Position numbers and translations under genes: made by a program. Positions 1 through 64,000 of a stretch of 64,000 nucleotides of DNA are shown here, piece by piece. The notes below the pieces were generated by a model, which did no database searches, was not told the DNA's origin, and saw only the letters and a program-made list of their open reading frames with translations. This stretch comes from Marinomonas sp. SBI8L (GTDB lineage: Bacteria > Pseudomonadota > Gammaproteobacteria > Pseudomonadales > Marinomonadaceae): NCBI RefSeq assembly GCF_001624705.1, contig NZ_JSEO01000002.1, forward strand, positions 310,001-374,000, written 5' to 3'. Positions within the stretch are counted from its first letter, which is position 1. Each line of letters opens with the position of its first letter.

Positions 1-478
1 ATATCCTGAATTTAAAATAAGCCTTTGTGAGGCCTGCTGTACTCTTCTTTGAGCATTTAACTTTATTAGCAATGAACACTTGAAGGAGAAGTGTTGGTTA
101 AATGCGCATTGATTTTCACTTTTGTGTGAAGCGATGAATAATTTATAAGGTTTTTAAAGCATGAAAAAAATCGATTTTATTTCATGGATCTATGATCAAG
201 CTTCATAGGTTTGTGTTTTGAGTGATAAGGAACACAATCTGAATATTTGTTTTGGCTTTCGAAGCAATAACCTCTTGTCACTAATATCGGCCATGTTCTT
301 GTTAAAGTTGTTAGAGAGAAGGTTGGTATAACTTGTAGGTTAAAAAATCACTCACTTTATTGATCTAGCTGATAATGGCGAAACTTAGCAGCGTCTTTTT
401 TCGTGAGAATGAGTGTCATTAAGGTAAGGGTTTGTTACTATCTATAAAGGTAGAATATTGATTTAGTTGGGATTTTGG
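1..478. other. Non-coding stretch before the EAL gene
   Basis: No convincing gene is seen in these bases. The only marked structure is a perfect 7-bp hairpin at 75-95 (arms AACACTT and AAGTGTT) whose 7-nt loop GAAGGAG looks like a ribosome binding site. An ATG at 102 follows but opens only an 11-codon frame. The rest is AT-rich. I looked for a c-di-GMP riboswitch in front of the EAL gene and did not recognise one. Confidence 0.5.
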
Positions 479-1204
479 ATGAGTTCATTAAGTAATCAGT
501 TGGTTTTGGATCTGTTACAGAATAAGCGTTATGGCGTTGAGTATCAGCCTATCGTTTGTGTATTAACAGGTGAAATTATTGCTTATGAAGCGCTATCAAG
601 ATTTTACACGGCAACTGGTGAGTCATTGAGGCCGGACCTAGTCTATGCTTCATTACATCATAACCTGCTAAGCCTTTATCAGGTTGAATATGAACAAAAG
701 AAGATTCAACTTGAGCATGCTCCATTAGATAAGACTATCTTTGTGAATTTAGATCAGGATGCTTTTTTTGCGAGTGGTGTTACTGGAATAGATAATCCAT
801 TCGTGCAATTAATTCGCTCTCACAAGCAAAACCAGGTGATGGTGGAGTTAATCGAAAACTCTGAGCTAAATGATGCGCTAATGAGTTTGTCTATGATCGA
901 AACATTAGCAGCATACGATATAGGGACGGCAATAGATGATTTATGTAATCCAAAATCAATGATATCTGTATCGGTTATGCAGTTAGTTGATGTGATTAAG
1001 CTAGATAAGCATGTGGTCAAAAAGGCAGATGACGAACGTTTTATGCTTTTTACTAAGAAAATGATTGAGTTTGGACGTCAATCAGATAAAAAAATTGTAC
1101 TTGAAGGGATAGAAACCGAGAGTGATCTTGATTTCGCTAGGGAGTTAGGGGTTGATTATGTACAAGGTTATTTGTATCGATCACAGTTTATTCAGCGCCC
1201 TTGA
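479..1204 (+). CDS. EAL-domain protein, putative c-di-GMP phosphodiesterase
   Basis: This 241-residue protein is a bare EAL domain that would hydrolyse cyclic di-GMP to pGpG in the cytosol. The EAL motif is at residues 37-39. Likely metal and catalytic positions are retained: N90, E123/E126, D153-D154, K174, E209 and Q229 (QGY). The usual DDFG after the aspartate pair reads DDLC, so activity is likely but not certain. No sensor or GGDEF domain is attached. I chose the ATG at 479 over an in-frame TTG at 467; neither has a strong ribosome binding site. It stands alone, with fimV starting about 165 bp downstream. A purely c-di-GMP-binding role is the alternative. Confidence 0.82.
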   Translation: MSSLSNQLVLDLLQNKRYGVEYQPIVCVLTGEIIAYEALSRFYTATGESLRPDLVYASLHHNLLSLYQVEYEQKKIQLEHAPLDKTIFVNLDQDAFFASGVTGIDNPFVQLIRSHKQNQVMVELIENSELNDALMSLSMIETLAAYDIGTAIDDLCNPKSMISVSVMQLVDVIKLDKHVVKKADDERFMLFTKKMIEFGRQSDKKIVLEGIETESDLDFARELGVDYVQGYLYRSQFIQRP

Positions 1205-1369
1205 TTAAAATATCAACAATCAGGCTCAAAAAAGAATGGAAACTGGCTTGTATTTGCTCAATCACAAAGATTAGCCAAACCATTGATTCTAAAGCTATTG
1301 ATAAATCCCTATCCCTGTAAGATACTTATGATACTTTTGATTAGTAGTTTGGTGAAATAAGGGAAGCTT

Positions 1370-3607
1370 ATGCTCAAGAAGACGCTCGTTAGTATCGCTG
1401 TGGCAAGCACACTATCCATTACGTCGGCACATGCTCTAGAACTTGGCGAGCTAACCGCCATATCTAAGGCAGATGAGCCTTTTAAAGCTGAGATCCAATT
1501 ATTAGATGTTAATTCGCTAAAACCAAACGAAGTTAGAATTCGTCTTGGTAGTGAAAGTGAATTCAGACAAGCCGAAATAGTCCCCAATAGAATTTTATCC
1601 CGCTTAAGATTTCAAGTGAGACAGCCAAGTAATGGCAAGTTAGTCATTGATGTTGTTAGTCGCGATAAGCTTGATGTCGATAACTTAGACTTTGTACTTT
1701 CTGCTAGATGGCCAAGTGGCAAGGTTGTTCGAGGTTACAAGGTACCATTAAAAGAAAGTGTACTTGTTGAGAGCGGTGGTGGAGAAGTTGTGCAATCTAG
1801 TAAGGTTGCAAAAGCCAACAATACGATCAATAGAACAACATTTGTTGATGCGCGTAGTTTATTAGAGTCTATGCCTACTGAAGGCACTTACACAACGTCT
1901 CAAGGTAATACTCTTTGGTCGCTTGCCGATAGAAATAAACCAAACAATCAGTTAACTGTTTATCAAACCATGATGGCAATCCAAGCATTAAATGAAGATG
2001 CTTTTTATGCCAACAATATTAACTTGATGAAAGAGGGAGCCATCCTAAGGCTTCCTACAAAAGAACAAATTGCTTTATTTAACAAAGCAATGTCTAAGCA
2101 AGAGTTTGAAAAACAAAATCAAGCTTGGATGGATTTGAAACGAAATGGCCGTATTGCCAAGCAAATTGAGTCTGCTCAATTAAATACTCAGGCTAATTCA
2201 AAACCAGCGAGTAAAGTACGCGGCATTTCAGAGGATACTCTGTCATTAATCGCTGGTGCGAGTGTTTTACCAGAAGGCGCAGCAAGTTCAAATGACGGTG
2301 GTTCTGAAAAAATTGCTAAGCTTGAGCAAGAGCTATCTTCAACGAAAGAAAATTTAGATAAAGAAAGCCGTGAAAAAGTAGAGCTTGGTCAGAAGTTAAA
2401 TGACTTGAACTCACAATTGGCGACTCTTGAAGAGCTCATCAGTCTTAAAGATGCTCAGCTTGCTGAATTGCAGCAACAGTTCATGTCAGCACAAAACGCG
2501 CTACAGGAACAGAAAAACACTGTTGATCAACTACTTGAAGCAGATCAATTAAGACGTGAGAAAGAAATGGCCGAAGAAGCCTCTTTTGTTAATCGCTTCT
2601 TTGGAAACCCTATATTTGTCTCTATTGCCTCAGTATTGCTTCTCGTATTCGGTTTCTTGATAGGCTTCTTAATAAAGAAGTCTGGAAAAAAAAAGGAAGA
2701 GGGTGATGAGTTAAGTGATTTTGATTTAGCAAGCGAATCACTTGCTCCTGTAGCCCTTGCAGAAGCGGCAGTACCTGAAATGACTCCTGAACCAGAGAAA
2801 GAAGAGGAAGATGATGATCCTTTCTCTTTCGACTTTGATGGTGCTGTAGATGATGATGCTAATATCGATACTGACTTAGATATGGATATTGCAGATGATC
2901 CATTTGCTGAAGACCTTGATGCCAATGAATCAGTTGAAGAAACGCCTGCTGAAGATGAATCGTTCGGTGACGAAGCTTTTGGTGATGACATTTTTGATGA
3001 TAGTGCTTTTGCGGATGATCTTGATCTAGAAGAAGCGAAAGAAGAAGTTGGAGAAGATTTTGGATTAGATATTGATGATGTTGATGACCTTGAGGTTGTT
3101 GATGAAGAAGACATTCCAACAATTGAACCTGAACCAGAGTTAGAAGAAGATATTTTTGATGACGCTCAAAATGTCCTTGAAGAGGATGATGTTGAAGATT
3201 CTGAAGAAGCAGATTTTGTTAACAACCTTCTAAATGACACAGAAGAGCAAGACGATATTGATGAAACAGCGATCTTTGATGAAGACCCGAATGAAAGTCT
3301 AGCTAATAGCATTGAAGAGTCTTTAACAGAGGCGCAAAGTGATCTAGATGATGATTTAGCTGTTCCTAGCTTCACAGAAGAAGATGCAAAAGAAGATGAT
3401 GAGGCCAGTGATGAAGAGGAAGAGTTTGACTTCTTCGATGCCAGTGGTGATGAAGTCGCAACAAAATTAGACCTAGCGAGAGCCTATATGGATATGGGTG
3501 ACGAAGAAGGTGCTCGAGTTATTCTTGAAGATGTTCTTACCTCAGGCAATGAAGCCCAAGTTTCAGAGTCTCAAAGTATGATAGATCGGATGTCACCAAG
3601 TGAGTAA
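1370..3607 (+). CDS. fimV: FimV/HubP-type polar peptidoglycan-binding protein
   Basis: A 745-residue inner-membrane protein of the FimV/HubP family, which organises the cell pole and supports type IV pilus or flagellar placement. Residues 1-22 are a signal peptide, 23-130 the FimV N-terminal domain, about 172-230 a LysM peptidoglycan-binding domain, about 315-400 a coiled coil, and about 413-433 one membrane segment. The cytoplasmic part is extremely acidic (Asp/Glu-rich, about 440-700) and ends in the conserved TPR-like FimV C-terminal motif, about 700-745. The stop overlaps the truA start by 8 bp, as expected in this conserved gene neighbourhood. The acidic tract creates long reverse-strand frames that are not genes. 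Confidence 0.93.
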   Translation: MLKKTLVSIAVASTLSITSAHALELGELTAISKADEPFKAEIQLLDVNSLKPNEVRIRLGSESEFRQAEIVPNRILSRLRFQVRQPSNGKLVIDVVSRDKLDVDNLDFVLSARWPSGKVVRGYKVPLKESVLVESGGGEVVQSSKVAKANNTINRTTFVDARSLLESMPTEGTYTTSQGNTLWSLADRNKPNNQLTVYQTMMAIQALNEDAFYANNINLMKEGAILRLPTKEQIALFNKAMSKQEFEKQNQAWMDLKRNGRIAKQIESAQLNTQANSKPASKVRGISEDTLSLIAGASVLPEGAASSNDGGSEKIAKLEQELSSTKENLDKESREKVELGQKLNDLNSQLATLEELISLKDAQLAELQQQFMSAQNALQEQKNTVDQLLEADQLRREKEMAEEASFVNRFFGNPIFVSIASVLLLVFGFLIGFLIKKSGKKKEEGDELSDFDLASESLAPVALAEAAVPEMTPEPEKEEEDDDPFSFDFDGAVDDDANIDTDLDMDIADDPFAEDLDANESVEETPAEDESFGDEAFGDDIFDDSAFADDLDLEEAKEEVGEDFGLDIDDVDDLEVVDEEDIPTIEPEPELEEDIFDDAQNVLEEDDVEDSEEADFVNNLLNDTEEQDDIDETAIFDEDPNESLANSIEESLTEAQSDLDDDLAVPSFTEEDAKEDDEASDEEEEFDFFDASGDEVATKLDLARAYMDMGDEEGARVILEDVLTSGNEAQVSESQSMIDRMSPSE

Positions 3608-4427
3608 AAAGAAAGTCGCGTTAGTTGTTGAATATAAAGGAACAGAATATAAAGGATGGCAAGCTCAAAAATATGACGTACCAACGGTACAAAAATATCT
3701 AGAAACTGCTTTATCTAAAATAGCGGCACATACTGTAAAAGTAGTATGTGCCGGTAGAACAGACGCTAGTGTTCACGCCAGTGCGCAAGTGGTTCATTTT
3801 GAAACAGATGTTGAGCGTAGTGAAAGGGCTTGGACCCTTGGTGTAAATTCGAATTTACCTAAAGATATTGCTGTTGTAGCGGCAGCGAATATGCATCCAA
3901 GCTTCCATGCTCGTTTTAGTGCTGTTAGTCGCCGTTATCGTTATGTGATTTATTCCAATCCCTTACGTCCTGCCATTATGTCTAAAGAGGTGACCTGGAC
4001 ACACAAGACGCTTGATATTACTAAAATGCAACAAGCTGCCAAGGTGTTTGTTGGTAAGCATGATTTTAGTTCTTTTAGAGCGGTTGGTTGTCAGGCTCAT
4101 ACGCCCGTTCGTACTATTTTAAATTTTCAAATTTACCAGTCTGGTCAATACATAGTGTTGGATATAAGGGCGAATGCTTTTTTACATCATATGATACGTA
4201 ATTTCGCTGGAGTCTTAATGACTATTGGTGCTGGTGAAGAAGAGGTATCATGGGCAAGCGAAGTGCTGGCTGCTAAAGATAGAACAAAAGGTGGGATAAC
4301 AGGTCCACCAGAAGGGCTCTACTTTGTCGATGCTGAATACCCTAAAGAATTTAAAGTTCCTAAGGTAGCGCTAGGACCGCACTTTTTACCTTATTTTGAA
4401 GAGCCAAGTTATGAATTGCCGAGTTAA
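3600..4427 (+). CDS. truA: tRNA pseudouridine(38-40) synthase TruA
   Basis: A 275-residue enzyme that converts uridines 38, 39 and 40 of the tRNA anticodon arm to pseudouridine. The catalytic aspartate is D55 in the motif AGRTDASVHA, and the C-terminal half carries the expected FLHHMIRN motif. It begins with GTG inside the last codons of fimV (8-bp overlap) and its end overlaps trpF by 17 bp, so it is probably translated coupled to both. Length matches the family. Confidence 0.95.
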   Translation: MSKKKVALVVEYKGTEYKGWQAQKYDVPTVQKYLETALSKIAAHTVKVVCAGRTDASVHASAQVVHFETDVERSERAWTLGVNSNLPKDIAVVAAANMHPSFHARFSAVSRRYRYVIYSNPLRPAIMSKEVTWTHKTLDITKMQQAAKVFVGKHDFSSFRAVGCQAHTPVRTILNFQIYQSGQYIVLDIRANAFLHHMIRNFAGVLMTIGAGEEEVSWASEVLAAKDRTKGGITGPPEGLYFVDAEYPKEFKVPKVALGPHFLPYFEEPSYELPS

Positions 4428-5031
4428 AATTTGTGGTATTACAAATCTTGAAGATGCCTTACATGCGTGTGAGCAAGGTGCTGATGCCCTGGGTTTCGTT
4501 TTTTATAAGAAATCTCCACGCTATATAGAACCTGAAAAAGCAAATGAAATAGTTAAGCAGCTTCCTCCCTTTGTTGTACCCGTTGCGTTATTTGTTAATG
4601 CTGAACATGAGCTTATTCACTCAGTGATTGAAAAAAATGATCGATGGGTAATTCAATTTCATGGGGATGAAAGTAATGCAGAGTGTCAGAAGTATAATCG
4701 TACTTTTATAAAGGCATTAAGAGTGAAACCTGATGACAATATTAATTTAGAAATTAAAAGCTATCCTGATGCAAGTGCAATTTTACTCGATGCATATAAA
4801 GCTGGTGTTCCCGGTGGTACAGGGGAGAGCTTTAACTGGGAGTTGGTGCCAAAAAATACCAACAAATCAATTATATTAGCAGGCGGATTAACGGTAAGTA
4901 ATATTCGTCAGGCCGTAGAACAAGTACAACCTTATGCAGTCGACGTCAGTGGGGGCGTTGAGTTATCAAAAGGCATTAAGGATCATAATAAAGTACAACA
5001 ATTTATAACTGGAGCTAAACGTGGACAATAA
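4411..5031 (+). CDS. trpF: Phosphoribosylanthranilate isomerase
   Basis: This enzyme isomerises N-(5-phosphoribosyl)anthranilate in tryptophan synthesis. With the ATG at 4411 it has 206 residues and starts with the typical VKICGIT stretch (catalytic Cys8). The second catalytic residue lies in the motif AVDVSGGVE near the C-terminus. I prefer this ATG to an in-frame TTG at 4396 because GAAGAG lies 8 bp upstream of it. It overlaps truA by 17 bp and trpB by 11 bp, which implies translational coupling along the run. Confidence 0.95.
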
Positions 5032-6229
5032 AATAGCTGATAACCTACCAGATCAAAATGGCCGTTTTGGTCAATATGGTGGTGTTTTTGTATCTGAAAC
5101 GCTAATGGCTGCGTTGGAAGATCTAACTGAGCTTTATGAGAAAATGTCAAAAGATGAAGAGTTTCAGTCAGCTTTTGATAAAGATCTTGCTCACTATGTT
5201 GGTCGTCCGTCACCTCTATATTTTGCTGAACGACTGACTGAAAAAGCTGGCGGAGCAAAAATCTATTTAAAGCGCGAAGACCTTAATCACACAGGTGCGC
5301 ATAAGATCAATAATACAATTGGCCAGGCGCTTTTAGCTAAGCATATGGGTAAGCCAAATATTATTGCTGAAACAGGTGCTGGACAACATGGTGTTGCATC
5401 AGCAACTGTTGCGGCTCGCTTAGGATTAAACTGTAAAGTATTCATGGGTGCTGAAGATATTAAGCGTCAATCCCTGAATGTCTATCGCATGAAATTACTA
5501 GGAGCAGAAGTAATCCCTGTTGATTCAGGCACACAGACTCTAAAAGATGCTTTGAATGAGGCAATGCGCCATTGGGTTAGTCATGTTGATGATACCTTTT
5601 ACATCATAGGTACAGCAGCAGGCCCACACCCGTATCCTAAGTTAGTGAGAGATTTCCAAGCCGTCATTGGTCGTGAAACTAAAGTTCAATGCATTGAGCA
5701 GGAAGGTCGTTTACCTGATGCTGTCGTTGCATGTGTTGGCGGTGGTTCAAATGCCATTGGTATGTTCCACCCATTTATACAGGATGAATCTGTTGCTATG
5801 TATGGTGTCGAAGCTGGTGGTAATGGTGTTGAAACAGGAGAGCACGCAGCGCCATTAACAGCCGGTAGACCAGGTGTACTTCATGGTAACCGTACTTATA
5901 TTATGGCTGATGAAGATGGCCAGATTAGCGGTACTCACTCTATTTCAGCAGGTTTGGATTATCCTGGAGTAGGTCCAGAGCATGCTTGGTTAAAAGATAT
6001 TGGCCGTGCAAACTACGTCGCAATCAATGATGATGAAGCGATGGACGGTTTCCGTGATTTAACGCGTCTAGAAGGAATTATGCCTGCATTAGAATCAAGT
6101 CACGCTGTTGCTTATGGAATGAAATTAGCTGCCACTATGGATAAAGATCAAATCGTTGTTGTGAATTTATCTGGTCGTGGTGACAAAGATATTTTAACTG
6201 TCGCTGAGCTAGATGGGGTTGAGGTTTAA
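5021..6229 (+). CDS. trpB: Tryptophan synthase beta chain
   Basis: The 402-residue beta subunit condenses indole and serine using pyridoxal phosphate. K95 in HTGAHKINN is the Schiff-base lysine, ETGAGQHG carries the catalytic glutamate, and [10 protein letters not shown] binds the cofactor phosphate. Translation starts at a GTG with GGAG seven bases upstream, inside the end of trpF. The alpha subunit gene follows directly, so the two chains can assemble as an alpha2-beta2 complex. Confidence 0.97.
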
Positions 6230-6230
6230 A

Positions 6231-7040
6231 ATGAATCGTATAAAAAACTGTTTTGCTGAATTAAAGCGTACTAATAAAAAAGCATTGATTCCATTTGTAG
6301 AGGCGGGTGATCCGAGTCCAAACCACACAGTTGATATTATGCATGGGTTAGTCGCTTCGGGCAGTAGTATTATTGAGTTAGGAATGGCTTTCTCAGACCC
6401 TATGGCAGATGGCCCTGTTATCCAGTTAGCATGCGAAAGAGCTTTGGCCGCTGGTATTACTGTGGCTAAAGTGCTTGAGATTGTGGCGGAGTTTAGAACT
6501 AAAGATAATACAACACCTGTTGTTTTAATGGGCTATTTAAACCCAATTGAGTTCTTTGGTTATGAAAAATTTGCAAAAGCAGCAAAAGAAGCGGGTGTAG
6601 ACGGTATTTTATTGGTCGATCTGACTCCAGAAGAAGCGACAGATGTAGTAGAATGCTTTTCGCAGAATGATATTGATCTGATTTATTTATTAGCGCCGAC
6701 GACAACAAAAAGCAGAGCTAAAAAAATCTGCGAGCAGGCTTCGGGCTATGTTTATTACGTGTCAGTGAAGGGGGTTACTGGTTCTGCAACTTTAGATGTA
6801 GACAGTGTTCGCTCGCACGTAGAAAGTTTAAGAGAAATTACTGACCTACCTATCGGTGTTGGTTTTGGTATTCGTGATGCTGAAACAGCAAAAGCTATTA
6901 GCCAATGTGCTGATGGCGTTATTGTTGGTAGTGTTTTGGTGAATGCAATTGCAGATAACCAAACGCAACCCAATGACGTAGTTGTTAAAGCTTTATCAAA
7001 TATCTTAACGCCTATGCGTACCAGCATGGACAGTGTTTAA
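6231..7040 (+). CDS. trpA: Tryptophan synthase alpha chain
   Basis: The alpha subunit cleaves indole-3-glycerol phosphate to indole, which is channelled to TrpB. The ATG at 6231 is preceded by GAGG with 6-bp spacing and gives 269 residues; E49 and D60 fall exactly at the positions of the two catalytic acids of the E. coli enzyme. The phosphate-binding motif GVGFGIRDAETAKAI is intact. Loop 2 reads GMAFSDPMADGP where most homologues have GxPFSDP, so the proline is an alanine here. An upstream in-frame ATG at 6213 lies inside trpB and is less likely. Confidence 0.96.
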   Translation: MNRIKNCFAELKRTNKKALIPFVEAGDPSPNHTVDIMHGLVASGSSIIELGMAFSDPMADGPVIQLACERALAAGITVAKVLEIVAEFRTKDNTTPVVLMGYLNPIEFFGYEKFAKAAKEAGVDGILLVDLTPEEATDVVECFSQNDIDLIYLLAPTTTKSRAKKICEQASGYVYYVSVKGVTGSATLDVDSVRSHVESLREITDLPIGVGFGIRDAETAKAISQCADGVIVGSVLVNAIADNQTQPNDVVVKALSNILTPMRTSMDSV

Positions 7041-7070
7041 GTTAGTTTAAAAGACAGAATTGGAGTTTAA

Positions 7071-7931
7071 ATGAGTAGTTGGCTAGATAAATTTGTTCCT
7101 TCAAACTTTAGAAGTGAAGCAAAATCTCGTAGTTCAGTACCAGAAGGCCTTTGGAAAAAGTGTCCAAAATGTGAAAATGTTTTGTACCGTCCAGAGCTAG
7201 AAAAGAATTTAGATGTTTGCCCTAAATGCGATCATCATATGCGTATAAGTGCGCGTCGTCGTTTAGACTTATTCTTAGATCAAGAAGGCCGCACTGAAAT
7301 TGCGTCTGACTTAGAGCCAGAAGATAAGTTGAAATTTAAAGATTCTAAGCGTTATAAAGATCGTTTAGTTGCGGCGCAAAAAAATACTGGTGAAAAAGAT
7401 GCCTTAGTAGCGATGGAAGGCACACTCAACGGCATGCCTATTGTTGCTGTTGCTTTTGAATTTAGCTTCCTAGGTGGATCAATGGGTTCAATTGTAGGCG
7501 AGCGTTTTATTCAAGCTGTTAATGTTTGTTTAGAAAAACGCATTCCATTAGTTTGCTTTTCAGCAAGTGGTGGTGCTCGTATGCAAGAAGCTTTGATCTC
7601 TCTAATGCAAATGGCTAAGACAAGTGCTGGTCTTGAGCGTATGAAACAGCAGGGCATTCCATATATTTCTGCTATGACAGATCCAGTCTTCGGTGGTGTT
7701 TCAGCCTCTCTTGCTATGTTGGGTGATTTAAATGTTGCAGAACCAAATGCATTGATTGGTTTTGCCGGTCCTCGCGTTATCGAACAAACTGTTCGCGAAA
7801 AACTTCCTGAAGGCTTTCAGCGCAGTGAGTTCTTATTAGATAAAGGTGCGCTAGATATGATTATATCGCGTCATGATTTGCGCGATCGTTTATACAACAT
7901 TCTATCTATCCTTACTAATAAGGCTGCTTGA
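7071..7931 (+). CDS. accD: Acetyl-CoA carboxylase carboxyltransferase beta subunit
   Basis: The 286-residue beta subunit of the carboxyltransferase half of acetyl-CoA carboxylase, which makes malonyl-CoA for fatty acid synthesis with AccA. The N-terminal zinc ribbon has cysteines at 31, 34, 50 and 53. The crotonase-fold core shows GGSMGS and [18 protein letters not shown]. The ATG at 7071 has GGAG about 7 bp upstream. It sits between trpA and folC as in Pseudomonas-type genomes. Confidence 0.97.
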
Positions 7932-7935
7932 TTTA

Positions 7936-9171
7936 ATGCACCCTAAGTCTCTTTCTGAATGGCTTTCTTATATAGAAAGCCAGCATCCAAATAATATTGA
8001 ATTGGGTTTAGATCGTTGTTCAGCTGTATTAGATAAGCTGAATTACGATCGACCAAAAAATGATATTTTCACTATCTCTGGTACCAATGGAAAAGGTTCA
8101 ACCTGTACCTTTTTAACCCATTTTCTAGGCTTGAATAGTTTAACAGTAGGTACTTTTACTTCCCCTCATTTTGTTCGTTTTAATGAGCGAATTGCGATAA
8201 ATGGTGAACCAGTATCGGATGAAGTTATTTGCCAAGCTTTCTCGCATATTGAAGAAATAAGAGGTGATATAGCGTTAACTTATTTTGAGTTTAATACGCT
8301 AGCAGCCATTTATATTTTCTCTAATGCAAACTTGGATTACTGGGTGTTGGAGGTTGGCTTAGGTGGTCGTCTTGATTCAGTGAATATGATAGATGCTGAT
8401 ATTACTGCTGTAACTTCAATATCATTGGATCATATAGATTGGCTAGGCGATTCACTAGAAGTGATTGCAGAAGAGAAGGTAGGTATCGCAAGACGGGGTA
8501 AGCTTTTGGTCAGTGGTGTTAACAACCCACCTAAAAGTTTAGCTGCAAAAGCTCAAGAAATAGGTGCAAATTTAAAGCAAAAAGGGAGTGATTTTCACTT
8601 TAGCTTAAATACGAATAGCACATGGTCTTGGCAAGGTAATGGGCAAACTGTTACTGATCTGCCTATTCCAAGTTTACCTGTTGAGAATGCAGCTACTGTT
8701 TTAGCGATTTTAAGTTACAGTGGTTTTCCATTAGAGTTTGAAACCCTTAGTAAATTAATGCTGGATGCAAAGCTAACCGGGCGTTATCAAACATTAATGA
8801 CATCACCTAATGTAATTTTAGATGTCGCTCATAACCCTGAGGCTGCTCAAGAACTGCAGCGCAGAATTGAAGCATCTAATAAGGATGCTGTTGCTGTCTG
8901 TGGAATGCTACACGATAAAGATATTGAATCAGTATTAACTTGCCTAAAAGGAAGTTTTAAGCGCTGGTACTTAGCTGATTTGGAGGCGCCAAGAGGCGCT
9001 AGTGCAGCTCAGTTATCTCAATATTTAAATGTTTCAAAAGAGTTTGAAAATGTTGCTCAAGCATTTGATGCAGCGATTGAAGATGTTGGAACAGATGATA
9101 CAAATATTATTGTATTCGGTTCGTTTGTAACCGTTGCTGATTGTATTTCTCATCACGAAGATAAATATTAA
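7936..9171 (+). CDS. folC: Bifunctional folylpolyglutamate/dihydrofolate synthase
   Basis: FolC adds glutamate to dihydropteroate and to folates. With the ATG at 7936 it has 411 residues; the P-loop GTNGKGST is at residues 49-56 and the C-terminal Mur-ligase-type motif DVAHNPEAAQEL is present. The frame is open upstream into accD, but a start there would add a 21-residue tail unlike the family. The gap to accD is only 4 bp and the ribosome binding site is weak, so translation probably depends on readthrough from accD. Confidence 0.94.
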   Translation: MHPKSLSEWLSYIESQHPNNIELGLDRCSAVLDKLNYDRPKNDIFTISGTNGKGSTCTFLTHFLGLNSLTVGTFTSPHFVRFNERIAINGEPVSDEVICQAFSHIEEIRGDIALTYFEFNTLAAIYIFSNANLDYWVLEVGLGGRLDSVNMIDADITAVTSISLDHIDWLGDSLEVIAEEKVGIARRGKLLVSGVNNPPKSLAAKAQEIGANLKQKGSDFHFSLNTNSTWSWQGNGQTVTDLPIPSLPVENAATVLAILSYSGFPLEFETLSKLMLDAKLTGRYQTLMTSPNVILDVAHNPEAAQELQRRIEASNKDAVAVCGMLHDKDIESVLTCLKGSFKRWYLADLEAPRGASAAQLSQYLNVSKEFENVAQAFDAAIEDVGTDDTNIIVFGSFVTVADCISHHEDKY

Positions 9172-9196
9172 CTCAATTTAAACAGGTTCAGGATTA

Positions 9197-9784
9197 ATGC
9201 TGGATAAAAGTTCTACACATAGGCTCATTGGTGCTGGCATTATGCTAGTTGCCGCGGCAGCATTACTTCCCGTTATTCTTGATGGTGAAAGACCGCCTGA
9301 ACTTGATCAAATTATCAAAGTATCAAAAGCACCAGTTATACCCGAGGTTGTCATTAAACCTGTGCAGCCTCTACCTAGTGTCGATAAGCATGTTGAGTTT
9401 AAAAAGCTAGAGAAAGCAAAAGATGTTGAAATAGCTAAAGATGTTGATGCAAAGTCAAATGAGCCTGTTTCTAAGCCTGTTAAACCAGCTAAACAAGAAG
9501 AGAAACAGGTTAAGGCGCCTGTCGTTGTAAAAAAATTAGAAAAAACCAGCAAGAAGGCAAAATGGACTCTTCAAATTGCTAGTTTTAAAAGTAGAGAGAA
9601 TGCTAATGCGCTTGTTAAAAAGCTTCAAGCTGCTAACTATCCTGCCTACACGATCACAACCAAAACTCTGTTTAAAGTTTATGTTGGCCCTGAAATTAAA
9701 AGATCAAGATCCGAGTCTTTGAAACAAGAGATTAAGGAGAAATTTTCTCTTGATGGTTTCATCGTTAAATATTCTGCAAATTAG
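9197..9784 (+). CDS. dedD: DedD-like SPOR-domain cell-division protein
   Basis: This 195-residue protein has one membrane segment at about residues 10-27, a Lys/Pro/Val-rich periplasmic linker, and a C-terminal SPOR domain (about 121-195) that starts WTLQIASF and has the usual VYVGP. SPOR domains bind denuded septal glycan, so it is expected at the division site. Its place between folC and cvpA is the standard location of dedD. The linker is low in sequence complexity but shows no sign of frameshift. Confidence 0.88.
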   Translation: MLDKSSTHRLIGAGIMLVAAAALLPVILDGERPPELDQIIKVSKAPVIPEVVIKPVQPLPSVDKHVEFKKLEKAKDVEIAKDVDAKSNEPVSKPVKPAKQEEKQVKAPVVVKKLEKTSKKAKWTLQIASFKSRENANALVKKLQAANYPAYTITTKTLFKVYVGPEIKRSRSESLKQEIKEKFSLDGFIVKYSAN

Positions 9785-9858
9785 ATTTATTTAAAGTTTT
9801 ATGCCTTGGCATTTAATCGACTTCTGGTAAACTTCACTGCGGATTAGATGAGGCAAAT

Positions 9859-10392
9859 ATGGATCAGATTAGTTCTATTGCGACCCTTGATTGGGTTGTT
9901 TTCGCAGTCATAACACTATCAACGCTATTAAGCCTGAAACGCGGTTTTATTAAAGAAGTATTATCCTTAATAACATGGGTGTTGGCCTTTGTTATTGCCG
10001 TGAAGTTTTCATCTCAAATGCAAAGCCTTATTGTTGATCAAGTACAAAATGATCAAATCCGTTATATAGTCGCATTCGCATCGTTATTTGTTGCAAGCTT
10101 ATGTGTAGGCGCATTAATTAATTTTTTACTCGGCTCCTTAATCAAGATTACTGGCTTATCCAGTACAGATAGGGTGTTGGGAATGTTGTTTGGATTTGCT
10201 AGAGGCACACTTATTTTGGTTGCCTTTACATCTTTGTTAAGTTTAAGTCCTGTTGTAACTGAAACAGACTTTTGGAAAGACTCTAAGTTGGTACCCAAGT
10301 TGGTCGTACTTAAAGATTGGGCGCGTGATATGTTAGGCAAGGGTTCGGATTATATAGATCCATCCCTCATAGAACGCGCTCTTGGCAGTTAG
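9859..10392 (+). CDS. cvpA: CvpA family membrane protein
   Basis: A 177-residue integral membrane protein with four predicted hydrophobic helices (about residues 12-28, 31-50, 66-90 and 105-125). The family is named for colicin V production and is linked to envelope homeostasis, but its biochemical role is unsettled. It stands directly before purF, as in most gammaproteobacteria. The ATG has GAGG upstream at 9849-9852. Confidence 0.9.
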   Translation: MDQISSIATLDWVVFAVITLSTLLSLKRGFIKEVLSLITWVLAFVIAVKFSSQMQSLIVDQVQNDQIRYIVAFASLFVASLCVGALINFLLGSLIKITGLSSTDRVLGMLFGFARGTLILVAFTSLLSLSPVVTETDFWKDSKLVPKLVVLKDWARDMLGKGSDYIDPSLIERALGS

Positions 10393-10468
10393 AGAAACAG
10401 ATTCAATAAGTAACAAGTTTGTTGTGATTTATTGAATCCCAACAAACAGCTTAACGAGAACTGTTTCT
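10393..10468 (+). promoter_or_regulatory. Nested inverted repeats in the cvpA-purF leader
   Basis: Two perfect stems are stacked between cvpA and purF. The outer one pairs AGAAACAG (10393-10400) with CTGTTTCT (10461-10468). The inner one pairs ATTCAATAA (10401-10409) with TTATTGAAT (10429-10437). A small AACAA/TTGTT pairing lies in the inner loop. No T-tract follows directly, so it is not a classical terminator. It could be a leader-RNA fold, an operator or an attenuator. Confidence 0.45.
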
Positions 10469-10514
10469 TGAGTTTTAGGTGAATTTCACCACCCCAAACA
10501 CGAGGAATTTAAGC

Positions 10515-12023
10515 ATGTGCGGTATAGTTGGTATCGTGGGTACTTCATTGGTTAATCAGGCTATCTATGATGCGTTAACCTTACTACAGCATCGTGGACA
10601 AGATGCTGCAGGTATGGTGACAAGCCATAATGGTAAACTTTGTTTACGTAAAGATAATGGCAGTGTTAGTGAAGTTTTTAGAACACGTCACATGAAGAAG
10701 CTCCTGGGTAATATAGGCATAGGTCATGCTCGTTATCCAACCGCTGGGACTTCTAGCTCTGCTGAGGCTCAGCCTTTCTATGTCAACTCACCTTATGGTA
10801 TTTCACTTGCTCATAATGGCAATCTGACTAATACAGAAAAGCTTGGACAAGAAGTTTTTGAATCAGATTTACGTCATATTAATACCACTTCTGACTCAGA
10901 AGTATTGTTAAATGTGCTTGCTCATGAATTACATCAAGAAGGTAAATTAATCCCTAAGCCTGATGATATCTTTAATGCGGTTGAACGTGTTTATAATCGA
11001 ATTGAAGGTGGTTATGCCGTTGTCGCGCTGATTACAGGTTATGGCATACTTGCTTTTCGTGATCCTGATGGCATCCGTCCTCTTATTTATGGTTCACGTA
11101 TTACTGAAGCTGGTGATACCGAATACATGATAGCTTCAGAGAGCGTTGCTCTTGATGCAGCTGGATTTAAAGTAGAGCGTGATATTAAGCCTGGTGAAGC
11201 CATCTTTATGGATCTAAATCAGCAGGTTCACTTCAGACAATGTACACCTGAGAAAATCTCTCGCCCTTGCTTGTTTGAGTATGTTTATTTTGCTCGACCA
11301 GATACAGTTATCGACAATATTTCTGTTTATAAAGCTCGTATAAATATGGGTGAAAAACTGGCGAAGAAGATTGCTGTTGAATGGGCTGATTTAGATATAG
11401 ATGTTGTCATTCCAATTCCAGATACAAGTCGTACTGCGGCACTGCAAATAGCACAAGAAATAGGGGTTCCATTTCGAGAAGGCTTGGTTAAAAATCGCTA
11501 CATCGGCCGTACTTTCATTATGCCTGGTCAAGAGGTTAGACGTAAATCGGTACGTCAGAAACTAAACCCTGTCCCATTTGAATTTAAAGATAAAGCTGTT
11601 TTATTAGTGGATGACTCTATTGTACGAGGCACCACCAGTAAAGAGATTATTGAGATGGCTCGTGATGCCGGCGCTAAGAAAGTTTATATCGCCTCTGCTG
11701 CACCTGAAGTTCGTTATCCAAATGTCTATGGTATTGATATGCCTGCGGCAGAAGAGTTAATTGCACATAAGCGTGATGTTGGCGAAATTTGTGAATTAAT
11801 AGGTGCTGACGGTTTAATCTTCCAAGATCTGAATGATCTTATTGATGCTTGCATCGATGAAAAACATTCGGATGTAAGAGAGTTTGATACATCTGTATTT
11901 GACGGTAATTATATAACCGGCAATATTGATGAATCTTATTTAAATCGATTAGAAGCATCAAGAAAAGACACGCAAAAGCAAGAATCACAACCGCAATCAA
12001 ATGACATGATGCGTCCATTCTAG
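10515..12023 (+). CDS. purF: Amidophosphoribosyltransferase
   Basis: PurF carries out the first step of purine synthesis, moving the glutamine amide to PRPP to give phosphoribosylamine. The ATG at 10515 makes the nucleophile Cys2 (MCGIVG), exposed after Met removal, so there is no propeptide; GAGGA lies about 9 bp upstream. The N-terminal Ntn glutaminase domain has the [10 protein letters not shown] motif. The phosphoribosyltransferase domain has the PRPP motif [13 protein letters not shown] near residue 365. Length is 502 residues, normal for the E. coli type. Confidence 0.97.
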
Positions 12024-12032
12024 TAACCTCTT

Positions 12033-12078
12033 ATAAATAAGAGAGTTTTTTGATAACTCTCTTATTTATCTCATTTTT
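12033..12078 (+). terminator. Rho-independent terminator after purF
   Basis: A perfect 15-bp inverted repeat (12033-12047 with 12055-12069, 7-nt loop) starts 9 bases after the purF stop and is followed by a T-rich run ending about 12080. The stem is AT-rich, so efficiency is uncertain. A second short hairpin (12089-12094 with 12103-12108) lies between it and metZ. Confidence 0.7.
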
Positions 12079-12128
12079 TTTGATTTTCTGGAGATTTTCT
12101 ACTCTCCATCCCGTGTTAGGAATTTATT

Positions 12129-13301
12129 ATGTCGGAATATAAAGATGCTACCCAAGCAATTCACGCTGGTATCAAACAAACTAATGAGCAGGAAAATAGC
12201 GAAGCGATTTTTATGACTTCTAGCTTTGCTTACTCTAGCGCTGAAGAAGCTGCTGCTATGTTTGGTGGTGATATGGATGGCAACGTATATTCTCGATTCA
12301 CAAACCCAACAGTTGCTTTATTTGAAAAGCGACTTGCCAGCCTAGAAAAAGGTGAAGCCGCGATAGCGACAAGTTCTGGTATGGCAGCATTAATGACACT
12401 TGCATATACCTTGCTTAAATCTGGAGACAGAGTTGTCTGCTCTAGAAACATTTTTGGTTCATCAATAAAGTTCTTTGATGCTTACACCACAAAATTTGGT
12501 ATTGATGTTGTTTATGTTGATGCAACTGATTATGACGGTTGGGCTAAGCTAGTTGATGATAATACACGTCTTTGTTACTTTGAAACGCCTTCAAACCCTC
12601 TGTATGAAGTAGTTGATGTGCAAAGAGTCGCAGATATATGTCATGCTAAAAATGCGCTCTTATGTGTCGATACTGTTGTAGCGACACCGGCATTACAAAA
12701 TCCGCTTACTCAAGGTGCTGATATCGTAATGCAGTCAGCAACTAAATTTATTGATGGTCAAGGGCGCTGTTTAGGTGGTGCTTTAATTTCTAGCCAAGAG
12801 ATTGTTGATCAATTTACCGGCTTTATGAGAAGTGCAGGGCCTGCAATGAGTCCATTTAATGCATGGACACTACTAAATGGTCTAGAGACCTTGTCATTAC
12901 GTATGAAGGCTCATTCTGCTAATGCAATGAAGTTAGCTCAATGGTTGGAATCTCACCCCAAAGTGATCAAGGTAAATTACGGTGGCCTTGCTAGTCATAA
13001 ATACCATGAGTTAGCAAAGCAACAGCAAAAAGATTTTGGTGGTTTATTATCATTTGTTGTTGAGGGTGGAAGAGAGTCTGCTTGGAAGGTAATAAATGGA
13101 ACTAAGTTGATGTCTATTACTGGTAATCTAGGCGACACAAAAACGCTTGTGACGCATCCAGCGACAACCACTCATGGACGCTTAACTGATGAACAAAAAG
13201 CTGCGGCAGGTATTGCTGAAGGTTTGGTACGCATTTCAGTAGGTCTTGAAGATATCGAAGATATTATCAATGATTTAAGAACTGGATTGGATAGCTTGTA
13301 A
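12129..13301 (+). CDS. metZ: O-succinylhomoserine sulfhydrylase
   Basis: A 390-residue Cys/Met-metabolism PLP enzyme. In the MetZ group it makes homocysteine directly from O-succinylhomoserine and sulfide. K206 in the motif SATKFIDGQGR is the PLP lysine, and the SRFTNPT and ETPSNP motifs are present. Assignment to MetZ rather than MetB or MetC rests on the purF-metZ neighbourhood and overall sequence, which is typical of Pseudomonas relatives. The ATG has AGGA about 8 bp upstream. Confidence 0.92.
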   Translation: MSEYKDATQAIHAGIKQTNEQENSEAIFMTSSFAYSSAEEAAAMFGGDMDGNVYSRFTNPTVALFEKRLASLEKGEAAIATSSGMAALMTLAYTLLKSGDRVVCSRNIFGSSIKFFDAYTTKFGIDVVYVDATDYDGWAKLVDDNTRLCYFETPSNPLYEVVDVQRVADICHAKNALLCVDTVVATPALQNPLTQGADIVMQSATKFIDGQGRCLGGALISSQEIVDQFTGFMRSAGPAMSPFNAWTLLNGLETLSLRMKAHSANAMKLAQWLESHPKVIKVNYGGLASHKYHELAKQQQKDFGGLLSFVVEGGRESAWKVINGTKLMSITGNLGDTKTLVTHPATTTHGRLTDEQKAAAGIAEGLVRISVGLEDIEDIINDLRTGLDSL

Positions 13302-13317
13302 GTTGACAGCTTTAATC

Positions 13318-13347
13318 AAAAAAACGACCTTATTAGGTCGTTTTTTT
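13318..13347. terminator. Bidirectional terminator between metZ and the PilZ gene
   Basis: The perfect stem ACGACCT/AGGTCGT with a 4-nt loop is flanked by an A-run on the left and a T-run on the right (extended pairing 13321-13344). It can end metZ transcription on the plus strand and the pomAB-pilZ operon on the minus strand. Confidence 0.9.
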
Positions 13348-13361
13348 ATGTCTAAAGAAAT

Positions 13362-13790
13362 TTATTTAGGTTCAAGATCATCATCATCTTGAGCCAAAAA
13401 TTCGGCTTCTTTTTCAGCAAGCCTTTTTTCAGCTTCTTTTTTAAGTACAATCTTTTGAACTTCTAATACAAACTTTTCAATGAATTCCTGAACGCTTTCT
13501 TGGGTCTTAGTAAACTGCCAGCTGGTGGATTCCGTTCTCGCATAAACCATCTTAGCAATAAGTGCGCCGATCTTCTTACCTTTATATGTGACAACAAACT
13601 TCATTGAAGTATTTAATTCATATTGAGGGGTGTCTCCTAGAGAGCAGCCAGTAAAACTTAAATCAGTGCAGTTGAAACGAGTGTCACGGTCAATATGAAA
13701 TACAAGAGGGTAGCCATGTGTATCTACTCTCACTGCATTTCGTTTATTTGAAGATTCATATGTGAATCCAATTTCTTCTAAGTTATCCAT
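13362..13790 (-). CDS. PilZ-domain protein, third gene of the stator operon
   Basis: This 142-residue protein carries the two PilZ signatures for c-di-GMP binding: RNAVR (R17 and R21, RxxxR) and DLSFTG (D/NxSxxG). The C-terminus is a charged helical tail rich in Lys and Glu and ends in DDDDLEPK. It lies 12 bp after pomB on the same strand. By analogy with YcgR-type brakes it may link c-di-GMP to the flagellar stator, but unlike YcgR it has no N-terminal YcgR domain. The function is inferred from the domain and operon only. Confidence 0.8.
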   Translation of the reverse strand: MDNLEEIGFTYESSNKRNAVRVDTHGYPLVFHIDRDTRFNCTDLSFTGCSLGDTPQYELNTSMKFVVTYKGKKIGALIAKMVYARTESTSWQFTKTQESVQEFIEKFVLEVQKIVLKKEAEKRLAEKEAEFLAQDDDDLEPK

Positions 13791-13802
13791 TGGTTTAATC
13801 GC

Positions 13803-14579
13803 TTAATTCTTCTCTAAAACAAATTCTACACGCCTGTTGAGGGCTCTATTATCTTCATTATTATTAGGAGCAATAGGGACACTGTCAGCATAACCTGTTG
13901 CTGTCATCCTTTGTGGCGCTATTCCTTCTTCTAAAAAGTATCTCAAGACAGTGGTTGCTCTTATTGCTGATAGCTCCCAATTACTAGGGAACTTAACTGT
14001 GCGAATTGGAATATTATCCGTATGGCCTTTGATATTGATTGAAAATTCATAATAGAATTGGAACATTCTAATAAGTTCTTCAAAAATATAATCTGCTTGC
14101 CAAGAAAGTTCGGATTCACCAGATTCAAATAAGGTTTGGCCATCAACTGTAATGATGAGTTGGTCACCGTTTTGTTGAACAGAGACAACATTGCTTATTT
14201 GGGATACCTCCAGCTGTTTGTGAACCTCTGCAGTCATTTCCTCTATTTCTTTTAGCTCTTCTTGCTCCAGTACTTCGGCAGCACCAGCAGTATTAGTTGA
14301 GGACGTAATAAAATCATCATTCACACCAATCTGATGCTCCTCTGGTTGTACTACGTTCTCACCACCCGCTGAGTGTTTTTCTGGGTCTTGGGTAACATTA
14401 GCACCACTACTGTTCATTGCAATTTGAATGGAAGATAGGGCCGACTCTAACGTATATTTAGAGACTTTTGTCATACTAAAAAGCAAGATAAAGAAGACTA
14501 AAAGTAGTGACATTAGATCGGCATAGGTAAAAATCCAATCTGCGACATCTTCTTGTTCAAATAACGGATCATCATTCAT
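13803..14579 (-). CDS. pomB: Flagellar motor stator protein MotB/PomB
   Basis: A 258-residue stator subunit. The single membrane helix (about residues 16-36) contains the essential ion-carrying aspartate D21 in TYADLMSLL. A long linker follows, and the C-terminal OmpA-like peptidoglycan-binding domain (about 140-258) shows IKGHTDN and NRRVEFV. The start overlaps pomA by 4 bp (ATGA). Sequence style suggests the sodium-type Pom pair, but the coupling ion cannot be proved by eye. Confidence 0.9.
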   Translation of the reverse strand: MNDDPLFEQEDVADWIFTYADLMSLLLVFFILLFSMTKVSKYTLESALSSIQIAMNSSGANVTQDPEKHSAGGENVVQPEEHQIGVNDDFITSSTNTAGAAEVLEQEELKEIEEMTAEVHKQLEVSQISNVVSVQQNGDQLIITVDGQTLFESGESELSWQADYIFEELIRMFQFYYEFSINIKGHTDNIPIRTVKFPSNWELSAIRATTVLRYFLEEGIAPQRMTATGYADSVPIAPNNNEDNRALNRRVEFVLEKN

Positions 14580-15376
14580 TTGCGTGAGCCAGCTGCTTTT
14601 TCGTTCTCTTTATCACCTGCCGTTGGTAGTTTTCTTTGTTTGGCCGGTATATATGAAGATAGGCGTTCATAAACCGCTAGGTAGTTATTACTACCCATTA
14701 AGCTAACAGTACCATCACGGATGATTTCTAAAGTTTGTATTTCTAGAATTGTTCTTGCTTTAAGTTTACCTGCTATTGGCAAAAAGATAACTGTTGCCAT
14801 CAAAGAACCATAAAATGTAGTAAGAAGGGCCACCGCCATAGATGGGCCTATCATTTCCGGGTCATCAAGTCTTGATAGCATTTGTATCAAGCCTATCAAG
14901 GTGCCAAGCATGCCAAATGCGGGGGCATATGATCCCATTTTTTTGAACACATCTTGTACTACATAATGACGAATTTTTAGTGAATCGATATCCGCTTGTA
15001 ATGTTTTTCTTATGTAGTCCTCATCATTAGCATCGGACGCCATATTGAGTGCACGTTTTAAGAAAGGTGAATCGGCTTCAACTCGACTTAATGCGATGAG
15101 ACCTTCACGACGGGCAAGTTTAGTCAATTGAAGCATTGTCGCTATCATGACTTGCGGGTTCTGTTTATCTTGCGAAAAAATGATAAAGCCGGCTTTAAAT
15201 GCGGCCAAGGTGTCTCGTATCTGAAAGGTAACTAAGGTAGCTGCAAGCGTTCCTCCGATTACAATCATGACACCTGGTATATTGATAAAGATGCTGAAAT
15301 CATTACTTCCAAGCACAATGGCGTAAAGAATTAAGCCAAAACCCGAAATAATACCAACCAGTGACGTAAAATCCAT
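14576..15376 (-). CDS. pomA: Flagellar motor stator protein MotA/PomA
   Basis: A 266-residue stator subunit with four membrane helices: two near the N-terminus (about 4-25 and 33-52) and two in the C-terminal half, around GMLGTLIGLIQML and MAVALLTTFYGSLMA. The intervening cytoplasmic loop would contact FliG. Its start is closer to Vibrio PomA than to E. coli MotA, and the C-terminal tail is unusually charged. It heads the pomA-pomB-pilZ operon. No obvious flagellar sigma-28 promoter was recognised upstream. Confidence 0.9.
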   Translation of the reverse strand: MDFTSLVGIISGFGLILYAIVLGSNDFSIFINIPGVMIVIGGTLAATLVTFQIRDTLAAFKAGFIIFSQDKQNPQVMIATMLQLTKLARREGLIALSRVEADSPFLKRALNMASDANDEDYIRKTLQADIDSLKIRHYVVQDVFKKMGSYAPAFGMLGTLIGLIQMLSRLDDPEMIGPSMAVALLTTFYGSLMATVIFLPIAGKLKARTILEIQTLEIIRDGTVSLMGSNNYLAVYERLSSYIPAKQRKLPTAGDKENEKAAGSRK

Positions 15377-15667
15377 CTGCAGTGTTACCTTAATAAAATC
15401 AAAACGTTAATAATTTAACTCATGTTTTTCTAAAAAACACCTTTGATTAATAAAAGAGTACGAAACTCATGATTTTTTCATCTATTACTGAGTGAATATT
15501 AGACAAGAAATGCGAGATAATCGTCAATGTAACAAAGTGTAGTTTTAATGGAGTTTTAAAGCCAAAGAATAATGGCATGCTTTAATTTGGCGTTATCAAT
15601 CGGCGAATAAAGTTGTGAGGCAGTAGTCTTGATAGAGTGGGGCTTGATACTAAGTAGAGTTAACTGA
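15377..15667. other. Non-coding gap between pomA and paaX
   Basis: About 290 bases separate the start of pomA from the stop of paaX, both on the minus strand. The stretch must hold the pomA promoter and any paaX terminator. I saw no strong hairpin with a T-run and no clear sigma-28 site. Confidence 0.4.
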
Positions 15668-16588
15668 TTAGAGCCCACCAAATCTTTGATAAAAGCTATC
15701 ATCTGCTGGAGGTAGTTTACCCATTTCATTTTCTAAATGTTTATCTAGCCAACTATCTGCTTGTGCATATAAAGACTGATACAAACTTCGGCACAATTGT
15801 CTTGCTTGATAACCTTCCCATTCATTTGGAAGCAGAGGGTCTGGTAACTGAGGGTCTTTCAAAACAATTTTACGATACTCGTGTATCAGTAATGTTCTTG
15901 CGAGATGACACTCTTGATCGGTCAGATTCATATTTTGTTTTATTGTTTGATACAAAGGGGTGAATCTAGCAATAAACTGATGGTATCTTTGCGCTAGTTG
16001 ATCTAAATTCCAACTTTCGTTTACTTGCTTATATAAAGCTTGTGGGCTTTTTTCAGAAATTGCTTCGGTTTGCATGACGATGACATCTTGCTGACAATTT
16101 AATTCGTTTAGTAAAGCGGTAATGTCATGACGGTTAATTCTAGGATGTAAAAGCACATCATTACCCATTGAACCAAAGCTTAGCCATTCAAGTTCATCTC
16201 TAACCTGCTTACGCATATCATTTTTTAACTGATTAAGAAAAACAAGACACCAGCTACCATGCCAATGGGGGGTCTTCATCTGATAAACATGCTCGAAAGC
16301 ATTGTGAAAGCGTTTAGAGCCAGATTGAGTTAGAGAGTAATAACTGCGTCTGCCTTGTTTATCCGCATTCAGCCAATTTTCATTTACTAATCGATAAACG
16401 GATGTTCGTACAAGCCTCTCATTAATACCAAAAGGCGAGAGCAATTCAAATAAACTACCTAACCATACCTTATCTGCTCTTGGAGTAATTGCATCACCAA
16501 ATAAGCTAATAATAAGAGAGCCTGCACGCAAAGGTCTTTGCTTTTTAAAGTCATCTAACAAAAGTGTTAACTCAATTTGTGCTGACAT
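15668..16588 (-). CDS. paaX: Phenylacetic acid degradation repressor PaaX
   Basis: A 306-residue GntR-like regulator of the PaaX family. In E. coli PaaX represses the paa genes and releases DNA when phenylacetyl-CoA binds. The N-terminal winged-helix region (about residues 20-95) includes the family stretch RLVRTSVYRLVNENWL. The middle and C-terminal PaaX domains follow at normal length. It sits 87 bp beyond the end of paaY on the same strand, with the catabolic genes divergent. It is the likely regulator of both paa gene blocks here. Confidence 0.93.
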   Translation of the reverse strand: MSAQIELTLLLDDFKKQRPLRAGSLIISLFGDAITPRADKVWLGSLFELLSPFGINERLVRTSVYRLVNENWLNADKQGRRSYYSLTQSGSKRFHNAFEHVYQMKTPHWHGSWCLVFLNQLKNDMRKQVRDELEWLSFGSMGNDVLLHPRINRHDITALLNELNCQQDVIVMQTEAISEKSPQALYKQVNESWNLDQLAQRYHQFIARFTPLYQTIKQNMNLTDQECHLARTLLIHEYRKIVLKDPQLPDPLLPNEWEGYQARQLCRSLYQSLYAQADSWLDKHLENEMGKLPPADDSFYQRFGGL

Positions 16589-16675
16589 CTATATATCTCA
16601 TATTATTGGCGTTAAAAGTCTATGATGAAGCATTATATAGTTCACTAAAGTGCTAAAGCTAATAGAATCATGTAT

Positions 16676-17290
16676 TTACTTCTCATTCGACTCTATTTTT
16701 GGTGCCAAAGATGTACTTTTTATAAACTCATCCATACGCACTCTCTTTTCTTCTACGTGCGCAAGAGGTTGGCATTCTTCTAAGCTTTGAAGGCAGCGTT
16801 GGGCTAAGTGTTGATATTCTTCTGTACCAAGATACTTCCATTTTATCTCTTTATCTCTAAGTTTACGTATCACTTTTGCTGGTGAGCCAATGATAAGCGA
16901 GGCTTCTTCACACTGAAAGCCTGCTTTGACTATTGCACCGGCTCCTACGAGAGAGAATGCCGCAATTTCTGCATTATCCAGGATAACAGCATTCATTCCA
17001 ATAAGGCTGTCAGTACCAACAATGCAACCATGTAACACTGCGCCATGCCCCACATGTCCGTTTTCTTTAATGACAGTATCTGACTTAGGAAACCCATGTA
17101 CGACACAGTTGTCTTGTATGTTTGATCCTTTATTCATAACGATACGACCAAAATCTCCCCTTAGAGATGCATTTGGACCAACATAACATTGTTCACCTAC
17201 ATGAACGTCACCAATGAGTACAGCTGTTGGGTGGACAAATGCATTTGGATGTACCACAGGGCAAATACCATCCAATTTATAACATGGCAT
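16676..17290 (-). CDS. paaY: PaaY hexapeptide-repeat thioesterase
   Basis: A 204-residue left-handed beta-helix protein of the gamma-carbonic anhydrase/PaaY group, with many hexapeptide repeats (for example VHPNAF, VGEQCY, IVGTDS). In E. coli PaaY is a thioesterase that frees CoA from dead-end ring intermediates of phenylacetate breakdown. The ATG at 17290 is preceded by GGGAG; an in-frame TTG 12 bases earlier is less likely. It is divergent from paaF across a shared promoter region. Confidence 0.88.
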   Translation of the reverse strand: MPCYKLDGICPVVHPNAFVHPTAVLIGDVHVGEQCYVGPNASLRGDFGRIVMNKGSNIQDNCVVHGFPKSDTVIKENGHVGHGAVLHGCIVGTDSLIGMNAVILDNAEIAAFSLVGAGAIVKAGFQCEEASLIIGSPAKVIRKLRDKEIKWKYLGTEEYQHLAQRCLQSLEECQPLAHVEEKRVRMDEFIKSTSLAPKIESNEK

Positions 17291-17368
17291 AAAAACTCCC
17301 AAGATTTTGTTAAGTTGAAGGTTAATTTAATCTTAATAATATGACACAAAAAATCATTAGTCTATAAG

Positions 17369-17396
17369 TTGACCTGTATCATAAAGTTATTATAAT
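17369..17396 (+). promoter_or_regulatory. Predicted paaF promoter with putative PaaX operator in the spacer
   Basis: TTGACC (17369-17374) and TATAAT (17391-17396) are separated by 16 bases, a good sigma-70 match. The spacer and first base of the -10 box hold TGTATCATAAAGTTATT (17375-17391), which agrees at 14 of 17 positions with TGTGTCATAAACTTAAT at 26517-26533 in front of paaA. A protein bound here would block RNA polymerase. That PaaX is that protein is an inference. Confidence 0.65.
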
Positions 17397-17464
17397 CGAA
17401 ATAAGCGAACGAATAAAACTAGAGCATAAACCATGATGGTTTAGCCATTAATGAAAGTGATTCT

Positions 17465-18253
17465 ATGATGACAAAAGATCCTGAAGCAGTACTGATTGTT
17501 GAAAAAATTGAACAGCACATATGTCTATTAACATTAAATAGATCTAAGCAATTAAATGCGCTCAATAATGAGTTATTGGGTCAAATTGCTAAGCAGGTTT
17601 CGATTGTTGATGAGGACGATGATATTCATTGCATTGTCATAACTGGCAATAGCAAGGTGTTCGCAGCAGGTGCGGATATTAATGAAATGTCGAATATGAA
17701 TATGCAGGGACTTTTGTTTGATCAAAGAGTCGATTATTGGCAAACAATTTCAAATTGTAAAAAACCGATTGTCGCAGTGATAAATGGTTATGCCTACGGC
17801 GGTGGATGCGAGCTTGCCATGCACGCAGACATTCTTATTGCAGGTGATAACGCCAAATTTGCGCAACCTGAAATTAAGCTTGGCATCATGCCAGGAGCAG
17901 GAGGAACCCAAAGGCTTTTACATGCAGTTGGTAAATCCTTAGCAATGCAAATGGCCCTGACTGGCGATCCCATAAATGCAAGACAGGCACTTAATTCAGG
18001 TTTAATAAGTGAAGTGTGTGTACCTGAATTAAGTTTAGAAAGGGGGTTATCCATTGCAAAGCGTATATCAGAGCAAGCTCAAATAGCGGTAAAACAGATC
18101 AAGCAAAGTATTCTCAAAGCACAAGATTGTGATTTATCTACCGGGCTTGCTTTTGAGCGGCAGGCTTTCTGCCTTCTTGCTGCAACGGAAGATAGACAAG
18201 AAGGTTTACATGCTTTCAAAGAAAAAAGAAAACCAATATTTAAAGGTCGCTAA
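17465..18253 (+). CDS. paaF: 2,3-dehydroadipyl-CoA hydratase PaaF
   Basis: A crotonase-family enzyme of 262 residues that hydrates 2,3-dehydroadipyl-CoA to 3-hydroxyadipyl-CoA in the lower phenylacetate pathway. Two glutamates typical of hydratases are seen: in GGGCELAM and in [14 protein letters not shown]. The oxyanion-hole motif AGADINEM is present. Two adjacent ATG codons (17465 and 17468) could start it. It is the first gene of the paaF-G-H-J run and follows a strong predicted promoter. Confidence 0.9.
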
Positions 18254-18339
18254 CACTAAGTATTCACATTAATGCTTTTTATAGGCTTTGAATATTGCTT
18301 ACGAGCCGACTTCCAGTCAATAAGATAAAGGAATCATTC

Positions 18340-19146
18340 ATGAAAGATAATGCTCAACCGTTCGAAACAATATTGCTTGAAATTAATCAGGGCATCGCGG
18401 TTCTAACACTCAATAGACCTGAGCAGTTGAATAGCTTTAATGGGCTTATGCATGAAGAGGTGCGCTCTGCGCTTAAGTTAATAGAGACAAACAGCAGTAT
18501 TCGGGTTCTTGTCATTACTGGTGCTGGTAGAGGCTTTTGTGCAGGACAAGACTTATCAGATAGAAATGTTGCTCCTGGGAGTGAGGCGCCAGATTTAGGT
18601 GAATCGTTGGTATTAAGATACAACCCTATGATTCGTAAAATTAGAGCCTTGCCTATGCCTGTGATATGCGCCGTTAATGGTGTCGCAGCAGGAGCAGGTG
18701 CGAACATTGCACTAGCTTGCGATATTGTTTTAGCGGCAAAATCAGCAAGCTTTATACAAGCTTTTTGTAAGCTAGGTTTAATACCAGACTCAGGTGGTAC
18801 TTGGAGCTTACCCAAATCAATTGGTATGGCACGAGCGAAAGGTTTAGCGCTGTTAGGGGAAAAACTATCTGCTGAAAAAGCTGAATCTTGGGGTTTAATC
18901 TGGCGAGCTGTTGAAAATGAATCTCTAATGGATGAGGTAATGTCTATGGCTCAACACTTTTCAGAACAACCAACAAAGGGCTTGGCATTAATAAAACGTG
19001 CTTTACATGCGAGTGAGGAGCAAAGCTTTGATGCTCAACTTGATTTAGAACGAGATTTGCAGAGATTAGCAGGCCGATCTGATGATTATCGTGAAGGTGT
19101 TAGTGCTTTTATTGAAAAAAGACCAGCGAAGTTCACTGGTAAGTAG
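18340..19146 (+). CDS. paaG: 1,2-epoxyphenylacetyl-CoA isomerase PaaG
   Basis: A 268-residue crotonase-family isomerase that converts the ring epoxide to the seven-membered oxepin-CoA and later moves a double bond. The pattern fits PaaG rather than a hydratase: CAGQDLSDR at the oxyanion hole and GLIPDSGGTW, where an aspartate replaces the second hydratase glutamate. The ATG at 18340 has AAAGGA about 7 bp upstream; the frame is open further upstream from a TTG-type start but without a good ribosome binding site. Confidence 0.92.
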   Translation: MKDNAQPFETILLEINQGIAVLTLNRPEQLNSFNGLMHEEVRSALKLIETNSSIRVLVITGAGRGFCAGQDLSDRNVAPGSEAPDLGESLVLRYNPMIRKIRALPMPVICAVNGVAAGAGANIALACDIVLAAKSASFIQAFCKLGLIPDSGGTWSLPKSIGMARAKGLALLGEKLSAEKAESWGLIWRAVENESLMDEVMSMAQHFSEQPTKGLALIKRALHASEEQSFDAQLDLERDLQRLAGRSDDYREGVSAFIEKRPAKFTGK

Positions 19147-19166
19147 CAGAAATGGAGACTAACACT

Positions 19167-20798
19167 ATGACACTATCTAAAGCATTGATAGCAAAGTTTG
19201 ATAGCACCAGCGTTGTTGCTGTTATAGGTGCTGGCGCTATGGGAGCAGGTATTGCTCAAATTACGGCGCAATCAGGCCATAGGGTATTACTTTTTGATCA
19301 GAATGAAGCTGCAATTTTCAAAGCTAAAGAGTCGGTTGCTTTACAGTTACATAAGCGAGTTTTAAAGGGGAAGTTAAGTCAGGAAAATTATGATTTATGT
19401 TTAGAAAATATTATCCCGACATATTCAATGGATGAGTTGGCAAGTGCCGATTTAGTCATAGAAGCAATCATAGAGAGCCTAGAAGTTAAGCAGTCTTTAT
19501 TTCTTGAGTTAGAGTCGATTTGCAAAGAAACCTGCATATTTACCTCAAATACCTCATCTATTTCTATAACATCCATCGCGTCTAAGCTTTCTAGGCCAGA
19601 GCGCTTCTTAGGGCTTCACTTTTTTAATCCTGCACCAGTCATGTCATTAGTCGAAGTCATTAGTGGATTAGCAAGCGATCAAGCACTCGCCAAAGTTTTA
19701 TACCAAGCGTGTATTCGTTGGGGTAAAAACCCTGTTTACGCCAAAAGTAGTCCAGGTTTTATTGTCAACCGAGTTGCACGTCCATTTTATGCAGAAGCAT
19801 TAAGAATATTAGATGAACAGGGAGCCAGTATTTCGCAAATAGATGAACTAATGCGAGAGTGTGGCCGTTTTAAAATGGGGCCGTTTGAGTTGATGGATCT
19901 AATTGGACATGATGTTAATTATGCTGTGACGGAGTCTGTATTTCGCGCCTATTACCAAGATCCCAAGTTTAAACCATCTCTGAGTCAAAAAAGTTTATTA
20001 GAAGCAGGGTTTCTTGGAAGAAAAACAGGACGAGGCTTTTATCAATATAATTCCAATGGAGAGAAATACTTACAGAACAATATTACGGATTTACCAATAG
20101 ATAGAAATTGGAGTGAAAGCAAAGCGCCAGATGGGCTCATAAAACAAATACAAGTCATATCAAAACAAGAAAATCAGCCAAGTCAGATGAGTCCAACCAA
20201 GGGTTTAATTGAGCGCTTTCTAAGTAATAATTTTTATTTTGATAATGAAACCAATCAAGACTTAGAGCAGCAAATAATTACCATTTTTAAATTCGGCGAG
20301 GCACATATAGCGTTAACAAATGGCCTTACTGCAACCGAAAGAGCGAAAGAAGAAAAGCTAAATAATTTGGTGTTATTTGACTTGGCATTTGATTACTCAA
20401 GCATTACTAAGTTAGCAATTAGTGCTTCAGATAATTGTTCATCACAAGCTCTAGATGATGCCTTTACCTTATTCGATTTAATTGGAATAACGCTAATTAA
20501 ACTCGATGACATTCCAGGCTTAGTATTAATGAGAACATTGGCAATGTTAACCAATGAAGCGGTAGAAACCCGCTTACAAGGCGTTGCGACAGGTGAAGAT
20601 ATAGATAAGGCAATGTGTGCTGGAGTTAATTACCCTCAAGGGCCAATAGCCTGGGGGCAAAGAGTTGGGTTAACTCTTATTCATCAAGTGCTTACAAATC
20701 TCCAACTTAGTTATGGCGAAGATAGGTATCGACCCTCATCTTTGTTAAGACGTTTAAGTGTTAGCGGTAAAAAAATAGTAAATGAGCTCGCTCAATAA
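19167..20798 (+). CDS. paaH: 3-hydroxyadipyl-CoA dehydrogenase PaaH
   Basis: An NAD-dependent 3-hydroxyacyl-CoA dehydrogenase that oxidises 3-hydroxyadipyl-CoA to 3-oxoadipyl-CoA. The Rossmann motif VIGAGAMGAGIA is near the N-terminus, followed by the NTSSISI and HFFNPAPVM motifs and the C-terminal dehydrogenase domains. It has 543 residues from the ATG at 19167 (GGAG upstream); an alternative ATG at 19152 would add five. It is longer than the 475-residue E. coli protein because it carries a tandem C-terminal domain, common in PaaH-like proteins. Confidence 0.9.
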   Translation: MTLSKALIAKFDSTSVVAVIGAGAMGAGIAQITAQSGHRVLLFDQNEAAIFKAKESVALQLHKRVLKGKLSQENYDLCLENIIPTYSMDELASADLVIEAIIESLEVKQSLFLELESICKETCIFTSNTSSISITSIASKLSRPERFLGLHFFNPAPVMSLVEVISGLASDQALAKVLYQACIRWGKNPVYAKSSPGFIVNRVARPFYAEALRILDEQGASISQIDELMRECGRFKMGPFELMDLIGHDVNYAVTESVFRAYYQDPKFKPSLSQKSLLEAGFLGRKTGRGFYQYNSNGEKYLQNNITDLPIDRNWSESKAPDGLIKQIQVISKQENQPSQMSPTKGLIERFLSNNFYFDNETNQDLEQQIITIFKFGEAHIALTNGLTATERAKEEKLNNLVLFDLAFDYSSITKLAISASDNCSSQALDDAFTLFDLIGITLIKLDDIPGLVLMRTLAMLTNEAVETRLQGVATGEDIDKAMCAGVNYPQGPIAWGQRVGLTLIHQVLTNLQLSYGEDRYRPSSLLRRLSVSGKKIVNELAQ

Positions 20799-20832
20799 AC
20801 TAAAATTATAAAAATTACTTTTGGTGTTATAA

Positions 20833-22059
20833 ATGAATCAATTACAAAATGCTTATATTATCGATGCAATTAGAACCCCAATTGGACGATATGCTGGATC
20901 ACTTTCGAGTGTGAGAGCCGATGATTTAGGTGCTATTCCAATCAAATCGCTCATGTCTCGTAATCATACTGTGAATTGGAGCAAAGTGGACGATGTTATA
21001 TTAGGCTGCGCTAACCAAGCTGGAGAAGATAATAGAGATGTAGCAAGAATGAGCGCCTTATTAGCAGGCCTTCCTATTTCTGTTTCAGGTACCACTATTA
21101 ACCGATTATGCGGCTCGGGTATGGATGCCGTTGGGTATGCTGCTAGGGCGTTAAAGACAAATGAAAGTGCTTTGATGATAGCTGGTGGCGTTGAGTCAAT
21201 GTCTAGAGCACCTATGGTCATGGGGAAAGCTGAAAGCGCTTTTAGTCGACAAGCTGAACTTTTTGATACTACGATAGGCTGGCGTTTTATAAACCCCTTA
21301 ATGGAAGAAAAGTATGGTGTAGATTCTATGCCAGAAACGGCTGAAAATTTAGCGCAAAAATACCAAATAAGTCGCCATGATCAAGATATTTTTGCTTATT
21401 TAAGCCAAGAAAAAACAGCTAAAGCGCAAGCTGAAGGGCGCTTTGAACAAGAAATCACGCCAGTCTTGATTAAACAGAGAAAGAAAGAAGACAGGGTGAT
21501 TGATCAAGATGAGCACCCAAGGTTAACCAGCTTAGACAAGTTAGCTCAACTTAAAGCACCCTTTAGGAATGAAGGCAGTGTAACAGCAGGAAATGCGTCT
21601 GGTGTAAACGATGGCGCTTGTGCTTTGCTTTTGGCTAATGATGAAGCCATCACTGAGCATGGCTTGAAGCCAAGAGCAAAGATACTTGCTATGGCGACTA
21701 CAGGTGTTGAACCTAAGTTTATGGGGATTGGTCCAGTACCAGCAACACAAAAAGTATTGAGGCAACTTGGTTTATCATTAGATGACATGGATGTCATTGA
21801 ATTGAACGAAGCCTTTGCGGTTCAAGCTCTTGCTGTTATTCGTAACTTAGACTTAGACGAAAATGATTCTAGGATTAATCCCAATGGTGGCGCAATTGCA
21901 TTAGGGCATCCTTTAGGTATGAGTGGTGCTCGTTTAATTACCACTGCGTTACATGAACTAGAATTAAGAGCTAGCAAGGGTGAGAGGTCAAAATATGCGC
22001 TTTGTACAATGTGTGTAGGTGTCGGTCAGGGGATTGCAATTGTGATAGAGCGAATTTAG
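20833..22059 (+). CDS. paaJ: 3-oxoadipyl-CoA thiolase PaaJ
   Basis: A 408-residue thiolase that splits 3-oxoadipyl-CoA into acetyl-CoA and succinyl-CoA, the final step of the pathway. The nucleophile C93 lies in NRLCGSGM, the histidine in GGAIALGHPLGMSGAR, and the second cysteine in CTMCVGVGQG. It is the last gene of the left paa block, 34 bp after paaH. The name pcaF would fit the same reaction; the context favours PaaJ. Confidence 0.92.
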   Translation: MNQLQNAYIIDAIRTPIGRYAGSLSSVRADDLGAIPIKSLMSRNHTVNWSKVDDVILGCANQAGEDNRDVARMSALLAGLPISVSGTTINRLCGSGMDAVGYAARALKTNESALMIAGGVESMSRAPMVMGKAESAFSRQAELFDTTIGWRFINPLMEEKYGVDSMPETAENLAQKYQISRHDQDIFAYLSQEKTAKAQAEGRFEQEITPVLIKQRKKEDRVIDQDEHPRLTSLDKLAQLKAPFRNEGSVTAGNASGVNDGACALLLANDEAITEHGLKPRAKILAMATTGVEPKFMGIGPVPATQKVLRQLGLSLDDMDVIELNEAFAVQALAVIRNLDLDENDSRINPNGGAIALGHPLGMSGARLITTALHELELRASKGERSKYALCTMCVGVGQGIAIVIERI

Positions 22060-22950
22060 TTTGCTTTTCTGCGGTTAAACCTTAAGTGATAAAACAATGC
22101 CTTTAATGATTAGTTCTGACCTTTAAAGGCATTCATATAAGAAGCAAAATATTATGATTTGAGGGATGATTTGTATAAATATAATCGTCTTTATTGAGAG
22201 GTTAAGTATAAAAGCTTCAATTTTATGCTTTGAACAAATTTCTTCACTAAATTTTATGCGTGTATTTTTCATTATTATTTCTGTCGACAACTTATTAGTT
22301 AAGGTATTCCTTAAATAATTGCTAAGCGCCTAACCTACACTTTCCCTGCCAAAAGCATTCATTGCTTTGTGATAATTATTTATGATTTTTAAAAAGCTAA
22401 AACCAACTTATCTTATTATTTGTTGCTTGACGAATAGGTGTTGAGAGAACCGATAGAAGTAATAAAATTACGTGCTTTTTCGCTGGAAATGAAAAAAAAC
22501 AAGTATGAAATATGAGTAAAACAGTATGATTTTCAGTGCTTTAAGGGCTTTATGATTACTTTTAGTTATTTTTACTTGTTTGACTATAACCCAAATAGAG
22601 GCTCTTTACGGGGATTAATAGGTGCTTTCGAAACTATGAGAAGAGACGATTCTAGATAGCAATTTACTCAGATTCTAAAGCACATTTATTTTAACAACTT
22701 TTCCGATGTTAATCCTATAATCTAAGTTATACAGGGATGCCTTGTTATAAAATTAGTTATAGATAAAATGCATTTATATTCCAAAAAGAAATAAAAAAAC
22801 TCCATTTATATTTCAAAATACTTTGTAAATTTAAAGTAAATGCGGATAGTATGGCCACCGGTCCTCGAGATCGACAATAGATGGCCAATTTAGCGCTTAA
22901 GTATTTACTCTACTTAAATTGCCATTATTTCAATAAACAATCTAGGGTGA
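22060..22950. other. Long non-coding gap after paaJ
   Basis: About 890 AT-rich bases without a recognisable gene. A hairpin at 22096-22105/22124-22133 (arms AATGCCTTTA and TAAAGGCATT, 18-nt loop) could end paaJ transcription, although no T-run follows. A 9-bp inverted repeat (22497-22505 and 22573-22581) lies in the middle. Near the right end ATGGCCA occurs twice exactly 30 bases apart (22851 and 22881), next to GCGGATAGT; this looks like the end of a mobile element. Decayed sequence is the best general description. Confidence 0.45.
22841..22925. repeat. Possible insertion-sequence end remnant
   Basis: The stretch begins TGCGGATAGTATGGCCACCG and repeats ATGGCCA at 22881. From memory, GCGGATA...GGCCACC is a pattern seen at the multiple-repeat ends of IS21-family elements. 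A partial inverted match (TATCCGCA) occurs near 26074, on the other side of a four-gene island. The 22881-22925 part can also fold into a bulged hairpin. No transposase gene is present, so this is only a suggestion. Confidence 0.3.
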
Positions 22951-23430
22951 TCAAAGATCAAAGTCGCCAACTTGATAGCCGCCCACTTCGGGCTTAAAAC
23001 TTATTGCTATACGGTTCCAGCTATTTATCGTGGTAATAACCAACGTCAAATCTACCAGCTGCTCTTCTGAGAAATGCTCTCTCGTTGACTTATATAGTTG
23101 ATCATCAATTTCATTTTGATGAATTAATGTATTTGCTTCAGCCCAAGCTAGCGCTGCACGTTCTTTTTCACTAAAGAAGTTTGTTTCTCTCCATGCTATC
23201 AAACTATGTAACCTTTGCTCTGTTTCACCCAATGCTCTTGCATCCTTACAGTGCATATCAAGACAGTAAGCGCAGCCATTAATCTGTGATACACGTATTT
23301 TTACTAATTCTGATAGGGTGCTATCCAAAGTATTTTTGATTTTGTAACAGCTAGAAATATACTTTTCAGCTTCAATTAAAGTGTTCATTGCGCCAGGGGA
23401 TGCTTGAAAATGGTTAAGTCTTTGTGACAT
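22951..23430 (-). CDS. Carboxymuconolactone decarboxylase/AhpD-family protein
   Basis: A 159-residue AhpD-like protein. The redox-type motif CAYCLDMH gives C53, C56 and H60, as in alkylhydroperoxidase-like members. Such proteins are usually peroxidases or disulfide reductants of unknown partner. The ATG at 23430 is chosen because AAGGAG lies 8 bp upstream; the frame is open 30 codons further but with an unlikely hydrophobic leader. It is divergent from an AraC-type gene, 80 bp apart, which probably regulates it. Confidence 0.82.
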   Translation of the reverse strand: MSQRLNHFQASPGAMNTLIEAEKYISSCYKIKNTLDSTLSELVKIRVSQINGCAYCLDMHCKDARALGETEQRLHSLIAWRETNFFSEKERAALAWAEANTLIHQNEIDDQLYKSTREHFSEEQLVDLTLVITTINSWNRIAISFKPEVGGYQVGDFDL

Positions 23431-23510
23431 GGTATTGCTCCTTAATGGATTGATCGTATGAAGCAAGATTAGACTTAGCGCTTTATTAAAAATTGGATAA
23501 AAACGACTTA

Positions 23511-24329
23511 ATGCCAACACTTGATGATATTAATTATCTTAAAATCTCTCCAGAACCGCCTTTGGCTGATTATGTACAAGCCATATGGTTGGCACGGCAT
23601 GATAAGAACAAAGAGGTATTAGCCTTTCGCTTGTTAAGCGATTGTGGTTCTTGCATTTTGTTTAACTATGGTGATGAGATTAGATTAACAAGAAATAATC
23701 ACTCGCACAGGCTTTCAAAACAGGCCGCGGTAGTAGGACCAAGCAAAGCGCTTTTTGAGATTGGTTTTAATAATCAAATTTGCACACTCGGTATTAATTT
23801 TCACCCCGGTACTGGTTGTGCTTTCTTAGAGAGTGGAATGGAGCAATTGATTGATAGAATAGACATTTCTAATGAAACACATTTTGCAAATACTCATCAT
23901 ATGTACATCAAATTTGAAACTGAAATTAAAGCAGTAACAGGTGAAAGCTTACTGAGAAAAGTAGAAGAAAGTTTAATTCGTAACTTGTCTAATTATCACT
24001 TACAAGCTTGGGATAAATTAGAATCTCTCATTACTCTTTTTAAGCGCGAACAGGATATGCCATTAGAGTTATTAGCGGATATGTCTGGTGTTTCCGCTAG
24101 AGAAATTCAAAGAAAATTTAAACAGTACGTTGGTATCAGCCCAAAAGTTTATCAAAGGCTCATGAAGCTAAATAAGGTTAAAGCTAGGCTATCAAGTGGG
24201 GATTATGAAAGCTTAACTCAGTTAGCAATTGATAATGGCTATTATGATCAAGCCCATTTTATACGAGAGTTTAAATACTTTATGAAACTCACGCCAAAAC
24301 AGTACCGAAAATTAATGGAAAACAACTAA
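23511..24329 (+). CDS. AraC-family transcriptional regulator
   Basis: A 272-residue regulator (278 from a TTG at 23493). The N-terminal two-thirds resembles the DUF6597-type ligand-sensing domain. The C-terminal AraC DNA-binding domain (about residues 170-270) has both helix-turn-helix units: LADMSGVSAREIQRKFK and LAIDNGYYDQAHFIREFK. The divergent AhpD-like gene is the most likely target. Neither possible start has a clear ribosome binding site. The inducer is not predictable. Confidence 0.85.
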   Translation: MPTLDDINYLKISPEPPLADYVQAIWLARHDKNKEVLAFRLLSDCGSCILFNYGDEIRLTRNNHSHRLSKQAAVVGPSKALFEIGFNNQICTLGINFHPGTGCAFLESGMEQLIDRIDISNETHFANTHHMYIKFETEIKAVTGESLLRKVEESLIRNLSNYHLQAWDKLESLITLFKREQDMPLELLADMSGVSAREIQRKFKQYVGISPKVYQRLMKLNKVKARLSSGDYESLTQLAIDNGYYDQAHFIREFKYFMKLTPKQYRKLMENN

Positions 24330-24385
24330 ATTGAGCGCGCTCAATTAATTCGTCTTGTTAATAAGACATCAAAATGGAAGCTTTC

Positions 24386-25567
24386 ATGTTAAACACGCTA
24401 TCGATTTCAAATTATCGCTCATTAGTTAAGTTAGTTATCCCTTTAGGTCGACTTAATTTGATAACGGGCGCCAATGCTAGTGGTAAGTCTAATCTATATA
24501 AAGCCTTGAGATTATTAGCTGAAACTGCCCAAGGAGGGGTTGTCAACGCTCTCGCAAAAGAAGGAGGGCTTGAGGCTTGTTTTTGGGCTGGGCCAGAAGT
24601 TATTTCAGATAGAATGAGACGAAGTGAGATCCCTATACAGGGTGGACCAAGAAGCAAGGCGAAACGTTTAAGGCTAGGCTTCACAGGAGATGACTTTGGA
24701 TATTCAATTTCTTTAGGTTTGCCTAAACCGAGTAATTCTGCTTTTTCATTAGATCCTGAGATTAAAAGAGAATGTATTTGGGCTTGTCACTCTGGCTCAA
24801 GTACATATCGTCCAGCATCGTCTCTCATCGACAGAGATGCAAGCTTGATTAAAATTAGAGAAAAGCGTAATTGGCAGGTAATGAGTCAAAATATAGCTAC
24901 TTTCGATAGTATTTTTAGTCAGATATCAGACCCAGATAAAACGCCAGAAGTAATCACTCTAAGAGATAATATTAGACATTGGCGTTTTTATGATCATTTT
25001 AGAAGTGACATGGATGCGCCTGCAAGGCATGCTCAATTAGGGACAAGAACGCCAGTTTTACATCATGATGGTCGAGATCTTGCTGCTGCACTGCAAACGA
25101 TTAATGAAATTGGGAGTCATGAGGCTTTGGCTGACGCCATTAGTGATGCTTTTCCTGGAGCGCACTTAAAGATAGCGATAAAAGAAGATGCTCGTTTCGC
25201 GATTGAGTTTTACCAATATGGCTTGTTAAGGCCTTTATCCGGGCATGAGTTATCAGATGGTACTTTACGGTACTTGTTATGGGTGGCAGCACTATTAACA
25301 CCAAGACCTCCACCATTAATGGTGCTTAATGAGCCTGAAACAAGTTTACATCCAGATTTATTGCCTGCTTTGGCAAGGCTTATCATCAGCGCCTCTGAGC
25401 GAACTCAAGTCTGGGTCGTATCTCATGCTTCAAGGCTTATTGCTGCCCTTGAAGAGCATGAAGAATGTCACAGTATCTGCTTAAAAAAAGAGTTGGGGGA
25501 AACAAGCGTTGTGGGTCAAGGTATGCTTGATGAGCCACATTGGGTATGGCCAGATGCGAGTAAATAA
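24386..25567 (+). CDS. RecF/SMC-like AAA ATPase (COG4637-type)
   Basis: A 393-residue ATPase with a Walker A motif GANASGKSN near residue 30 and, near the C-terminus, LSGHELSDGT (signature-like) followed by LMVLNEPETSLHP (Walker B) and VVSHASRL (H-loop). This is the AAA_21/RecF-like layout with a split ATPase head and no long coiled coil. The family is conserved but of unknown role; related ATPases occur in DNA repair and in defence pairs. No nuclease partner lies beside it. The ATG at 24386 has GGAAG upstream; 24374 is an alternative. Confidence 0.78.
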   Translation: MLNTLSISNYRSLVKLVIPLGRLNLITGANASGKSNLYKALRLLAETAQGGVVNALAKEGGLEACFWAGPEVISDRMRRSEIPIQGGPRSKAKRLRLGFTGDDFGYSISLGLPKPSNSAFSLDPEIKRECIWACHSGSSTYRPASSLIDRDASLIKIREKRNWQVMSQNIATFDSIFSQISDPDKTPEVITLRDNIRHWRFYDHFRSDMDAPARHAQLGTRTPVLHHDGRDLAAALQTINEIGSHEALADAISDAFPGAHLKIAIKEDARFAIEFYQYGLLRPLSGHELSDGTLRYLLWVAALLTPRPPPLMVLNEPETSLHPDLLPALARLIISASERTQVWVVSHASRLIAALEEHEECHSICLKKELGETSVVGQGMLDEPHWVWPDASK

Positions 25568-25661
25568 TGTCAAGTTTGATGAACCTGACACAAATATTAA
25601 TTGTTAGTCATGGTGTTCCTGATGTGGCATTTGATAATGACTTGAGTTTGTTATCATAAGC

Positions 25662-26054
25662 TCAACATGGGCGTATCAAACCGGCCATGTTTGCCGTATT
25701 AACTCTTAATTTAGCGAACCCGTTTTCTGCCACATCGTGATGGAATTTATGTACAGATACTAGAATATCAGCATTGAGAGTGAAGTTTTTGTCAAAAGAC
25801 TCTTCAGAAAATACCATATTTACAGAGTCACGAATGTCATTAATAAGAGTCAGATATTTATCTATATTCTTACGTGAACCTATGTTCTCGAATCCTGTGT
25901 TGAGATACTTCCAATCCATCTCTTTAACCTTCTTATAATTATTCTCAAGTGGTGATATATCAAGTGCGCCGACTAATCTGAAGTAAGGGATAAAGTCCTC
26001 TGGTTTAATCGCATCAGGGTAATGACGTACACCTTTACCTTCCAATAAGAGCAT
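25662..26054 (-). CDS. Hypothetical protein of unknown family
   Basis: A 130-residue frame with balanced amino-acid composition that looks coding, but I do not recognise it. It has no signal peptide or membrane segment and contains several Asn/Lys/Asp-rich helical stretches. The ATG at 26054 has no ribosome binding site, and the possible mobile-element end lies just upstream, so it may be the C-terminal piece of a gene broken by insertion or deletion. Its 3' end overlaps a small AACATGG/CCATGTT dyad. Confidence 0.45.
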   Translation of the reverse strand: MLLLEGKGVRHYPDAIKPEDFIPYFRLVGALDISPLENNYKKVKEMDWKYLNTGFENIGSRKNIDKYLTLINDIRDSVNMVFSEESFDKNFTLNADILVSVHKFHHDVAENGFAKLRVNTANMAGLIRPC

Positions 26055-26582
26055 TTAATTTTCAATACTATGAGTATCCGCACTATTAGGGAGTGGGCAT
26101 TACGCTATTCAAACGGATTGATTCACTACAAATGATGTCTAGTTGAGTGATGAAGTATCAAGCTTTGCTAGTCCTTTTACTTCAACTAGCTTTTCTTAAC
26201 CAGATGACACTTCTTTTTCGGGAGGTGGATTTTAGGGCTAAATATGTTCTTTTTTTCACGCATATCTAGCTGATATCCATTTCATAAAACTCTCCGATAC
26301 AACTTCTTAAGTCTTGTTTCAACGTGATACTTGTTTGGCATAGGAGGCTTAATTTTACACTTTAAAACACTCGTTAGGATACGTAATAAACACTTTTTTT
26401 ATGATTGTTGTGTTGTATTTTTATCATTCTAAAACAATTAGTTATCTAATTAATAGTTAAATTTAGCTATGTAAAATCAATTAACGACACATAATTTTAT
26501 TGTTTTTGATCTTTATTGTGTCATAAACTTAATGCAAGTTAGTCAAACCTAATAGCCAAAATTAGTAGTTATAGAGGTGGTA
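26055..26582. promoter_or_regulatory. paaA upstream region with putative operator
   Basis: About 530 bases lacking genes. The right end carries TGTGTCATAAACTTAAT at 26517-26533, matching the paaF promoter spacer at 14 of 17 positions. A wider inverted repeat pairs GACACATAA (26486-26494) with TTATTGTGTC (26513-26522). No -35/-10 pair as good as that of paaF is visible. The left end has TATCCGCA at about 26074, part of the suspected mobile-element remnant. Confidence 0.5.
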
Positions 26583-27572
26583 ATGTACGCTCAACTTGTC
26601 GAAACAGGGGTTAAAAAAGTCAAAAGTCAGGATGAAATGAGTCAGGACGAGAGTGACTTTCAAGCAAAAATAGATGCTGAAATTAAAATTGAAGCTAAGA
26701 ATTGGATGCCCGAAGCTTATAGAAAGACTTTGATAAGGCAGATCTCTCAGCATGCCCATTCTGAAATTGTTGGTATGTTACCAGAGGGGAATTGGCTAAC
26801 GCGTGCGCCAACTTTAAAGCGTAAATTGCAGCTATTAGCAAAAATACAAGATGAGGCCGGTCATGGCCTATATCTATACAGTGCAATGGAAACACTAGGT
26901 GCAGATAGGGATGTAGAAGTAGAAAAGCTGCATACAGGAAAAGCAAAGTATTCGAGTATTTTTAATTATCCAACCCTAAATTGGACAGATATGGGAGCGA
27001 TAGGCTGGCTGGTGGACGGCGCAGCCATAGTCAATCAAGTGGTATTACAAAGAACCTCTTATGGCCCTTATTCACGTGCCATGGTGCGAATTTGCAAAGA
27101 AGAAAGCTTTCATCAGCGCCAAGGTTACGAAATTTTATTAACTATTATGCAGCATGGTACAGATGCACAAAAAGCCATGGTTCAGGATTCAATTAATCGT
27201 TTGTGGTGGCCGTCTCTTATGATGTTTGGCCCTACAGATGATGACTCTCCTAATTCTAAGCAATCCTTAGCTTGGAAGATTAAACGTAAATCAAATGATG
27301 AATTACGCCAAATGTTTATCGATCAAACGATTCCTCAACTTGAATTTCTAGGCTGTACCGCACCTGATCCGGACTTAAAGTGGAATGAAGAAACGGGGCA
27401 CTATGATTTTGGTGAAATTGATTGGAGTGAGTTTTACGCCGTGTTAAAGGGCAATGGTCCTTGTAACCAAGAAAGATTAGCTAAACGTAAAAGTGCGATT
27501 GATAAGGGTGCTTGGGTAAGAGAAGCCGCTGTTGCCTATGCTAAAAAACAAGAATCAATGAAGGGAGCTTAA
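26583..27572 (+). CDS. paaA: Phenylacetyl-CoA 1,2-epoxidase catalytic subunit PaaA
   Basis: A 329-residue diiron subunit that inserts oxygen into the ring of phenylacetyl-CoA. Two ExxH iron-binding motifs are seen: DEAGH in [12 protein letters not shown] and ESFH in [12 protein letters not shown]. The ATG at 26583 has GAGG with 6-bp spacing; an in-frame GTG at 26577 is less likely. It heads paaA-B-C-D-E-Z, all on one strand with very short gaps. Confidence 0.95.
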
Positions 27573-27573
27573 G

Positions 27574-27855
27574 ATGTCAGAGTATCCATTATATGAAGTG
27601 TTTGTACGAAGTAAACATGGTCTGAACCACAAGCATGTAGGTAGTGTTCATGCGATAGATGATGCTATGGCAATGGAAAATGCAAGAGAGCTTTACACCA
27701 GACGTTGCGAAGGTGTCAGTATTTGGGTTGTTCCTTCAAAAATGATTACAGCCTCTGCACTAGATGATAAAGAGGCCTTGTTTGATCCATCTGAAGACAA
27801 GATATATCGCCATGCTTCTTTTTATGAGTTACCTGATGAAGTCGGTCACATGTAA
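27574..27855 (+). CDS. paaB: Phenylacetyl-CoA epoxidase subunit PaaB
   Basis: A 93-residue small subunit of the multicomponent epoxidase, close to the usual length of about 95. It contains the typical YEVFVRSKHGLNHKHVGS start and WVVPS motif. Its start lies one base after the paaA stop, with GGGAG upstream, consistent with tight co-translation. Confidence 0.94.
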   Translation: MSEYPLYEVFVRSKHGLNHKHVGSVHAIDDAMAMENARELYTRRCEGVSIWVVPSKMITASALDDKEALFDPSEDKIYRHASFYELPDEVGHM

Positions 27856-27866
27856 GGATGAATACC

Positions 27867-28643
27867 ATGATTAAAAATACCAAGCCTGTTGATACTTTAT
27901 TTATTTACCTGTTGCGACTGGCTGACTCTAATTTAATTCTATCGCAAAGGTTATGCGAACTTTGCGGTGATGCACCTTCTTTAGAAGAAGAGTTAGCAAT
28001 TAGTAATGTTGCGCTAGATTTAATTGGACAAGCAAAAAATTGGTATGAGTACGCCAGTGAATTAGATCCATTAAAGCGCACAGCAGACCATTTAGCCTTT
28101 CGACGTGATGCCCATGAGTTTTATAACGTCCTTTTAGTTGAACAAAAAAATGGCAACTTTGCTGAAACAATTACTAGACAGTTTTTCTTCGATGCCTGGC
28201 ATTTATCGATATTAGAGTCGTTACAGGACTCAAAAGATGAGCGTATTAAGTCTATTGCTAGTAAAGCAGTGAAAGAAGTTTCTTATCACCTAAGGCGTTC
28301 GAGTCAATGGATGATTCGATTAGGTGATGGAACTGAACTAAGTCATGAAAAAATGCAATCAGCGATAAATCAATTATGGCGATTTACTGGTGAACTTATA
28401 ACGAGTGATCACCTTGAAGATGCTTTAGAGCGAGATGGGCTTATCCCTGACCCCCGTAAAATATTTGGTTTGTGGAAGCATTCAATCGAGACAGTGCTAT
28501 CTCAAGCTAAGTTAGTTAACCCTGATTATGATGCTTGGATGTACAAAGGTGGTAAACAAGGGGAGCACACCGAGTTGTTGGGTTTTATTTTAGCTGAAAT
28601 GCAATATCTGCAGAGGGCATATCCAGATGCAAAAGTATGGTAG
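27867..28643 (+). CDS. paaC: Phenylacetyl-CoA epoxidase structural subunit PaaC
   Basis: A 258-residue ferritin-fold partner of PaaA that lacks a functional diiron site in known members and serves as a structural subunit. The stretch LALDLIGQAKNW-type (here VALDLIGQAKNWYEYA) is characteristic. I chose the ATG at 27867 because AAGGA lies 8 bp upstream; the ATG at 27858 is too close to that site. It overlaps paaD by 17 bp. Confidence 0.93.
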   Translation: MIKNTKPVDTLFIYLLRLADSNLILSQRLCELCGDAPSLEEELAISNVALDLIGQAKNWYEYASELDPLKRTADHLAFRRDAHEFYNVLLVEQKNGNFAETITRQFFFDAWHLSILESLQDSKDERIKSIASKAVKEVSYHLRRSSQWMIRLGDGTELSHEKMQSAINQLWRFTGELITSDHLEDALERDGLIPDPRKIFGLWKHSIETVLSQAKLVNPDYDAWMYKGGKQGEHTELLGFILAEMQYLQRAYPDAKVW

Positions 28644-29220
28644 ACCTTCACCTAAATCATTGATAGATAACACTCCTTATCAAAACTCGACTAAGAAGCA
28701 AATTTTAGCTACAGACATTCTAGGCGATCTTAGTAAACCTCTTGAGTATGACGAGACATCTATCTGGCAAGTTCTAACTCAAGTACAGGATCCAGAAATT
28801 CCGACAGTTAGTATTGTTGATTTAGGCATTGTTCGTAGTGTAAGTCTTAGCTTAAGACAAATTTCTGTTGAGGTAACACCTACTTATTCAGGTTGTCCTG
28901 CAACTGATCTAATCAATGATTTGATTTTAGAGGCATTGAGTCATGCTGGTTATTGGAACATTAAAATAGAACAGGTTTTGTCTCCCGCTTGGACGAGTGA
29001 TTTTATTACAAGCACAGGGCGAAAAAAGCTGGTAGACGCAGGAATTGCACCTCCTAAAGGGCTTGTTTCTAAATCAAGTTTAATAGACCGAGAGATTTCG
29101 TGTCCCCATTGTAATAGTGAAAATACTAGATTATTAAGCGAATTTGGTTCGACTGCATGTAAGGCATTATATCAATGCCATGATTGTCGCGAGGCCTTTG
29201 ATTATTTTAAGTGTATTTAA
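28627..29220 (+). CDS. paaD: Phenylacetate epoxidase maturation protein PaaD
   Basis: A 197-residue MIP18/DUF59-family protein thought to help Fe-S or diiron assembly for the epoxidase. The DUF59 domain starts near residue 45 with VQDPEIPTVSIVDLGIV, and the C-terminus is a four-cysteine zinc-ribbon-like part (CPHC ... C ... CHDC). It is about 30 residues longer at the N-terminus than E. coli PaaD; the first ATG lies inside paaC, and no better in-frame start is visible. Confidence 0.9.
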   Translation: MQKYGRPSPKSLIDNTPYQNSTKKQILATDILGDLSKPLEYDETSIWQVLTQVQDPEIPTVSIVDLGIVRSVSLSLRQISVEVTPTYSGCPATDLINDLILEALSHAGYWNIKIEQVLSPAWTSDFITSTGRKKLVDAGIAPPKGLVSKSSLIDREISCPHCNSENTRLLSEFGSTACKALYQCHDCREAFDYFKCI

Positions 29221-29242
29221 CACTGGATGAGTATTAAATGTT

Positions 29243-30340
29243 ATGAACAAATTTTACCCGCTAACAATTAGTAAGATACAAAGAGAGACGCGCGATGCTG
29301 TCTCTATTCATTTTTCAGTGCCTGACGAATTAGAAGACAAATTCAATTATGAACAAGGTCAGTATCTAGTTTTTAAAAAACACATTGAGGGTACTGATGT
29401 AAGGCGCTCTTATTCTATTTGTTCAAGTGTTAACGATGAGCAGCTTAGAGTAGGTATAAAGCAGGTTCAGAATGGTCTCTTTTCTAGTTTTGCAAATCAT
29501 GATCTTAAAGAAGGGGATACACTTGAAGTAATGCCTCCTCAAGGTAGGTTTGGTGCCGGTTTGAGTCTAGCTCTTGATTCAAAAACACCTGAGAGTAAAC
29601 ATATTTTAGCTGTTGCCGCCGGTAGTGGTATTACTCCTATTTTATCTATTATAAAAACCTGCTTAGAACAAGATGCAAAGAGTCAAGTGACTCTACTGTA
29701 TGGTAATCGTTCAACAGCCAGCTCCATGTTTCGTAACGAATTAGAAGATTTAAAAAATGCCTACATGGATAGATTTAATCTTGTGTTTATCTTTAGTCGT
29801 GAGACGCAAGATATAGATCTTTATAACGGGCGTATCGATGCGAACAAGTGTCAATTGCTATTGAAAAGGTTAATGCAGGTTAGCGAATTATCAGGAGCTT
29901 TCATTTGCGGCCCTCAATCCATGACAGAACAAGTGGCCAATAGCCTTATTGAGCAAGGCCTTGATAAGGATAAAGTACATTTTGAATTATTTCACACAGA
30001 ATCAGATTCGACAGAAAGGCGTCAAAAAAATCAAGAAAACCTAGCCGTTCAAACCTTTGAGAAGAGCGATATTACCGTGATTCATGACGGTAGAGAAATG
30101 CAGTTTGAATTAGCTCATAACTCAAAAACAATTCTTGAAGCAGGTAATGATATTGGTGCAGATTTACCATATTCCTGCACCGCTGGTGTTTGCTCTACCT
30201 GTAAAGCAAAAGTCATTGAAGGTGAAGTAGAAATGGATGTGAATTTCGCACTTGAAGACTATGAAGTTGAAGCTGGCTATGTGCTCTCGTGCCAATGTTA
30301 TCCCATTACGAACAAAGTCGTGCTGAGTTACGACCAGTAG
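29243..30340 (+). CDS. paaE: Phenylacetyl-CoA epoxidase reductase PaaE
   Basis: A 365-residue NADPH oxidoreductase that delivers electrons to PaaAC. In order: an FAD-binding domain with RRSYSICSS (about residues 54-62), an NAD(P)-binding domain with AAGSGITPI, and a C-terminal plant-type 2Fe-2S ferredoxin domain with CTAGVCSTC plus a fourth cysteine in LSCQC. All cofactor motifs look intact. It starts 22 bp after paaD. Confidence 0.94.
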   Translation: MNKFYPLTISKIQRETRDAVSIHFSVPDELEDKFNYEQGQYLVFKKHIEGTDVRRSYSICSSVNDEQLRVGIKQVQNGLFSSFANHDLKEGDTLEVMPPQGRFGAGLSLALDSKTPESKHILAVAAGSGITPILSIIKTCLEQDAKSQVTLLYGNRSTASSMFRNELEDLKNAYMDRFNLVFIFSRETQDIDLYNGRIDANKCQLLLKRLMQVSELSGAFICGPQSMTEQVANSLIEQGLDKDKVHFELFHTESDSTERRQKNQENLAVQTFEKSDITVIHDGREMQFELAHNSKTILEAGNDIGADLPYSCTAGVCSTCKAKVIEGEVEMDVNFALEDYEVEAGYVLSCQCYPITNKVVLSYDQ

Positions 30341-30402
30341 GCTTTTATCCCCAAAATAATAATTAGTTTAATTGCTAAACGAATAAGCAAATAGAGGTTT
30401 TC

Positions 30403-32463
30403 ATGAAGATAATCCAAAGTTTTTTAAATGGCCAATGGATAGGTGAAGAAAAGAAGAGCGCATTAAAAAGTGCCATTAATGGTGATGTAATTGGTTATAT
30501 CCATGCCGAGCGGCCTGATTTCGAAGAAGCAACTGACTACGCAAGAAAAAAAGGCCAAGCGTCATTAATGCATATGGATTTTCAGCAAAGAGCTACCTGT
30601 CTTAGAAATCTCGCCAAGTACCTACTAGAGCATAAAGAGTCACTCTATTTATTATCTCGTGAAACTGGTGCAACACGTGGCGATAGCTGGATAGATATTG
30701 AAGGTGGTTTCGGTACCTTGTTCGCTTATGCCAGTATGGGGAGAAATCAGCTTCCATCAGGCAACCTAATTCATCAAGGAAGTGCTATGCCTTTGGGCAA
30801 AAACAATGATTTTGCAGGTACTCATATTTTAGTGCCAAAAGGTGGCGTTGCTGTACATATTAATGCATTTAACTTTCCTATCTGGGGGATGCTTGAAAAG
30901 TTTGCGCCTTGCTTCCTTGCTGGCATGCCTTGCATTGTTAAACCTGCCAGTGCAACAAGTTATTTAACTGAGGCCACGGTTCGTTTAATGAATGAATCTG
31001 GACTGCTCCCCGAGGGGGCTTTACAACTTATTATTGGTAGTACAGGAAACCTATTAGACCATCTTATCGAACAAGATGTTGTAACATTCACAGGTTCCGC
31101 ACAAACCGCTCGTCTATTAAAAAACAATGACAATATTATAAAACGTTCAATTCCATTTAATGCCGAGGCGGATTCTCTTAACGCAGCTATTCTCGCTCCA
31201 GATATTAATCTAGAAGATACTGAAATAGACTTGTTCGTTCGTGAAGTCTTTAAAGAGATGACAACAAAAGTTGGTCAAAAATGTACGGCTATCAGACGCA
31301 TAATTGTGCCAAGAGAAATTATGCCTCACGTTATCGATAAGTTAAGCCAGAAACTTGCCAAAGTGACTTACGGTGATCCTGATGTAGAAGGCGTTAGAAT
31401 GGGAGCGTTAGCATCAATTGAACAGCTTGAAGATGTTAAAGCAAAAATAGCAGAGTTACGTGAAACGAGTGAACTTGTTTATTCTCAGGATGCCAAGCCT
31501 CAAGGTATTGGCTGTCAGAAAGGTGCGTTTATCTCTCCACATCTATTTGTTAATCATCAACCTTTAATCAATTGTGCAGCACATGATGTTGAAGCATTTG
31601 GTCCAGTTGCGACCATGATGCCTTACGACACAATTGATGAGGCGATTGCGATTGCAGCCTTAGGTAAAGGGAGTTTGGTAACGACGCTATGTACTAAAGA
31701 CCCAATAATAGCGGCTCAAATGATTCCACAATTAGCTGCTTTGCATGGCAGGCTGCATATTCTTGATGCGCAGGCCGCACTTGAATCGACTGGTCATGGT
31801 TCTCCTTTGCCATTTTTGAAGCACGGTGGTCCAGGGAGAGCTGGTGGAGGAGAGGAGTTAGCAGGTATTAATGCTGTATATCATTATATGCAGAAGGCCG
31901 CGATTCAAGGTTCACCAACCATGTTAAGTGCTGTTACTGGCGAATATGTAAGAGGTTCGAACATAATTGAAACTGACGTACACCCGTTTAAGCGTAGTTT
32001 TGAGTCGGTTCAAATCGGTGAGTCATTGTTGACCCATAGACGTACGGTGACCGAAGCGGACATTGTTAATTTTGGCTCCTTATCGGGTGATCACTTTTAT
32101 ATGCATTTTGATGATATTGCTGCCAAAGAATCACAATTCGGTGAGCGTATTGCTCATGGGTACTTTGTTCTATCCGCTGCTGCTGGGTTATTTGTCGACC
32201 CAGGTGTGGGCCCTGTACTTGCTAACTATGGGCTTGATAATTTGCGTTTTATTGAGCCTGTTCCAATTGGGACAACAATACGTGCAAGGCTAACGTGTAA
32301 ACGTAAAATAGACCAAGGAAAAGAGTCAAAGGACGGAAAGCCTCAAGGGGTTGTCGTTTGGGATGTACAAGTCACTGATCAAGATGATGTGCTGGTGGCG
32401 AGTTATGACATTTTAACTCTAGTGGCGAAAGAGATGAGCGAGTCAATAAATATGCATCCATAG
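30403..32463 (+). CDS. paaZ: Bifunctional oxepin-CoA hydrolase/3-oxo-5,6-dehydrosuberyl-CoA semialdehyde dehydrogenase
   Basis: PaaZ opens the oxepin ring and oxidises the resulting aldehyde. The N-terminal aldehyde dehydrogenase has E255 and the nucleophile C294 (VGQKCTAIRR), one position off the E. coli numbering. The C-terminal MaoC-type hydratase shows GSLSGDHFYMHFDD, with the Asp-His pair. At 686 residues it is the usual length. AGAGG precedes the ATG. It is the last paa gene visible; paaK and paaI do not follow it. Confidence 0.94.
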   Translation: MKIIQSFLNGQWIGEEKKSALKSAINGDVIGYIHAERPDFEEATDYARKKGQASLMHMDFQQRATCLRNLAKYLLEHKESLYLLSRETGATRGDSWIDIEGGFGTLFAYASMGRNQLPSGNLIHQGSAMPLGKNNDFAGTHILVPKGGVAVHINAFNFPIWGMLEKFAPCFLAGMPCIVKPASATSYLTEATVRLMNESGLLPEGALQLIIGSTGNLLDHLIEQDVVTFTGSAQTARLLKNNDNIIKRSIPFNAEADSLNAAILAPDINLEDTEIDLFVREVFKEMTTKVGQKCTAIRRIIVPREIMPHVIDKLSQKLAKVTYGDPDVEGVRMGALASIEQLEDVKAKIAELRETSELVYSQDAKPQGIGCQKGAFISPHLFVNHQPLINCAAHDVEAFGPVATMMPYDTIDEAIAIAALGKGSLVTTLCTKDPIIAAQMIPQLAALHGRLHILDAQAALESTGHGSPLPFLKHGGPGRAGGGEELAGINAVYHYMQKAAIQGSPTMLSAVTGEYVRGSNIIETDVHPFKRSFESVQIGESLLTHRRTVTEADIVNFGSLSGDHFYMHFDDIAAKESQFGERIAHGYFVLSAAAGLFVDPGVGPVLANYGLDNLRFIEPVPIGTTIRARLTCKRKIDQGKESKDGKPQGVVVWDVQVTDQDDVLVASYDILTLVAKEMSESINMHP

Positions 32464-32515
32464 TATCAAAGACTCAAAATTATACAGTATGGTTTCTTTA
32501 ATATTAGACGAACTG

Positions 32516-32535
32516 TACTGTATATTTATACAGTT
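32516..32535. promoter_or_regulatory. Predicted LexA (SOS) box 1
   Basis: TACTGTATATTTATACAGTT contains CTG-N10-CAG with an alternating AT spacer and matches the E. coli LexA consensus almost perfectly. It lies 53 bases after the paaZ stop, inside a slightly larger AACTGTA/TACAGTT dyad (32511-32535). The next annotated gene downstream on the plus strand is the scramblase-family gene. Confidence 0.7.
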
Positions 32536-32583
32536 ACTTTAATCCTTACATAAAAACCGCACTAAAATTTGCATTTTTTAAAG

Positions 32584-32618
32584 ATTCTGTTCATTAAATA
32601 TACTAATAAGAACAGAAT
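32584..32618. repeat. Perfect 9-bp inverted repeat between the LexA boxes
   Basis: ATTCTGTTC (32584-32592) and GAACAGAAT (32610-32618) form a perfect dyad with a 17-nt spacer, ending two bases before an ATG at 32621. The spacing is wrong for LexA. It may be an operator for another dimeric regulator or an RNA hairpin. Confidence 0.5.
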
Positions 32619-32620
32619 TA

Positions 32621-32713
32621 ATGACTTTTCTTAAAGAAATTAAAAATACCGATACTGTTTTTTTATACAGTATTTCGTTTGTATGGATAATTTCGACTCA
32701 GTCAATTCTATAA
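32621..32713 (+). CDS. Possible 30-residue hydrophobic peptide
   Basis: An ATG frame of 30 codons between the two LexA boxes. The peptide has a polar, charged first third (Lys, Glu, Asp) and then about 19 mostly hydrophobic residues (from T12 to L30), enough for one membrane span. Small SOS-controlled membrane toxins such as TisB have this size and shape. LexA box 2 lies inside the frame, there is no clear ribosome binding site, and short open frames are common by chance, so this is speculative. Confidence 0.2.
   Translation: MTFLKEIKNTDTVFLYSISFVWIISTQSIL
32653..32672. promoter_or_regulatory. Predicted LexA (SOS) box 2
   Basis: TACTGTTTTTTTATACAGTA has perfect TACTG and CAGTA arms with a 10-base AT spacer, equal in quality to boxes such as that of umuDC. 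Its centre is 137 bp from box 1 and it lies 117 bp before the GTG start of the scramblase-family gene. A GATAAT-like -10 at 32685-32690 would place the box over the -35 region. Confidence 0.72.
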
Positions 32714-32757
32714 TTCGAATTACTTATTCAAGATCAATCTCTTGGTGAATGTGATAA

Positions 32758-32789
32758 ATTGATACTTTAAAAATTAATAGGGTATCAAT
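32758..32789 (+). promoter_or_regulatory. Hairpin over the scramblase translation start
   Basis: ATTGATAC (32758-32765) pairs with GTATCAAT (32782-32789), an 8-bp stem with a 16-nt loop. The right arm ends one base before the GTG start codon at 32790 and overlaps the AGGG ribosome binding site at 32779-32782, so folding should hinder translation. It could equally be a DNA operator. Confidence 0.45.
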
Positions 32790-33377
32790 GTGAGTCAGGT
32801 AATTAATAAAAATCTTTTTTTAGTCAAAGAACATATAGGCTTATTCAAAGCGGCTAATAACTTTGATATTTATGATCCTGAGAATGGCGAATTGATCATG
32901 GAGTGTCGCGAGCCTAACTTAGGCTGGATTACTAAATTATTACGTTTTACTGATTATAAAAGGATGACTCCTTTTGATGTGCAAATCAGAACGCCTGATG
33001 ATCAAAGAGTCGTCCGCATCACCCGTGGCATCTCCTTCTTTTTATCTAAAGTTGAAGTAAGAGATGAAAACAATGAACTAATAGGTGGATTTAAGCAGAA
33101 GTTTTTATCCATTGGTGGTCGCTTTGATGTTCTTGATAAACAAGATAACGTGATTTGTACTTTATCTGGAAAATGGACTGGTTGGGACTTTTACTTTAAA
33201 CGTGATGATCAAGAATTTGCTCATGTATCAAAAAAATGGGCTGGGATTGGACAAGAGCTTTTTTCAAGTGCAGATAATTACATACTAAAAATAGCAGAGG
33301 AAATAGAAGCAGATCATGACGTGAGAAAGCTAATTCTAGCTGCTGTTATGTGTATAGATATGGTTCTAAAAGAATAA
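32790..33377 (+). CDS. Phospholipid scramblase-family (LURP-one-related) protein
   Basis: A 195-residue protein resembling the scramblase/Tubby-like superfamily: repeated beta-strand pairs (NNFDIYDPENGELI, IRTPDDQRVVRI, VEVRDENNELIGG) and a C-terminal motif KKWAGIGQELFSSADNY with a final hydrophobic helix (about residues 175-195). Bacterial members have no established function; eukaryotic ones are named for lipid scrambling. It starts with GTG after AGGG. Two LexA boxes and several dyads lie upstream, so DNA-damage control is possible. Family call by motif memory; no search was run. Confidence 0.72.
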   Translation: MSQVINKNLFLVKEHIGLFKAANNFDIYDPENGELIMECREPNLGWITKLLRFTDYKRMTPFDVQIRTPDDQRVVRITRGISFFLSKVEVRDENNELIGGFKQKFLSIGGRFDVLDKQDNVICTLSGKWTGWDFYFKRDDQEFAHVSKKWAGIGQELFSSADNYILKIAEEIEADHDVRKLILAAVMCIDMVLKE

Positions 33378-33441
33378 AGGTGTTTTACAAACAGAGCCCA
33401 GTAAACAAGAATTAATGAAACCTCTAATAAAGGGTAAGCTG

Positions 33442-33756
33442 ATGAGAATAACGAAAATTTCAGACAAACAACTTCTCGTAAAACTCGCTGAGCTTAATTT
33501 TGATGATGAGGTTCAATGGTTCATAAAAGACGAAAAGTTAACTAAAAATTTTAAGTTTAGTCATTTTCAATCTGCATTTAGTTTTATGACAATGTGTGCT
33601 CTGTATTGTGAAAAGATTGATCATCACCCTGAGTGGACAAACAGTTTCAATCAAGTTGATGTTCAGTTGAGCACGCATTCAGCGAAAGGAATAACCTCAA
33701 AAGATTTTGAATTAGCCGAATATATGGACAATGCGTTTAAACACTTTTCAATTTAG
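33442..33756 (+). CDS. phhB: Pterin-4a-carbinolamine dehydratase
   Basis: A 104-residue protein with the active-site motif HHPEW in KIDHHPEWTNSFNQVDVQLSTH, as expected for pterin-4a-carbinolamine dehydratase, which regenerates the pterin cofactor of phenylalanine hydroxylase. I chose the ATG at 33442 with AGGG 7 bp upstream; the ATG at 33415 would give 113 residues. No phhA gene is nearby. In genomes without phhA such proteins may act in other pterin chemistry, including molybdopterin-related roles. Confidence 0.85.
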   Translation: MRITKISDKQLLVKLAELNFDDEVQWFIKDEKLTKNFKFSHFQSAFSFMTMCALYCEKIDHHPEWTNSFNQVDVQLSTHSAKGITSKDFELAEYMDNAFKHFSI

Positions 33757-33881
33757 GTCCTTATTAGCTTGAAAACTGGTCTTATAAAATTAATTTATCT
33801 AATAACAGCGAAATTCTCTCTTTGTGGCTATAGTGTTTCTTGATTACGAAAATATGACAGAAAGGCGTCAAGGAGAGAGAA

Positions 33882-34442
33882 ATGGAATTTATATCGCCAA
33901 CAAGCGTACTCGAAAGTGCTTTCTTACGTTTTTACAAAGACTTCGAGTCTAGTGATCCTATTAATTCACTAAATTATGAAACAGCTCGTATTGGTTTCAA
34001 ATCTTATATTAATCAATTAAAAGACGAAGCGCAGGGAATCTATAACGCAGAAGGTAAAGTGCGCTGTAACCATTATTGGTTGATAAATAAGCATGATGAA
34101 ATCATGGCTGTATTGAGAATACGACACCATATCGACACACCATTCCTAGCTTCAGAAGGTGGGCATATTAGTTTGGATGTTTCGCCTCGTTTTAGAAACC
34201 AAGGCATTGCTAAACATGCCCTAAACCTAGCGAAACAAAAGTTAAAGCGTTTAGATATAGAAGAAGCGCTTATCACTGCTCCAGAATCTAATGTAGCCGC
34301 TCGTAAAGCAATTGAAGCAAGCGGAGGTAAATTAGAGTCGATAATAAAGAGTAAAGTTAGCTTTAAACCTGTTGTAAGGTACTGGATCAGCACAAAAACC
34401 AAACAAACTAATCAGGAGATTAAGTTTGCCGAATTGGTTTAA
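33882..34442 (+). CDS. GNAT-family N-acetyltransferase
   Basis: A 186-residue acetyltransferase of the GNAT fold. The acetyl-CoA binding motif A is visible as LDVSPRFRNQGIAKHAL (Q/RxxGxA near residue 108), followed by an ESNVAARKAIEASGG motif B that is typical of the family. A strong AAGGAGAG ribosome binding site precedes the ATG. The substrate cannot be predicted. It is not obviously linked to the next gene, 320 bp away. Confidence 0.85.
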   Translation: MEFISPTSVLESAFLRFYKDFESSDPINSLNYETARIGFKSYINQLKDEAQGIYNAEGKVRCNHYWLINKHDEIMAVLRIRHHIDTPFLASEGGHISLDVSPRFRNQGIAKHALNLAKQKLKRLDIEEALITAPESNVAARKAIEASGGKLESIIKSKVSFKPVVRYWISTKTKQTNQEIKFAELV

Positions 34443-34466
34443 TTAATCTCATACCCTTCATTTGCG

Positions 34467-34494
34467 GAAGCTGGCTAGAAAATTAGCTTGCTTC
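34467..34494 (+). terminator. Probable terminator after the GNAT gene
   Basis: GAAGC-tg-GCTA (34467-34477) pairs with TAGC-tt-GCTTC (34484-34494) across a 6-nt loop and is followed by a T-rich stretch. The stem is interrupted by a 2x2 internal loop. Confidence 0.45.
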
Positions 34495-34705
34495 TGTATC
34501 TTCTTTTATTCTTTCTAAACCTCTCTATAGACTCTTATATTAATAGGCCTTCACTATTTGAGTCTCAAATTGAGAATCACATCACAAAAAACACAGTCTT
34601 TAAATTGTTAATCAAAAGCAAAAACGACTTAACTTATTGTTATTATAGCTTAAAATTAAACTGGCTTAAAAACTGCTGAATAGTAATAGCAATAAACAAA
34701 TAACA

Positions 34706-34748
34706 GACTTTATATGTTGAGTAGCTCAAGAGTGAGTTATATAAAGTC
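34706..34748 (+). promoter_or_regulatory. Two-stem leader structure before the DUF4956 gene
   Basis: GACTTTATAT (34706-34715) pairs perfectly with ATATAAAGTC (34739-34748), and TTGAG/CTCAA (34717-34729) forms a small hairpin inside. The strong ribosome binding site AGGAGG begins about six bases later (34754). The position fits either a regulatory leader RNA or an operator for the three-gene operon that follows. The preceding 200 bases (34500-34700) are AT-rich and without a credible gene. Confidence 0.5.
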
Positions 34749-34763
34749 GGTATAGGAGGCTAT

Positions 34764-35492
34764 ATGGAATCTATTGATCCGTTTTTAATCGCATTTTTGC
34801 CTAAAGAAATTCAATCAATGTTTTTCCCATTCGCAAGTGTTCAGCTTGTGTCATTACTTTTCAATTTGATACTGGGTTTTATCCTTGCGACAGGCATAGG
34901 ACTTCATTTTAGAAAGTACTCTTCAGCATTTTGTAATAGACAAGACTTCTCTCGATTATTCCCTTTGCTCATGTTGTTCGTGATTTTAATTATCACTGTT
35001 GTTAAGGCATCTCTGGCTTTGGCGTTAGGATTAGTTGGAGCCTTATCTATTGTAAGGTTTAGAACCCCAATTAAAGAGCCAGAAGAATTACTCTACTTAT
35101 TCTTGAATATAGGTATCGCGGTTGCATTAGGTGCAGGGCAAACACTCGCTGCGCTGGTTGCGTGTATTTCAACGCTAGGCTTGGTTACGCTTGCTAAAAA
35201 ACAACAAGTTAAAAGCTATGATGAAAGTGGCTTGTTCCTATCATTAAATTACCGACCTAAACTTAACTTTAACTCAGATACCTGCTTAACCAAGGTAAAA
35301 GAGACCGTACTTAAACATGTTGAACGTATGGAGATGAGGCGCTTTGATGTTGGTGAAAAACATTTTGATGCCACTTTCTTTGTATCCGTCATAGATTCAG
35401 AGCAAGTAGACTCATTAATATCTGATTTAAAGGCGCAATACCCAGAGATCAATACATCGTTACTCGAGCAACATAATATAGCAGGGGTGTAA
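34764..35492 (+). CDS. DUF4956 membrane protein
   Basis: A 242-residue protein with about four membrane helices (in the ranges 22-48, 64-84, 86-100 and 110-150) and a cytoplasmic C-terminal domain of about 90 residues with a ferredoxin-like beta-alpha look. The hallmark ALSIVRFRTPIKEPEELLYL identifies DUF4956. Members repeatedly occur with CotH-like and VTC-domain genes, exactly as here. The function is unknown; a membrane platform or channel for a polymer-making enzyme is my inference. A strong AGGAGG precedes the ATG, and cotH starts 2 bp after its stop. Confidence 0.85.
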   Translation: MESIDPFLIAFLPKEIQSMFFPFASVQLVSLLFNLILGFILATGIGLHFRKYSSAFCNRQDFSRLFPLLMLFVILIITVVKASLALALGLVGALSIVRFRTPIKEPEELLYLFLNIGIAVALGAGQTLAALVACISTLGLVTLAKKQQVKSYDESGLFLSLNYRPKLNFNSDTCLTKVKETVLKHVERMEMRRFDVGEKHFDATFFVSVIDSEQVDSLISDLKAQYPEINTSLLEQHNIAGV

Positions 35493-35494
35493 TT

Positions 35495-37198
35495 ATGAAG
35501 CTTGATAAGACGGAAAGTAAAACCTCTAAGACAGAGAAATGGTTAAGTATTATCGGCATATGCTTACTTGTTGTTTTTGTCTTGCCTTCACCTACGTTTG
35601 TGACAACAAGCCTTTTACATTTAGGTTTTGTGTCACATCATGAGTCAGCTAAAGATAAGCTAATTCAACTTGGACAAGAGTTAGCGGCTAGCCCTAAGCG
35701 TTATCTTGCTTCTGACTCAGACATGCCATTACTTAAAGTTGATGTTAGTTATCAAGATTGGCAAGTATTGGCTCAAGATAGAGCATTAGCCTTTGAAACA
35801 GGCATGATAGCCGAGAAAAGAAATATGGTTAATGGTGTCATTCATTTCAGAGGCGATGCACTTGAGCATATTGTCGGTGCAAAAAGGTGGTCCTTACGGT
35901 TTGACCTTAAAAACAACAAATCAATTCTTAATAATAGGCGTTTTGCACTACTAAGTTCCAATGTACGTATACATCAAGGACCTTACTTATTTGATCAAAC
36001 ACTTCAAAAGTCCGGCTTTGATATTGTTTCACCACAAATGAACCCAGTTAAAGTTGTAGTAAACGGAGTTAATTGGGGCGTCATGTTAATGGAAGAAACT
36101 TTCGGCCAAGACTTATTAAGTTTTAATAATAGAAAGCATGGCTTAGTGGTGAGGTTAGATATATTAAAAGAAATGACTGATAGTCAGGGAGGTATCACGC
36201 GTACTTTTCAACCCAGAGCAATACAACGTACAAGTATCTTAAGAGACCCAGAATTAAACAAACACAGAATGGTTGCCTTATCGCTGATAAGTGATTTTTT
36301 TGAAGGAAAAAGGCTAGCCAGTGATGTATTTGATTATGAAAAGTTAGGTCAATATTTAGCAACAATTGATGTTTGGTCTGCTTGGCATGCACTGAGTTGG
36401 AATAATTGGCGCAGGTATTACAACCCAATAACAGCAAAGTTAGAACCTATACAAAGTGATGTGGCAGTTACTCCAGCGAAGCACTATTGGTTAACGCAAG
36501 CTGTGAGCAAGGAGTTTCCTGTCGCTAAAAAAATGTTATCAGATGCAAAAGTAAAAGCAGCCTATGATAATGCTTTAGCAGTGATGCTAAATCAATTAAA
36601 TACCGGTGAGATGCAATCGTATCTAAAAGAAAAGCAATCAGCTCGATTAAGTAAACTCCATTATGGTATGCCATTAATTAATGACTTTGACTTTGAGATT
36701 ATGCACAAGCAAACGCATTGCCTGACATCAGGATATGAGCAAGGTGAATGTAAACGTATTTCTAAACTAGACACTCAACTTCACTTACATCTAACCCATT
36801 TTAGAGCAGTAAAGAATTGGGATTTAGCATCTAGATTTAGTTCTACAAAAAACAAGAAAGAACCGAGTTATTTAGATCTCGTAAATACCTCCCTGGAAGA
36901 CCTACACATTCACGCCATTGAAGGGATTAATCATTTAGAGTTTAAAGAAGAATTGGAAATTGATGGGCTAGAACTGCCTCTGGTATTAAAGCCTAATGAA
37001 CAGAGGCAAATAAGGATATCAAGTCACATTACCGATTTGATTTTACATGCGGCGGTTACTTCTAAAAAAATTGTGCCATTTTATTTTAAACGAGATCTAG
37101 ATCCACTAGCACCTATTCCAAGAACACCAATAAACCAAGAAAGAATAAGTGAAAAAACTTTAGAGTTTGATAACAATATTTCGATTGTTAATCGCTAG
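35495..37198 (+). CDS. CotH-like kinase family protein with one membrane anchor
   Basis: A 567-residue protein: membrane anchor at about residues 18-40, then an exported part. The CotH fold is suggested by VIHFRGDALEH, KRWSLRFDL, GVMLMEETFGQDLL and the later WNNWRRYYN ... LEPIQSDV, where the aspartate matches the metal-binding position of CotH kinases. Bacillus CotH phosphorylates spore-coat proteins. The extracytoplasmic location and the DUF4956 and VTC neighbours suggest phosphate transfer to a surface molecule. The sequence is divergent, so activity is unproven. Confidence 0.75.
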   Translation: MKLDKTESKTSKTEKWLSIIGICLLVVFVLPSPTFVTTSLLHLGFVSHHESAKDKLIQLGQELAASPKRYLASDSDMPLLKVDVSYQDWQVLAQDRALAFETGMIAEKRNMVNGVIHFRGDALEHIVGAKRWSLRFDLKNNKSILNNRRFALLSSNVRIHQGPYLFDQTLQKSGFDIVSPQMNPVKVVVNGVNWGVMLMEETFGQDLLSFNNRKHGLVVRLDILKEMTDSQGGITRTFQPRAIQRTSILRDPELNKHRMVALSLISDFFEGKRLASDVFDYEKLGQYLATIDVWSAWHALSWNNWRRYYNPITAKLEPIQSDVAVTPAKHYWLTQAVSKEFPVAKKMLSDAKVKAAYDNALAVMLNQLNTGEMQSYLKEKQSARLSKLHYGMPLINDFDFEIMHKQTHCLTSGYEQGECKRISKLDTQLHLHLTHFRAVKNWDLASRFSSTKNKKEPSYLDLVNTSLEDLHIHAIEGINHLEFKEELEIDGLELPLVLKPNEQRQIRISSHITDLILHAAVTSKKIVPFYFKRDLDPLAPIPRTPINQERISEKTLEFDNNISIVNR

Positions 37199-37244
37199 TT
37201 TATTTAATCAATCAATTAGATTAATGAAAAGAAGGATATAGGTT

Positions 37245-37928
37245 ATGGATACTAAGGATTTAAGGTTTGAAGTAAAAATTCCTGTACCACTCAATCAGCT
37301 CGAAGAGATGCTTATATGGCTTCGAATACACCCTTTGATGTTCAGGAATCGATACAAAGATAGGTACATTAATAGTCTTTATTTAGATAATCCAAGCATG
37401 TCTATATACGAAGAAAACTTAAGTGGGGTAAGTAGACGAAGAAAAGTAAGAATACGTTGGTATAAAGCACTCAATAATACCAAGAAAGCCTGTTTAGAGT
37501 TTAAGCATAGATTATCTGGAAAAGGTTATAAGCTAGCTTTTCCTATTGATTTTGATATTTTAAATTCAATTATGAGCTGGAGAGAGCATATCCAAGGAAG
37601 CTATTCACAACTAAAAGAGCTAGATAAGCAAAGTTGGGGGAACGAGCTCTCACCCATACTTATTTGCCGTTATCATCGACAATACTTTGAGAGCGCTTGC
37701 AGTTTAGTCAGAGCGACAATAGACAGTAAAATCCATGTTTATGATCAACGTAACCAACATAAACCAAATATTGAAAAGGACGTTTCCCTTGGTGAGTATG
37801 TATTGCTTGAACTCAAAGCAAGTCACGGATATGAAAAAGAACTCTCAGCTTTAATCGCAACATGTCCCCTAAGGCCATCAAGACATTCTAAGTATGTTTT
37901 AGGAGTTCGAACGCTTTTTTGGCGCTGA
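37245..37928 (+). CDS. VTC-domain (polyphosphate polymerase-like) protein
   Basis: A 227-residue stand-alone VTC domain. Charged strands that line the yeast Vtc4 catalytic tunnel have counterparts here: FEVKIPV, SLYLDN, RKVRIRWY, CLEFKHRLSGKGYK, RATIDSK and LLELK. Yeast Vtc4 makes polyphosphate from ATP. The conserved Lys, Arg and Glu positions suggest an active enzyme. It has no membrane segment of its own and would need the DUF4956 partner for membrane coupling. It starts 46 bp after the CotH-like gene. Confidence 0.82.
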   Translation: MDTKDLRFEVKIPVPLNQLEEMLIWLRIHPLMFRNRYKDRYINSLYLDNPSMSIYEENLSGVSRRRKVRIRWYKALNNTKKACLEFKHRLSGKGYKLAFPIDFDILNSIMSWREHIQGSYSQLKELDKQSWGNELSPILICRYHRQYFESACSLVRATIDSKIHVYDQRNQHKPNIEKDVSLGEYVLLELKASHGYEKELSALIATCPLRPSRHSKYVLGVRTLFWR

Positions 37929-38059
37929 TTGAGAATAGGATGATTAATGTTTAAGCAAATACGATCAGGTTTTGTTTGAAAGTGACCTAAACTGCATAGG
38001 ATTTTTTGTACCAAGCCAAGCTCAGCTATTGAATCCTGCTCAACCTTGTTATTATTAAG

Positions 38060-38084
38060 CCTCTATAAATTAATCAATTAGAGG
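38060..38084 (+). promoter_or_regulatory. Hairpin covering the modA ribosome binding site
   Basis: CCTCTA (38060-38065) pairs with TAGAGG (38079-38084); the right arm contains the GAGG that serves the TTG start at 38091. An outer AAGCC/GGCTT match extends the dyad. No ModE-type palindrome was recognised in the 162-bp gap before modA, so translational control is a possibility. Confidence 0.4.
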
Positions 38085-38090
38085 TCAGGC

Positions 38091-38879
38091 TTGCTTAAGA
38101 TCAAGTATAAATTACAAGGTCTATGTGTCTTTTTACTTAGTGCCTGTGCGCAAGCTGAAACAGTTTATATATCAGCAGCCGCATCACTTGCACCAAGCTT
38201 AACAATAATTGAAAGCTTGTATAAAGAATTATACCCAAATGATAATCTGGTACTAAATTATGCCTCTTCCTCTGTGCTAGCTAGACAAATACAGTACGGT
38301 GCACCAGCTGATATATATTTATCTGCTAATGAAAAGTGGATTAACTATTTAAGTGAGAAAAATAAAATTGAGGGAGAGAGCATTACTCCCTTCATTGACA
38401 ATCAACTGGTTATCGCCAAAACTGGCCAAAAAACTCATTCTGCTTTAACTCAAAGCTGTTTTGATCAAGCTTCAACTAAAAGTACCTTTCAAAATATTTA
38501 TAAGCAAAATAAGAAAATTGTCGTTGCCGATTTAGCTCATGTGCCTTTAGGTATTTATACAAAACAGACTCTTAATGCTTTAGTTGATGTATCTGACTAT
38601 CAGAGTCTGTTAATTCCAAGTGCGAACGCGAGGTCAGCCTTAGCTTTTATTGAACAAGGGCAAGCAGAATTTGCCTTCCTATATTACTCAGATGCGATAA
38701 ATTCAAAAAAAGTAGAGCTTGTCTGCATAATTCCTAGCGATTTTCATGATCCAATAAGCTATTACTTAGCAAAAGTTGTGACAAAAAATAGTAATAAAGC
38801 CAAACAGAATGTTTATAACTTCTTGCAAAGTGAAGTAGTGAAAAATATCTTGGTAAAACAGGGATTTTTAGAGCATTAA
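38091..38879 (+). CDS. modA: Molybdate ABC transporter substrate-binding protein
   Basis: A 262-residue periplasmic molybdate-binding protein. The mature part starts VYISAAASLAP, and ASSSVLARQIQYGAPADIYLSAN is the typical oxyanion-binding region. Only a TTG at 38091 gives a full signal peptide; GAGG lies 6 bp upstream. The signal region contains LSAC (C19), which could be a lipobox, as well as an AQA signal-peptidase I site. It begins modABC. Tungstate binding is also possible. Confidence 0.9.
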   Translation: MLKIKYKLQGLCVFLLSACAQAETVYISAAASLAPSLTIIESLYKELYPNDNLVLNYASSSVLARQIQYGAPADIYLSANEKWINYLSEKNKIEGESITPFIDNQLVIAKTGQKTHSALTQSCFDQASTKSTFQNIYKQNKKIVVADLAHVPLGIYTKQTLNALVDVSDYQSLLIPSANARSALAFIEQGQAEFAFLYYSDAINSKKVELVCIIPSDFHDPISYYLAKVVTKNSNKAKQNVYNFLQSEVVKNILVKQGFLEH

Positions 38880-38902
38880 TAATAAGTAGGAATTACACCT
38901 TA

Positions 38903-39619
38903 ATGATGGACATGATTCATAACCTTGCTCTAAGTGAGTTCGAAATAACAGCCTTATGGTTAAGTTTAAAAGTGTCAGGCATTGCCACTTTATTGACTTT
39001 ACCTTTTGCAATTTTTATTGGTTTTACTTTGTCTAGGCGTGATTTTCTTGGTAAATCCCTACTTGAAGCCGTAATCTATTTACCGCTGGTTTTACCCCCA
39101 GTGGTTATTGGTTATTTATTACTGATTAGTTTTTCAAATCAATCTTATTTTGGACGCTTTTTGTTTGACTATCTTGGTTTGGAGTTTGCTTTTCGTTGGC
39201 AAGGTGCTGCATTAGCCGTTTCCGTTGTCTCTTTACCTTTAATGGTTCGAAGTATTCGTTTAGCTTTTGATTTAATCGATACTAAAATCGAACAAGCAGC
39301 CCTTACGCTTGGCGCTTCTCCATTTAGAATATTTCTAAGTATTAGTCTCCCTTTAGCTCTGCCAGGAATAGTCTCTGGCGCAGTTCTAGGCATGGCACGT
39401 GGTTTAGGGGAGTTTGGAGCAACAATTACTTTTGCTGCTAATATCCCTGGTCAGACACAAACCTTACCACTTGCCATGTACAGCTTCATTCAAACCCCAG
39501 GCGCAGAATTTATGGCCGCAAGACTCTGTGTCATAGCGATTGTTATTGCCATTATTGCGTTACTCATTTCAGAGTTTTTAACGCGCCAAATGAAAAAGAA
39601 ATTAGTGGGGCAAAGCTAG
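38903..39619 (+). CDS. modB: Molybdate ABC transporter permease
   Basis: A 238-residue permease with five to six membrane helices. The EAA-loop that contacts the ATPase reads EQAALTLGASPFRIFLSISL followed by PLALPGI, close to consensus. Two consecutive ATG codons (38903 and 38906) could start it. It lies 23 bp after modA and ends one base before modC. Confidence 0.93.
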   Translation: MMDMIHNLALSEFEITALWLSLKVSGIATLLTLPFAIFIGFTLSRRDFLGKSLLEAVIYLPLVLPPVVIGYLLLISFSNQSYFGRFLFDYLGLEFAFRWQGAALAVSVVSLPLMVRSIRLAFDLIDTKIEQAALTLGASPFRIFLSISLPLALPGIVSGAVLGMARGLGEFGATITFAANIPGQTQTLPLAMYSFIQTPGAEFMAARLCVIAIVIAIIALLISEFLTRQMKKKLVGQS

Positions 39620-39620
39620 C

Positions 39621-40775
39621 ATGTCTTATCTTAATGTGAAAATTAGAAAACGATTTGGGAATACATCATTAGCTTTTAACTTCGAGTTACCAAAAACTGG
39701 TGTAACCATGATTTACGGCCCATCAGGGGCGGGTAAAACCAGCCTAATTAATATGATTTCAGGTTTAACCTCACCGGATATGGGGAAAGTTAAATTTGGT
39801 GATGAGGTGATGTTTGATAGTCATGCTCAAATTAATGTAAAACCAAATAAGCGACAAATTGGCTATGTTTTTCAAGATGCTCGTTTATTCCCACACCTTA
39901 ACGTTAAGCAAAACCTGTTCTACGCTTCAAAGGCTGAAAATAATGATGAAGCCAAGTCGCTAATCAAATTGTTAGCGTTAAATACGTTATTGAAGCGAAT
40001 GCCAAACACACTTTCTGGTGGCGAGAAGCAACGTGTCGCAATAGGTAGAGCGCTTTTATCTAAACCAAAGTTACTGTTACTCGATGAGCCGCTAGCGTCT
40101 TTAGATCAATCAAAAAAGAAAGAGCTTCTTGGTTATTTTAAACGCTTAGTAAAGCAGCTAAATATTCCAATTATTATGGTTAGTCATGATGAAAATGAAG
40201 CTATGGCATTAGCTGATAACCTTATTATGATTGATAAAGGTAAAGTAGTTAATTATGGCCCATTAGAAACGGTTTGGAATGAGCAAAATCAGATAGGTAC
40301 TACCGCAATCAAGCACAGCATGGCCTATAGTGCACTTCATAAATTTGACCACCTTGATTATGCAATGTCTCAAGTTGAGTTTATTCACGAGAAATCGGGT
40401 AATCTTACTGGCTCATTCTTATGGATGAAGGCCCAAGGTATGGGTAATGGCCAAGCAAGAAGTGAAACTAAAAACTTACGTCATAAATCCAATGTAAATC
40501 TTGATAATAAGTTCCGCCTATTAATTGATGCACAAGATGTTTCCATTGCTCTGGATAATACCTCTCCTTCAAGCATTCGTAATAGAATTGTTTGTCGTAT
40601 TGTGTCATGTCAGGAAGTAGGCCGTGAGCAATCTTTACTGGTAAATCTTGCTGATGCGAACGGTGTTATTTTTATGGCAAAAATCAGTAACTGGGCATGG
40701 CGTGAAATGAAGCTAAAAATGGGCATGAAAGTTGTTGCTCAAATTAAATCCACCAGCCTAATACCTATATATTAA
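39621..40775 (+). CDS. modC: Molybdate ABC transporter ATP-binding protein
   Basis: A 384-residue ABC ATPase: Walker A GPSGAGKTS at residues 33-41, signature LSGGEKQRVAIGRAL, Walker B LLLLDEP and the H-loop VSHDENE. The C-terminal third is a TOBE/Mop-type regulatory domain and contains a polar insertion rich in Gly, Asn and Lys near residues 270-295. It completes modABC and provides energy for molybdate import used by the molybdopterin pathway (moaCDE, 16 kb downstream). Confidence 0.94.
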   Translation: MSYLNVKIRKRFGNTSLAFNFELPKTGVTMIYGPSGAGKTSLINMISGLTSPDMGKVKFGDEVMFDSHAQINVKPNKRQIGYVFQDARLFPHLNVKQNLFYASKAENNDEAKSLIKLLALNTLLKRMPNTLSGGEKQRVAIGRALLSKPKLLLLDEPLASLDQSKKKELLGYFKRLVKQLNIPIIMVSHDENEAMALADNLIMIDKGKVVNYGPLETVWNEQNQIGTTAIKHSMAYSALHKFDHLDYAMSQVEFIHEKSGNLTGSFLWMKAQGMGNGQARSETKNLRHKSNVNLDNKFRLLIDAQDVSIALDNTSPSSIRNRIVCRIVSCQEVGREQSLLVNLADANGVIFMAKISNWAWREMKLKMGMKVVAQIKSTSLIPIY

Positions 40776-40819
40776 CTATTAACATCTTAGACTCACAGTA
40801 TCTTGATAATAAGAGCAAT

Positions 40820-40847
40820 AAAAAAGGCATCCTAAGATGCCTTTTTT
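40820..40847. terminator. Bidirectional terminator between modC and the RND pump
   Basis: A perfect 12-bp stem (40820-40831 with 40836-40847) with a 4-nt loop, GC-rich in the middle and flanked by A and T runs. It serves modC on the plus strand and the efflux operon on the minus strand. Confidence 0.92.
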
Positions 40848-40861
40848 ATTATTGAGATGAT

Positions 40862-43800
40862 TTAAGCTTGTGGTGCTAAATCGTCATTTGATTCAGCTGC
40901 TAACGCTTTAAGCAGTTTTCTTTCTTTACGACGATAACCTAGTACTAACAAGCAAGGTGTTAATAACAAAGTTAATGGCGTAGCGAAAAGTAGGCCACCT
41001 GCAATTGCAGTTGATAACTGAGTCCACATTTGTGATGACGGCGCACCAATACTAATGCTTTGGTTCATCAGATCCACATTAAGCTGGAACACCATAGGCA
41101 TAAGTCCGAGTATGGTTGTGGCTGTCGTCAGTAATACTGGTCTTAGCCTTTGAGCGCCCGTTCGAACAGCAGCTTCAACAACCATCATCCCTTGTGCTCT
41201 GAGACCATTAAAAGTGTCTATGAGTACGATGTTGTTATTTACCACAATGCCAGCCAGTGCAATAACGCCAACACCACTCATAACAATACCAAATGGTTCT
41301 CCCTTAGCCATAAGGCCGATGAACACTCCCATAGTAGAGAATATGACTGCACTTAGTATTAACAAACACTGGAAGAAGTTATTAAACTGTGTGACTAGAA
41401 TGATCGCCATAATGAAAAAGGCAACTGCAAATGCTTTCATCAAAAATAGCATTGATTCATTTTGATCTTCAGTATTACCTCTAAATTGATAATCAATTTC
41501 AGAAGGTATACCAGACGCTTTCATCTCAGCGGCAATGGCTTTAATAACTTGATCAACAACGAGTCCATCTTTTACATCGGCACTGATGTTAACCACTTTC
41601 TTGCCATCCACACGGTTAATCAGACCCTGTTTTGGTGCCGCATGTCTGTTAATGAAATTACTAACAGGAATAGGGCCAACATTTGATGGAATCATGATGT
41701 TATCAAGTTGTTCTAGGCTACGCTGATTTATTGGGTAGCGTAAAACGATATCAATTTCATCATCTGCACCTTCTGGCAAGAAGTCAGATAAAGTAATTCC
41801 ATTAGTAACAAGCTTAATAGCATTACCTAAGGCAGCAACACTAACATCAAAACGTTGCGCTTGAGCACGGTCAATATCAATTTGCCATTCAATACCAGGT
41901 AGTGATCTATCATCATTAACGGTAACTATTTCACTTCGTTGACCAAGCTCTTCTACTAAACGATCAGCAGTTAGGTTTAATAACTCACTGAAATCAGATG
42001 AAAGCTCAAGTTCAATATCAGTGCCTGACTGAGGACCGTCTTGTTTTACTTCAGCTTCAACAATAATTCCCGGAATCTGATCAGTCTCTTCACGAATCTT
42101 GGAAAGAATCGCTGAAGCAGGTATGCGTGAATGCCAATCTATAAACTCAAGTGACAAGGTACCTATACTATCCGGTGATGCTTGGTTACCTGGCGAAGCG
42201 GTTGTCGTAGTAACAATACTCTTAAGATCAGGATGACCTATGATAATGTTTTCTACTTGTCTAACGATTTCGTCTTTCTCATCAAGAGATAGGTCGCCAC
42301 GAGCACGAATTTCAAGATTAGCTACATCTGGCTCGCTTTCAGGAAAGAATTCTATGCCCTTACCAAACTGGCCATAAGAAAACATGACAGATATTAATAG
42401 AGTGATACAAAACAACAGAACAAGCCAAGGTGACTTAACTAGACTAGATAGCAAACTTGCATACCAGCCAGTTACGCCTTTAAGTTGTGTTAAATCTCCA
42501 GATTCTGTTAATTGTAATGTTCGCTCGGTTGCAGGAGTATAAGTTCCTTTTTTACCAATTATTGAGCCGATTGTTGGTATAACAACCAAAGCCATAATCA
42601 AAGAAGAGGATAGGGTAGCAATTACCGTAATCGGCATGTAACCCATAAACTCACCAACAATTCCTGGCCAAAATAACAAGGGCATAAATACTGCCAGCGT
42701 CGTTGCCGTAGATGCTGTAATTGGCCAAGCCATACGTTGCGCAGCTTCAGAGTAGGCTTGTTGTTTTGAGGCACCTTCCGCCAATTTTCGGTCAGCATAT
42801 TCCGTAACAACTATAGCGCCATCTACCAACATACCGACACTTAATATTAGGCCGAATAGCACCACCATATTCATGGTATAACCTTGAATATGTAAGAATA
42901 GAATCCCCATTAAAAATGCGCCTGGGATAGCTATACCAACAAGGAAAGAGGTTCTTAAACCTAAGAAAGTCACAATCACTATCATTACCAATAAGGTAGC
43001 GAAAATGACGTTATTAAATAAGTCATTCAAAGACTGAAGTATACTGACAGATTCATCTTGAGTAAGGCTATACTCAATACCTTCTGGCCACTTTTTACTT
43101 TCTTCTTCTATGACTTCTTTTACTGCGGCAATCATATTGACGGTGTTGCCACCAACACGTTTAGATACACCTAAGGTGATGCTACTTTTACCATCTAATC
43201 TTGCATAGCTAGTGGCATCTTTATAGGTCATTTGACCTGTGGCAACATCTTTTAATAATACAACTTTGTCACCATCTACCTTCATAGGAAGGTTAAAAAT
43301 GTCATCTTGAGTTTTAAGAAGACCTGGTACTTTTAAGGAAAAACGACCTGAACCTGTATCCAAAGTACCAGCTGCAACAAGCTGGTTACTGTCATTAAAA
43401 GTATTAACAACATCAGATAGACTGAGATTATAAGTTTCTAATGCATCAGGGCTGATTATGATTTCCGCTAGCTCTTCTCTATCACCACTTATTTCAGCTT
43501 CTAAAACACCTGGCGCAGCTTCGATGTCATCTTGTAAATCATTGGCGATACGACTTAATATTCCAAATTCGACATCACCATGTAAATTAACTGTTAATAC
43601 AGGGAAAGTAGATAGGTTTATTTCATTTACAGTTGGTTCATCTGCATCATCAGGTAAATCTGCTTTAGCAGTATCAACCTTGTCCTTCACATCAACCAAA
43701 GCTTGGTCTATATCTGTATTACTATCAAACTCAAGCGTAATTGATGCATGGCCTTCAGAGGCTGTTGAAGAAATTTTATCTAAGCCTTCAACGCTTTTAA

Positions 43801-44014
43801 GCTCCTTTTCCATAGGATGAACTAAAAGGCTATCAGAGTCTTCTGGTGAAATCCCATCCAATGAAATTGATACGTAAATTGTGGGTATTGTGATGTCTGG
43901 CGTTTCTTCTTTTGCAATACTTAAATACGAAGACACACCTAATGCTATTAATAAAATAAAGAACATTAATACTGTTCTTGAACGCGACAATGCCGCATTT
44001 ATTATACTAACCAT
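40862..44014 (-). CDS. RND-family efflux pump permease
   Basis: A 1050-residue AcrB-type proton-driven transporter with the usual two sets of six membrane helices and two large periplasmic loops. It resembles the VmeI/efflux HAE1-like branch more than AcrB itself. The membrane-helix-4 motif reads SVGMLVDGAIVV (near residue 398), with one aspartate where AcrB has two. Helix 10-11 shows GIVVNNNIVLID. Substrates are not predictable. It starts 8 bp after the adaptor gene, with AGGA upstream; no outer-membrane channel gene is adjacent. Confidence 0.92.
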   Translation of the reverse strand: MVSIINAALSRSRTVLMFFILLIALGVSSYLSIAKEETPDITIPTIYVSISLDGISPEDSDSLLVHPMEKELKSVEGLDKISSTASEGHASITLEFDSNTDIDQALVDVKDKVDTAKADLPDDADEPTVNEINLSTFPVLTVNLHGDVEFGILSRIANDLQDDIEAAPGVLEAEISGDREELAEIIISPDALETYNLSLSDVVNTFNDSNQLVAAGTLDTGSGRFSLKVPGLLKTQDDIFNLPMKVDGDKVVLLKDVATGQMTYKDATSYARLDGKSSITLGVSKRVGGNTVNMIAAVKEVIEEESKKWPEGIEYSLTQDESVSILQSLNDLFNNVIFATLLVMIVIVTFLGLRTSFLVGIAIPGAFLMGILFLHIQGYTMNMVVLFGLILSVGMLVDGAIVVTEYADRKLAEGASKQQAYSEAAQRMAWPITASTATTLAVFMPLLFWPGIVGEFMGYMPITVIATLSSSLIMALVVIPTIGSIIGKKGTYTPATERTLQLTESGDLTQLKGVTGWYASLLSSLVKSPWLVLLFCITLLISVMFSYGQFGKGIEFFPESEPDVANLEIRARGDLSLDEKDEIVRQVENIIIGHPDLKSIVTTTTASPGNQASPDSIGTLSLEFIDWHSRIPASAILSKIREETDQIPGIIVEAEVKQDGPQSGTDIELELSSDFSELLNLTADRLVEELGQRSEIVTVNDDRSLPGIEWQIDIDRAQAQRFDVSVAALGNAIKLVTNGITLSDFLPEGADDEIDIVLRYPINQRSLEQLDNIMIPSNVGPIPVSNFINRHAAPKQGLINRVDGKKVVNISADVKDGLVVDQVIKAIAAEMKASGIPSEIDYQFRGNTEDQNESMLFLMKAFAVAFFIMAIILVTQFNNFFQCLLILSAVIFSTMGVFIGLMAKGEPFGIVMSGVGVIALAGIVVNNNIVLIDTFNGLRAQGMMVVEAAVRTGAQRLRPVLLTTATTILGLMPMVFQLNVDLMNQSISIGAPSSQMWTQLSTAIAGGLLFATPLTLLLTPCLLVLGYRRKERKLLKALAAESNDDLAPQA

Positions 44015-44022
44015 GTTACTTC

Positions 44023-45132
44023 CTATTGATTTTTATAATATGCGTCAACAATGTCGCCAGCCTTAGTAAAGCCTTGGCCAACTGTAATCAGATTAATATT
44101 CTGAGGTAAGCCACTTACCCAAACTTGATCTCGGTCTGATTTAAGTATTTCAACAGGTGATACGACCACTTCATTATCTATGTTGAGTGTTTTAACGGCG
44201 GTATGACCATTGTCGTCAAGGGTAAGTAACGCTGCCGAAAAAGCATGAGCCATACGATTTGGCAAAGCCAGATCAACATGGGCAGTAATACCAGCAGGTA
44301 TTTTACTATCTTGGTTAGGGACTTTTATCTCAACTGCAATGGATCGAGTTTCACTAGAGGCTATTGAACTCACATAACTTACTGTTCCTTCAACCACATC
44401 ACCTGTACTCAATTCAATATTGGCATTTAAACCTTGCTGAATACTGTTGATTTTTTTCTGAGGAACATTGATCTCGATTGTAAGTGGGTTGATTGAGATA
44501 AAGTCGCCTACTGTGGCATTGTTTTGTACCAGTTGCCCCAGTTCAACATCTAGTGTATTTAGAACGCCAGAGAAGGGGGCAACAAGTACGGCATTTTCAA
44601 GATCAATCTCTAATGAACGAAGCGTTGCTTTCGCTGATGCTAGGTCCGCTTTAGCTGTCGCAACATTGACCGCAGATGAGTATTTTTGCTGTTTTAGCTT
44701 AACTGCACCATCTAACTCAAGTTGGCGTTGTGCAATTAATGCTTTTGCTTCAGCAATATCGGCTTTCAAAGCGCGAGTATCTATAGATAAAATTGCTTTG
44801 CCTTTTTTTACATAGTCGCCTTTATTAACAAGGATTTGGCGAATTTTACCGGCTGCACCTGAAGTAAGTTGGATCTCTTTACTTGGCTGAGTCGTACCGG
44901 AAAGAGTCATCTTATCTTCCATAATCTGAGCACTAATGACTTGCGCTTGAACCTTTTTCTTTAGTTGGTTCTCATTAGATACTTTCTGCTCTACGGTTGA
45001 CGGTTTAGCTAGCGTACTCGAATCTTGAGCTTGTGCTTGCGTTATTCCGTTACCACCAACAGCCATCCAAACAACAGCTGCACCTAACACGGTGATTGCG
45101 GTTATCGGTCCAGCTTTACTTTTTAGATCCAT
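44023..45132 (-). CDS. RND efflux periplasmic adaptor (membrane fusion) protein
   Basis: A 369-residue adaptor: N-terminal signal/anchor (about residues 8-28), two half-lipoyl segments around a coiled hairpin (LAEAKALIAQRQLEL-type helices, about 115-170), then beta-barrel and membrane-proximal domains. I chose the ATG at 45132 with GGAG 6 bp upstream over the ATG at 45144. It is transcribed first and links the RND permease to an unlinked TolC-type channel. Confidence 0.9.
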   Translation of the reverse strand: MDLKSKAGPITAITVLGAAVVWMAVGGNGITQAQAQDSSTLAKPSTVEQKVSNENQLKKKVQAQVISAQIMEDKMTLSGTTQPSKEIQLTSGAAGKIRQILVNKGDYVKKGKAILSIDTRALKADIAEAKALIAQRQLELDGAVKLKQQKYSSAVNVATAKADLASAKATLRSLEIDLENAVLVAPFSGVLNTLDVELGQLVQNNATVGDFISINPLTIEINVPQKKINSIQQGLNANIELSTGDVVEGTVSYVSSIASSETRSIAVEIKVPNQDSKIPAGITAHVDLALPNRMAHAFSAALLTLDDNGHTAVKTLNIDNEVVVSPVEILKSDRDQVWVSGLPQNINLITVGQGFTKAGDIVDAYYKNQ

Positions 45133-45450
45133 CAGGGACTCCATATAACAAACTTAAATTTACAATCGAACTAATATTCAATATTTTGGCATAAGCTTAT
45201 TGTGACAGGGAATGAACTGACATACTTCATAAAAACCCATACAAATGTGCAAGAAATATGAACATTTGACTTTATCAACTAAATTCAAATTTTCAAACTT
45301 GTTTGTTTTCTACTCAGTAATGAAAAAACGATTAGTTACAAATGCTTATTTCAATTTGCAGAGACAAAATGAACTGGATTCGCTAAACGTTTTCACTCTT
45401 AACTGATAGAATGCGCGCCATTATCATTTTATTTTCTAGTGAAAAAACAT

Positions 45451-47355
45451 ATGAGCTTATTATCTCTTGAACAAGTGAGTGTTGCTTTTGGGCATAATCC
45501 TCTCTTGGCAGCAATCAGCGTTTCAGCAGAAGCGGGTGAAAGAATTGCAATTATTGGTCGAAATGGCGCTGGTAAATCTACCTTTTTAAAAGTTGTCGCT
45601 GGCGAAATTATCCCTGATGAAGGGGTTGTACGGATTGAAGGCGGTATTAAAATTGCGCAACTTCCCCAAGAGCTTCCTCAAGCTGATGACAAATTAGTCA
45701 AAGAAGTTGTAAGCGAAGGTAGACCAGACGCGAATAATCTATTAAGTCGTTACTACGCTTTATTAGAAGACCTAGATAATGATCACGCTAACGAATTAAG
45801 TGATATACAGCACAAACTCGATGATATCCAAGGCTGGGATCTCGAACAAAAAGTAAATCAAATGATTCAGCGACTTCAGCTCCCAGGCGACAAAAAAATG
45901 GCTGAACTTTCAGGTGGTTGGCGTCGTCGCGTTATTCTTGCTCAAGCTTTGCTAGCGGAGCCTGATATTTTATTACTCGATGAGCCGACTAACCATTTGG
46001 ATGTACCCACTATTGAGTGGATGGAAAAGCAGTTACAGCAATTCCGCGGCTTAATACTCTTTATTACTCACGATAGACGCTTTCTTGAGCAACTTGCTAA
46101 TCGCATTATTGAGTTAGATAGAGGCAATCTTATTTCCTTTAATGGCAAGTTAAGTGGTTTTTTAGACTTTAAAGCAAAAATGCTTGAAGAAGAGGAAAGG
46201 GCCAACGCTTTATTTGATAAGCGACTCGCGGAAGAAGAAGTATGGATAAGGCAAGGAATCAAAGCAAGACGTACCCGTAATGAAGGTCGTGTTCGTGCTT
46301 TAAAAGCATTACGTGTTGAACGTTCTGAGCGCATTAACCGCCAAGGTAATGCCAACATGAAAATTGAAAGCACTGATAAGTCAGGCAAATTGGTTGCTGA
46401 GTTCACACAGGTTGCACATAGATTTGAAGACAAAGTTATTCTAAAACCGATGGATCTCATGGTTACCCGTGGGGACAGAATTGGTCTTATTGGCCCAAAT
46501 GGTTGTGGTAAAAGTACCTTCTTGAAAATCTTGTTAGGTCAAATTACGCCTAATGAAGGTCATGTTAGACAAGGTACAAAATTGAATGTTGCCTATTTTG
46601 ATCAACTTAGGGAGCAGCTTGATCCAGAAAAAACCGTTGCAGAAAACGTTGGTGAAGGCAAAGACACTGTCGAAATTAATGGTCGTGATAAACACATTAT
46701 CGGCTATTTGAGCGATTTTCTTTTCCCGCCGGAGAGAGCAAGAACACCTGTTAAAGCTTTATCAGGTGGAGAAAGGAACCGTGTCCTATTGGCCAAGCTT
46801 TTTACTAAGCCAGCTAATCTCTTGATTATGGATGAGCCAACCAATGACTTGGATGTAGAAACATTAGAGCTACTTGAAGAACTTCTTATGAATTACCAAG
46901 GTACATTACTTTTGGTTTCACACGACAGGGCTTTCTTAGACAATGTGGTAACCAGTGTTATTGCCTTTGAAGGTGAAGGTGTTGTTAGAGAGTATGTGGG
47001 GGGTTATCAAGATTGGATTCGTCAAGGTGGTCGTTTTGTTGTTGAACCAGAAACACCTGAAGAAGTTAAAGCTTTAAAACCGCAAGAAAAAGTAAAGACA
47101 ACAGAAGCTAAAAAGCCTAAAAGCAAGAGCAAATTAAGCTATAAAATGCAGCGTGAGCTTGATGCTATGCCTGACACAATTGCTAAAATTGAAGCAGAAC
47201 TTGACGCGATAGTTGCGGTGACAAGTGCTGATGATTTTTATAGTCAGGACCAAGATGTGGTTCAGGCTGAATTAAATAAAATGACAGAAATTGAAGCCCA
47301 GCTAGAACAACAAATGGACAGATGGGTTGAATTAGAAGAACTGCAAAACGGATAA
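45451..47355 (+). CDS. uup: ABC-F ATPase Uup
   Basis: A 634-residue ABC-F protein with two ATPase domains and no membrane helices. Walker A motifs are GRNGAGKST (residues 36-44) and GPNGCGKST; signatures are LSGGWRRRV and LSGGERNRV; the C-terminus is a Lys/Glu-rich coiled coil (about 550-634). Uup acts at ribosomes and in DNA-related processes such as precise excision of transposons. A GTG at 45439 would add four residues. The DUF2760 gene starts 3 bp after its stop, so it is probably co-transcribed with the Hsp70 pair. Confidence 0.92.
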   Translation: MSLLSLEQVSVAFGHNPLLAAISVSAEAGERIAIIGRNGAGKSTFLKVVAGEIIPDEGVVRIEGGIKIAQLPQELPQADDKLVKEVVSEGRPDANNLLSRYYALLEDLDNDHANELSDIQHKLDDIQGWDLEQKVNQMIQRLQLPGDKKMAELSGGWRRRVILAQALLAEPDILLLDEPTNHLDVPTIEWMEKQLQQFRGLILFITHDRRFLEQLANRIIELDRGNLISFNGKLSGFLDFKAKMLEEEERANALFDKRLAEEEVWIRQGIKARRTRNEGRVRALKALRVERSERINRQGNANMKIESTDKSGKLVAEFTQVAHRFEDKVILKPMDLMVTRGDRIGLIGPNGCGKSTFLKILLGQITPNEGHVRQGTKLNVAYFDQLREQLDPEKTVAENVGEGKDTVEINGRDKHIIGYLSDFLFPPERARTPVKALSGGERNRVLLAKLFTKPANLLIMDEPTNDLDVETLELLEELLMNYQGTLLLVSHDRAFLDNVVTSVIAFEGEGVVREYVGGYQDWIRQGGRFVVEPETPEEVKALKPQEKVKTTEAKKPKSKSKLSYKMQRELDAMPDTIAKIEAELDAIVAVTSADDFYSQDQDVVQAELNKMTEIEAQLEQQMDRWVELEELQNG

Positions 47356-47358
47356 ATT

Positions 47359-47958
47359 ATGACTAAAAAAGTAAAACCTATGGCATTTGCACCACGCTTC
47401 TTTGGCGCATTTGGCCAATTTTTTAAATATCTTTCATCGTCTGATTATGCTGCTCGTTGTCAAATTGTCGCGAGTGATGAAAAATTTGCTTTTGAAGTAC
47501 CTGAGAAAATTGTTAAAGAAGTCGTTGTTGAAACAGTGACTGAGATTAAAGAAGTAGAAGCACCAAGACTTGAAACCGTGTCTGTAGATGGCGCGTATCA
47601 ATTATTACAACTGATGCAACAAGAAGCTCGTCTAATTGATTTTATTCAAGAAGATATTAGTGGTTATACCGATGCTGAAGTTGGAGCTGCGAGCCGTGTC
47701 ATACATCAAGGTTGTGCCAAAGTGTTATCACAAAACTTTGAAATTGCAGCAGTATCACCTCAAGAAGAAAATGCACGAGTTCAAGTGCCTGAAGGGTACA
47801 ACAATAGAGAATATAAGCTTGAAGGACGTGTAGAAGGTGAAGGTCCTTTTAATGGCACTTTAATACACCCTGGTTGGAAAGTTGTTAAACAGACCTTACC
47901 TAAGGTTATGGATACAAAAGATATGAATATCCTAGCGCCAGCAGAGGTAGAGGTTTAA
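47359..47958 (+). CDS. DUF2760 protein
   Basis: A 199-residue protein of family DUF2760, recognised by its C-terminal part (GYNNREYKLEGRVEGEGPF, GTLIHPGWKV). A variable Val/Glu-rich linker of about residues 50-75 separates a short N-terminal region from this domain. No catalytic motif is visible. The family is consistently next to divergent Hsp70 genes, as here, so a substrate-recruiting or regulatory role for those chaperones is a fair guess but unproven. Confidence 0.82.
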   Translation: MTKKVKPMAFAPRFFGAFGQFFKYLSSSDYAARCQIVASDEKFAFEVPEKIVKEVVVETVTEIKEVEAPRLETVSVDGAYQLLQLMQQEARLIDFIQEDISGYTDAEVGAASRVIHQGCAKVLSQNFEIAAVSPQEENARVQVPEGYNNREYKLEGRVEGEGPFNGTLIHPGWKVVKQTLPKVMDTKDMNILAPAEVEV

Positions 47959-47962
47959 TAAG

Positions 47963-49732
47963 ATGTCTAATACTCAATATTTTGTTGGTATCGATTTAGG
48001 TACAACACACTCTGCTATTTATTATGCTAAAGCTGGTTCTGAAGAAAGCGTATTAACTCAACTTCAAATTCCACAACTTGTTGCACCAGGGCAAGTTGCA
48101 GATAGAGACTTGTTACCCTCTTTTATATATCAAGCGCATGCTAATGAAATGTTAGCAAGCGATATGCAGTTACCTTGGGGTAAATCTGAATTTGTAGTTG
48201 GTGAATTAGCGCGTGATATGGGGGCAAAATCATCTGGGCGTTTAATCCAAAGTGCTAAAAGTTGGTTATGTCATAATACGGTTTCTTCACAAGAAGCCAT
48301 ATTACCTATAGATGCTATCGATGAAGTTGAAAAGTTCTCGCCTGCTAAAGTAACTCAAATTTTAATTGAGCACCTAGTTTCAACTTGGAATCATACGTTT
48401 CCTGAAGCCTTACTGAGTGAGCAAGATGTTGTTATCACAGTACCTGCATCGTTTGACCCTGCTGCACGCGCAAGTACAGAAAGTGCCGCTCAAGCATCAG
48501 GGATAAATGCAAGATTAATAGAAGAGCCGTTAGCTGCCTTTTATGCTTGGTTATCCAGTGCAGGAAAATGGCAGGATAAGATCCAGTTAGATGATCAAAT
48601 TTTAGTTGTAGATGTCGGTGGTGGTACAACTGATTTATCACTTATCCAAGCTGTCGATAATGAAGGTGAAATGCGACTGGATAGGGTTGCCGTTGGCCGA
48701 CATATATTACTAGGTGGCGATAATATGGATATGGCCATTACTTATGTGGCTGCTGGACAAATTGCTGCAACAGGTACCAATCTAGAAGCTTGGCAAATCT
48801 CAGCGTTAACACAAGCCGCTAGGCAAGCCAAAGAAAGACTTTTAAGCAATCAAGAACTGGCGGAAGTTGAGCTTGTTGTTCCTAGTCGTGGTAAGAGTTT
48901 ATTTGCTAATAAAGTGCAAACTAGCATCAAGCGTGAAACTGCGTTGGCAAGTTTAATTGAAGGTTTTTTCCCTATAGTTAATTATGGTGAGCAAGCTCAA
49001 TCAACAGCAAGGTCGGGCATAGCTAAACTAAACTTAGAATATGAAGCAGATCCAGCCATTAGTCGCCATATCAGTGAGTTTTTAGCCAAACATCAAGCAA
49101 AGCCAAATAAAGTTCTACTTAATGGCGGTGTATTTAAAGCGGATATTATTAAGCAAAGAGTTGAAGCTCTTTTAAACAATCTGCTTGCTGATAAAGTGCA
49201 AAATATTGAAATACTGACTTCCAATGATGCCAATTACTTAGACAATGCTGTTGCTAAAGGCGCTTGTTATTATGCCTTAGTCCAAGCTGATGGTGGTATT
49301 AAGGTTAAAAGTGGCTTAGCAGCAAACTATTATGTTGGCGTTGAAAGTCCGATGCCTGCCATTCCAGGCATGGCCCCACCGGTAGATGCTGTTTGTATTG
49401 CACCTTTTGGTTTAGATGAAGGTTCTGATGAGCAAATGCTAAGTAGCGAGTTCGCACTTGTTGTTGGTCAGAGTGTTGATTTCAGGTTCTTTCAATCTAA
49501 AACAGCTGATGTGGCAGAGTTAGGTGAAACAGTAAACGCATTCTCATTAATGAGTTTGAATGAGCTGGGTAAAATTCAGGCTAGATTAGATGCTGGGCAC
49601 TACCAAGAAGGTGATATGGTCAGAGTCATTCTTTCATCTCGTATCACAGAACTTGGTGTTTTGTTACTTGAGGCTCATGACACTCAATCAGATTTGTCTT
49701 GGACACTGGAATACCAAGTAAGGGATGCTTAA
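47963..49732 (+). CDS. Divergent Hsp70-family protein (short form)
   Basis: A 589-residue protein with an actin-fold ATPase: phosphate-1 FVGIDLGTTHSAIYY, phosphate-2 LVVDVGGGTTDLSL and adenosine motif VLLNGGVFKAD. The beta-type C-terminal region is present but there is no DnaK-like lid or EEVD-type tail. It is co-directional with DUF2760 (4-bp gap) and overlaps the next Hsp70 by one base. Its position suggests it works with that second protein. It is not DnaK. Confidence 0.88.
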   Translation: MSNTQYFVGIDLGTTHSAIYYAKAGSEESVLTQLQIPQLVAPGQVADRDLLPSFIYQAHANEMLASDMQLPWGKSEFVVGELARDMGAKSSGRLIQSAKSWLCHNTVSSQEAILPIDAIDEVEKFSPAKVTQILIEHLVSTWNHTFPEALLSEQDVVITVPASFDPAARASTESAAQASGINARLIEEPLAAFYAWLSSAGKWQDKIQLDDQILVVDVGGGTTDLSLIQAVDNEGEMRLDRVAVGRHILLGGDNMDMAITYVAAGQIAATGTNLEAWQISALTQAARQAKERLLSNQELAEVELVVPSRGKSLFANKVQTSIKRETALASLIEGFFPIVNYGEQAQSTARSGIAKLNLEYEADPAISRHISEFLAKHQAKPNKVLLNGGVFKADIIKQRVEALLNNLLADKVQNIEILTSNDANYLDNAVAKGACYYALVQADGGIKVKSGLAANYYVGVESPMPAIPGMAPPVDAVCIAPFGLDEGSDEQMLSSEFALVVGQSVDFRFFQSKTADVAELGETVNAFSLMSLNELGKIQARLDAGHYQEGDMVRVILSSRITELGVLLLEAHDTQSDLSWTLEYQVRDA

Positions 49733-52455
49733 TGTCAAAGTTTAAGTATTTTGTTGGCATCGATCTCGGTACAACTAATTCGGTTGTATCTTATAGAGAT
49801 GCTAACGATGCCGTTGATAACAATCATTTGCTATCAATTCCGCAGTTTATGTCTGATGCCAGCATAAGGGAGTTTACTCATCTCCCTAGTGCTATCTATA
49901 TATTAGCGAAAGATGAACAGGGGCAGTTAAGTCAAACTTTACCTTGGTCTCAAGCCGATAAAACAGATAATTTTGTACTAGGGATGGGCGCATTAGAGCT
50001 TGGAAAAAGACGCGCAAATCAATTAGTACAAAGCGCAAAAAGTTGGCTTAGTCATAGACAAGTTGATCGTCGTGAAAAGATACTACCTTGGGGCAGTGAT
50101 TGTGAATCCAAACTTTCTCCGCTGGAAGCGACAGCATTAATACTTAAACATTTGCATCAAACTTGGAATCATAAGTTTAAAGATGCGCCACTATCAGAAC
50201 AGCAGGTTGCTTTAACCCTACCAGCGTCTTTTGATGAAGAGGCCAGAGCTTTCACTCTTGAGGCTGCAAAAAAGGCAGGCTTAGATAACCTTTATCTTAT
50301 CGAAGAGCCACAAGCAGCTTGTTACCACTGGATCAGCAAACCAGAACAACTAGACCAGCTTAGTAATAAAAAGATGTTATTAGTGGTTGATATTGGCGGT
50401 GGTACGACAGATTTTAGCTTGGTAAAAATTCAAAATCTTAACAATAAAGTATCCTTGCACCGTGTTGCGGTTGGTAATCACCTTTTACTTGGTGGCGATA
50501 ACTTAGATCAGGCGCTGGCTTATCAGTTAGATCCTCAAAAAATTTCCGCTTTGTCTGCTTCAAGACTCGCTGCTTTGGTGCAACAAACGCGTCAAGCTAA
50601 AGAAGTGCTACTTTCGTTAGATGCGCCTGAGACTTTAACTTTGACTGTATTGGGTGGTGGCAGCAAACTCATAGGTGGCTCCCAGAAGTTTACCGTTGAA
50701 AGAAACACTTTAATCAGCCAGATCGATAACGGCTTTTTCCCTTACGTTAAGCTAGTCGATAAGGTAAACCAAGCTAGTTATGGTGTGCATACATTAGGTT
50801 TACCTTATGAGAAAGATGCCGCTATTACACGACATCTAGCTGAGTTTTTAAGCATGCATACTAATGACATCCAAGCCGCCTGTGGTGCTGGCATTCTTGT
50901 TCCTGACGCAATACTTTTTAATGGTGGTTTATTTAACAGTGATAAGCTGAAAAACCGTTTGATTGATCAGCTCACTCAATGGCGAGGTGCTGAGCTGTTT
51001 GAATGTAGTGATTTAGAACCTAACGATGCTGTCGCAAAAGGGGCCTGTGTCTATGTAGCTGGTCTAACTTCATCTGAGTCAGGCGTTGCTCGGATTGAAA
51101 GTGGCGTAGCACATACACTTTATTTAGCTTTGCAAGGAGGTAAGTTTTTAACTCTTCTACCAAAAGGACAGGCTAAAAGCCAATGGGTTGAACTAGAACA
51201 AGAATTTCGGGTAACACTAGGCCAAGATGTACAATTTCCACTGTACCGTGGTGACGATAGCCTAATAAATGCACCAGGGGATCTATTAGATAACGATGAT
51301 GACGTTATGTTTATCTCAGATCTTGAGGCACACTTATCATCTGATAATGAACAGCAAGTAGCAGTTAAAGTCAGAGCCCAATTGACTGAAATAGGGGTGC
51401 TTGCTGTTGAATTAAATGCGGTCAATTCTCAAGACACTTGGTCTTTGGATTTTACAACATTCAATAAGAGTGAAGACTCAGCTAAAAATACCTCATCGAA
51501 TGATGATTTAATGCATAAAAATCTGGGCTTAGCTGAAGAGCTATTAACCCAATGTTTTTCAAAGCTTGGTCAAAAGCAAGATGTAAAAGCCATCAAATCT
51601 CTTAAAACAGAAATAGATAAACTTTTGGGTCCTAGAGATGACTGGAACCTTGTTACAAGCAGGCGTTTAGTCGATAAGTTGTGGAGTCTTAGGTCTGGTC
51701 GGCAGAAAAGTCCTAGCCATGAAAGGCAATGGTATCAATTAACGGGTTTTTGTATGAGACCTGGCTATGGCGCTGAAAATGATCATGAGAGAGTAAAACA
51801 ACTGTATACATTAACTCAACAAGCGCCAAAGCATGATGATTCTATGGTTTGGGGTCAATACTGGACTCTATGGCGACGAATTTCCGCTGGACTGGATGAG
51901 AAAGAGCAAGGCCTTTTACATAAGAAATTTGCCGAGTACTACTCTCCAAGTGGTCAAAGATCTAGAGATAAAGTAAAGCAGTTAACAAGTCGCTCAGGGG
52001 ATGACTTAATTAGAATGATAGGTAGCTTAGAGAGATTACCGCTTGAGATTAAAATTAACAGTATCGACTGGCTTAAGAAACGATTAACTAAGTCTTCCGA
52101 ACCTGATACAGCATGGTGGACCATAGGTCGCTTAGCAAGTCAGCAATTGATTTTGTCCGATGTCATTGAACCCATACCTTTAGACAAGGTAAAGCCTTTA
52201 CTGGAAACTTGCCTTAAAGAAGACTGGAAGAAGAGAAAACAAGCCGGTCTTGCTGGTGTTCTAATGACTCAAATTAATTCTAATCAAGATAAAGAAATAG
52301 AAGTATTAAAGCAGAAGGTCATTAAAAAACTTAAAAAAGACAAATGTCCAAATCACTGGATATCAAGATTAGAAGAAAAAGAGCTGCTTGATAAAGATGC
52401 ATTAAACCGGTTTATAGGTGATTCTTTACCGATTGGCTTGAGTTTAATGGATTAA
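49732..52455 (+). CDS. Divergent Hsp70-family protein with DUF3731 C-terminus
   Basis: A 907-residue protein: an N-terminal Hsp70 ATPase domain (FVGIDLGTTNSVVSY near the start and LVVDIGGGTTDFSL near residue 225), an intermediate beta domain, and from about residue 590 a large helical region rich in Trp, Arg and Lys matching DUF3731. The family recurs together with a shorter Hsp70 and DUF2760. It starts with TAATG at the stop of the previous gene, with AGGG upstream. The substrate is unknown. Confidence 0.88.
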   Translation: MSKFKYFVGIDLGTTNSVVSYRDANDAVDNNHLLSIPQFMSDASIREFTHLPSAIYILAKDEQGQLSQTLPWSQADKTDNFVLGMGALELGKRRANQLVQSAKSWLSHRQVDRREKILPWGSDCESKLSPLEATALILKHLHQTWNHKFKDAPLSEQQVALTLPASFDEEARAFTLEAAKKAGLDNLYLIEEPQAACYHWISKPEQLDQLSNKKMLLVVDIGGGTTDFSLVKIQNLNNKVSLHRVAVGNHLLLGGDNLDQALAYQLDPQKISALSASRLAALVQQTRQAKEVLLSLDAPETLTLTVLGGGSKLIGGSQKFTVERNTLISQIDNGFFPYVKLVDKVNQASYGVHTLGLPYEKDAAITRHLAEFLSMHTNDIQAACGAGILVPDAILFNGGLFNSDKLKNRLIDQLTQWRGAELFECSDLEPNDAVAKGACVYVAGLTSSESGVARIESGVAHTLYLALQGGKFLTLLPKGQAKSQWVELEQEFRVTLGQDVQFPLYRGDDSLINAPGDLLDNDDDVMFISDLEAHLSSDNEQQVAVKVRAQLTEIGVLAVELNAVNSQDTWSLDFTTFNKSEDSAKNTSSNDDLMHKNLGLAEELLTQCFSKLGQKQDVKAIKSLKTEIDKLLGPRDDWNLVTSRRLVDKLWSLRSGRQKSPSHERQWYQLTGFCMRPGYGAENDHERVKQLYTLTQQAPKHDDSMVWGQYWTLWRRISAGLDEKEQGLLHKKFAEYYSPSGQRSRDKVKQLTSRSGDDLIRMIGSLERLPLEIKINSIDWLKKRLTKSSEPDTAWWTIGRLASQQLILSDVIEPIPLDKVKPLLETCLKEDWKKRKQAGLAGVLMTQINSNQDKEIEVLKQKVIKKLKKDKCPNHWISRLEEKELLDKDALNRFIGDSLPIGLSLMD

Positions 52456-52460
52456 ATATA

Positions 52461-52492
52461 AAAAAACGGCCAATAATCATTGGCCGTTTTTT
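52461..52492. terminator. Bidirectional terminator after the Hsp70 operon
   Basis: CGGCCAAT (52467-52474) and ATTGGCCG (52479-52486) form a perfect stem with a 4-nt loop and A/T flanks that extend the pairing to 14 bp. It separates the Hsp70 operon from convergent rraA. Confidence 0.93.
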
Positions 52493-52503
52493 GCTTTACA
52501 GGA

Positions 52504-52995
52504 TTAAAGAAAATCTAATGCCAATGGCTGCTTTGCAAGTGCAATTCCGTTTAGGTCGGAATATAGATAATCACCATCTTCAAATCTTAAGCCCGCAAAG
52601 GCTACATTAACACCAACTTCACCAACACCTTTACGAGTCGATCTTAATGGTGTTGCCGCTAGGGCTTTAACACCTAAATTAATCGTTGCTTGGGTTGCAA
52701 CATCACGAACAGCACCATTAATGATAACGCCTTCCCAACCATTATTTGCAGCAAGCTCTGCCAACATATCGCCTAGCAAAGCTACACGTTTACTGGCACC
52801 ACCATCAACCACCATGACTTTCCCCGTGCCGTCTGTAGCGACTAGCTCTTTAACTCGGGAATTATCTTCAAAGCATTTAACTGTGACGACTTCACCGTAA
52901 AAAATCGTTTTCTTACCATAAGTATTAAAAATGGGATCAGCAATGAGTAGGTGATCTGGGTATTGGTCTGTTAAGTCAGGCAATAAATCGAGCAT
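52504..52995 (-). CDS. rraA: RraA-family protein (ribonuclease E activity regulator A)
   Basis: A 163-residue trimeric RraA-fold protein with the conserved GGASKRVALLGDMLAELA and GVIINGAVRD motifs. In E. coli RraA binds RNase E and lowers its activity; close relatives are 4-hydroxy-4-methyl-2-oxoglutarate aldolases with the same motifs, so the exact role is open. AAGGA lies 7 bp before the ATG. Confidence 0.9.
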   Translation of the reverse strand: MLDLLPDLTDQYPDHLLIADPIFNTYGKKTIFYGEVVTVKCFEDNSRVKELVATDGTGKVMVVDGGASKRVALLGDMLAELAANNGWEGVIINGAVRDVATQATINLGVKALAATPLRSTRKGVGEVGVNVAFAGLRFEDGDYLYSDLNGIALAKQPLALDFL

Positions 52996-53104
52996 GAGAA
53001 TTCCTTAAACATGATAATTGAGAGCTAAAAACTGTAATTTAACTAACAATAACAGTCTTTTAGCTCATCGCCAGTCATCATGACTAATGCTCAACATTTA
53101 TCTT

Positions 53105-53641
53105 TTAAATGTCAGTATCATGTTCTGATAGGTCATCTTGTTCTGCTTCAGGCAAATCAATCAAAGATTTACTATGTGCGATTCTAAGCAAAATAGCGAT
53201 TTGCTCATCTGGTGGCAGTAATTCAACGGCTTGTGACAAATCTAATAAGGTAAGTTCATAATGCAGATCAACATCTCTATCACTAAACCACCTGTGGGCT
53301 GAAACTACTTCAAAGCTTGGGTCCATCCCTTTTGCATCAAAAGTTGCTTCAACCATAGAGCCAACTAGATCCGTGTCTAATGCTAGTACAAAGTCAGTAT
53401 CAAATTCTGCAGTCCATTCAGCTAAAATATCGCTGGCTTCATAGCCAAATTCATATAATTGGTTTTCATCAATATCACATAAGTTAGACTCGATATTGGC
53501 GTGATGTAGCCAGTCATCATCAGGAATAATGAGAACTTCTTTAATCTGTAGATCAGGTGTCGACCAAGTAAATAGCAAAGGAAAGCTAGCTTCGTCTGCA
53601 GAATTAGCGACACAGGTAAGGAATATAGGTAAACTTGTCAT
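53105..53641 (-). CDS. Conserved-looking hypothetical acidic protein
   Basis: A 178-residue, strongly acidic soluble protein with no signal peptide or membrane helix. Its alternating strands and helices (FLTCVANSADE at the start, FVLALDTDLVGSM in the middle, HYELTLLDLSQAVELL later) hint at a nuclease-like or RNase H-like fold, but the DxE catalytic start of DnaQ-type exonucleases is absent. I do not recognise the family. It is divergent from the carboxypeptidase gene, 39 bp away. Confidence 0.65.
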   Translation of the reverse strand: MTSLPIFLTCVANSADEASFPLLFTWSTPDLQIKEVLIIPDDDWLHHANIESNLCDIDENQLYEFGYEASDILAEWTAEFDTDFVLALDTDLVGSMVEATFDAKGMDPSFEVVSAHRWFSDRDVDLHYELTLLDLSQAVELLPPDEQIAILLRIAHSKSLIDLPEAEQDDLSEHDTDI

Positions 53642-53680
53642 ATCAATGAATTACATACCAAAATTTAGAGAGTGGTTAGG

Positions 53681-54826
53681 ATGAGCAGCCGAATTAAAGT
53701 CAGCAGTGCCTTCGATGGCGGAAACATTAGTCTGATTGAAGCCAACGAGCCGGACAATATTAGAGTAAATATACCAAAAGATACAAACTCTAATTTCTTG
53801 CAGTGGTTTTATTTTCGTTTACAAGGGGTAATGGATGAAAACTGTACCATTAGGTTTGAAAATGCGCATGAAGCTGCATATGCCGATGGCTGGTACGATT
53901 ATCAAGCCGTTGCTTCATACGATAGAGAATATTGGTTCAGAGTGCCCACAGAGTATAAAGATGGGGAGTTAATCATTCAGCACACGCCTGAGAAGGATAG
54001 TGTGTATTACGCTTACTTTGCGCCATATTCGTACGAAAGACATCTAGACATGCTTGCTTGGTCTAGCTCAAATGATGATTGTATCAATCATGATTTAGGC
54101 ACTACAGCAGAAGGCCGTGATATTAGTTTGTTAGAAATTGGCCGTAATCAAGCAAGCGCTAAGAACATCTGGATAATTGGCCGACAACATCCAGGTGAAA
54201 CCATGGCTCAATGGTTTATAGAGGGCTTATTAGAGCGTTTGTTTGATGAATCTCACCCTATTTCAAGGGCATTATTAAACCAGTGTCGTTTTTATATAGT
54301 GCCTAATATGAACCCTGATGGTGGTGTTCATGGTAACTTGCGAGTGAACTCTAAAGGCGTCAACTTGAATAGGGAGTGGATGCAACCTTCTGAAGAGCTA
54401 AGCCCTGAAGTATTAGCGGTACAAACTAAAATGGCTGAAGTAGGTGTTGATTTATTTCTAGATATTCATGGAGATGAAGAGCTTCCTGTTAACTTTATCG
54501 ACGGATGTAGTCAAATACCTTCTTTCGATCAACGTATGGCAAATATGGAGTCATTATTCAATGGCACCTTGTTAGCCGTAAGCCCTGACTTTCAAACTAA
54601 ACAAGGTTATGAAAACAATCATTTTGGTGAAGACACATTAAAAGTGGCTGCGAAGTGGGTAGGAGAAACCTATAAATGTTTGTCGCTAACACTTGAAATG
54701 CCATTTAAGGATAATGAGTTATTACCAGACCCAGAGGTTGGCTGGTCACCTGAGCGCTCTAAAATTTTAGGGGCCGATGTGCTTTATCCGATTTACCAAG
54801 TGGTTAACAGTCCTGAAATGAAATAG
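53681..54826 (+). CDS. M14-family cytosolic carboxypeptidase
   Basis: A 381-residue zinc carboxypeptidase of the cytosolic (CCP/AGBL-like) M14 branch. H170-P-G-E173 and the later histidine in LDIHGDEE bind zinc, PDGGVHGNLRVN binds the peptide carboxylate, and LTLEMPF contains the catalytic glutamate. An N-terminal beta-sandwich domain (about 1-125) is typical. Eukaryotic members remove glutamates from proteins; bacterial substrates are unknown. The ATG at 53681 is chosen; GTG at 53672 is possible. Confidence 0.87.
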   Translation: MSSRIKVSSAFDGGNISLIEANEPDNIRVNIPKDTNSNFLQWFYFRLQGVMDENCTIRFENAHEAAYADGWYDYQAVASYDREYWFRVPTEYKDGELIIQHTPEKDSVYYAYFAPYSYERHLDMLAWSSSNDDCINHDLGTTAEGRDISLLEIGRNQASAKNIWIIGRQHPGETMAQWFIEGLLERLFDESHPISRALLNQCRFYIVPNMNPDGGVHGNLRVNSKGVNLNREWMQPSEELSPEVLAVQTKMAEVGVDLFLDIHGDEELPVNFIDGCSQIPSFDQRMANMESLFNGTLLAVSPDFQTKQGYENNHFGEDTLKVAAKWVGETYKCLSLTLEMPFKDNELLPDPEVGWSPERSKILGADVLYPIYQVVNSPEMK

Positions 54827-54852
54827 ATACCTTTTAGGTAATTTGTAAATAT

Positions 54853-54884
54853 AAAAAAGCCCTAACGATTGTTAGGGCTTTTCT
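54853..54884. terminator. Bidirectional terminator between carboxypeptidase and trmJ
   Basis: GCCCTAAC (54859-54866) and GTTAGGGC (54871-54878) form a perfect stem with a 4-nt loop and flanking A and T runs. It lies between converging genes. Confidence 0.93.
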
Positions 54885-54895
54885 TTTGAAACCTA

Positions 54896-55639
54896 CTAGT
54901 CATCCTGTTTAAATGATCGAGCTTTTTCAGTCTCTCTTTGTACTGCTGCAAGCACACCTCGTAATATACCTAACTCACTCTTTTCTGGCCTTGAGCGATT
55001 AAAGAAGCGCTGCAGTTTCTCTAGTACTTTACCCGGGTGGTTTTTAATCACAAAGTTAATATCATAAAGCGTTTCTTCAAGGTGGGTATGGAAGAGGTCC
55101 ATGTCACCTTTACGTGGATATTCAGCGACTTCAACTTTACCTTTATCGGCTCTGTTTTGGCTTGCCATCCAAATTTCATAGGCAACGATCTGAACGGCTT
55201 GTGAAATATTCAATACAGGATATTCGTCATTGGCATCGATATACACCTGACGGTGACATTGTGCTATCTCTTCATTAAGTAAGCCTGTTTTCTCACGACC
55301 AAAAACAATTGCAATTGGTTGATTTGTTGCTTCAATAACAGCCGATTCTGCACATTCTCTTGCGTTCATAATAGGTAGCTGAAACGTTCTATGACGAGCA
55401 CTAGTACCTATAACTAAACTACAGTCTGAAATCGCTTCTTCAAAAGTAGATACTATGGTGGCGTTTTCTAAAAGGTCGACAGCGCCAGCCGCTCGGCTAG
55501 TTGCTTCTTCAGAAGGGTAATCATTTGGATCAACCAGATACAAGTTTGATAAGCCCATATTTTTCATTGCTCTGGCAATAGCGCCAACATTACCTGGGTG
55601 GAAAGTATTAATTAAAACGATTCGAATATTACTTAGCAT
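54896..55639 (-). CDS. trmJ: tRNA (cytidine/uridine-32-2'-O)-methyltransferase TrmJ
   Basis: A 247-residue SPOUT methyltransferase that methylates the ribose of nucleotide 32 in several tRNAs. The motifs HPGNVGAIARAMKNMG, VFGREKTGL and LNISQAVQIVAYE are all diagnostic, and the C-terminal extension (about 170-247) is the TrmJ dimer/tRNA-binding part. It is followed on the same strand, 43 bp upstream, by the J-domain gene. Confidence 0.94.
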   Translation of the reverse strand: MLSNIRIVLINTFHPGNVGAIARAMKNMGLSNLYLVDPNDYPSEEATSRAAGAVDLLENATIVSTFEEAISDCSLVIGTSARHRTFQLPIMNARECAESAVIEATNQPIAIVFGREKTGLLNEEIAQCHRQVYIDANDEYPVLNISQAVQIVAYEIWMASQNRADKGKVEVAEYPRKGDMDLFHTHLEETLYDINFVIKNHPGKVLEKLQRFFNRSRPEKSELGILRGVLAAVQRETEKARSFKQDD

Positions 55640-55681
55640 ATGGTGTTTTCTATCTTTAAGTGTTTCTAATTAAGGGCGTTA

Positions 55682-56974
55682 TTATAAGGCCAAAGTGAGG
55701 GATAACTCTGTGCTGGCAAAATCAACCTGATCCATCACGATGGTACTGGTTTGATTAAATAAGAACTGCTTACAGGCGCCATGATACAAGGATCCAGTAT
55801 GTAATACCAAGCGATAACGACCTCTTGGAATATAGTTTGCTGCAAAAGACTGTCCAGCCCTTAAATAAAGCGTAAATGGCGCTAAACCATCATAGGATTC
55901 AAAGCTCAGCATACTGTGACTATTTAGCTTATTAAGTAGACGTAAACGGCTATGGCCATTAGGCTCAACGTCACTGATAAGCTTGCCATGTACTGGCGCA
56001 ACACCGGGATTACCAAGGCATGTTGTTTGATTTGCAGCGTCAATCGAGCCAAAGCCCAAGTCAGACTCTTTCACCCATCCAGCCTGATCCTGATAGCGAA
56101 TAGCTAACCAACCAGGTTTTGAATTATTTGTGACTTGAACATCTTCCAAAGGTGTAATACTGGCCATTTCTTGTGCTTGCATATCAGGCGTTGCAAATAA
56201 GCCAGTTAGACCAAAAGTATAGTTTGTACCAATCCTAAACTGAGGGTAAAGCCCAGCTATAAAAGGAATTTGTTTTTTTACATCAAATTGATTATCTTGC
56301 TGCTCTTTACTGGCTTGCCAATATAGCGTGCTATAAACCCCCATAGCAAAAACAACTAAATAGGACACAGAAATAAAGACCTTTTTAAAAACAGAAGAGG
56401 TATCCTCATTTACCTGTTCCGGTTTAATATCATTTTGCTGAAATGACTGTTCGAAAGTGCGGTAAATATTTGGATCAATGATTGATTCGGTTTGAGTTTG
56501 CTGTGTGTCAGATTCATCGGCAAAAGCAGTATTAGAAAATGTATTCAGATTGGCTTTTGCCGCTTGCTCGTAAACTTTTTTAGCGTTTTTCTCATTAATT
56601 TTACTGCGAGCACTTCTAAGGGCGGCTTCTTTGGCTCTTTCACTGGACGCTGCTTTGCGTCTCATTTCATCATAAGCACGTTGGCTTTCTTTGATGTAAG
56701 CTTTTTGAAGGTCATCATTATCTGAATGAGTCTGGTTAGCTTTATCCGCAGTAAACTCATATTTATGCCAATCTTGAACTATGGCGCCTTGTCTCATGGA
56801 CGACAAAACACTCTGATAAGCATCTTGTAATCGTTGGAAATGTTCTGTCGTATCTATATTTGGATTCTTATCAGGATGATAAAGACGAGCTAATCGTCGA
56901 TACGATGCCTTAGCATCTTGCTCTGTCGCATCAGAATCCAGTTCTAATAAGTGATAATCGTCTAATAAACTCAT
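55682..56974 (-). CDS. J-domain protein with membrane anchor and beta-rich C-terminus
   Basis: A 430-residue protein. Residues 1-65 are a J domain with the HPD motif at 33-35, which stimulates Hsp70 ATPases. A long charged, Ala/Lys/Glu-rich linker follows, then one membrane helix (about 197-217) and a roughly 200-residue region with an SH3-like part (GWLAIRYQDQAGWVKESDLGF) that would be periplasmic. The J domain would face the cytosol. No G/F or zinc-finger region exists, so it is not DnaJ. The Hsp70 pair 3-11 kb away is one possible partner; DnaK is another. Confidence 0.85.
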   Translation of the reverse strand: MSLLDDYHLLELDSDATEQDAKASYRRLARLYHPDKNPNIDTTEHFQRLQDAYQSVLSSMRQGAIVQDWHKYEFTADKANQTHSDNDDLQKAYIKESQRAYDEMRRKAASSERAKEAALRSARSKINEKNAKKVYEQAAKANLNTFSNTAFADESDTQQTQTESIIDPNIYRTFEQSFQQNDIKPEQVNEDTSSVFKKVFISVSYLVVFAMGVYSTLYWQASKEQQDNQFDVKKQIPFIAGLYPQFRIGTNYTFGLTGLFATPDMQAQEMASITPLEDVQVTNNSKPGWLAIRYQDQAGWVKESDLGFGSIDAANQTTCLGNPGVAPVHGKLISDVEPNGHSRLRLLNKLNSHSMLSFESYDGLAPFTLYLRAGQSFAANYIPRGRYRLVLHTGSLYHGACKQFLFNQTSTIVMDQVDFASTELSLTLAL

Positions 56975-57117
56975 TTTGAAATTAAAATTTTTCCAAAAAG
57001 CTGTTCACAGGAGCCTTGCAGTGGCATTCTACGTTTTTCAAAATTGTTGAATTTGCCTTCTGATTGAAAGCAGACGATATTATGCCTGATTTACTATAAT
57101 GTACAAAGGAAAGCTTA

Positions 57118-57600
57118 ATGACTGATAGGCTGACTCACCTAGATCAATCTGGCCATGCCCATATGGTTGATGTTTCAGATAAAGATATTTCACACCGCAG
57201 CGCTACTGCTCAAGCCATCATAGAAATGCTACCAAGTACTCTAACTAAAGTGGTTGAAGGTGGATTACCAAAAGGCGATGTAATCGCAACAGCTCGTATA
57301 GCGGGTATACAAGCCTGTAAAAAAACCGCTGATTTGATCCCACTTTGTCACCCTTTGATGCTTACAAAGGTCAGCGTGGAAATAAATGTTATTTCAGACA
57401 CTCAATTAGAAGTACTGTGCACATGTAAATTAAGTGGAAAAACGGGTGTGGAAATGGAAGCGTTAACAGGTGCCACAGTTACAGCATTAACCTTATATGA
57501 TATGTGTAAGGCAGTAGATAAAGGAATTATCATTAAAGAAGTCGCTCTATTAGAGAAATCAGGTGGTAAGAGTGGCGATTGGAGCAAATCAAATGCATAA
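57118..57600 (+). CDS. moaC: Cyclic pyranopterin monophosphate synthase MoaC
   Basis: A 160-residue enzyme completing cyclic pyranopterin monophosphate formation with MoaA in molybdenum cofactor synthesis. The family motifs [12 protein letters not shown] and [20 protein letters not shown] are intact. AAAGGA lies 7 bp before the ATG. It overlaps moaD by 8 bp. moaA is not in the window. Confidence 0.96.
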
Positions 57601-57850
57601 ATTGGATGTCGTATTCTTTGCCTCATTAAGAGAATCATTAGGTAAAGAAAAAGTTACTATCGAACTAGACAAAGTAACCAGTATCGAAGAAATAAAGCAG
57701 GCTGTTGCGAGCTTGCTAGATAACCCTGATCCTTTATTTGAGGAAGGAATTCAAGCGTCTATTGATTATAATTTTGCTCGTGATAGTAGCAAGGTTGACC
57801 CAGAGAGCGTGAAAGAGGTTGCTTTCTTCCCACCGGTAACAGGGGGATAA
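57593..57850 (+). CDS. moaD: Molybdopterin synthase sulfur carrier subunit MoaD
   Basis: An 85-residue ubiquitin-fold protein whose C-terminal Gly-Gly (PPVTGG) is thiocarboxylated to carry sulfur. The ATG at 57593 has GGAG 8 bp upstream and overlaps the moaC stop; moaE starts directly after its stop codon. Confidence 0.94.
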
Positions 57851-58318
57851 ATGATTAAAGTACAAAAAGCCGATTTTGATGTGGCAAGTTTGTATCAAGC
57901 ATTATGTGACAATAACCAAACAGGTGCCGTTGCCATGTTTGTCGGCCGTGTTCGTGATTTTGGTGACAAATCTAATCAAACTGATTCAAATAAAGAAGAA
58001 ACGCTTTTTGAATTAGAGCATTACCCAGGTATGACAGAACACAACTTGCAGCAAATTGTCGATGAGGCTCACAGCCGCTGGGACTTACATGAGGTTCAAG
58101 TGGTACATAGAGTAGGTGAACTTAAAGTTCAGGATCAAATTGTATTTGTTGGTGTGAGTAGTTCCCACAGAGCAGAAGCCTTTCAAGCCTGTGATTTTGT
58201 AATGGATTACCTCAAAAGTAGAGCCGCTTTCTGGAAGAAAGAGACTCAATCAGGTAAAAGTCAGTGGGTTTGTGCAAAAGAAAGTGATGAAAAGAGCCTA
58301 GAAAGGTGGTCTAACTAG
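57851..58318 (+). CDS. moaE: Molybdopterin synthase catalytic subunit MoaE
   Basis: A 155-residue subunit that uses MoaD thiocarboxylate to build molybdopterin. Typical motifs are GAVAMFVGRVRD, LELEHYPGMTE-like (here FELEHYPGMTE), HRVGEL and the active-site lysine region AAFWKKE. It is slightly longer than usual because of a polar insertion (about residues 38-50). Confidence 0.95.
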   Translation: MIKVQKADFDVASLYQALCDNNQTGAVAMFVGRVRDFGDKSNQTDSNKEETLFELEHYPGMTEHNLQQIVDEAHSRWDLHEVQVVHRVGELKVQDQIVFVGVSSSHRAEAFQACDFVMDYLKSRAAFWKKETQSGKSQWVCAKESDEKSLERWSN

Positions 58319-58340
58319 GCGAATGATAAAAATCCGACTT

Positions 58341-58380
58341 AAAAGCCCTTATGATTATTTTGGTCTAAGGGCTTTTTTCT
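58341..58380. terminator. Terminator after moaE, overlapping the recombinase stop
   Basis: AAAAGCCCTTA (58341-58351) pairs with TAAGGGCTTTT (58366-58376) with a 14-nt loop and a following T-run. The stop codon of the minus-strand recombinase (58355-58357) lies inside the loop, so both genes use the same hairpin. Confidence 0.85.
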
Positions 58381-59602
58381 TACCGCTTGCATGCCTTTCT
58401 CTGTATTCCGTATCTATATATCTATCCGTCGTTGCCATACTTGCGTGCCCTGCATCTTCTCTTACATGCTCTTTAGGGCGAGTTTTTACATCTTCTGATA
58501 TGCCTGTATGGCGTAACCAGTGAACAGTAGCAACACGAAGGTCTTCAGCATCGGATTTCATGCCATCTTCAACCATTCTTTGATATGCCGCATCAAAACA
58601 GAATTGGACGATATTTCTAATCTGACGAGTGCTAGTCATCGCTCCTTGGCCTCGGTTTTTCGGTATGAGGGCGGTTTGTTCGGCGATTGTCGGTAATAAT
58701 GGCAATTGTCTGAACTCACGATAACGCTTTAGAGCTGATAACATTTCATCTGATACAGCAACTAACCTTTCTTTATTCCCTTTAGAAAGCACCTTAAGCC
58801 ACCAGTTTCCATCACTGTCCTTAATGAAGTCTCCCATAACAGGAGCTGACCTTTCATCGGCAACGAGTTCAGAAATACGTAAGTACATGCCTAATAGTGC
58901 ATTCATGATGAATAGGGTTCTTTCATGCATATTGGCATCTTCTTCAGCCAGTAATTCTGCCGTCTCAATTACATAGTCCCACTGTAAGTTAGAAATACGA
59001 CGAACTTGTCGTCTGGTAACTTCTTTTTTTACAAACTTACTTTTTTGCCTAATCAAAGCAACTGGATTTTGTTGTACGGCATCTTCTTGGATTAGAAAAC
59101 CGTAAAAAGAAGAGAGGATAGAGAAAGTAGCTCTAATCGCTGCTTGCGAGAGGTTATGAGACTTAAGTTCTGGTGCTTCGCCGCTTCTAAATTTAATTTT
59201 ACTTACATGTGCAACAAAAGGGCGCCACTCATTATTCGCCACTCTTCCACCTTGCTTGTTCTTAAATCTCGCCACGTTCTTGACGCCAATCCAGTCATGA
59301 GGCGGAGAAATACAGAAATGAATAAACTCTTCTATCTCGTCACGGCGTAAATGGGTTGTAGGACTTTGCTTAACTAACCAAGACCAAAGTAGTAGTCTCT
59401 CAACTTCACGTCGATATGAGTTGAAGGTTGCTTGAGAACCGTTATAGCTATAAATAAAACATAGGGCTAATTGCAGGTCACGACGATAGTCGGCTTTATC
59501 TAATTGAGGCCAGTTATTAGCAAGTTGATCCTTAATCGCTTCGAACTGGGTAAAAGGATTAGGTAAGTGCTCAAGGTTATCGATTAAAGCGGTAGAAGAC
59601 AT
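58355..59602 (-). CDS. Tyrosine recombinase/site-specific integrase
   Basis: A 415-residue phage-integrase-family recombinase. The catalytic residues can be placed: Arg in GMYLRISELV (about residue 241), Lys in LSKGNKERLV, HxxR in VHWLRHTG (about 360), His in GHASMATTDRY and the nucleophile Tyr in that last motif. An N-terminal SAM-like core-binding domain precedes it. It is bigger than XerC/XerD and is not next to a tRNA. No attachment-site repeats or other mobile genes are visible, so it may be a domesticated recombinase. Confidence 0.88.
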   Translation of the reverse strand: MSSTALIDNLEHLPNPFTQFEAIKDQLANNWPQLDKADYRRDLQLALCFIYSYNGSQATFNSYRREVERLLLWSWLVKQSPTTHLRRDEIEEFIHFCISPPHDWIGVKNVARFKNKQGGRVANNEWRPFVAHVSKIKFRSGEAPELKSHNLSQAAIRATFSILSSFYGFLIQEDAVQQNPVALIRQKSKFVKKEVTRRQVRRISNLQWDYVIETAELLAEEDANMHERTLFIMNALLGMYLRISELVADERSAPVMGDFIKDSDGNWWLKVLSKGNKERLVAVSDEMLSALKRYREFRQLPLLPTIAEQTALIPKNRGQGAMTSTRQIRNIVQFCFDAAYQRMVEDGMKSDAEDLRVATVHWLRHTGISEDVKTRPKEHVREDAGHASMATTDRYIDTEYRERHASGKKKALRPK

Positions 59603-59820
59603 AGATACTTTTTACAAACGAGAAGATAACGCTATATTAGCTTATTAATTTATCCATTAATAACCCATTGAGACATTTCACTTACAGAATAAAAACTAAT
59701 TGAAACAAACAAATAAAATTAACTGCTTCGCTTCTGTATTTTCCTATCTATACTAGTTTCTATTAATTGAAAACTGGTGCTCGACCGGTTTTAAAAAACA
59801 GGTTTGGAAAGGAAATCCAC

Positions 59821-62802
59821 ATGCCACTATTAGGATATAGTTACCGTTTTTATATTTCGCTCGCGTTTACCTTATTAATCATACTGGTAGGTGCTACGTT
59901 TTCATCAATTTTCTACTATCAAACTAAAGACATTATCACTGATCTAACCAGTAATGCATTTGGCTTTACGGTAGAGGAAACCGCGCTTAAAACGTCTGGG
60001 CTATTTGAAAATGCAGAGTCACTTGTGTCTGTTATTGCTAGCCATGAAATTACTAATACAACGAATAAGGCTGAAAGAAAACCTCATTTCAACTTCCTGT
60101 TAAGCAGCTTTTCAAAAACCAAGAATATTACATCTGCATATATTGCTTTTAATGATGGTGATTTTTATCTAGTGAGACGCTTACCCAGTAAAAATAAGCG
60201 GTCGTCATTTTTTAATGCGCCTGATGAAACCCGTTATGTCATACAAGTCTCGGAGAAAAACCTTGATACAAATTCAGGCGAGTATCGTTATTACGATGAA
60301 TCTTTATCTTTAATCTCAGTACAATCAGACATTACTTATGGTCAATTTGATCCCAGAACGCGTCATTGGTATCAGATGGCTATGGCTAGACATCAGGCAA
60401 TCACAGCGGATCCCTATGTTTTTTTCACAACAAAGGAGATTGGCACCACCATTGCTCAAAGGTCTCCCTCTTCTAGAGCGGTTATCGCTGCCGATATTAG
60501 CCTGACAAAATTGACACAATTTCTGACAGATTTTAAAACAACAGAAAACACCAAGGTGGCATTATTAACCCGAGGAGCAGGAATGATTGCTTCCGTTGAT
60601 AATACAATTAATGGTCATCTCACCAAATTAACGCCAAACACACCAATTCGCCTGCCATTATTGGATGATAAGGTTCTTAAAGATGTATTGATGAACCGTG
60701 AAAAGCATCAACAAAAAAACAGTCTTGTAGAAATAGATAGTCAAGGTCAAAACTGGCTGTCTATGGTAAGAAATATAGAGCTGCCCAATAATATTCAGTA
60801 CACGCTTGTGATTGCGATACCAACATCTGAGTTGCTAAGTGAAGCTACAATTATGTTGATCAAAAGCGCTATTTGGCTAACAACCTTACTCGTTATTTTC
60901 TTGCTCTTAACAAATAAACTAGCTTCGAAAATGACTAAATCCATTTACTATTTAGTGAAGCAGACTAACCAAATTCGAGATTTTAACTTCAAGCGTAAAT
61001 TTGATTTTAAATCTAACGTGAAAGAAGTGAATATGCTCGGTAGTGCCATGAACCAAATGAATGCCACTATTACAGAGTTTATTGAGATGAATAAACTTTT
61101 AGCCGAGGAAGATGATTTTAGTAAGCTGCAAAGTGTCTTATTGGATAAAACGATTAATATCTGTGAAGCCAAAGCGGGTGTTCTATATCTAATCGATGAA
61201 GATGAAAGTAATTTGCTTTTGCCCCAAGTCACCATGATTAACAATAAACAATTCAAACAACATACTTTGATTCCATTGAGAATTAATGAACTCCCTGAAC
61301 AGATACAAGAAGGTGTAATCGACCAAAGCCTAGTTAAGTTGGATTTCAAAGATAAAGACTATGTCGCTTTTACACACAACTCAGGCTTAGAAAGTGTTAT
61401 TTCACACCTTGAAGATAAAATACAAAATTTGGTTTTGGTGCCACTCTTCAATCGACAAAATAGTTTGATAGGTTGCCTGACTTTATTGATGGAAACAGAG
61501 CTAAATACCCATCATAAAGCTTTTATTCAGGCTATCTCTAGTAATGCGGCATTATCTATTGAAACGAGGCAGCTTATTCAATCGCAAGATGAACTTTTCG
61601 AATCATTTATTATGCTACTTGCCAGTGCGATAGATGGTAAAAGTAGTTACACAGCTGAGCATTGCAAACGCGTACCTGAAATCATGAAGCTGTTAGCACA
61701 AGCAGCCCATACAACAGATACAGGCCCGTATGCTGAATTTGAATTAACCAAGAGTAGCAAACAAGCGATTCATGTTGCGGCTTGGTTGCATGATTGTGGC
61801 AAGATAACCACGCCAGAATATGTCATAGACAAAGCGACTAAGCTTGAAACAATTTACGATAGATTGCATGAAGTTAGAATGCGCTTTGAATTAATTAAAA
61901 AAGAAACTGAATTAGCATTTTGTAAGCGTGAGCTTAATGGTGAGGACCCAATTGCCTTAGCAACTGGACTTAAAAAAGAGCTGAAAATTTTAGATGAAGA
62001 GTTCTTGCTTGTTGCAGCTTGTAATCAAGGTGACATTGTCATGGATGACTGGACGACTAATCAGTTAAACAAAATCGCCAAACGTAAATGGACAAGAACT
62101 TTGAATGATAGAGTGGGCTTATCTCATCTCGAATTAGCGAGAAAACTCAGATCTGGCACAACACCAAACCTGCCTGTTCAAGAATTATTATTGGCAGATA
62201 AGGAGGAACACAAGATCTTAAGGGATGAAGGGGACACTAGTGATAACTATCACAAGCTTGGCTTTAATATGAAACAACCTGAGTTGTTATATAACCGTGG
62301 TGAGCTCTATTCACTTATGGTCAAACGTGGCACTTTAAATGAAGAAGAAAGATATAAAATCAATGAGCACATAATTCAATCAAGTTTGATGATGGACAAG
62401 TTAAACTTTCCAAAACATTTGAAAAATGTACCAGAAATTGCCTGTGGTCATCATGAAAAGATGGATGGATCCGGTTACCCGAAAGGGCTTACAGCAGATG
62501 AAATGTCGCCATTAGCAAAAATGATGGCAATTGCAGATATTTTTGAAGCGCTAACATCAGACGATAGGCCATATAAAAAACCAAACACCTTGTCTCAATC
62601 TCTTGAGATCATGTCGAGAATGAGAGATCAAAAGCATATAGATGCTGAACTATTTGACCTATTTGTTGAAAACGGTGTTTATAAGGAATATGCAGTAAAA
62701 TATTTGGATGAAAAACAAATTGATAGCATTCAACCGGAAAAATTTCTTAGTGAAAAAGGTAAAATTCACTATTTTAATATCGCCAGCCGCTATACAAGTT
62801 AG
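59821..62802 (+). CDS. Membrane HD-GYP phosphodiesterase with Cache and GAF domains
   Basis: A 993-residue sensor enzyme predicted to degrade c-di-GMP. It has a membrane helix (about 9-32), a large periplasmic double-Cache sensor (about 35-325), a second helix (about 335-360), a HAMP-like segment, a GAF domain (about 425-600) and the HD-GYP domain from about 615. HD is at 657-658 in LHDCGK and GYP at 885-887 in HHEKMDGSGYPKGL, a far wider gap than usual. The ATG at 59821 has GGAAAGGAA upstream; a TTG at 59767 would add 18 residues. Confidence 0.88.
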   Translation: MPLLGYSYRFYISLAFTLLIILVGATFSSIFYYQTKDIITDLTSNAFGFTVEETALKTSGLFENAESLVSVIASHEITNTTNKAERKPHFNFLLSSFSKTKNITSAYIAFNDGDFYLVRRLPSKNKRSSFFNAPDETRYVIQVSEKNLDTNSGEYRYYDESLSLISVQSDITYGQFDPRTRHWYQMAMARHQAITADPYVFFTTKEIGTTIAQRSPSSRAVIAADISLTKLTQFLTDFKTTENTKVALLTRGAGMIASVDNTINGHLTKLTPNTPIRLPLLDDKVLKDVLMNREKHQQKNSLVEIDSQGQNWLSMVRNIELPNNIQYTLVIAIPTSELLSEATIMLIKSAIWLTTLLVIFLLLTNKLASKMTKSIYYLVKQTNQIRDFNFKRKFDFKSNVKEVNMLGSAMNQMNATITEFIEMNKLLAEEDDFSKLQSVLLDKTINICEAKAGVLYLIDEDESNLLLPQVTMINNKQFKQHTLIPLRINELPEQIQEGVIDQSLVKLDFKDKDYVAFTHNSGLESVISHLEDKIQNLVLVPLFNRQNSLIGCLTLLMETELNTHHKAFIQAISSNAALSIETRQLIQSQDELFESFIMLLASAIDGKSSYTAEHCKRVPEIMKLLAQAAHTTDTGPYAEFELTKSSKQAIHVAAWLHDCGKITTPEYVIDKATKLETIYDRLHEVRMRFELIKKETELAFCKRELNGEDPIALATGLKKELKILDEEFLLVAACNQGDIVMDDWTTNQLNKIAKRKWTRTLNDRVGLSHLELARKLRSGTTPNLPVQELLLADKEEHKILRDEGDTSDNYHKLGFNMKQPELLYNRGELYSLMVKRGTLNEEERYKINEHIIQSSLMMDKLNFPKHLKNVPEIACGHHEKMDGSGYPKGLTADEMSPLAKMMAIADIFEALTSDDRPYKKPNTLSQSLEIMSRMRDQKHIDAELFDLFVENGVYKEYAVKYLDEKQIDSIQPEKFLSEKGKIHYFNIASRYTS

Positions 62803-62817
62803 TTAATTTAGAAATGG

Positions 62818-62840
62818 AAGAGCCCGATAGGGCTCTTTTT
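62818..62840. terminator. Terminator between HD-GYP gene and outer-membrane gene
   Basis: GAGCCC (62820-62825) and GGGCTC (62830-62835) with a GATA loop, followed by a T-run and preceded by AA. Both converging genes can use it. Confidence 0.88.
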
Positions 62841-64000
62841 ACCAACGATACATAGCGGTCAATTGATAAACAGTGTCTTTGGTGTATGCGTTTTGGTTTA
62901 AATCTATTCGGTTGGCTTGAAAAGAGTTTAAACCCGTTACTTCAAACCTAAGGTTTAGCTCTGGCTTAATCTGGTTAGCTAAGGATAAAGTGATAGCTTC
63001 ACCATGGCCATTATTGTTATCCCCAGCAAGCTGATCTTTATCTATCGTTTCATAGTTATCATAACGAATACTAAGCTTATAGTTTTCAATATCGTGACTA
63101 ACTAAGCCAAACCATGCTCGGTAGTCAACATTGATTGCATTATCACCCATGATGGTGTTTCCTAGTAACCACTGGGCTAAGAATTGAGTGTCTTTAGCAA
63201 TAGGATAAAAAAGAGAGAGGGTGTCAAAACGCGTATCCCAAGCATATTGCTGATGCTTAACCACAAGCGGATCGCCATTATTATCATAATGGTAAAGTCT
63301 TATTTCTGCACCGCTTCTATGCTTAATATGACCACCAAAATAATGACCAATACGATCGTCCAACTCATAATATGGGTTTACCCAATTAGGTTGTCTAACC
63401 AAAGCGCCTGATTGGAGGCTAGGGTAGTTAGAAAAATATACTCTGTCGCCAACATTTGTTTGTGCTGAGTGTAGAGAAAAACCTCGCCAGCTGATAATAC
63501 TACCAATAGCATCGTTACCTACAAAAAGCCCACCAACACCTTTAAGGGAATACTTAGATCGAAATGCTCTTCCAGGTCGCGTAATAGACCATTCTAACCC
63601 AGACACCTTTAACTCTTCAGCAAACCAAGAGTTAATAGCGGAGAAGTTATTACTATAAGTGCTAGTCCAAGCCGTATCATTGTTTTCTAATGACATTGAT
63701 GGATAAAAGCTGCCGAATCGAAAATTATGACGATATTTTGAGCTGGTTATTGGGCGATAATTTGCCCAGAACTCTGTAACACCAAGTGCGGATTCTGTAT
63801 TTTCTGACACTTGACCATGAACTTTATAACTAAAGTTGGAGTCAGTAGCTATATCAAGACTAAAAACACTGTCAGCAATAGATATTCCAGATAAAGAATC
63901 TAGTTGGCCTGAATCTCTGTCATACCAAGCATTTGCCTGAGTGTCAGAAGCACCTAGGGTAAGGCCACCTTTAATTTCAAGATTCGTATATGGGGTCAAT
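62839..64000 (-). CDS. Outer-membrane beta-barrel protein (N-terminus outside window)
   Basis: At least 386 residues of a porin-like barrel: alternating hydrophobic/polar strands, many Tyr and Trp, short Asp/Asn-rich turns, and the C-terminal signature strand ending YQLTAMYRW. The reading frame runs off the right edge without a signal peptide, so the start is not in the window. No family beyond a phosphate-selective or general porin-like barrel can be named. Confidence 0.75.
   Translation of the reverse strand, partial: LTPYTNLEIKGGLTLGASDTQANAWYDRDSGQLDSLSGISIADSVFSLDIATDSNFSYKVHGQVSENTESALGVTEFWANYRPITSSKYRHNFRFGSFYPSMSLENNDTAWTSTYSNNFSAINSWFAEELKVSGLEWSITRPGRAFRSKYSLKGVGGLFVGNDAIGSIISWRGFSLHSAQTNVGDRVYFSNYPSLQSGALVRQPNWVNPYYELDDRIGHYFGGHIKHRSGAEIRLYHYDNNGDPLVVKHQQYAWDTRFDTLSLFYPIAKDTQFLAQWLLGNTIMGDNAINVDYRAWFGLVSHDIENYKLSIRYDNYETIDKDQLAGDNNNGHGEAITLSLANQIKPELNLRFEVTGLNSFQANRIDLNQNAYTKDTVYQLTAMYRW

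Follow-up and report, generated by a model that had tools for sequence, protein, structure and literature searches.

Two palindromes resembling LexA boxes precede a gene for a scramblase/LURP-one-related protein in this Marinomonas genome. They raise the question of whether LexA, and thus the SOS response, controls a gene of the scramblase family, for which such a setting would be unexpected. The locus was singled out in a sequence-only reading of the stretch analysed here (64,000 nucleotides, referred to as the window), and the features discussed below are collected in Table 1.

Table 1. Coordinates of the features at the scramblase-family locus (positions are those of the window unless stated otherwise).
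Feature	Position	Strand	Remarks
paaZ-like gene (aldehyde dehydrogenase and MaoC domains)	30403..32463	+	upstream neighbour, context marker
LexA box 1, TACTGTATATTTATACAGTT	32516..32535	.	pattern search; matrix score 27.3
Short frame across box 2	32621-32713		30 aa from ATG
LexA box 2, TACTGTTTTTTTATACAGTA	32653..32672	.	pattern search; matrix score 25.0
Candidate sigma-70 promoter, TATACA-16-GATAAT	32664..32691	+	-35 inside box 2
Leader next to start codon	32728..32789	+	47/62 positions identical to MED121
Scramblase/LURP-one-related (tubby-fold) gene	32790..33377	+	195 aa, GTG start; PF03803, 1.5e-16; predicted model
Pterin-4a-carbinolamine dehydratase gene	33415..33756	+	37 bp after scramblase gene
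MED121, short frame across box 2	L017 3834-3956		40 aa from GTG

The two boxes and the SOS sites of the genome

Both boxes were found exactly where the sequence-only reading had placed them, in a gap of 326 bp (32464-32789) bounded by the stop codon of the preceding gene (32463) and the GTG start codon at 32790. As the genes on either side are both plus-strand genes, the boxes lie upstream of the scramblase gene only, again as had been claimed. The distance to its start codon is 254 bases for box 1, which is far for an operator, and 117 bases for box 2. An additional single half-site, TTATACAGTAT, is present at 32480-32490; it has no counterpart in the alignment with Marinomonas sp. MED121 (see below).

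The core CTGT-N8-ACAG occurs at two places in the 64-kb window, and these are the two boxes. For the bare core 0.71 occurrences are expected and two were reached in 12 of 100 shuffles, so by itself it is weak evidence; genome-wide it was found 54 times against 54 in the reversed control, i.e. there is no enrichment. The extended consensus TACTGTATATNNATACAGTA, allowing up to three mismatches on both strands, matched these two boxes only. The number of matches expected in the window was 0.05 and the largest number in 100 shuffles was 1, in agreement with the earlier claim that two such boxes are unlikely to arise by chance. In the 5.19-Mb genome TACTGTATATATATACAGTA was found at 10 places with up to three mismatches, whereas the reversed pattern gave 3. 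The boxes described here account for two of the ten; others front umuDC, dinB, uvrA, yebG and topB.

The quality of the boxes was assessed, as the sequence-only reading had proposed, with a matrix derived from the SOS promoters of the genome itself. The matrix (20 positions) was built from ten other sites, chosen because they front well-known SOS genes (recA, lexA with two sites, uvrA, umuDC, dinB, yebG, ruvC, radA and topB); the two boxes were excluded. Box 1 outscored all ten reference sites and box 2 nine of them (11.1–25.5, each left out in turn), with the qualification that nine of the ten reference sites have the full core, so that the scores lean high for such sites. The third-best place in the window scored 10.5. 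No score of at least 25.0 was obtained in two Markov simulations of 8 Mb each, one with the composition of the gap and the other with that of the window. The scramblase gene is thus preceded by near-consensus LexA operators, as would be expected of a member of the LexA (SOS) regulon.

One protein with a LexA DNA-binding domain is encoded in the genome. Its residues 3-204 (of 206) align with solved LexA repressors (best match, 6.2e-82), presumably those of E. coli, and the SPNAAEEHLKAL helix is kept, as are the segments round the residues that we take to be involved in cleavage and catalysis. The genome therefore appears to contain a LexA of matching specificity. The lexA promoter carries CTGTATATAATAACAG and CTGTACAAACAACCAG, and comparable sites precede recA, radA, ruvC, uvrA, umuDC, dinB, yebG and a topoisomerase gene (the names uvrA, umuDC, dinB and ruvC are our assignments). 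The type of LexA together with the sites at core SOS genes indicates that the boxes fit an E. coli-type regulon.

Fourteen regions of the genome were fetched, and the cores in four of these (L098, L099, L100 and L102) were not counted as SOS sites. Several other sites were observed. Three LexA-like boxes share one gap on C9 (88674, 88692 and 88834; L090:1370-2152); two of them are 18 bp apart, directly before the gene of a hypothetical protein of 195 aa, whose N-terminal part includes a hydrophobic stretch and which matched no Pfam family. Both the tandem pair and this gene (72% identical) are found again in MED121, and the gene is a second candidate for SOS control. A perfect palindrome, TACTGTTTATATAAACAGTA (C45:62243-62262; L094:2744-2763), precedes a gene for an AlkZ-like DNA glycosylase and is unchanged in all letters beside the 95% identical gene of MED121. 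A near-consensus site at C35:267724-267743 (L091:2025-2044) lies about 90 bp before a radA-like gene and is identical to box 2 in its 16-base core. LexA-like sites were also seen before a gene that we take to be XRE-like, accompanied by an ImmA/IrrE-like peptidase gene (L096:2872-2891), and adjoining the gene of a 308-aa protein beside a DEAD-box helicase gene (L093:1989-2008); the 308-aa protein has a weak match to DUF6731, under the cut-off.

The gene, its product and its surroundings

The family assignment given in the sequence-only reading holds. Pfam Scramblase (PF03803) matches residues 19-192 of the protein with 60.9 bits (cut-off 25.4; 1.5e-16), and the AlphaFold2 model (mean pLDDT 83.5, pTM 0.83; pLDDT below 50 for residues 152-159) predicts a beta barrel round a C-terminal helix, as in the scramblase/LOR/tubby superfamily; the best PDB matches of the model were 1zxu and tubby domains. 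At the sequence level the best match to a solved structure was poor (E of 0.31). The further description as a putative lipid or membrane protein, like the name scramblase, is a label taken over from the family. Searches of NCBIfam, PADLOC and PHROGs gave no match for the protein. Likewise, a test for phage-defence or phage genes (PADLOC, PHROGs, phage records, viral contigs) gave no match, and none of the five stretches that matched a pattern encoded a relative. An origin from a mobile element was considered and rejected; no relative was found on phages or viral contigs, and two were found on plasmid records (Persicobacter, 57%, and Streptomyces, 22% identity).

The upstream gene is taken to be paaZ and part of a phenylacetate operon. 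The likely ribosome-binding site (AATAGGG) lies in the leader, which may also contain the core promoter. The search for a core promoter near the boxes gave no convincing candidate. Promoter-like sites were not above chance (5 found versus 5.6 expected in shuffles), and MED121 does not share the -10 of the sigma-70 candidate that overlaps box 2. The pterin dehydratase gene is possibly on the same transcript as the scramblase gene; in MED121 no such gene is present between the scramblase and acetyltransferase genes. Further downstream in the window (34764-37928) a DUF4956 protein, a 567-aa protein without Pfam match and a VTC-domain protein are clustered; this cluster is not found behind the acetyltransferase gene in MED121.

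Conservation of boxes and gene

The closest relative found was Marinomonas sp. MED121, in which the protein is 94% identical and the gene has the same place behind paaZ. Conservation of the boxes in relatives had been named as a further check, and both boxes are kept in MED121. Box 1 is identical to its counterpart TGCTGTATAAACATACAGTA at 15 of 20 positions and box 2 to TACTGTGTTTATATACAGCA at 17 of 20, each with the core intact (8/8). All 16 core bases are thus retained, versus 52% identity over the rest of 32464-32727; the chance of keeping 16/16 at that rate is about 3e-5, a figure to be taken as a guide only, since the positions depend on one another and the boxes can be favoured by the way the sequences were aligned. 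Identity was 60/117 between the boxes and 27/55 over 32673-32727. Over the whole gap without the boxes it was 57% (158/275), because the stretch beside the start codon is well kept. The boxes are 137 bp apart in this genome and 147 bp apart in MED121, corresponding to roughly 13 and 14 helical turns of 10.5 bp. The difference of about one turn would suit cooperative binding of LexA, but with two cases it proves nothing.

In the MED121 genome 12 places were within three mismatches of the consensus (0 in the reversed control), two of them being these boxes. Nine of the other 10 were compared with the query genes: eight adjoin counterparts of yebG, umuD, dinB, uvrA, topB, AlkZ and the 195-aa unknown (two places), and the ninth, L149, had no match to any query.

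The scramblase gene is present in 5 of 49 Marinomonas genomes, the genome studied here included. In all 14 Marinomonas genomes that have paaZ (68–70% identity) and lack the scramblase gene, no CTGT-N8-ACAG was found in the approximately 1.5 kb behind paaZ. The idea that the boxes are a long-standing part of the paa operon's end was rejected on this ground; together with their retention in MED121, the finding indicates that the boxes go with the gene at this place. Operators, gene and context are thus conserved together in one relative.

For the wider family, upstream regions were scanned for 64 homologue rows, three of which are the window (L012) and a single MED121 place listed twice (L013 and L017). 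None of the other 61 rows, among which L068 and L105 are one place, has such a box; all scores were below 11, with peaks of 10.6 (L016), 9.1 (L054) and 8.3 (L040). Many of these rows are from Bacteroidota, Planctomycetota and others, where the LexA motif may differ and the scan says little, and the start codon is not fixed for the distant or partial members L016, L066, L068, L103-L106 and L142. Within Marinomonas, no box scoring at least 11 was found in the 800 bp upstream of the homologues in G020 and G009 (63–65% identity) or of the distant one in G034 (29%), all in other contexts. The same holds for 15 other loci titled Gammaproteobacteria and for the scanned genomes of the class and order. 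SOS control of the family as a whole was rejected on these grounds. The absence of boxes from all other homologues scanned suggests that SOS control would be a trait of the lineage rather than of the family and, as far as seen, confined to this lineage.

The gene itself is rare among related bacteria. Among 369 genomes of the class, the protein matched in 6 and the Pfam family likewise in 6; among 390 genomes of the order, the protein matched in 5. The genome itself is counted each time, and some of the matches are distant. Yet records whose titles name Bacteroidota, Planctomycetota and Opitutales groups contain copies of about 50–69% identity, and a MAG titled Blastopirellula contains one of 74%, a distribution that points to horizontal transfer. 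An alignment of 44 members from several phyla (by record title) had a mean column identity of 72%; it comprised the window and 43 of 50 homologue loci (left out were L020, L027, L049, L051, L057, L063 and L066).

Proposed regulation and related systems

Overall, the data argue that the boxes are working LexA operators which place the gene at 32790 in the SOS regulon of this Marinomonas lineage, with a probability of about 0.83. From the sequences we infer binding of LexA to the boxes, repression, and induction, and DNA damage very likely turns on the scramblase-family gene. As long as cells are undamaged, LexA dimers would occupy both boxes and keep the gene off. Upon DNA damage, RecA filaments would trigger the self-cleavage of LexA, after which the gene would be transcribed, perhaps together with the downstream pterin dehydratase gene.

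Three other explanations were weighed. The boxes may bind LexA and yet mainly serve a small RNA, a short gene for a toxic peptide of the SOS type, or the end of the upstream operon. The large distances to the scramblase start codon would suit this, as would the presence of short open reading frames in the gap, one of which is hydrophobic, crosses box 2 in both species and has V-F-(L or I)-Y-S-I in common. These common residues are, however, the letters of box 2; by eye there is no agreement outside the box, the frames start at different places in the two species, and identity between the boxes and over 32673-32727 is far below that beside the scramblase start. Since, in addition, no Rfam family reached the gathering threshold in the window, a small RNA or peptide gene in the gap was rejected as a candidate, and the explanation as a whole is considered improbable. 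Even less probable, by about half, are the remaining two. Chance palindromes without function in AT-rich DNA would be in line with the figures for the bare core (54 versus 54, and two in 12 of 100 shuffles) but not with the enrichment of extended sites (10 versus 3 here, 12 versus 0 in MED121), with scores like those of the best SOS sites, or with the fact that both boxes persist in MED121 and differ there only outside the core. Use of the boxes by another regulator with a similar palindrome, such as an XRE or phage-type repressor, is brought to mind by the XRE-like and ImmA/IrrE-like peptidase genes that follow such a site in this genome; against it, the matrix derives from core SOS promoters and the LexA DNA-binding domain is found in a single protein.

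Full-text searches (most subscription papers are outside their reach) found no paper combining LexA, SOS and scramblase, and among the matches listed for scramblase/LURP-one/tubby proteins in bacteria and for LexA regulons, Marinomonas and membrane lipids there was no such link. The words 'scramblase', 'Marinomonas' and 'lipid' are absent from the main text of a cited SOS paper. Among the predicted LexA boxes given in part of a study on Shewanella LexA is that of a patatin gene, whose row shows a dash in place of the values given for others (PMC4471891). Published predictions of this kind make accessory SOS genes a known phenomenon; one of the scramblase family was not found in the literature searched.

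Under LexA control of the 32790 gene, DNA damage can be named as a likely condition for expression of a bacterial scramblase/LOR-family gene, which offers a handle on the function of this well-conserved bacterial family, and the SOS regulon would, in a single lineage, have gained a gene of patchy distribution. Very tentatively, the product may be a soluble or membrane-attached tubby-like barrel that is at the inner membrane during the SOS period, where it might act, for instance, on lipids while division is halted. It is a long shot that DNA damage would elicit a dedicated membrane-lipid response via a scramblase-fold protein, as a bacterial parallel to scrambling in damaged eukaryotic cells, with SOS control recruited after horizontal arrival of the gene.

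The proposed role resembles that of accessory SOS genes whose products work at the membrane or affect division. TisB is an SOS-controlled membrane protein, and SulA and Caulobacter SidA are division inhibitors; to our knowledge, these small peptides and division inhibitors are unrelated to the present protein in sequence or fold. Arabidopsis At5g01750 (PDB 1zxu) shares PF03803 with the protein at 16–18% identity, the protein described here being bacterial. With the LexA/SOS regulon of Gammaproteobacteria (E. coli type) the system shares the kind of repressor, the 20-bp operator and the core targets recA, lexA, uvrA, umuDC, dinB, ruvC and yebG. It differs in that the operators end 254 and 117 bases ahead of the start codon and that the target is a gene of the scramblase/LOR family.
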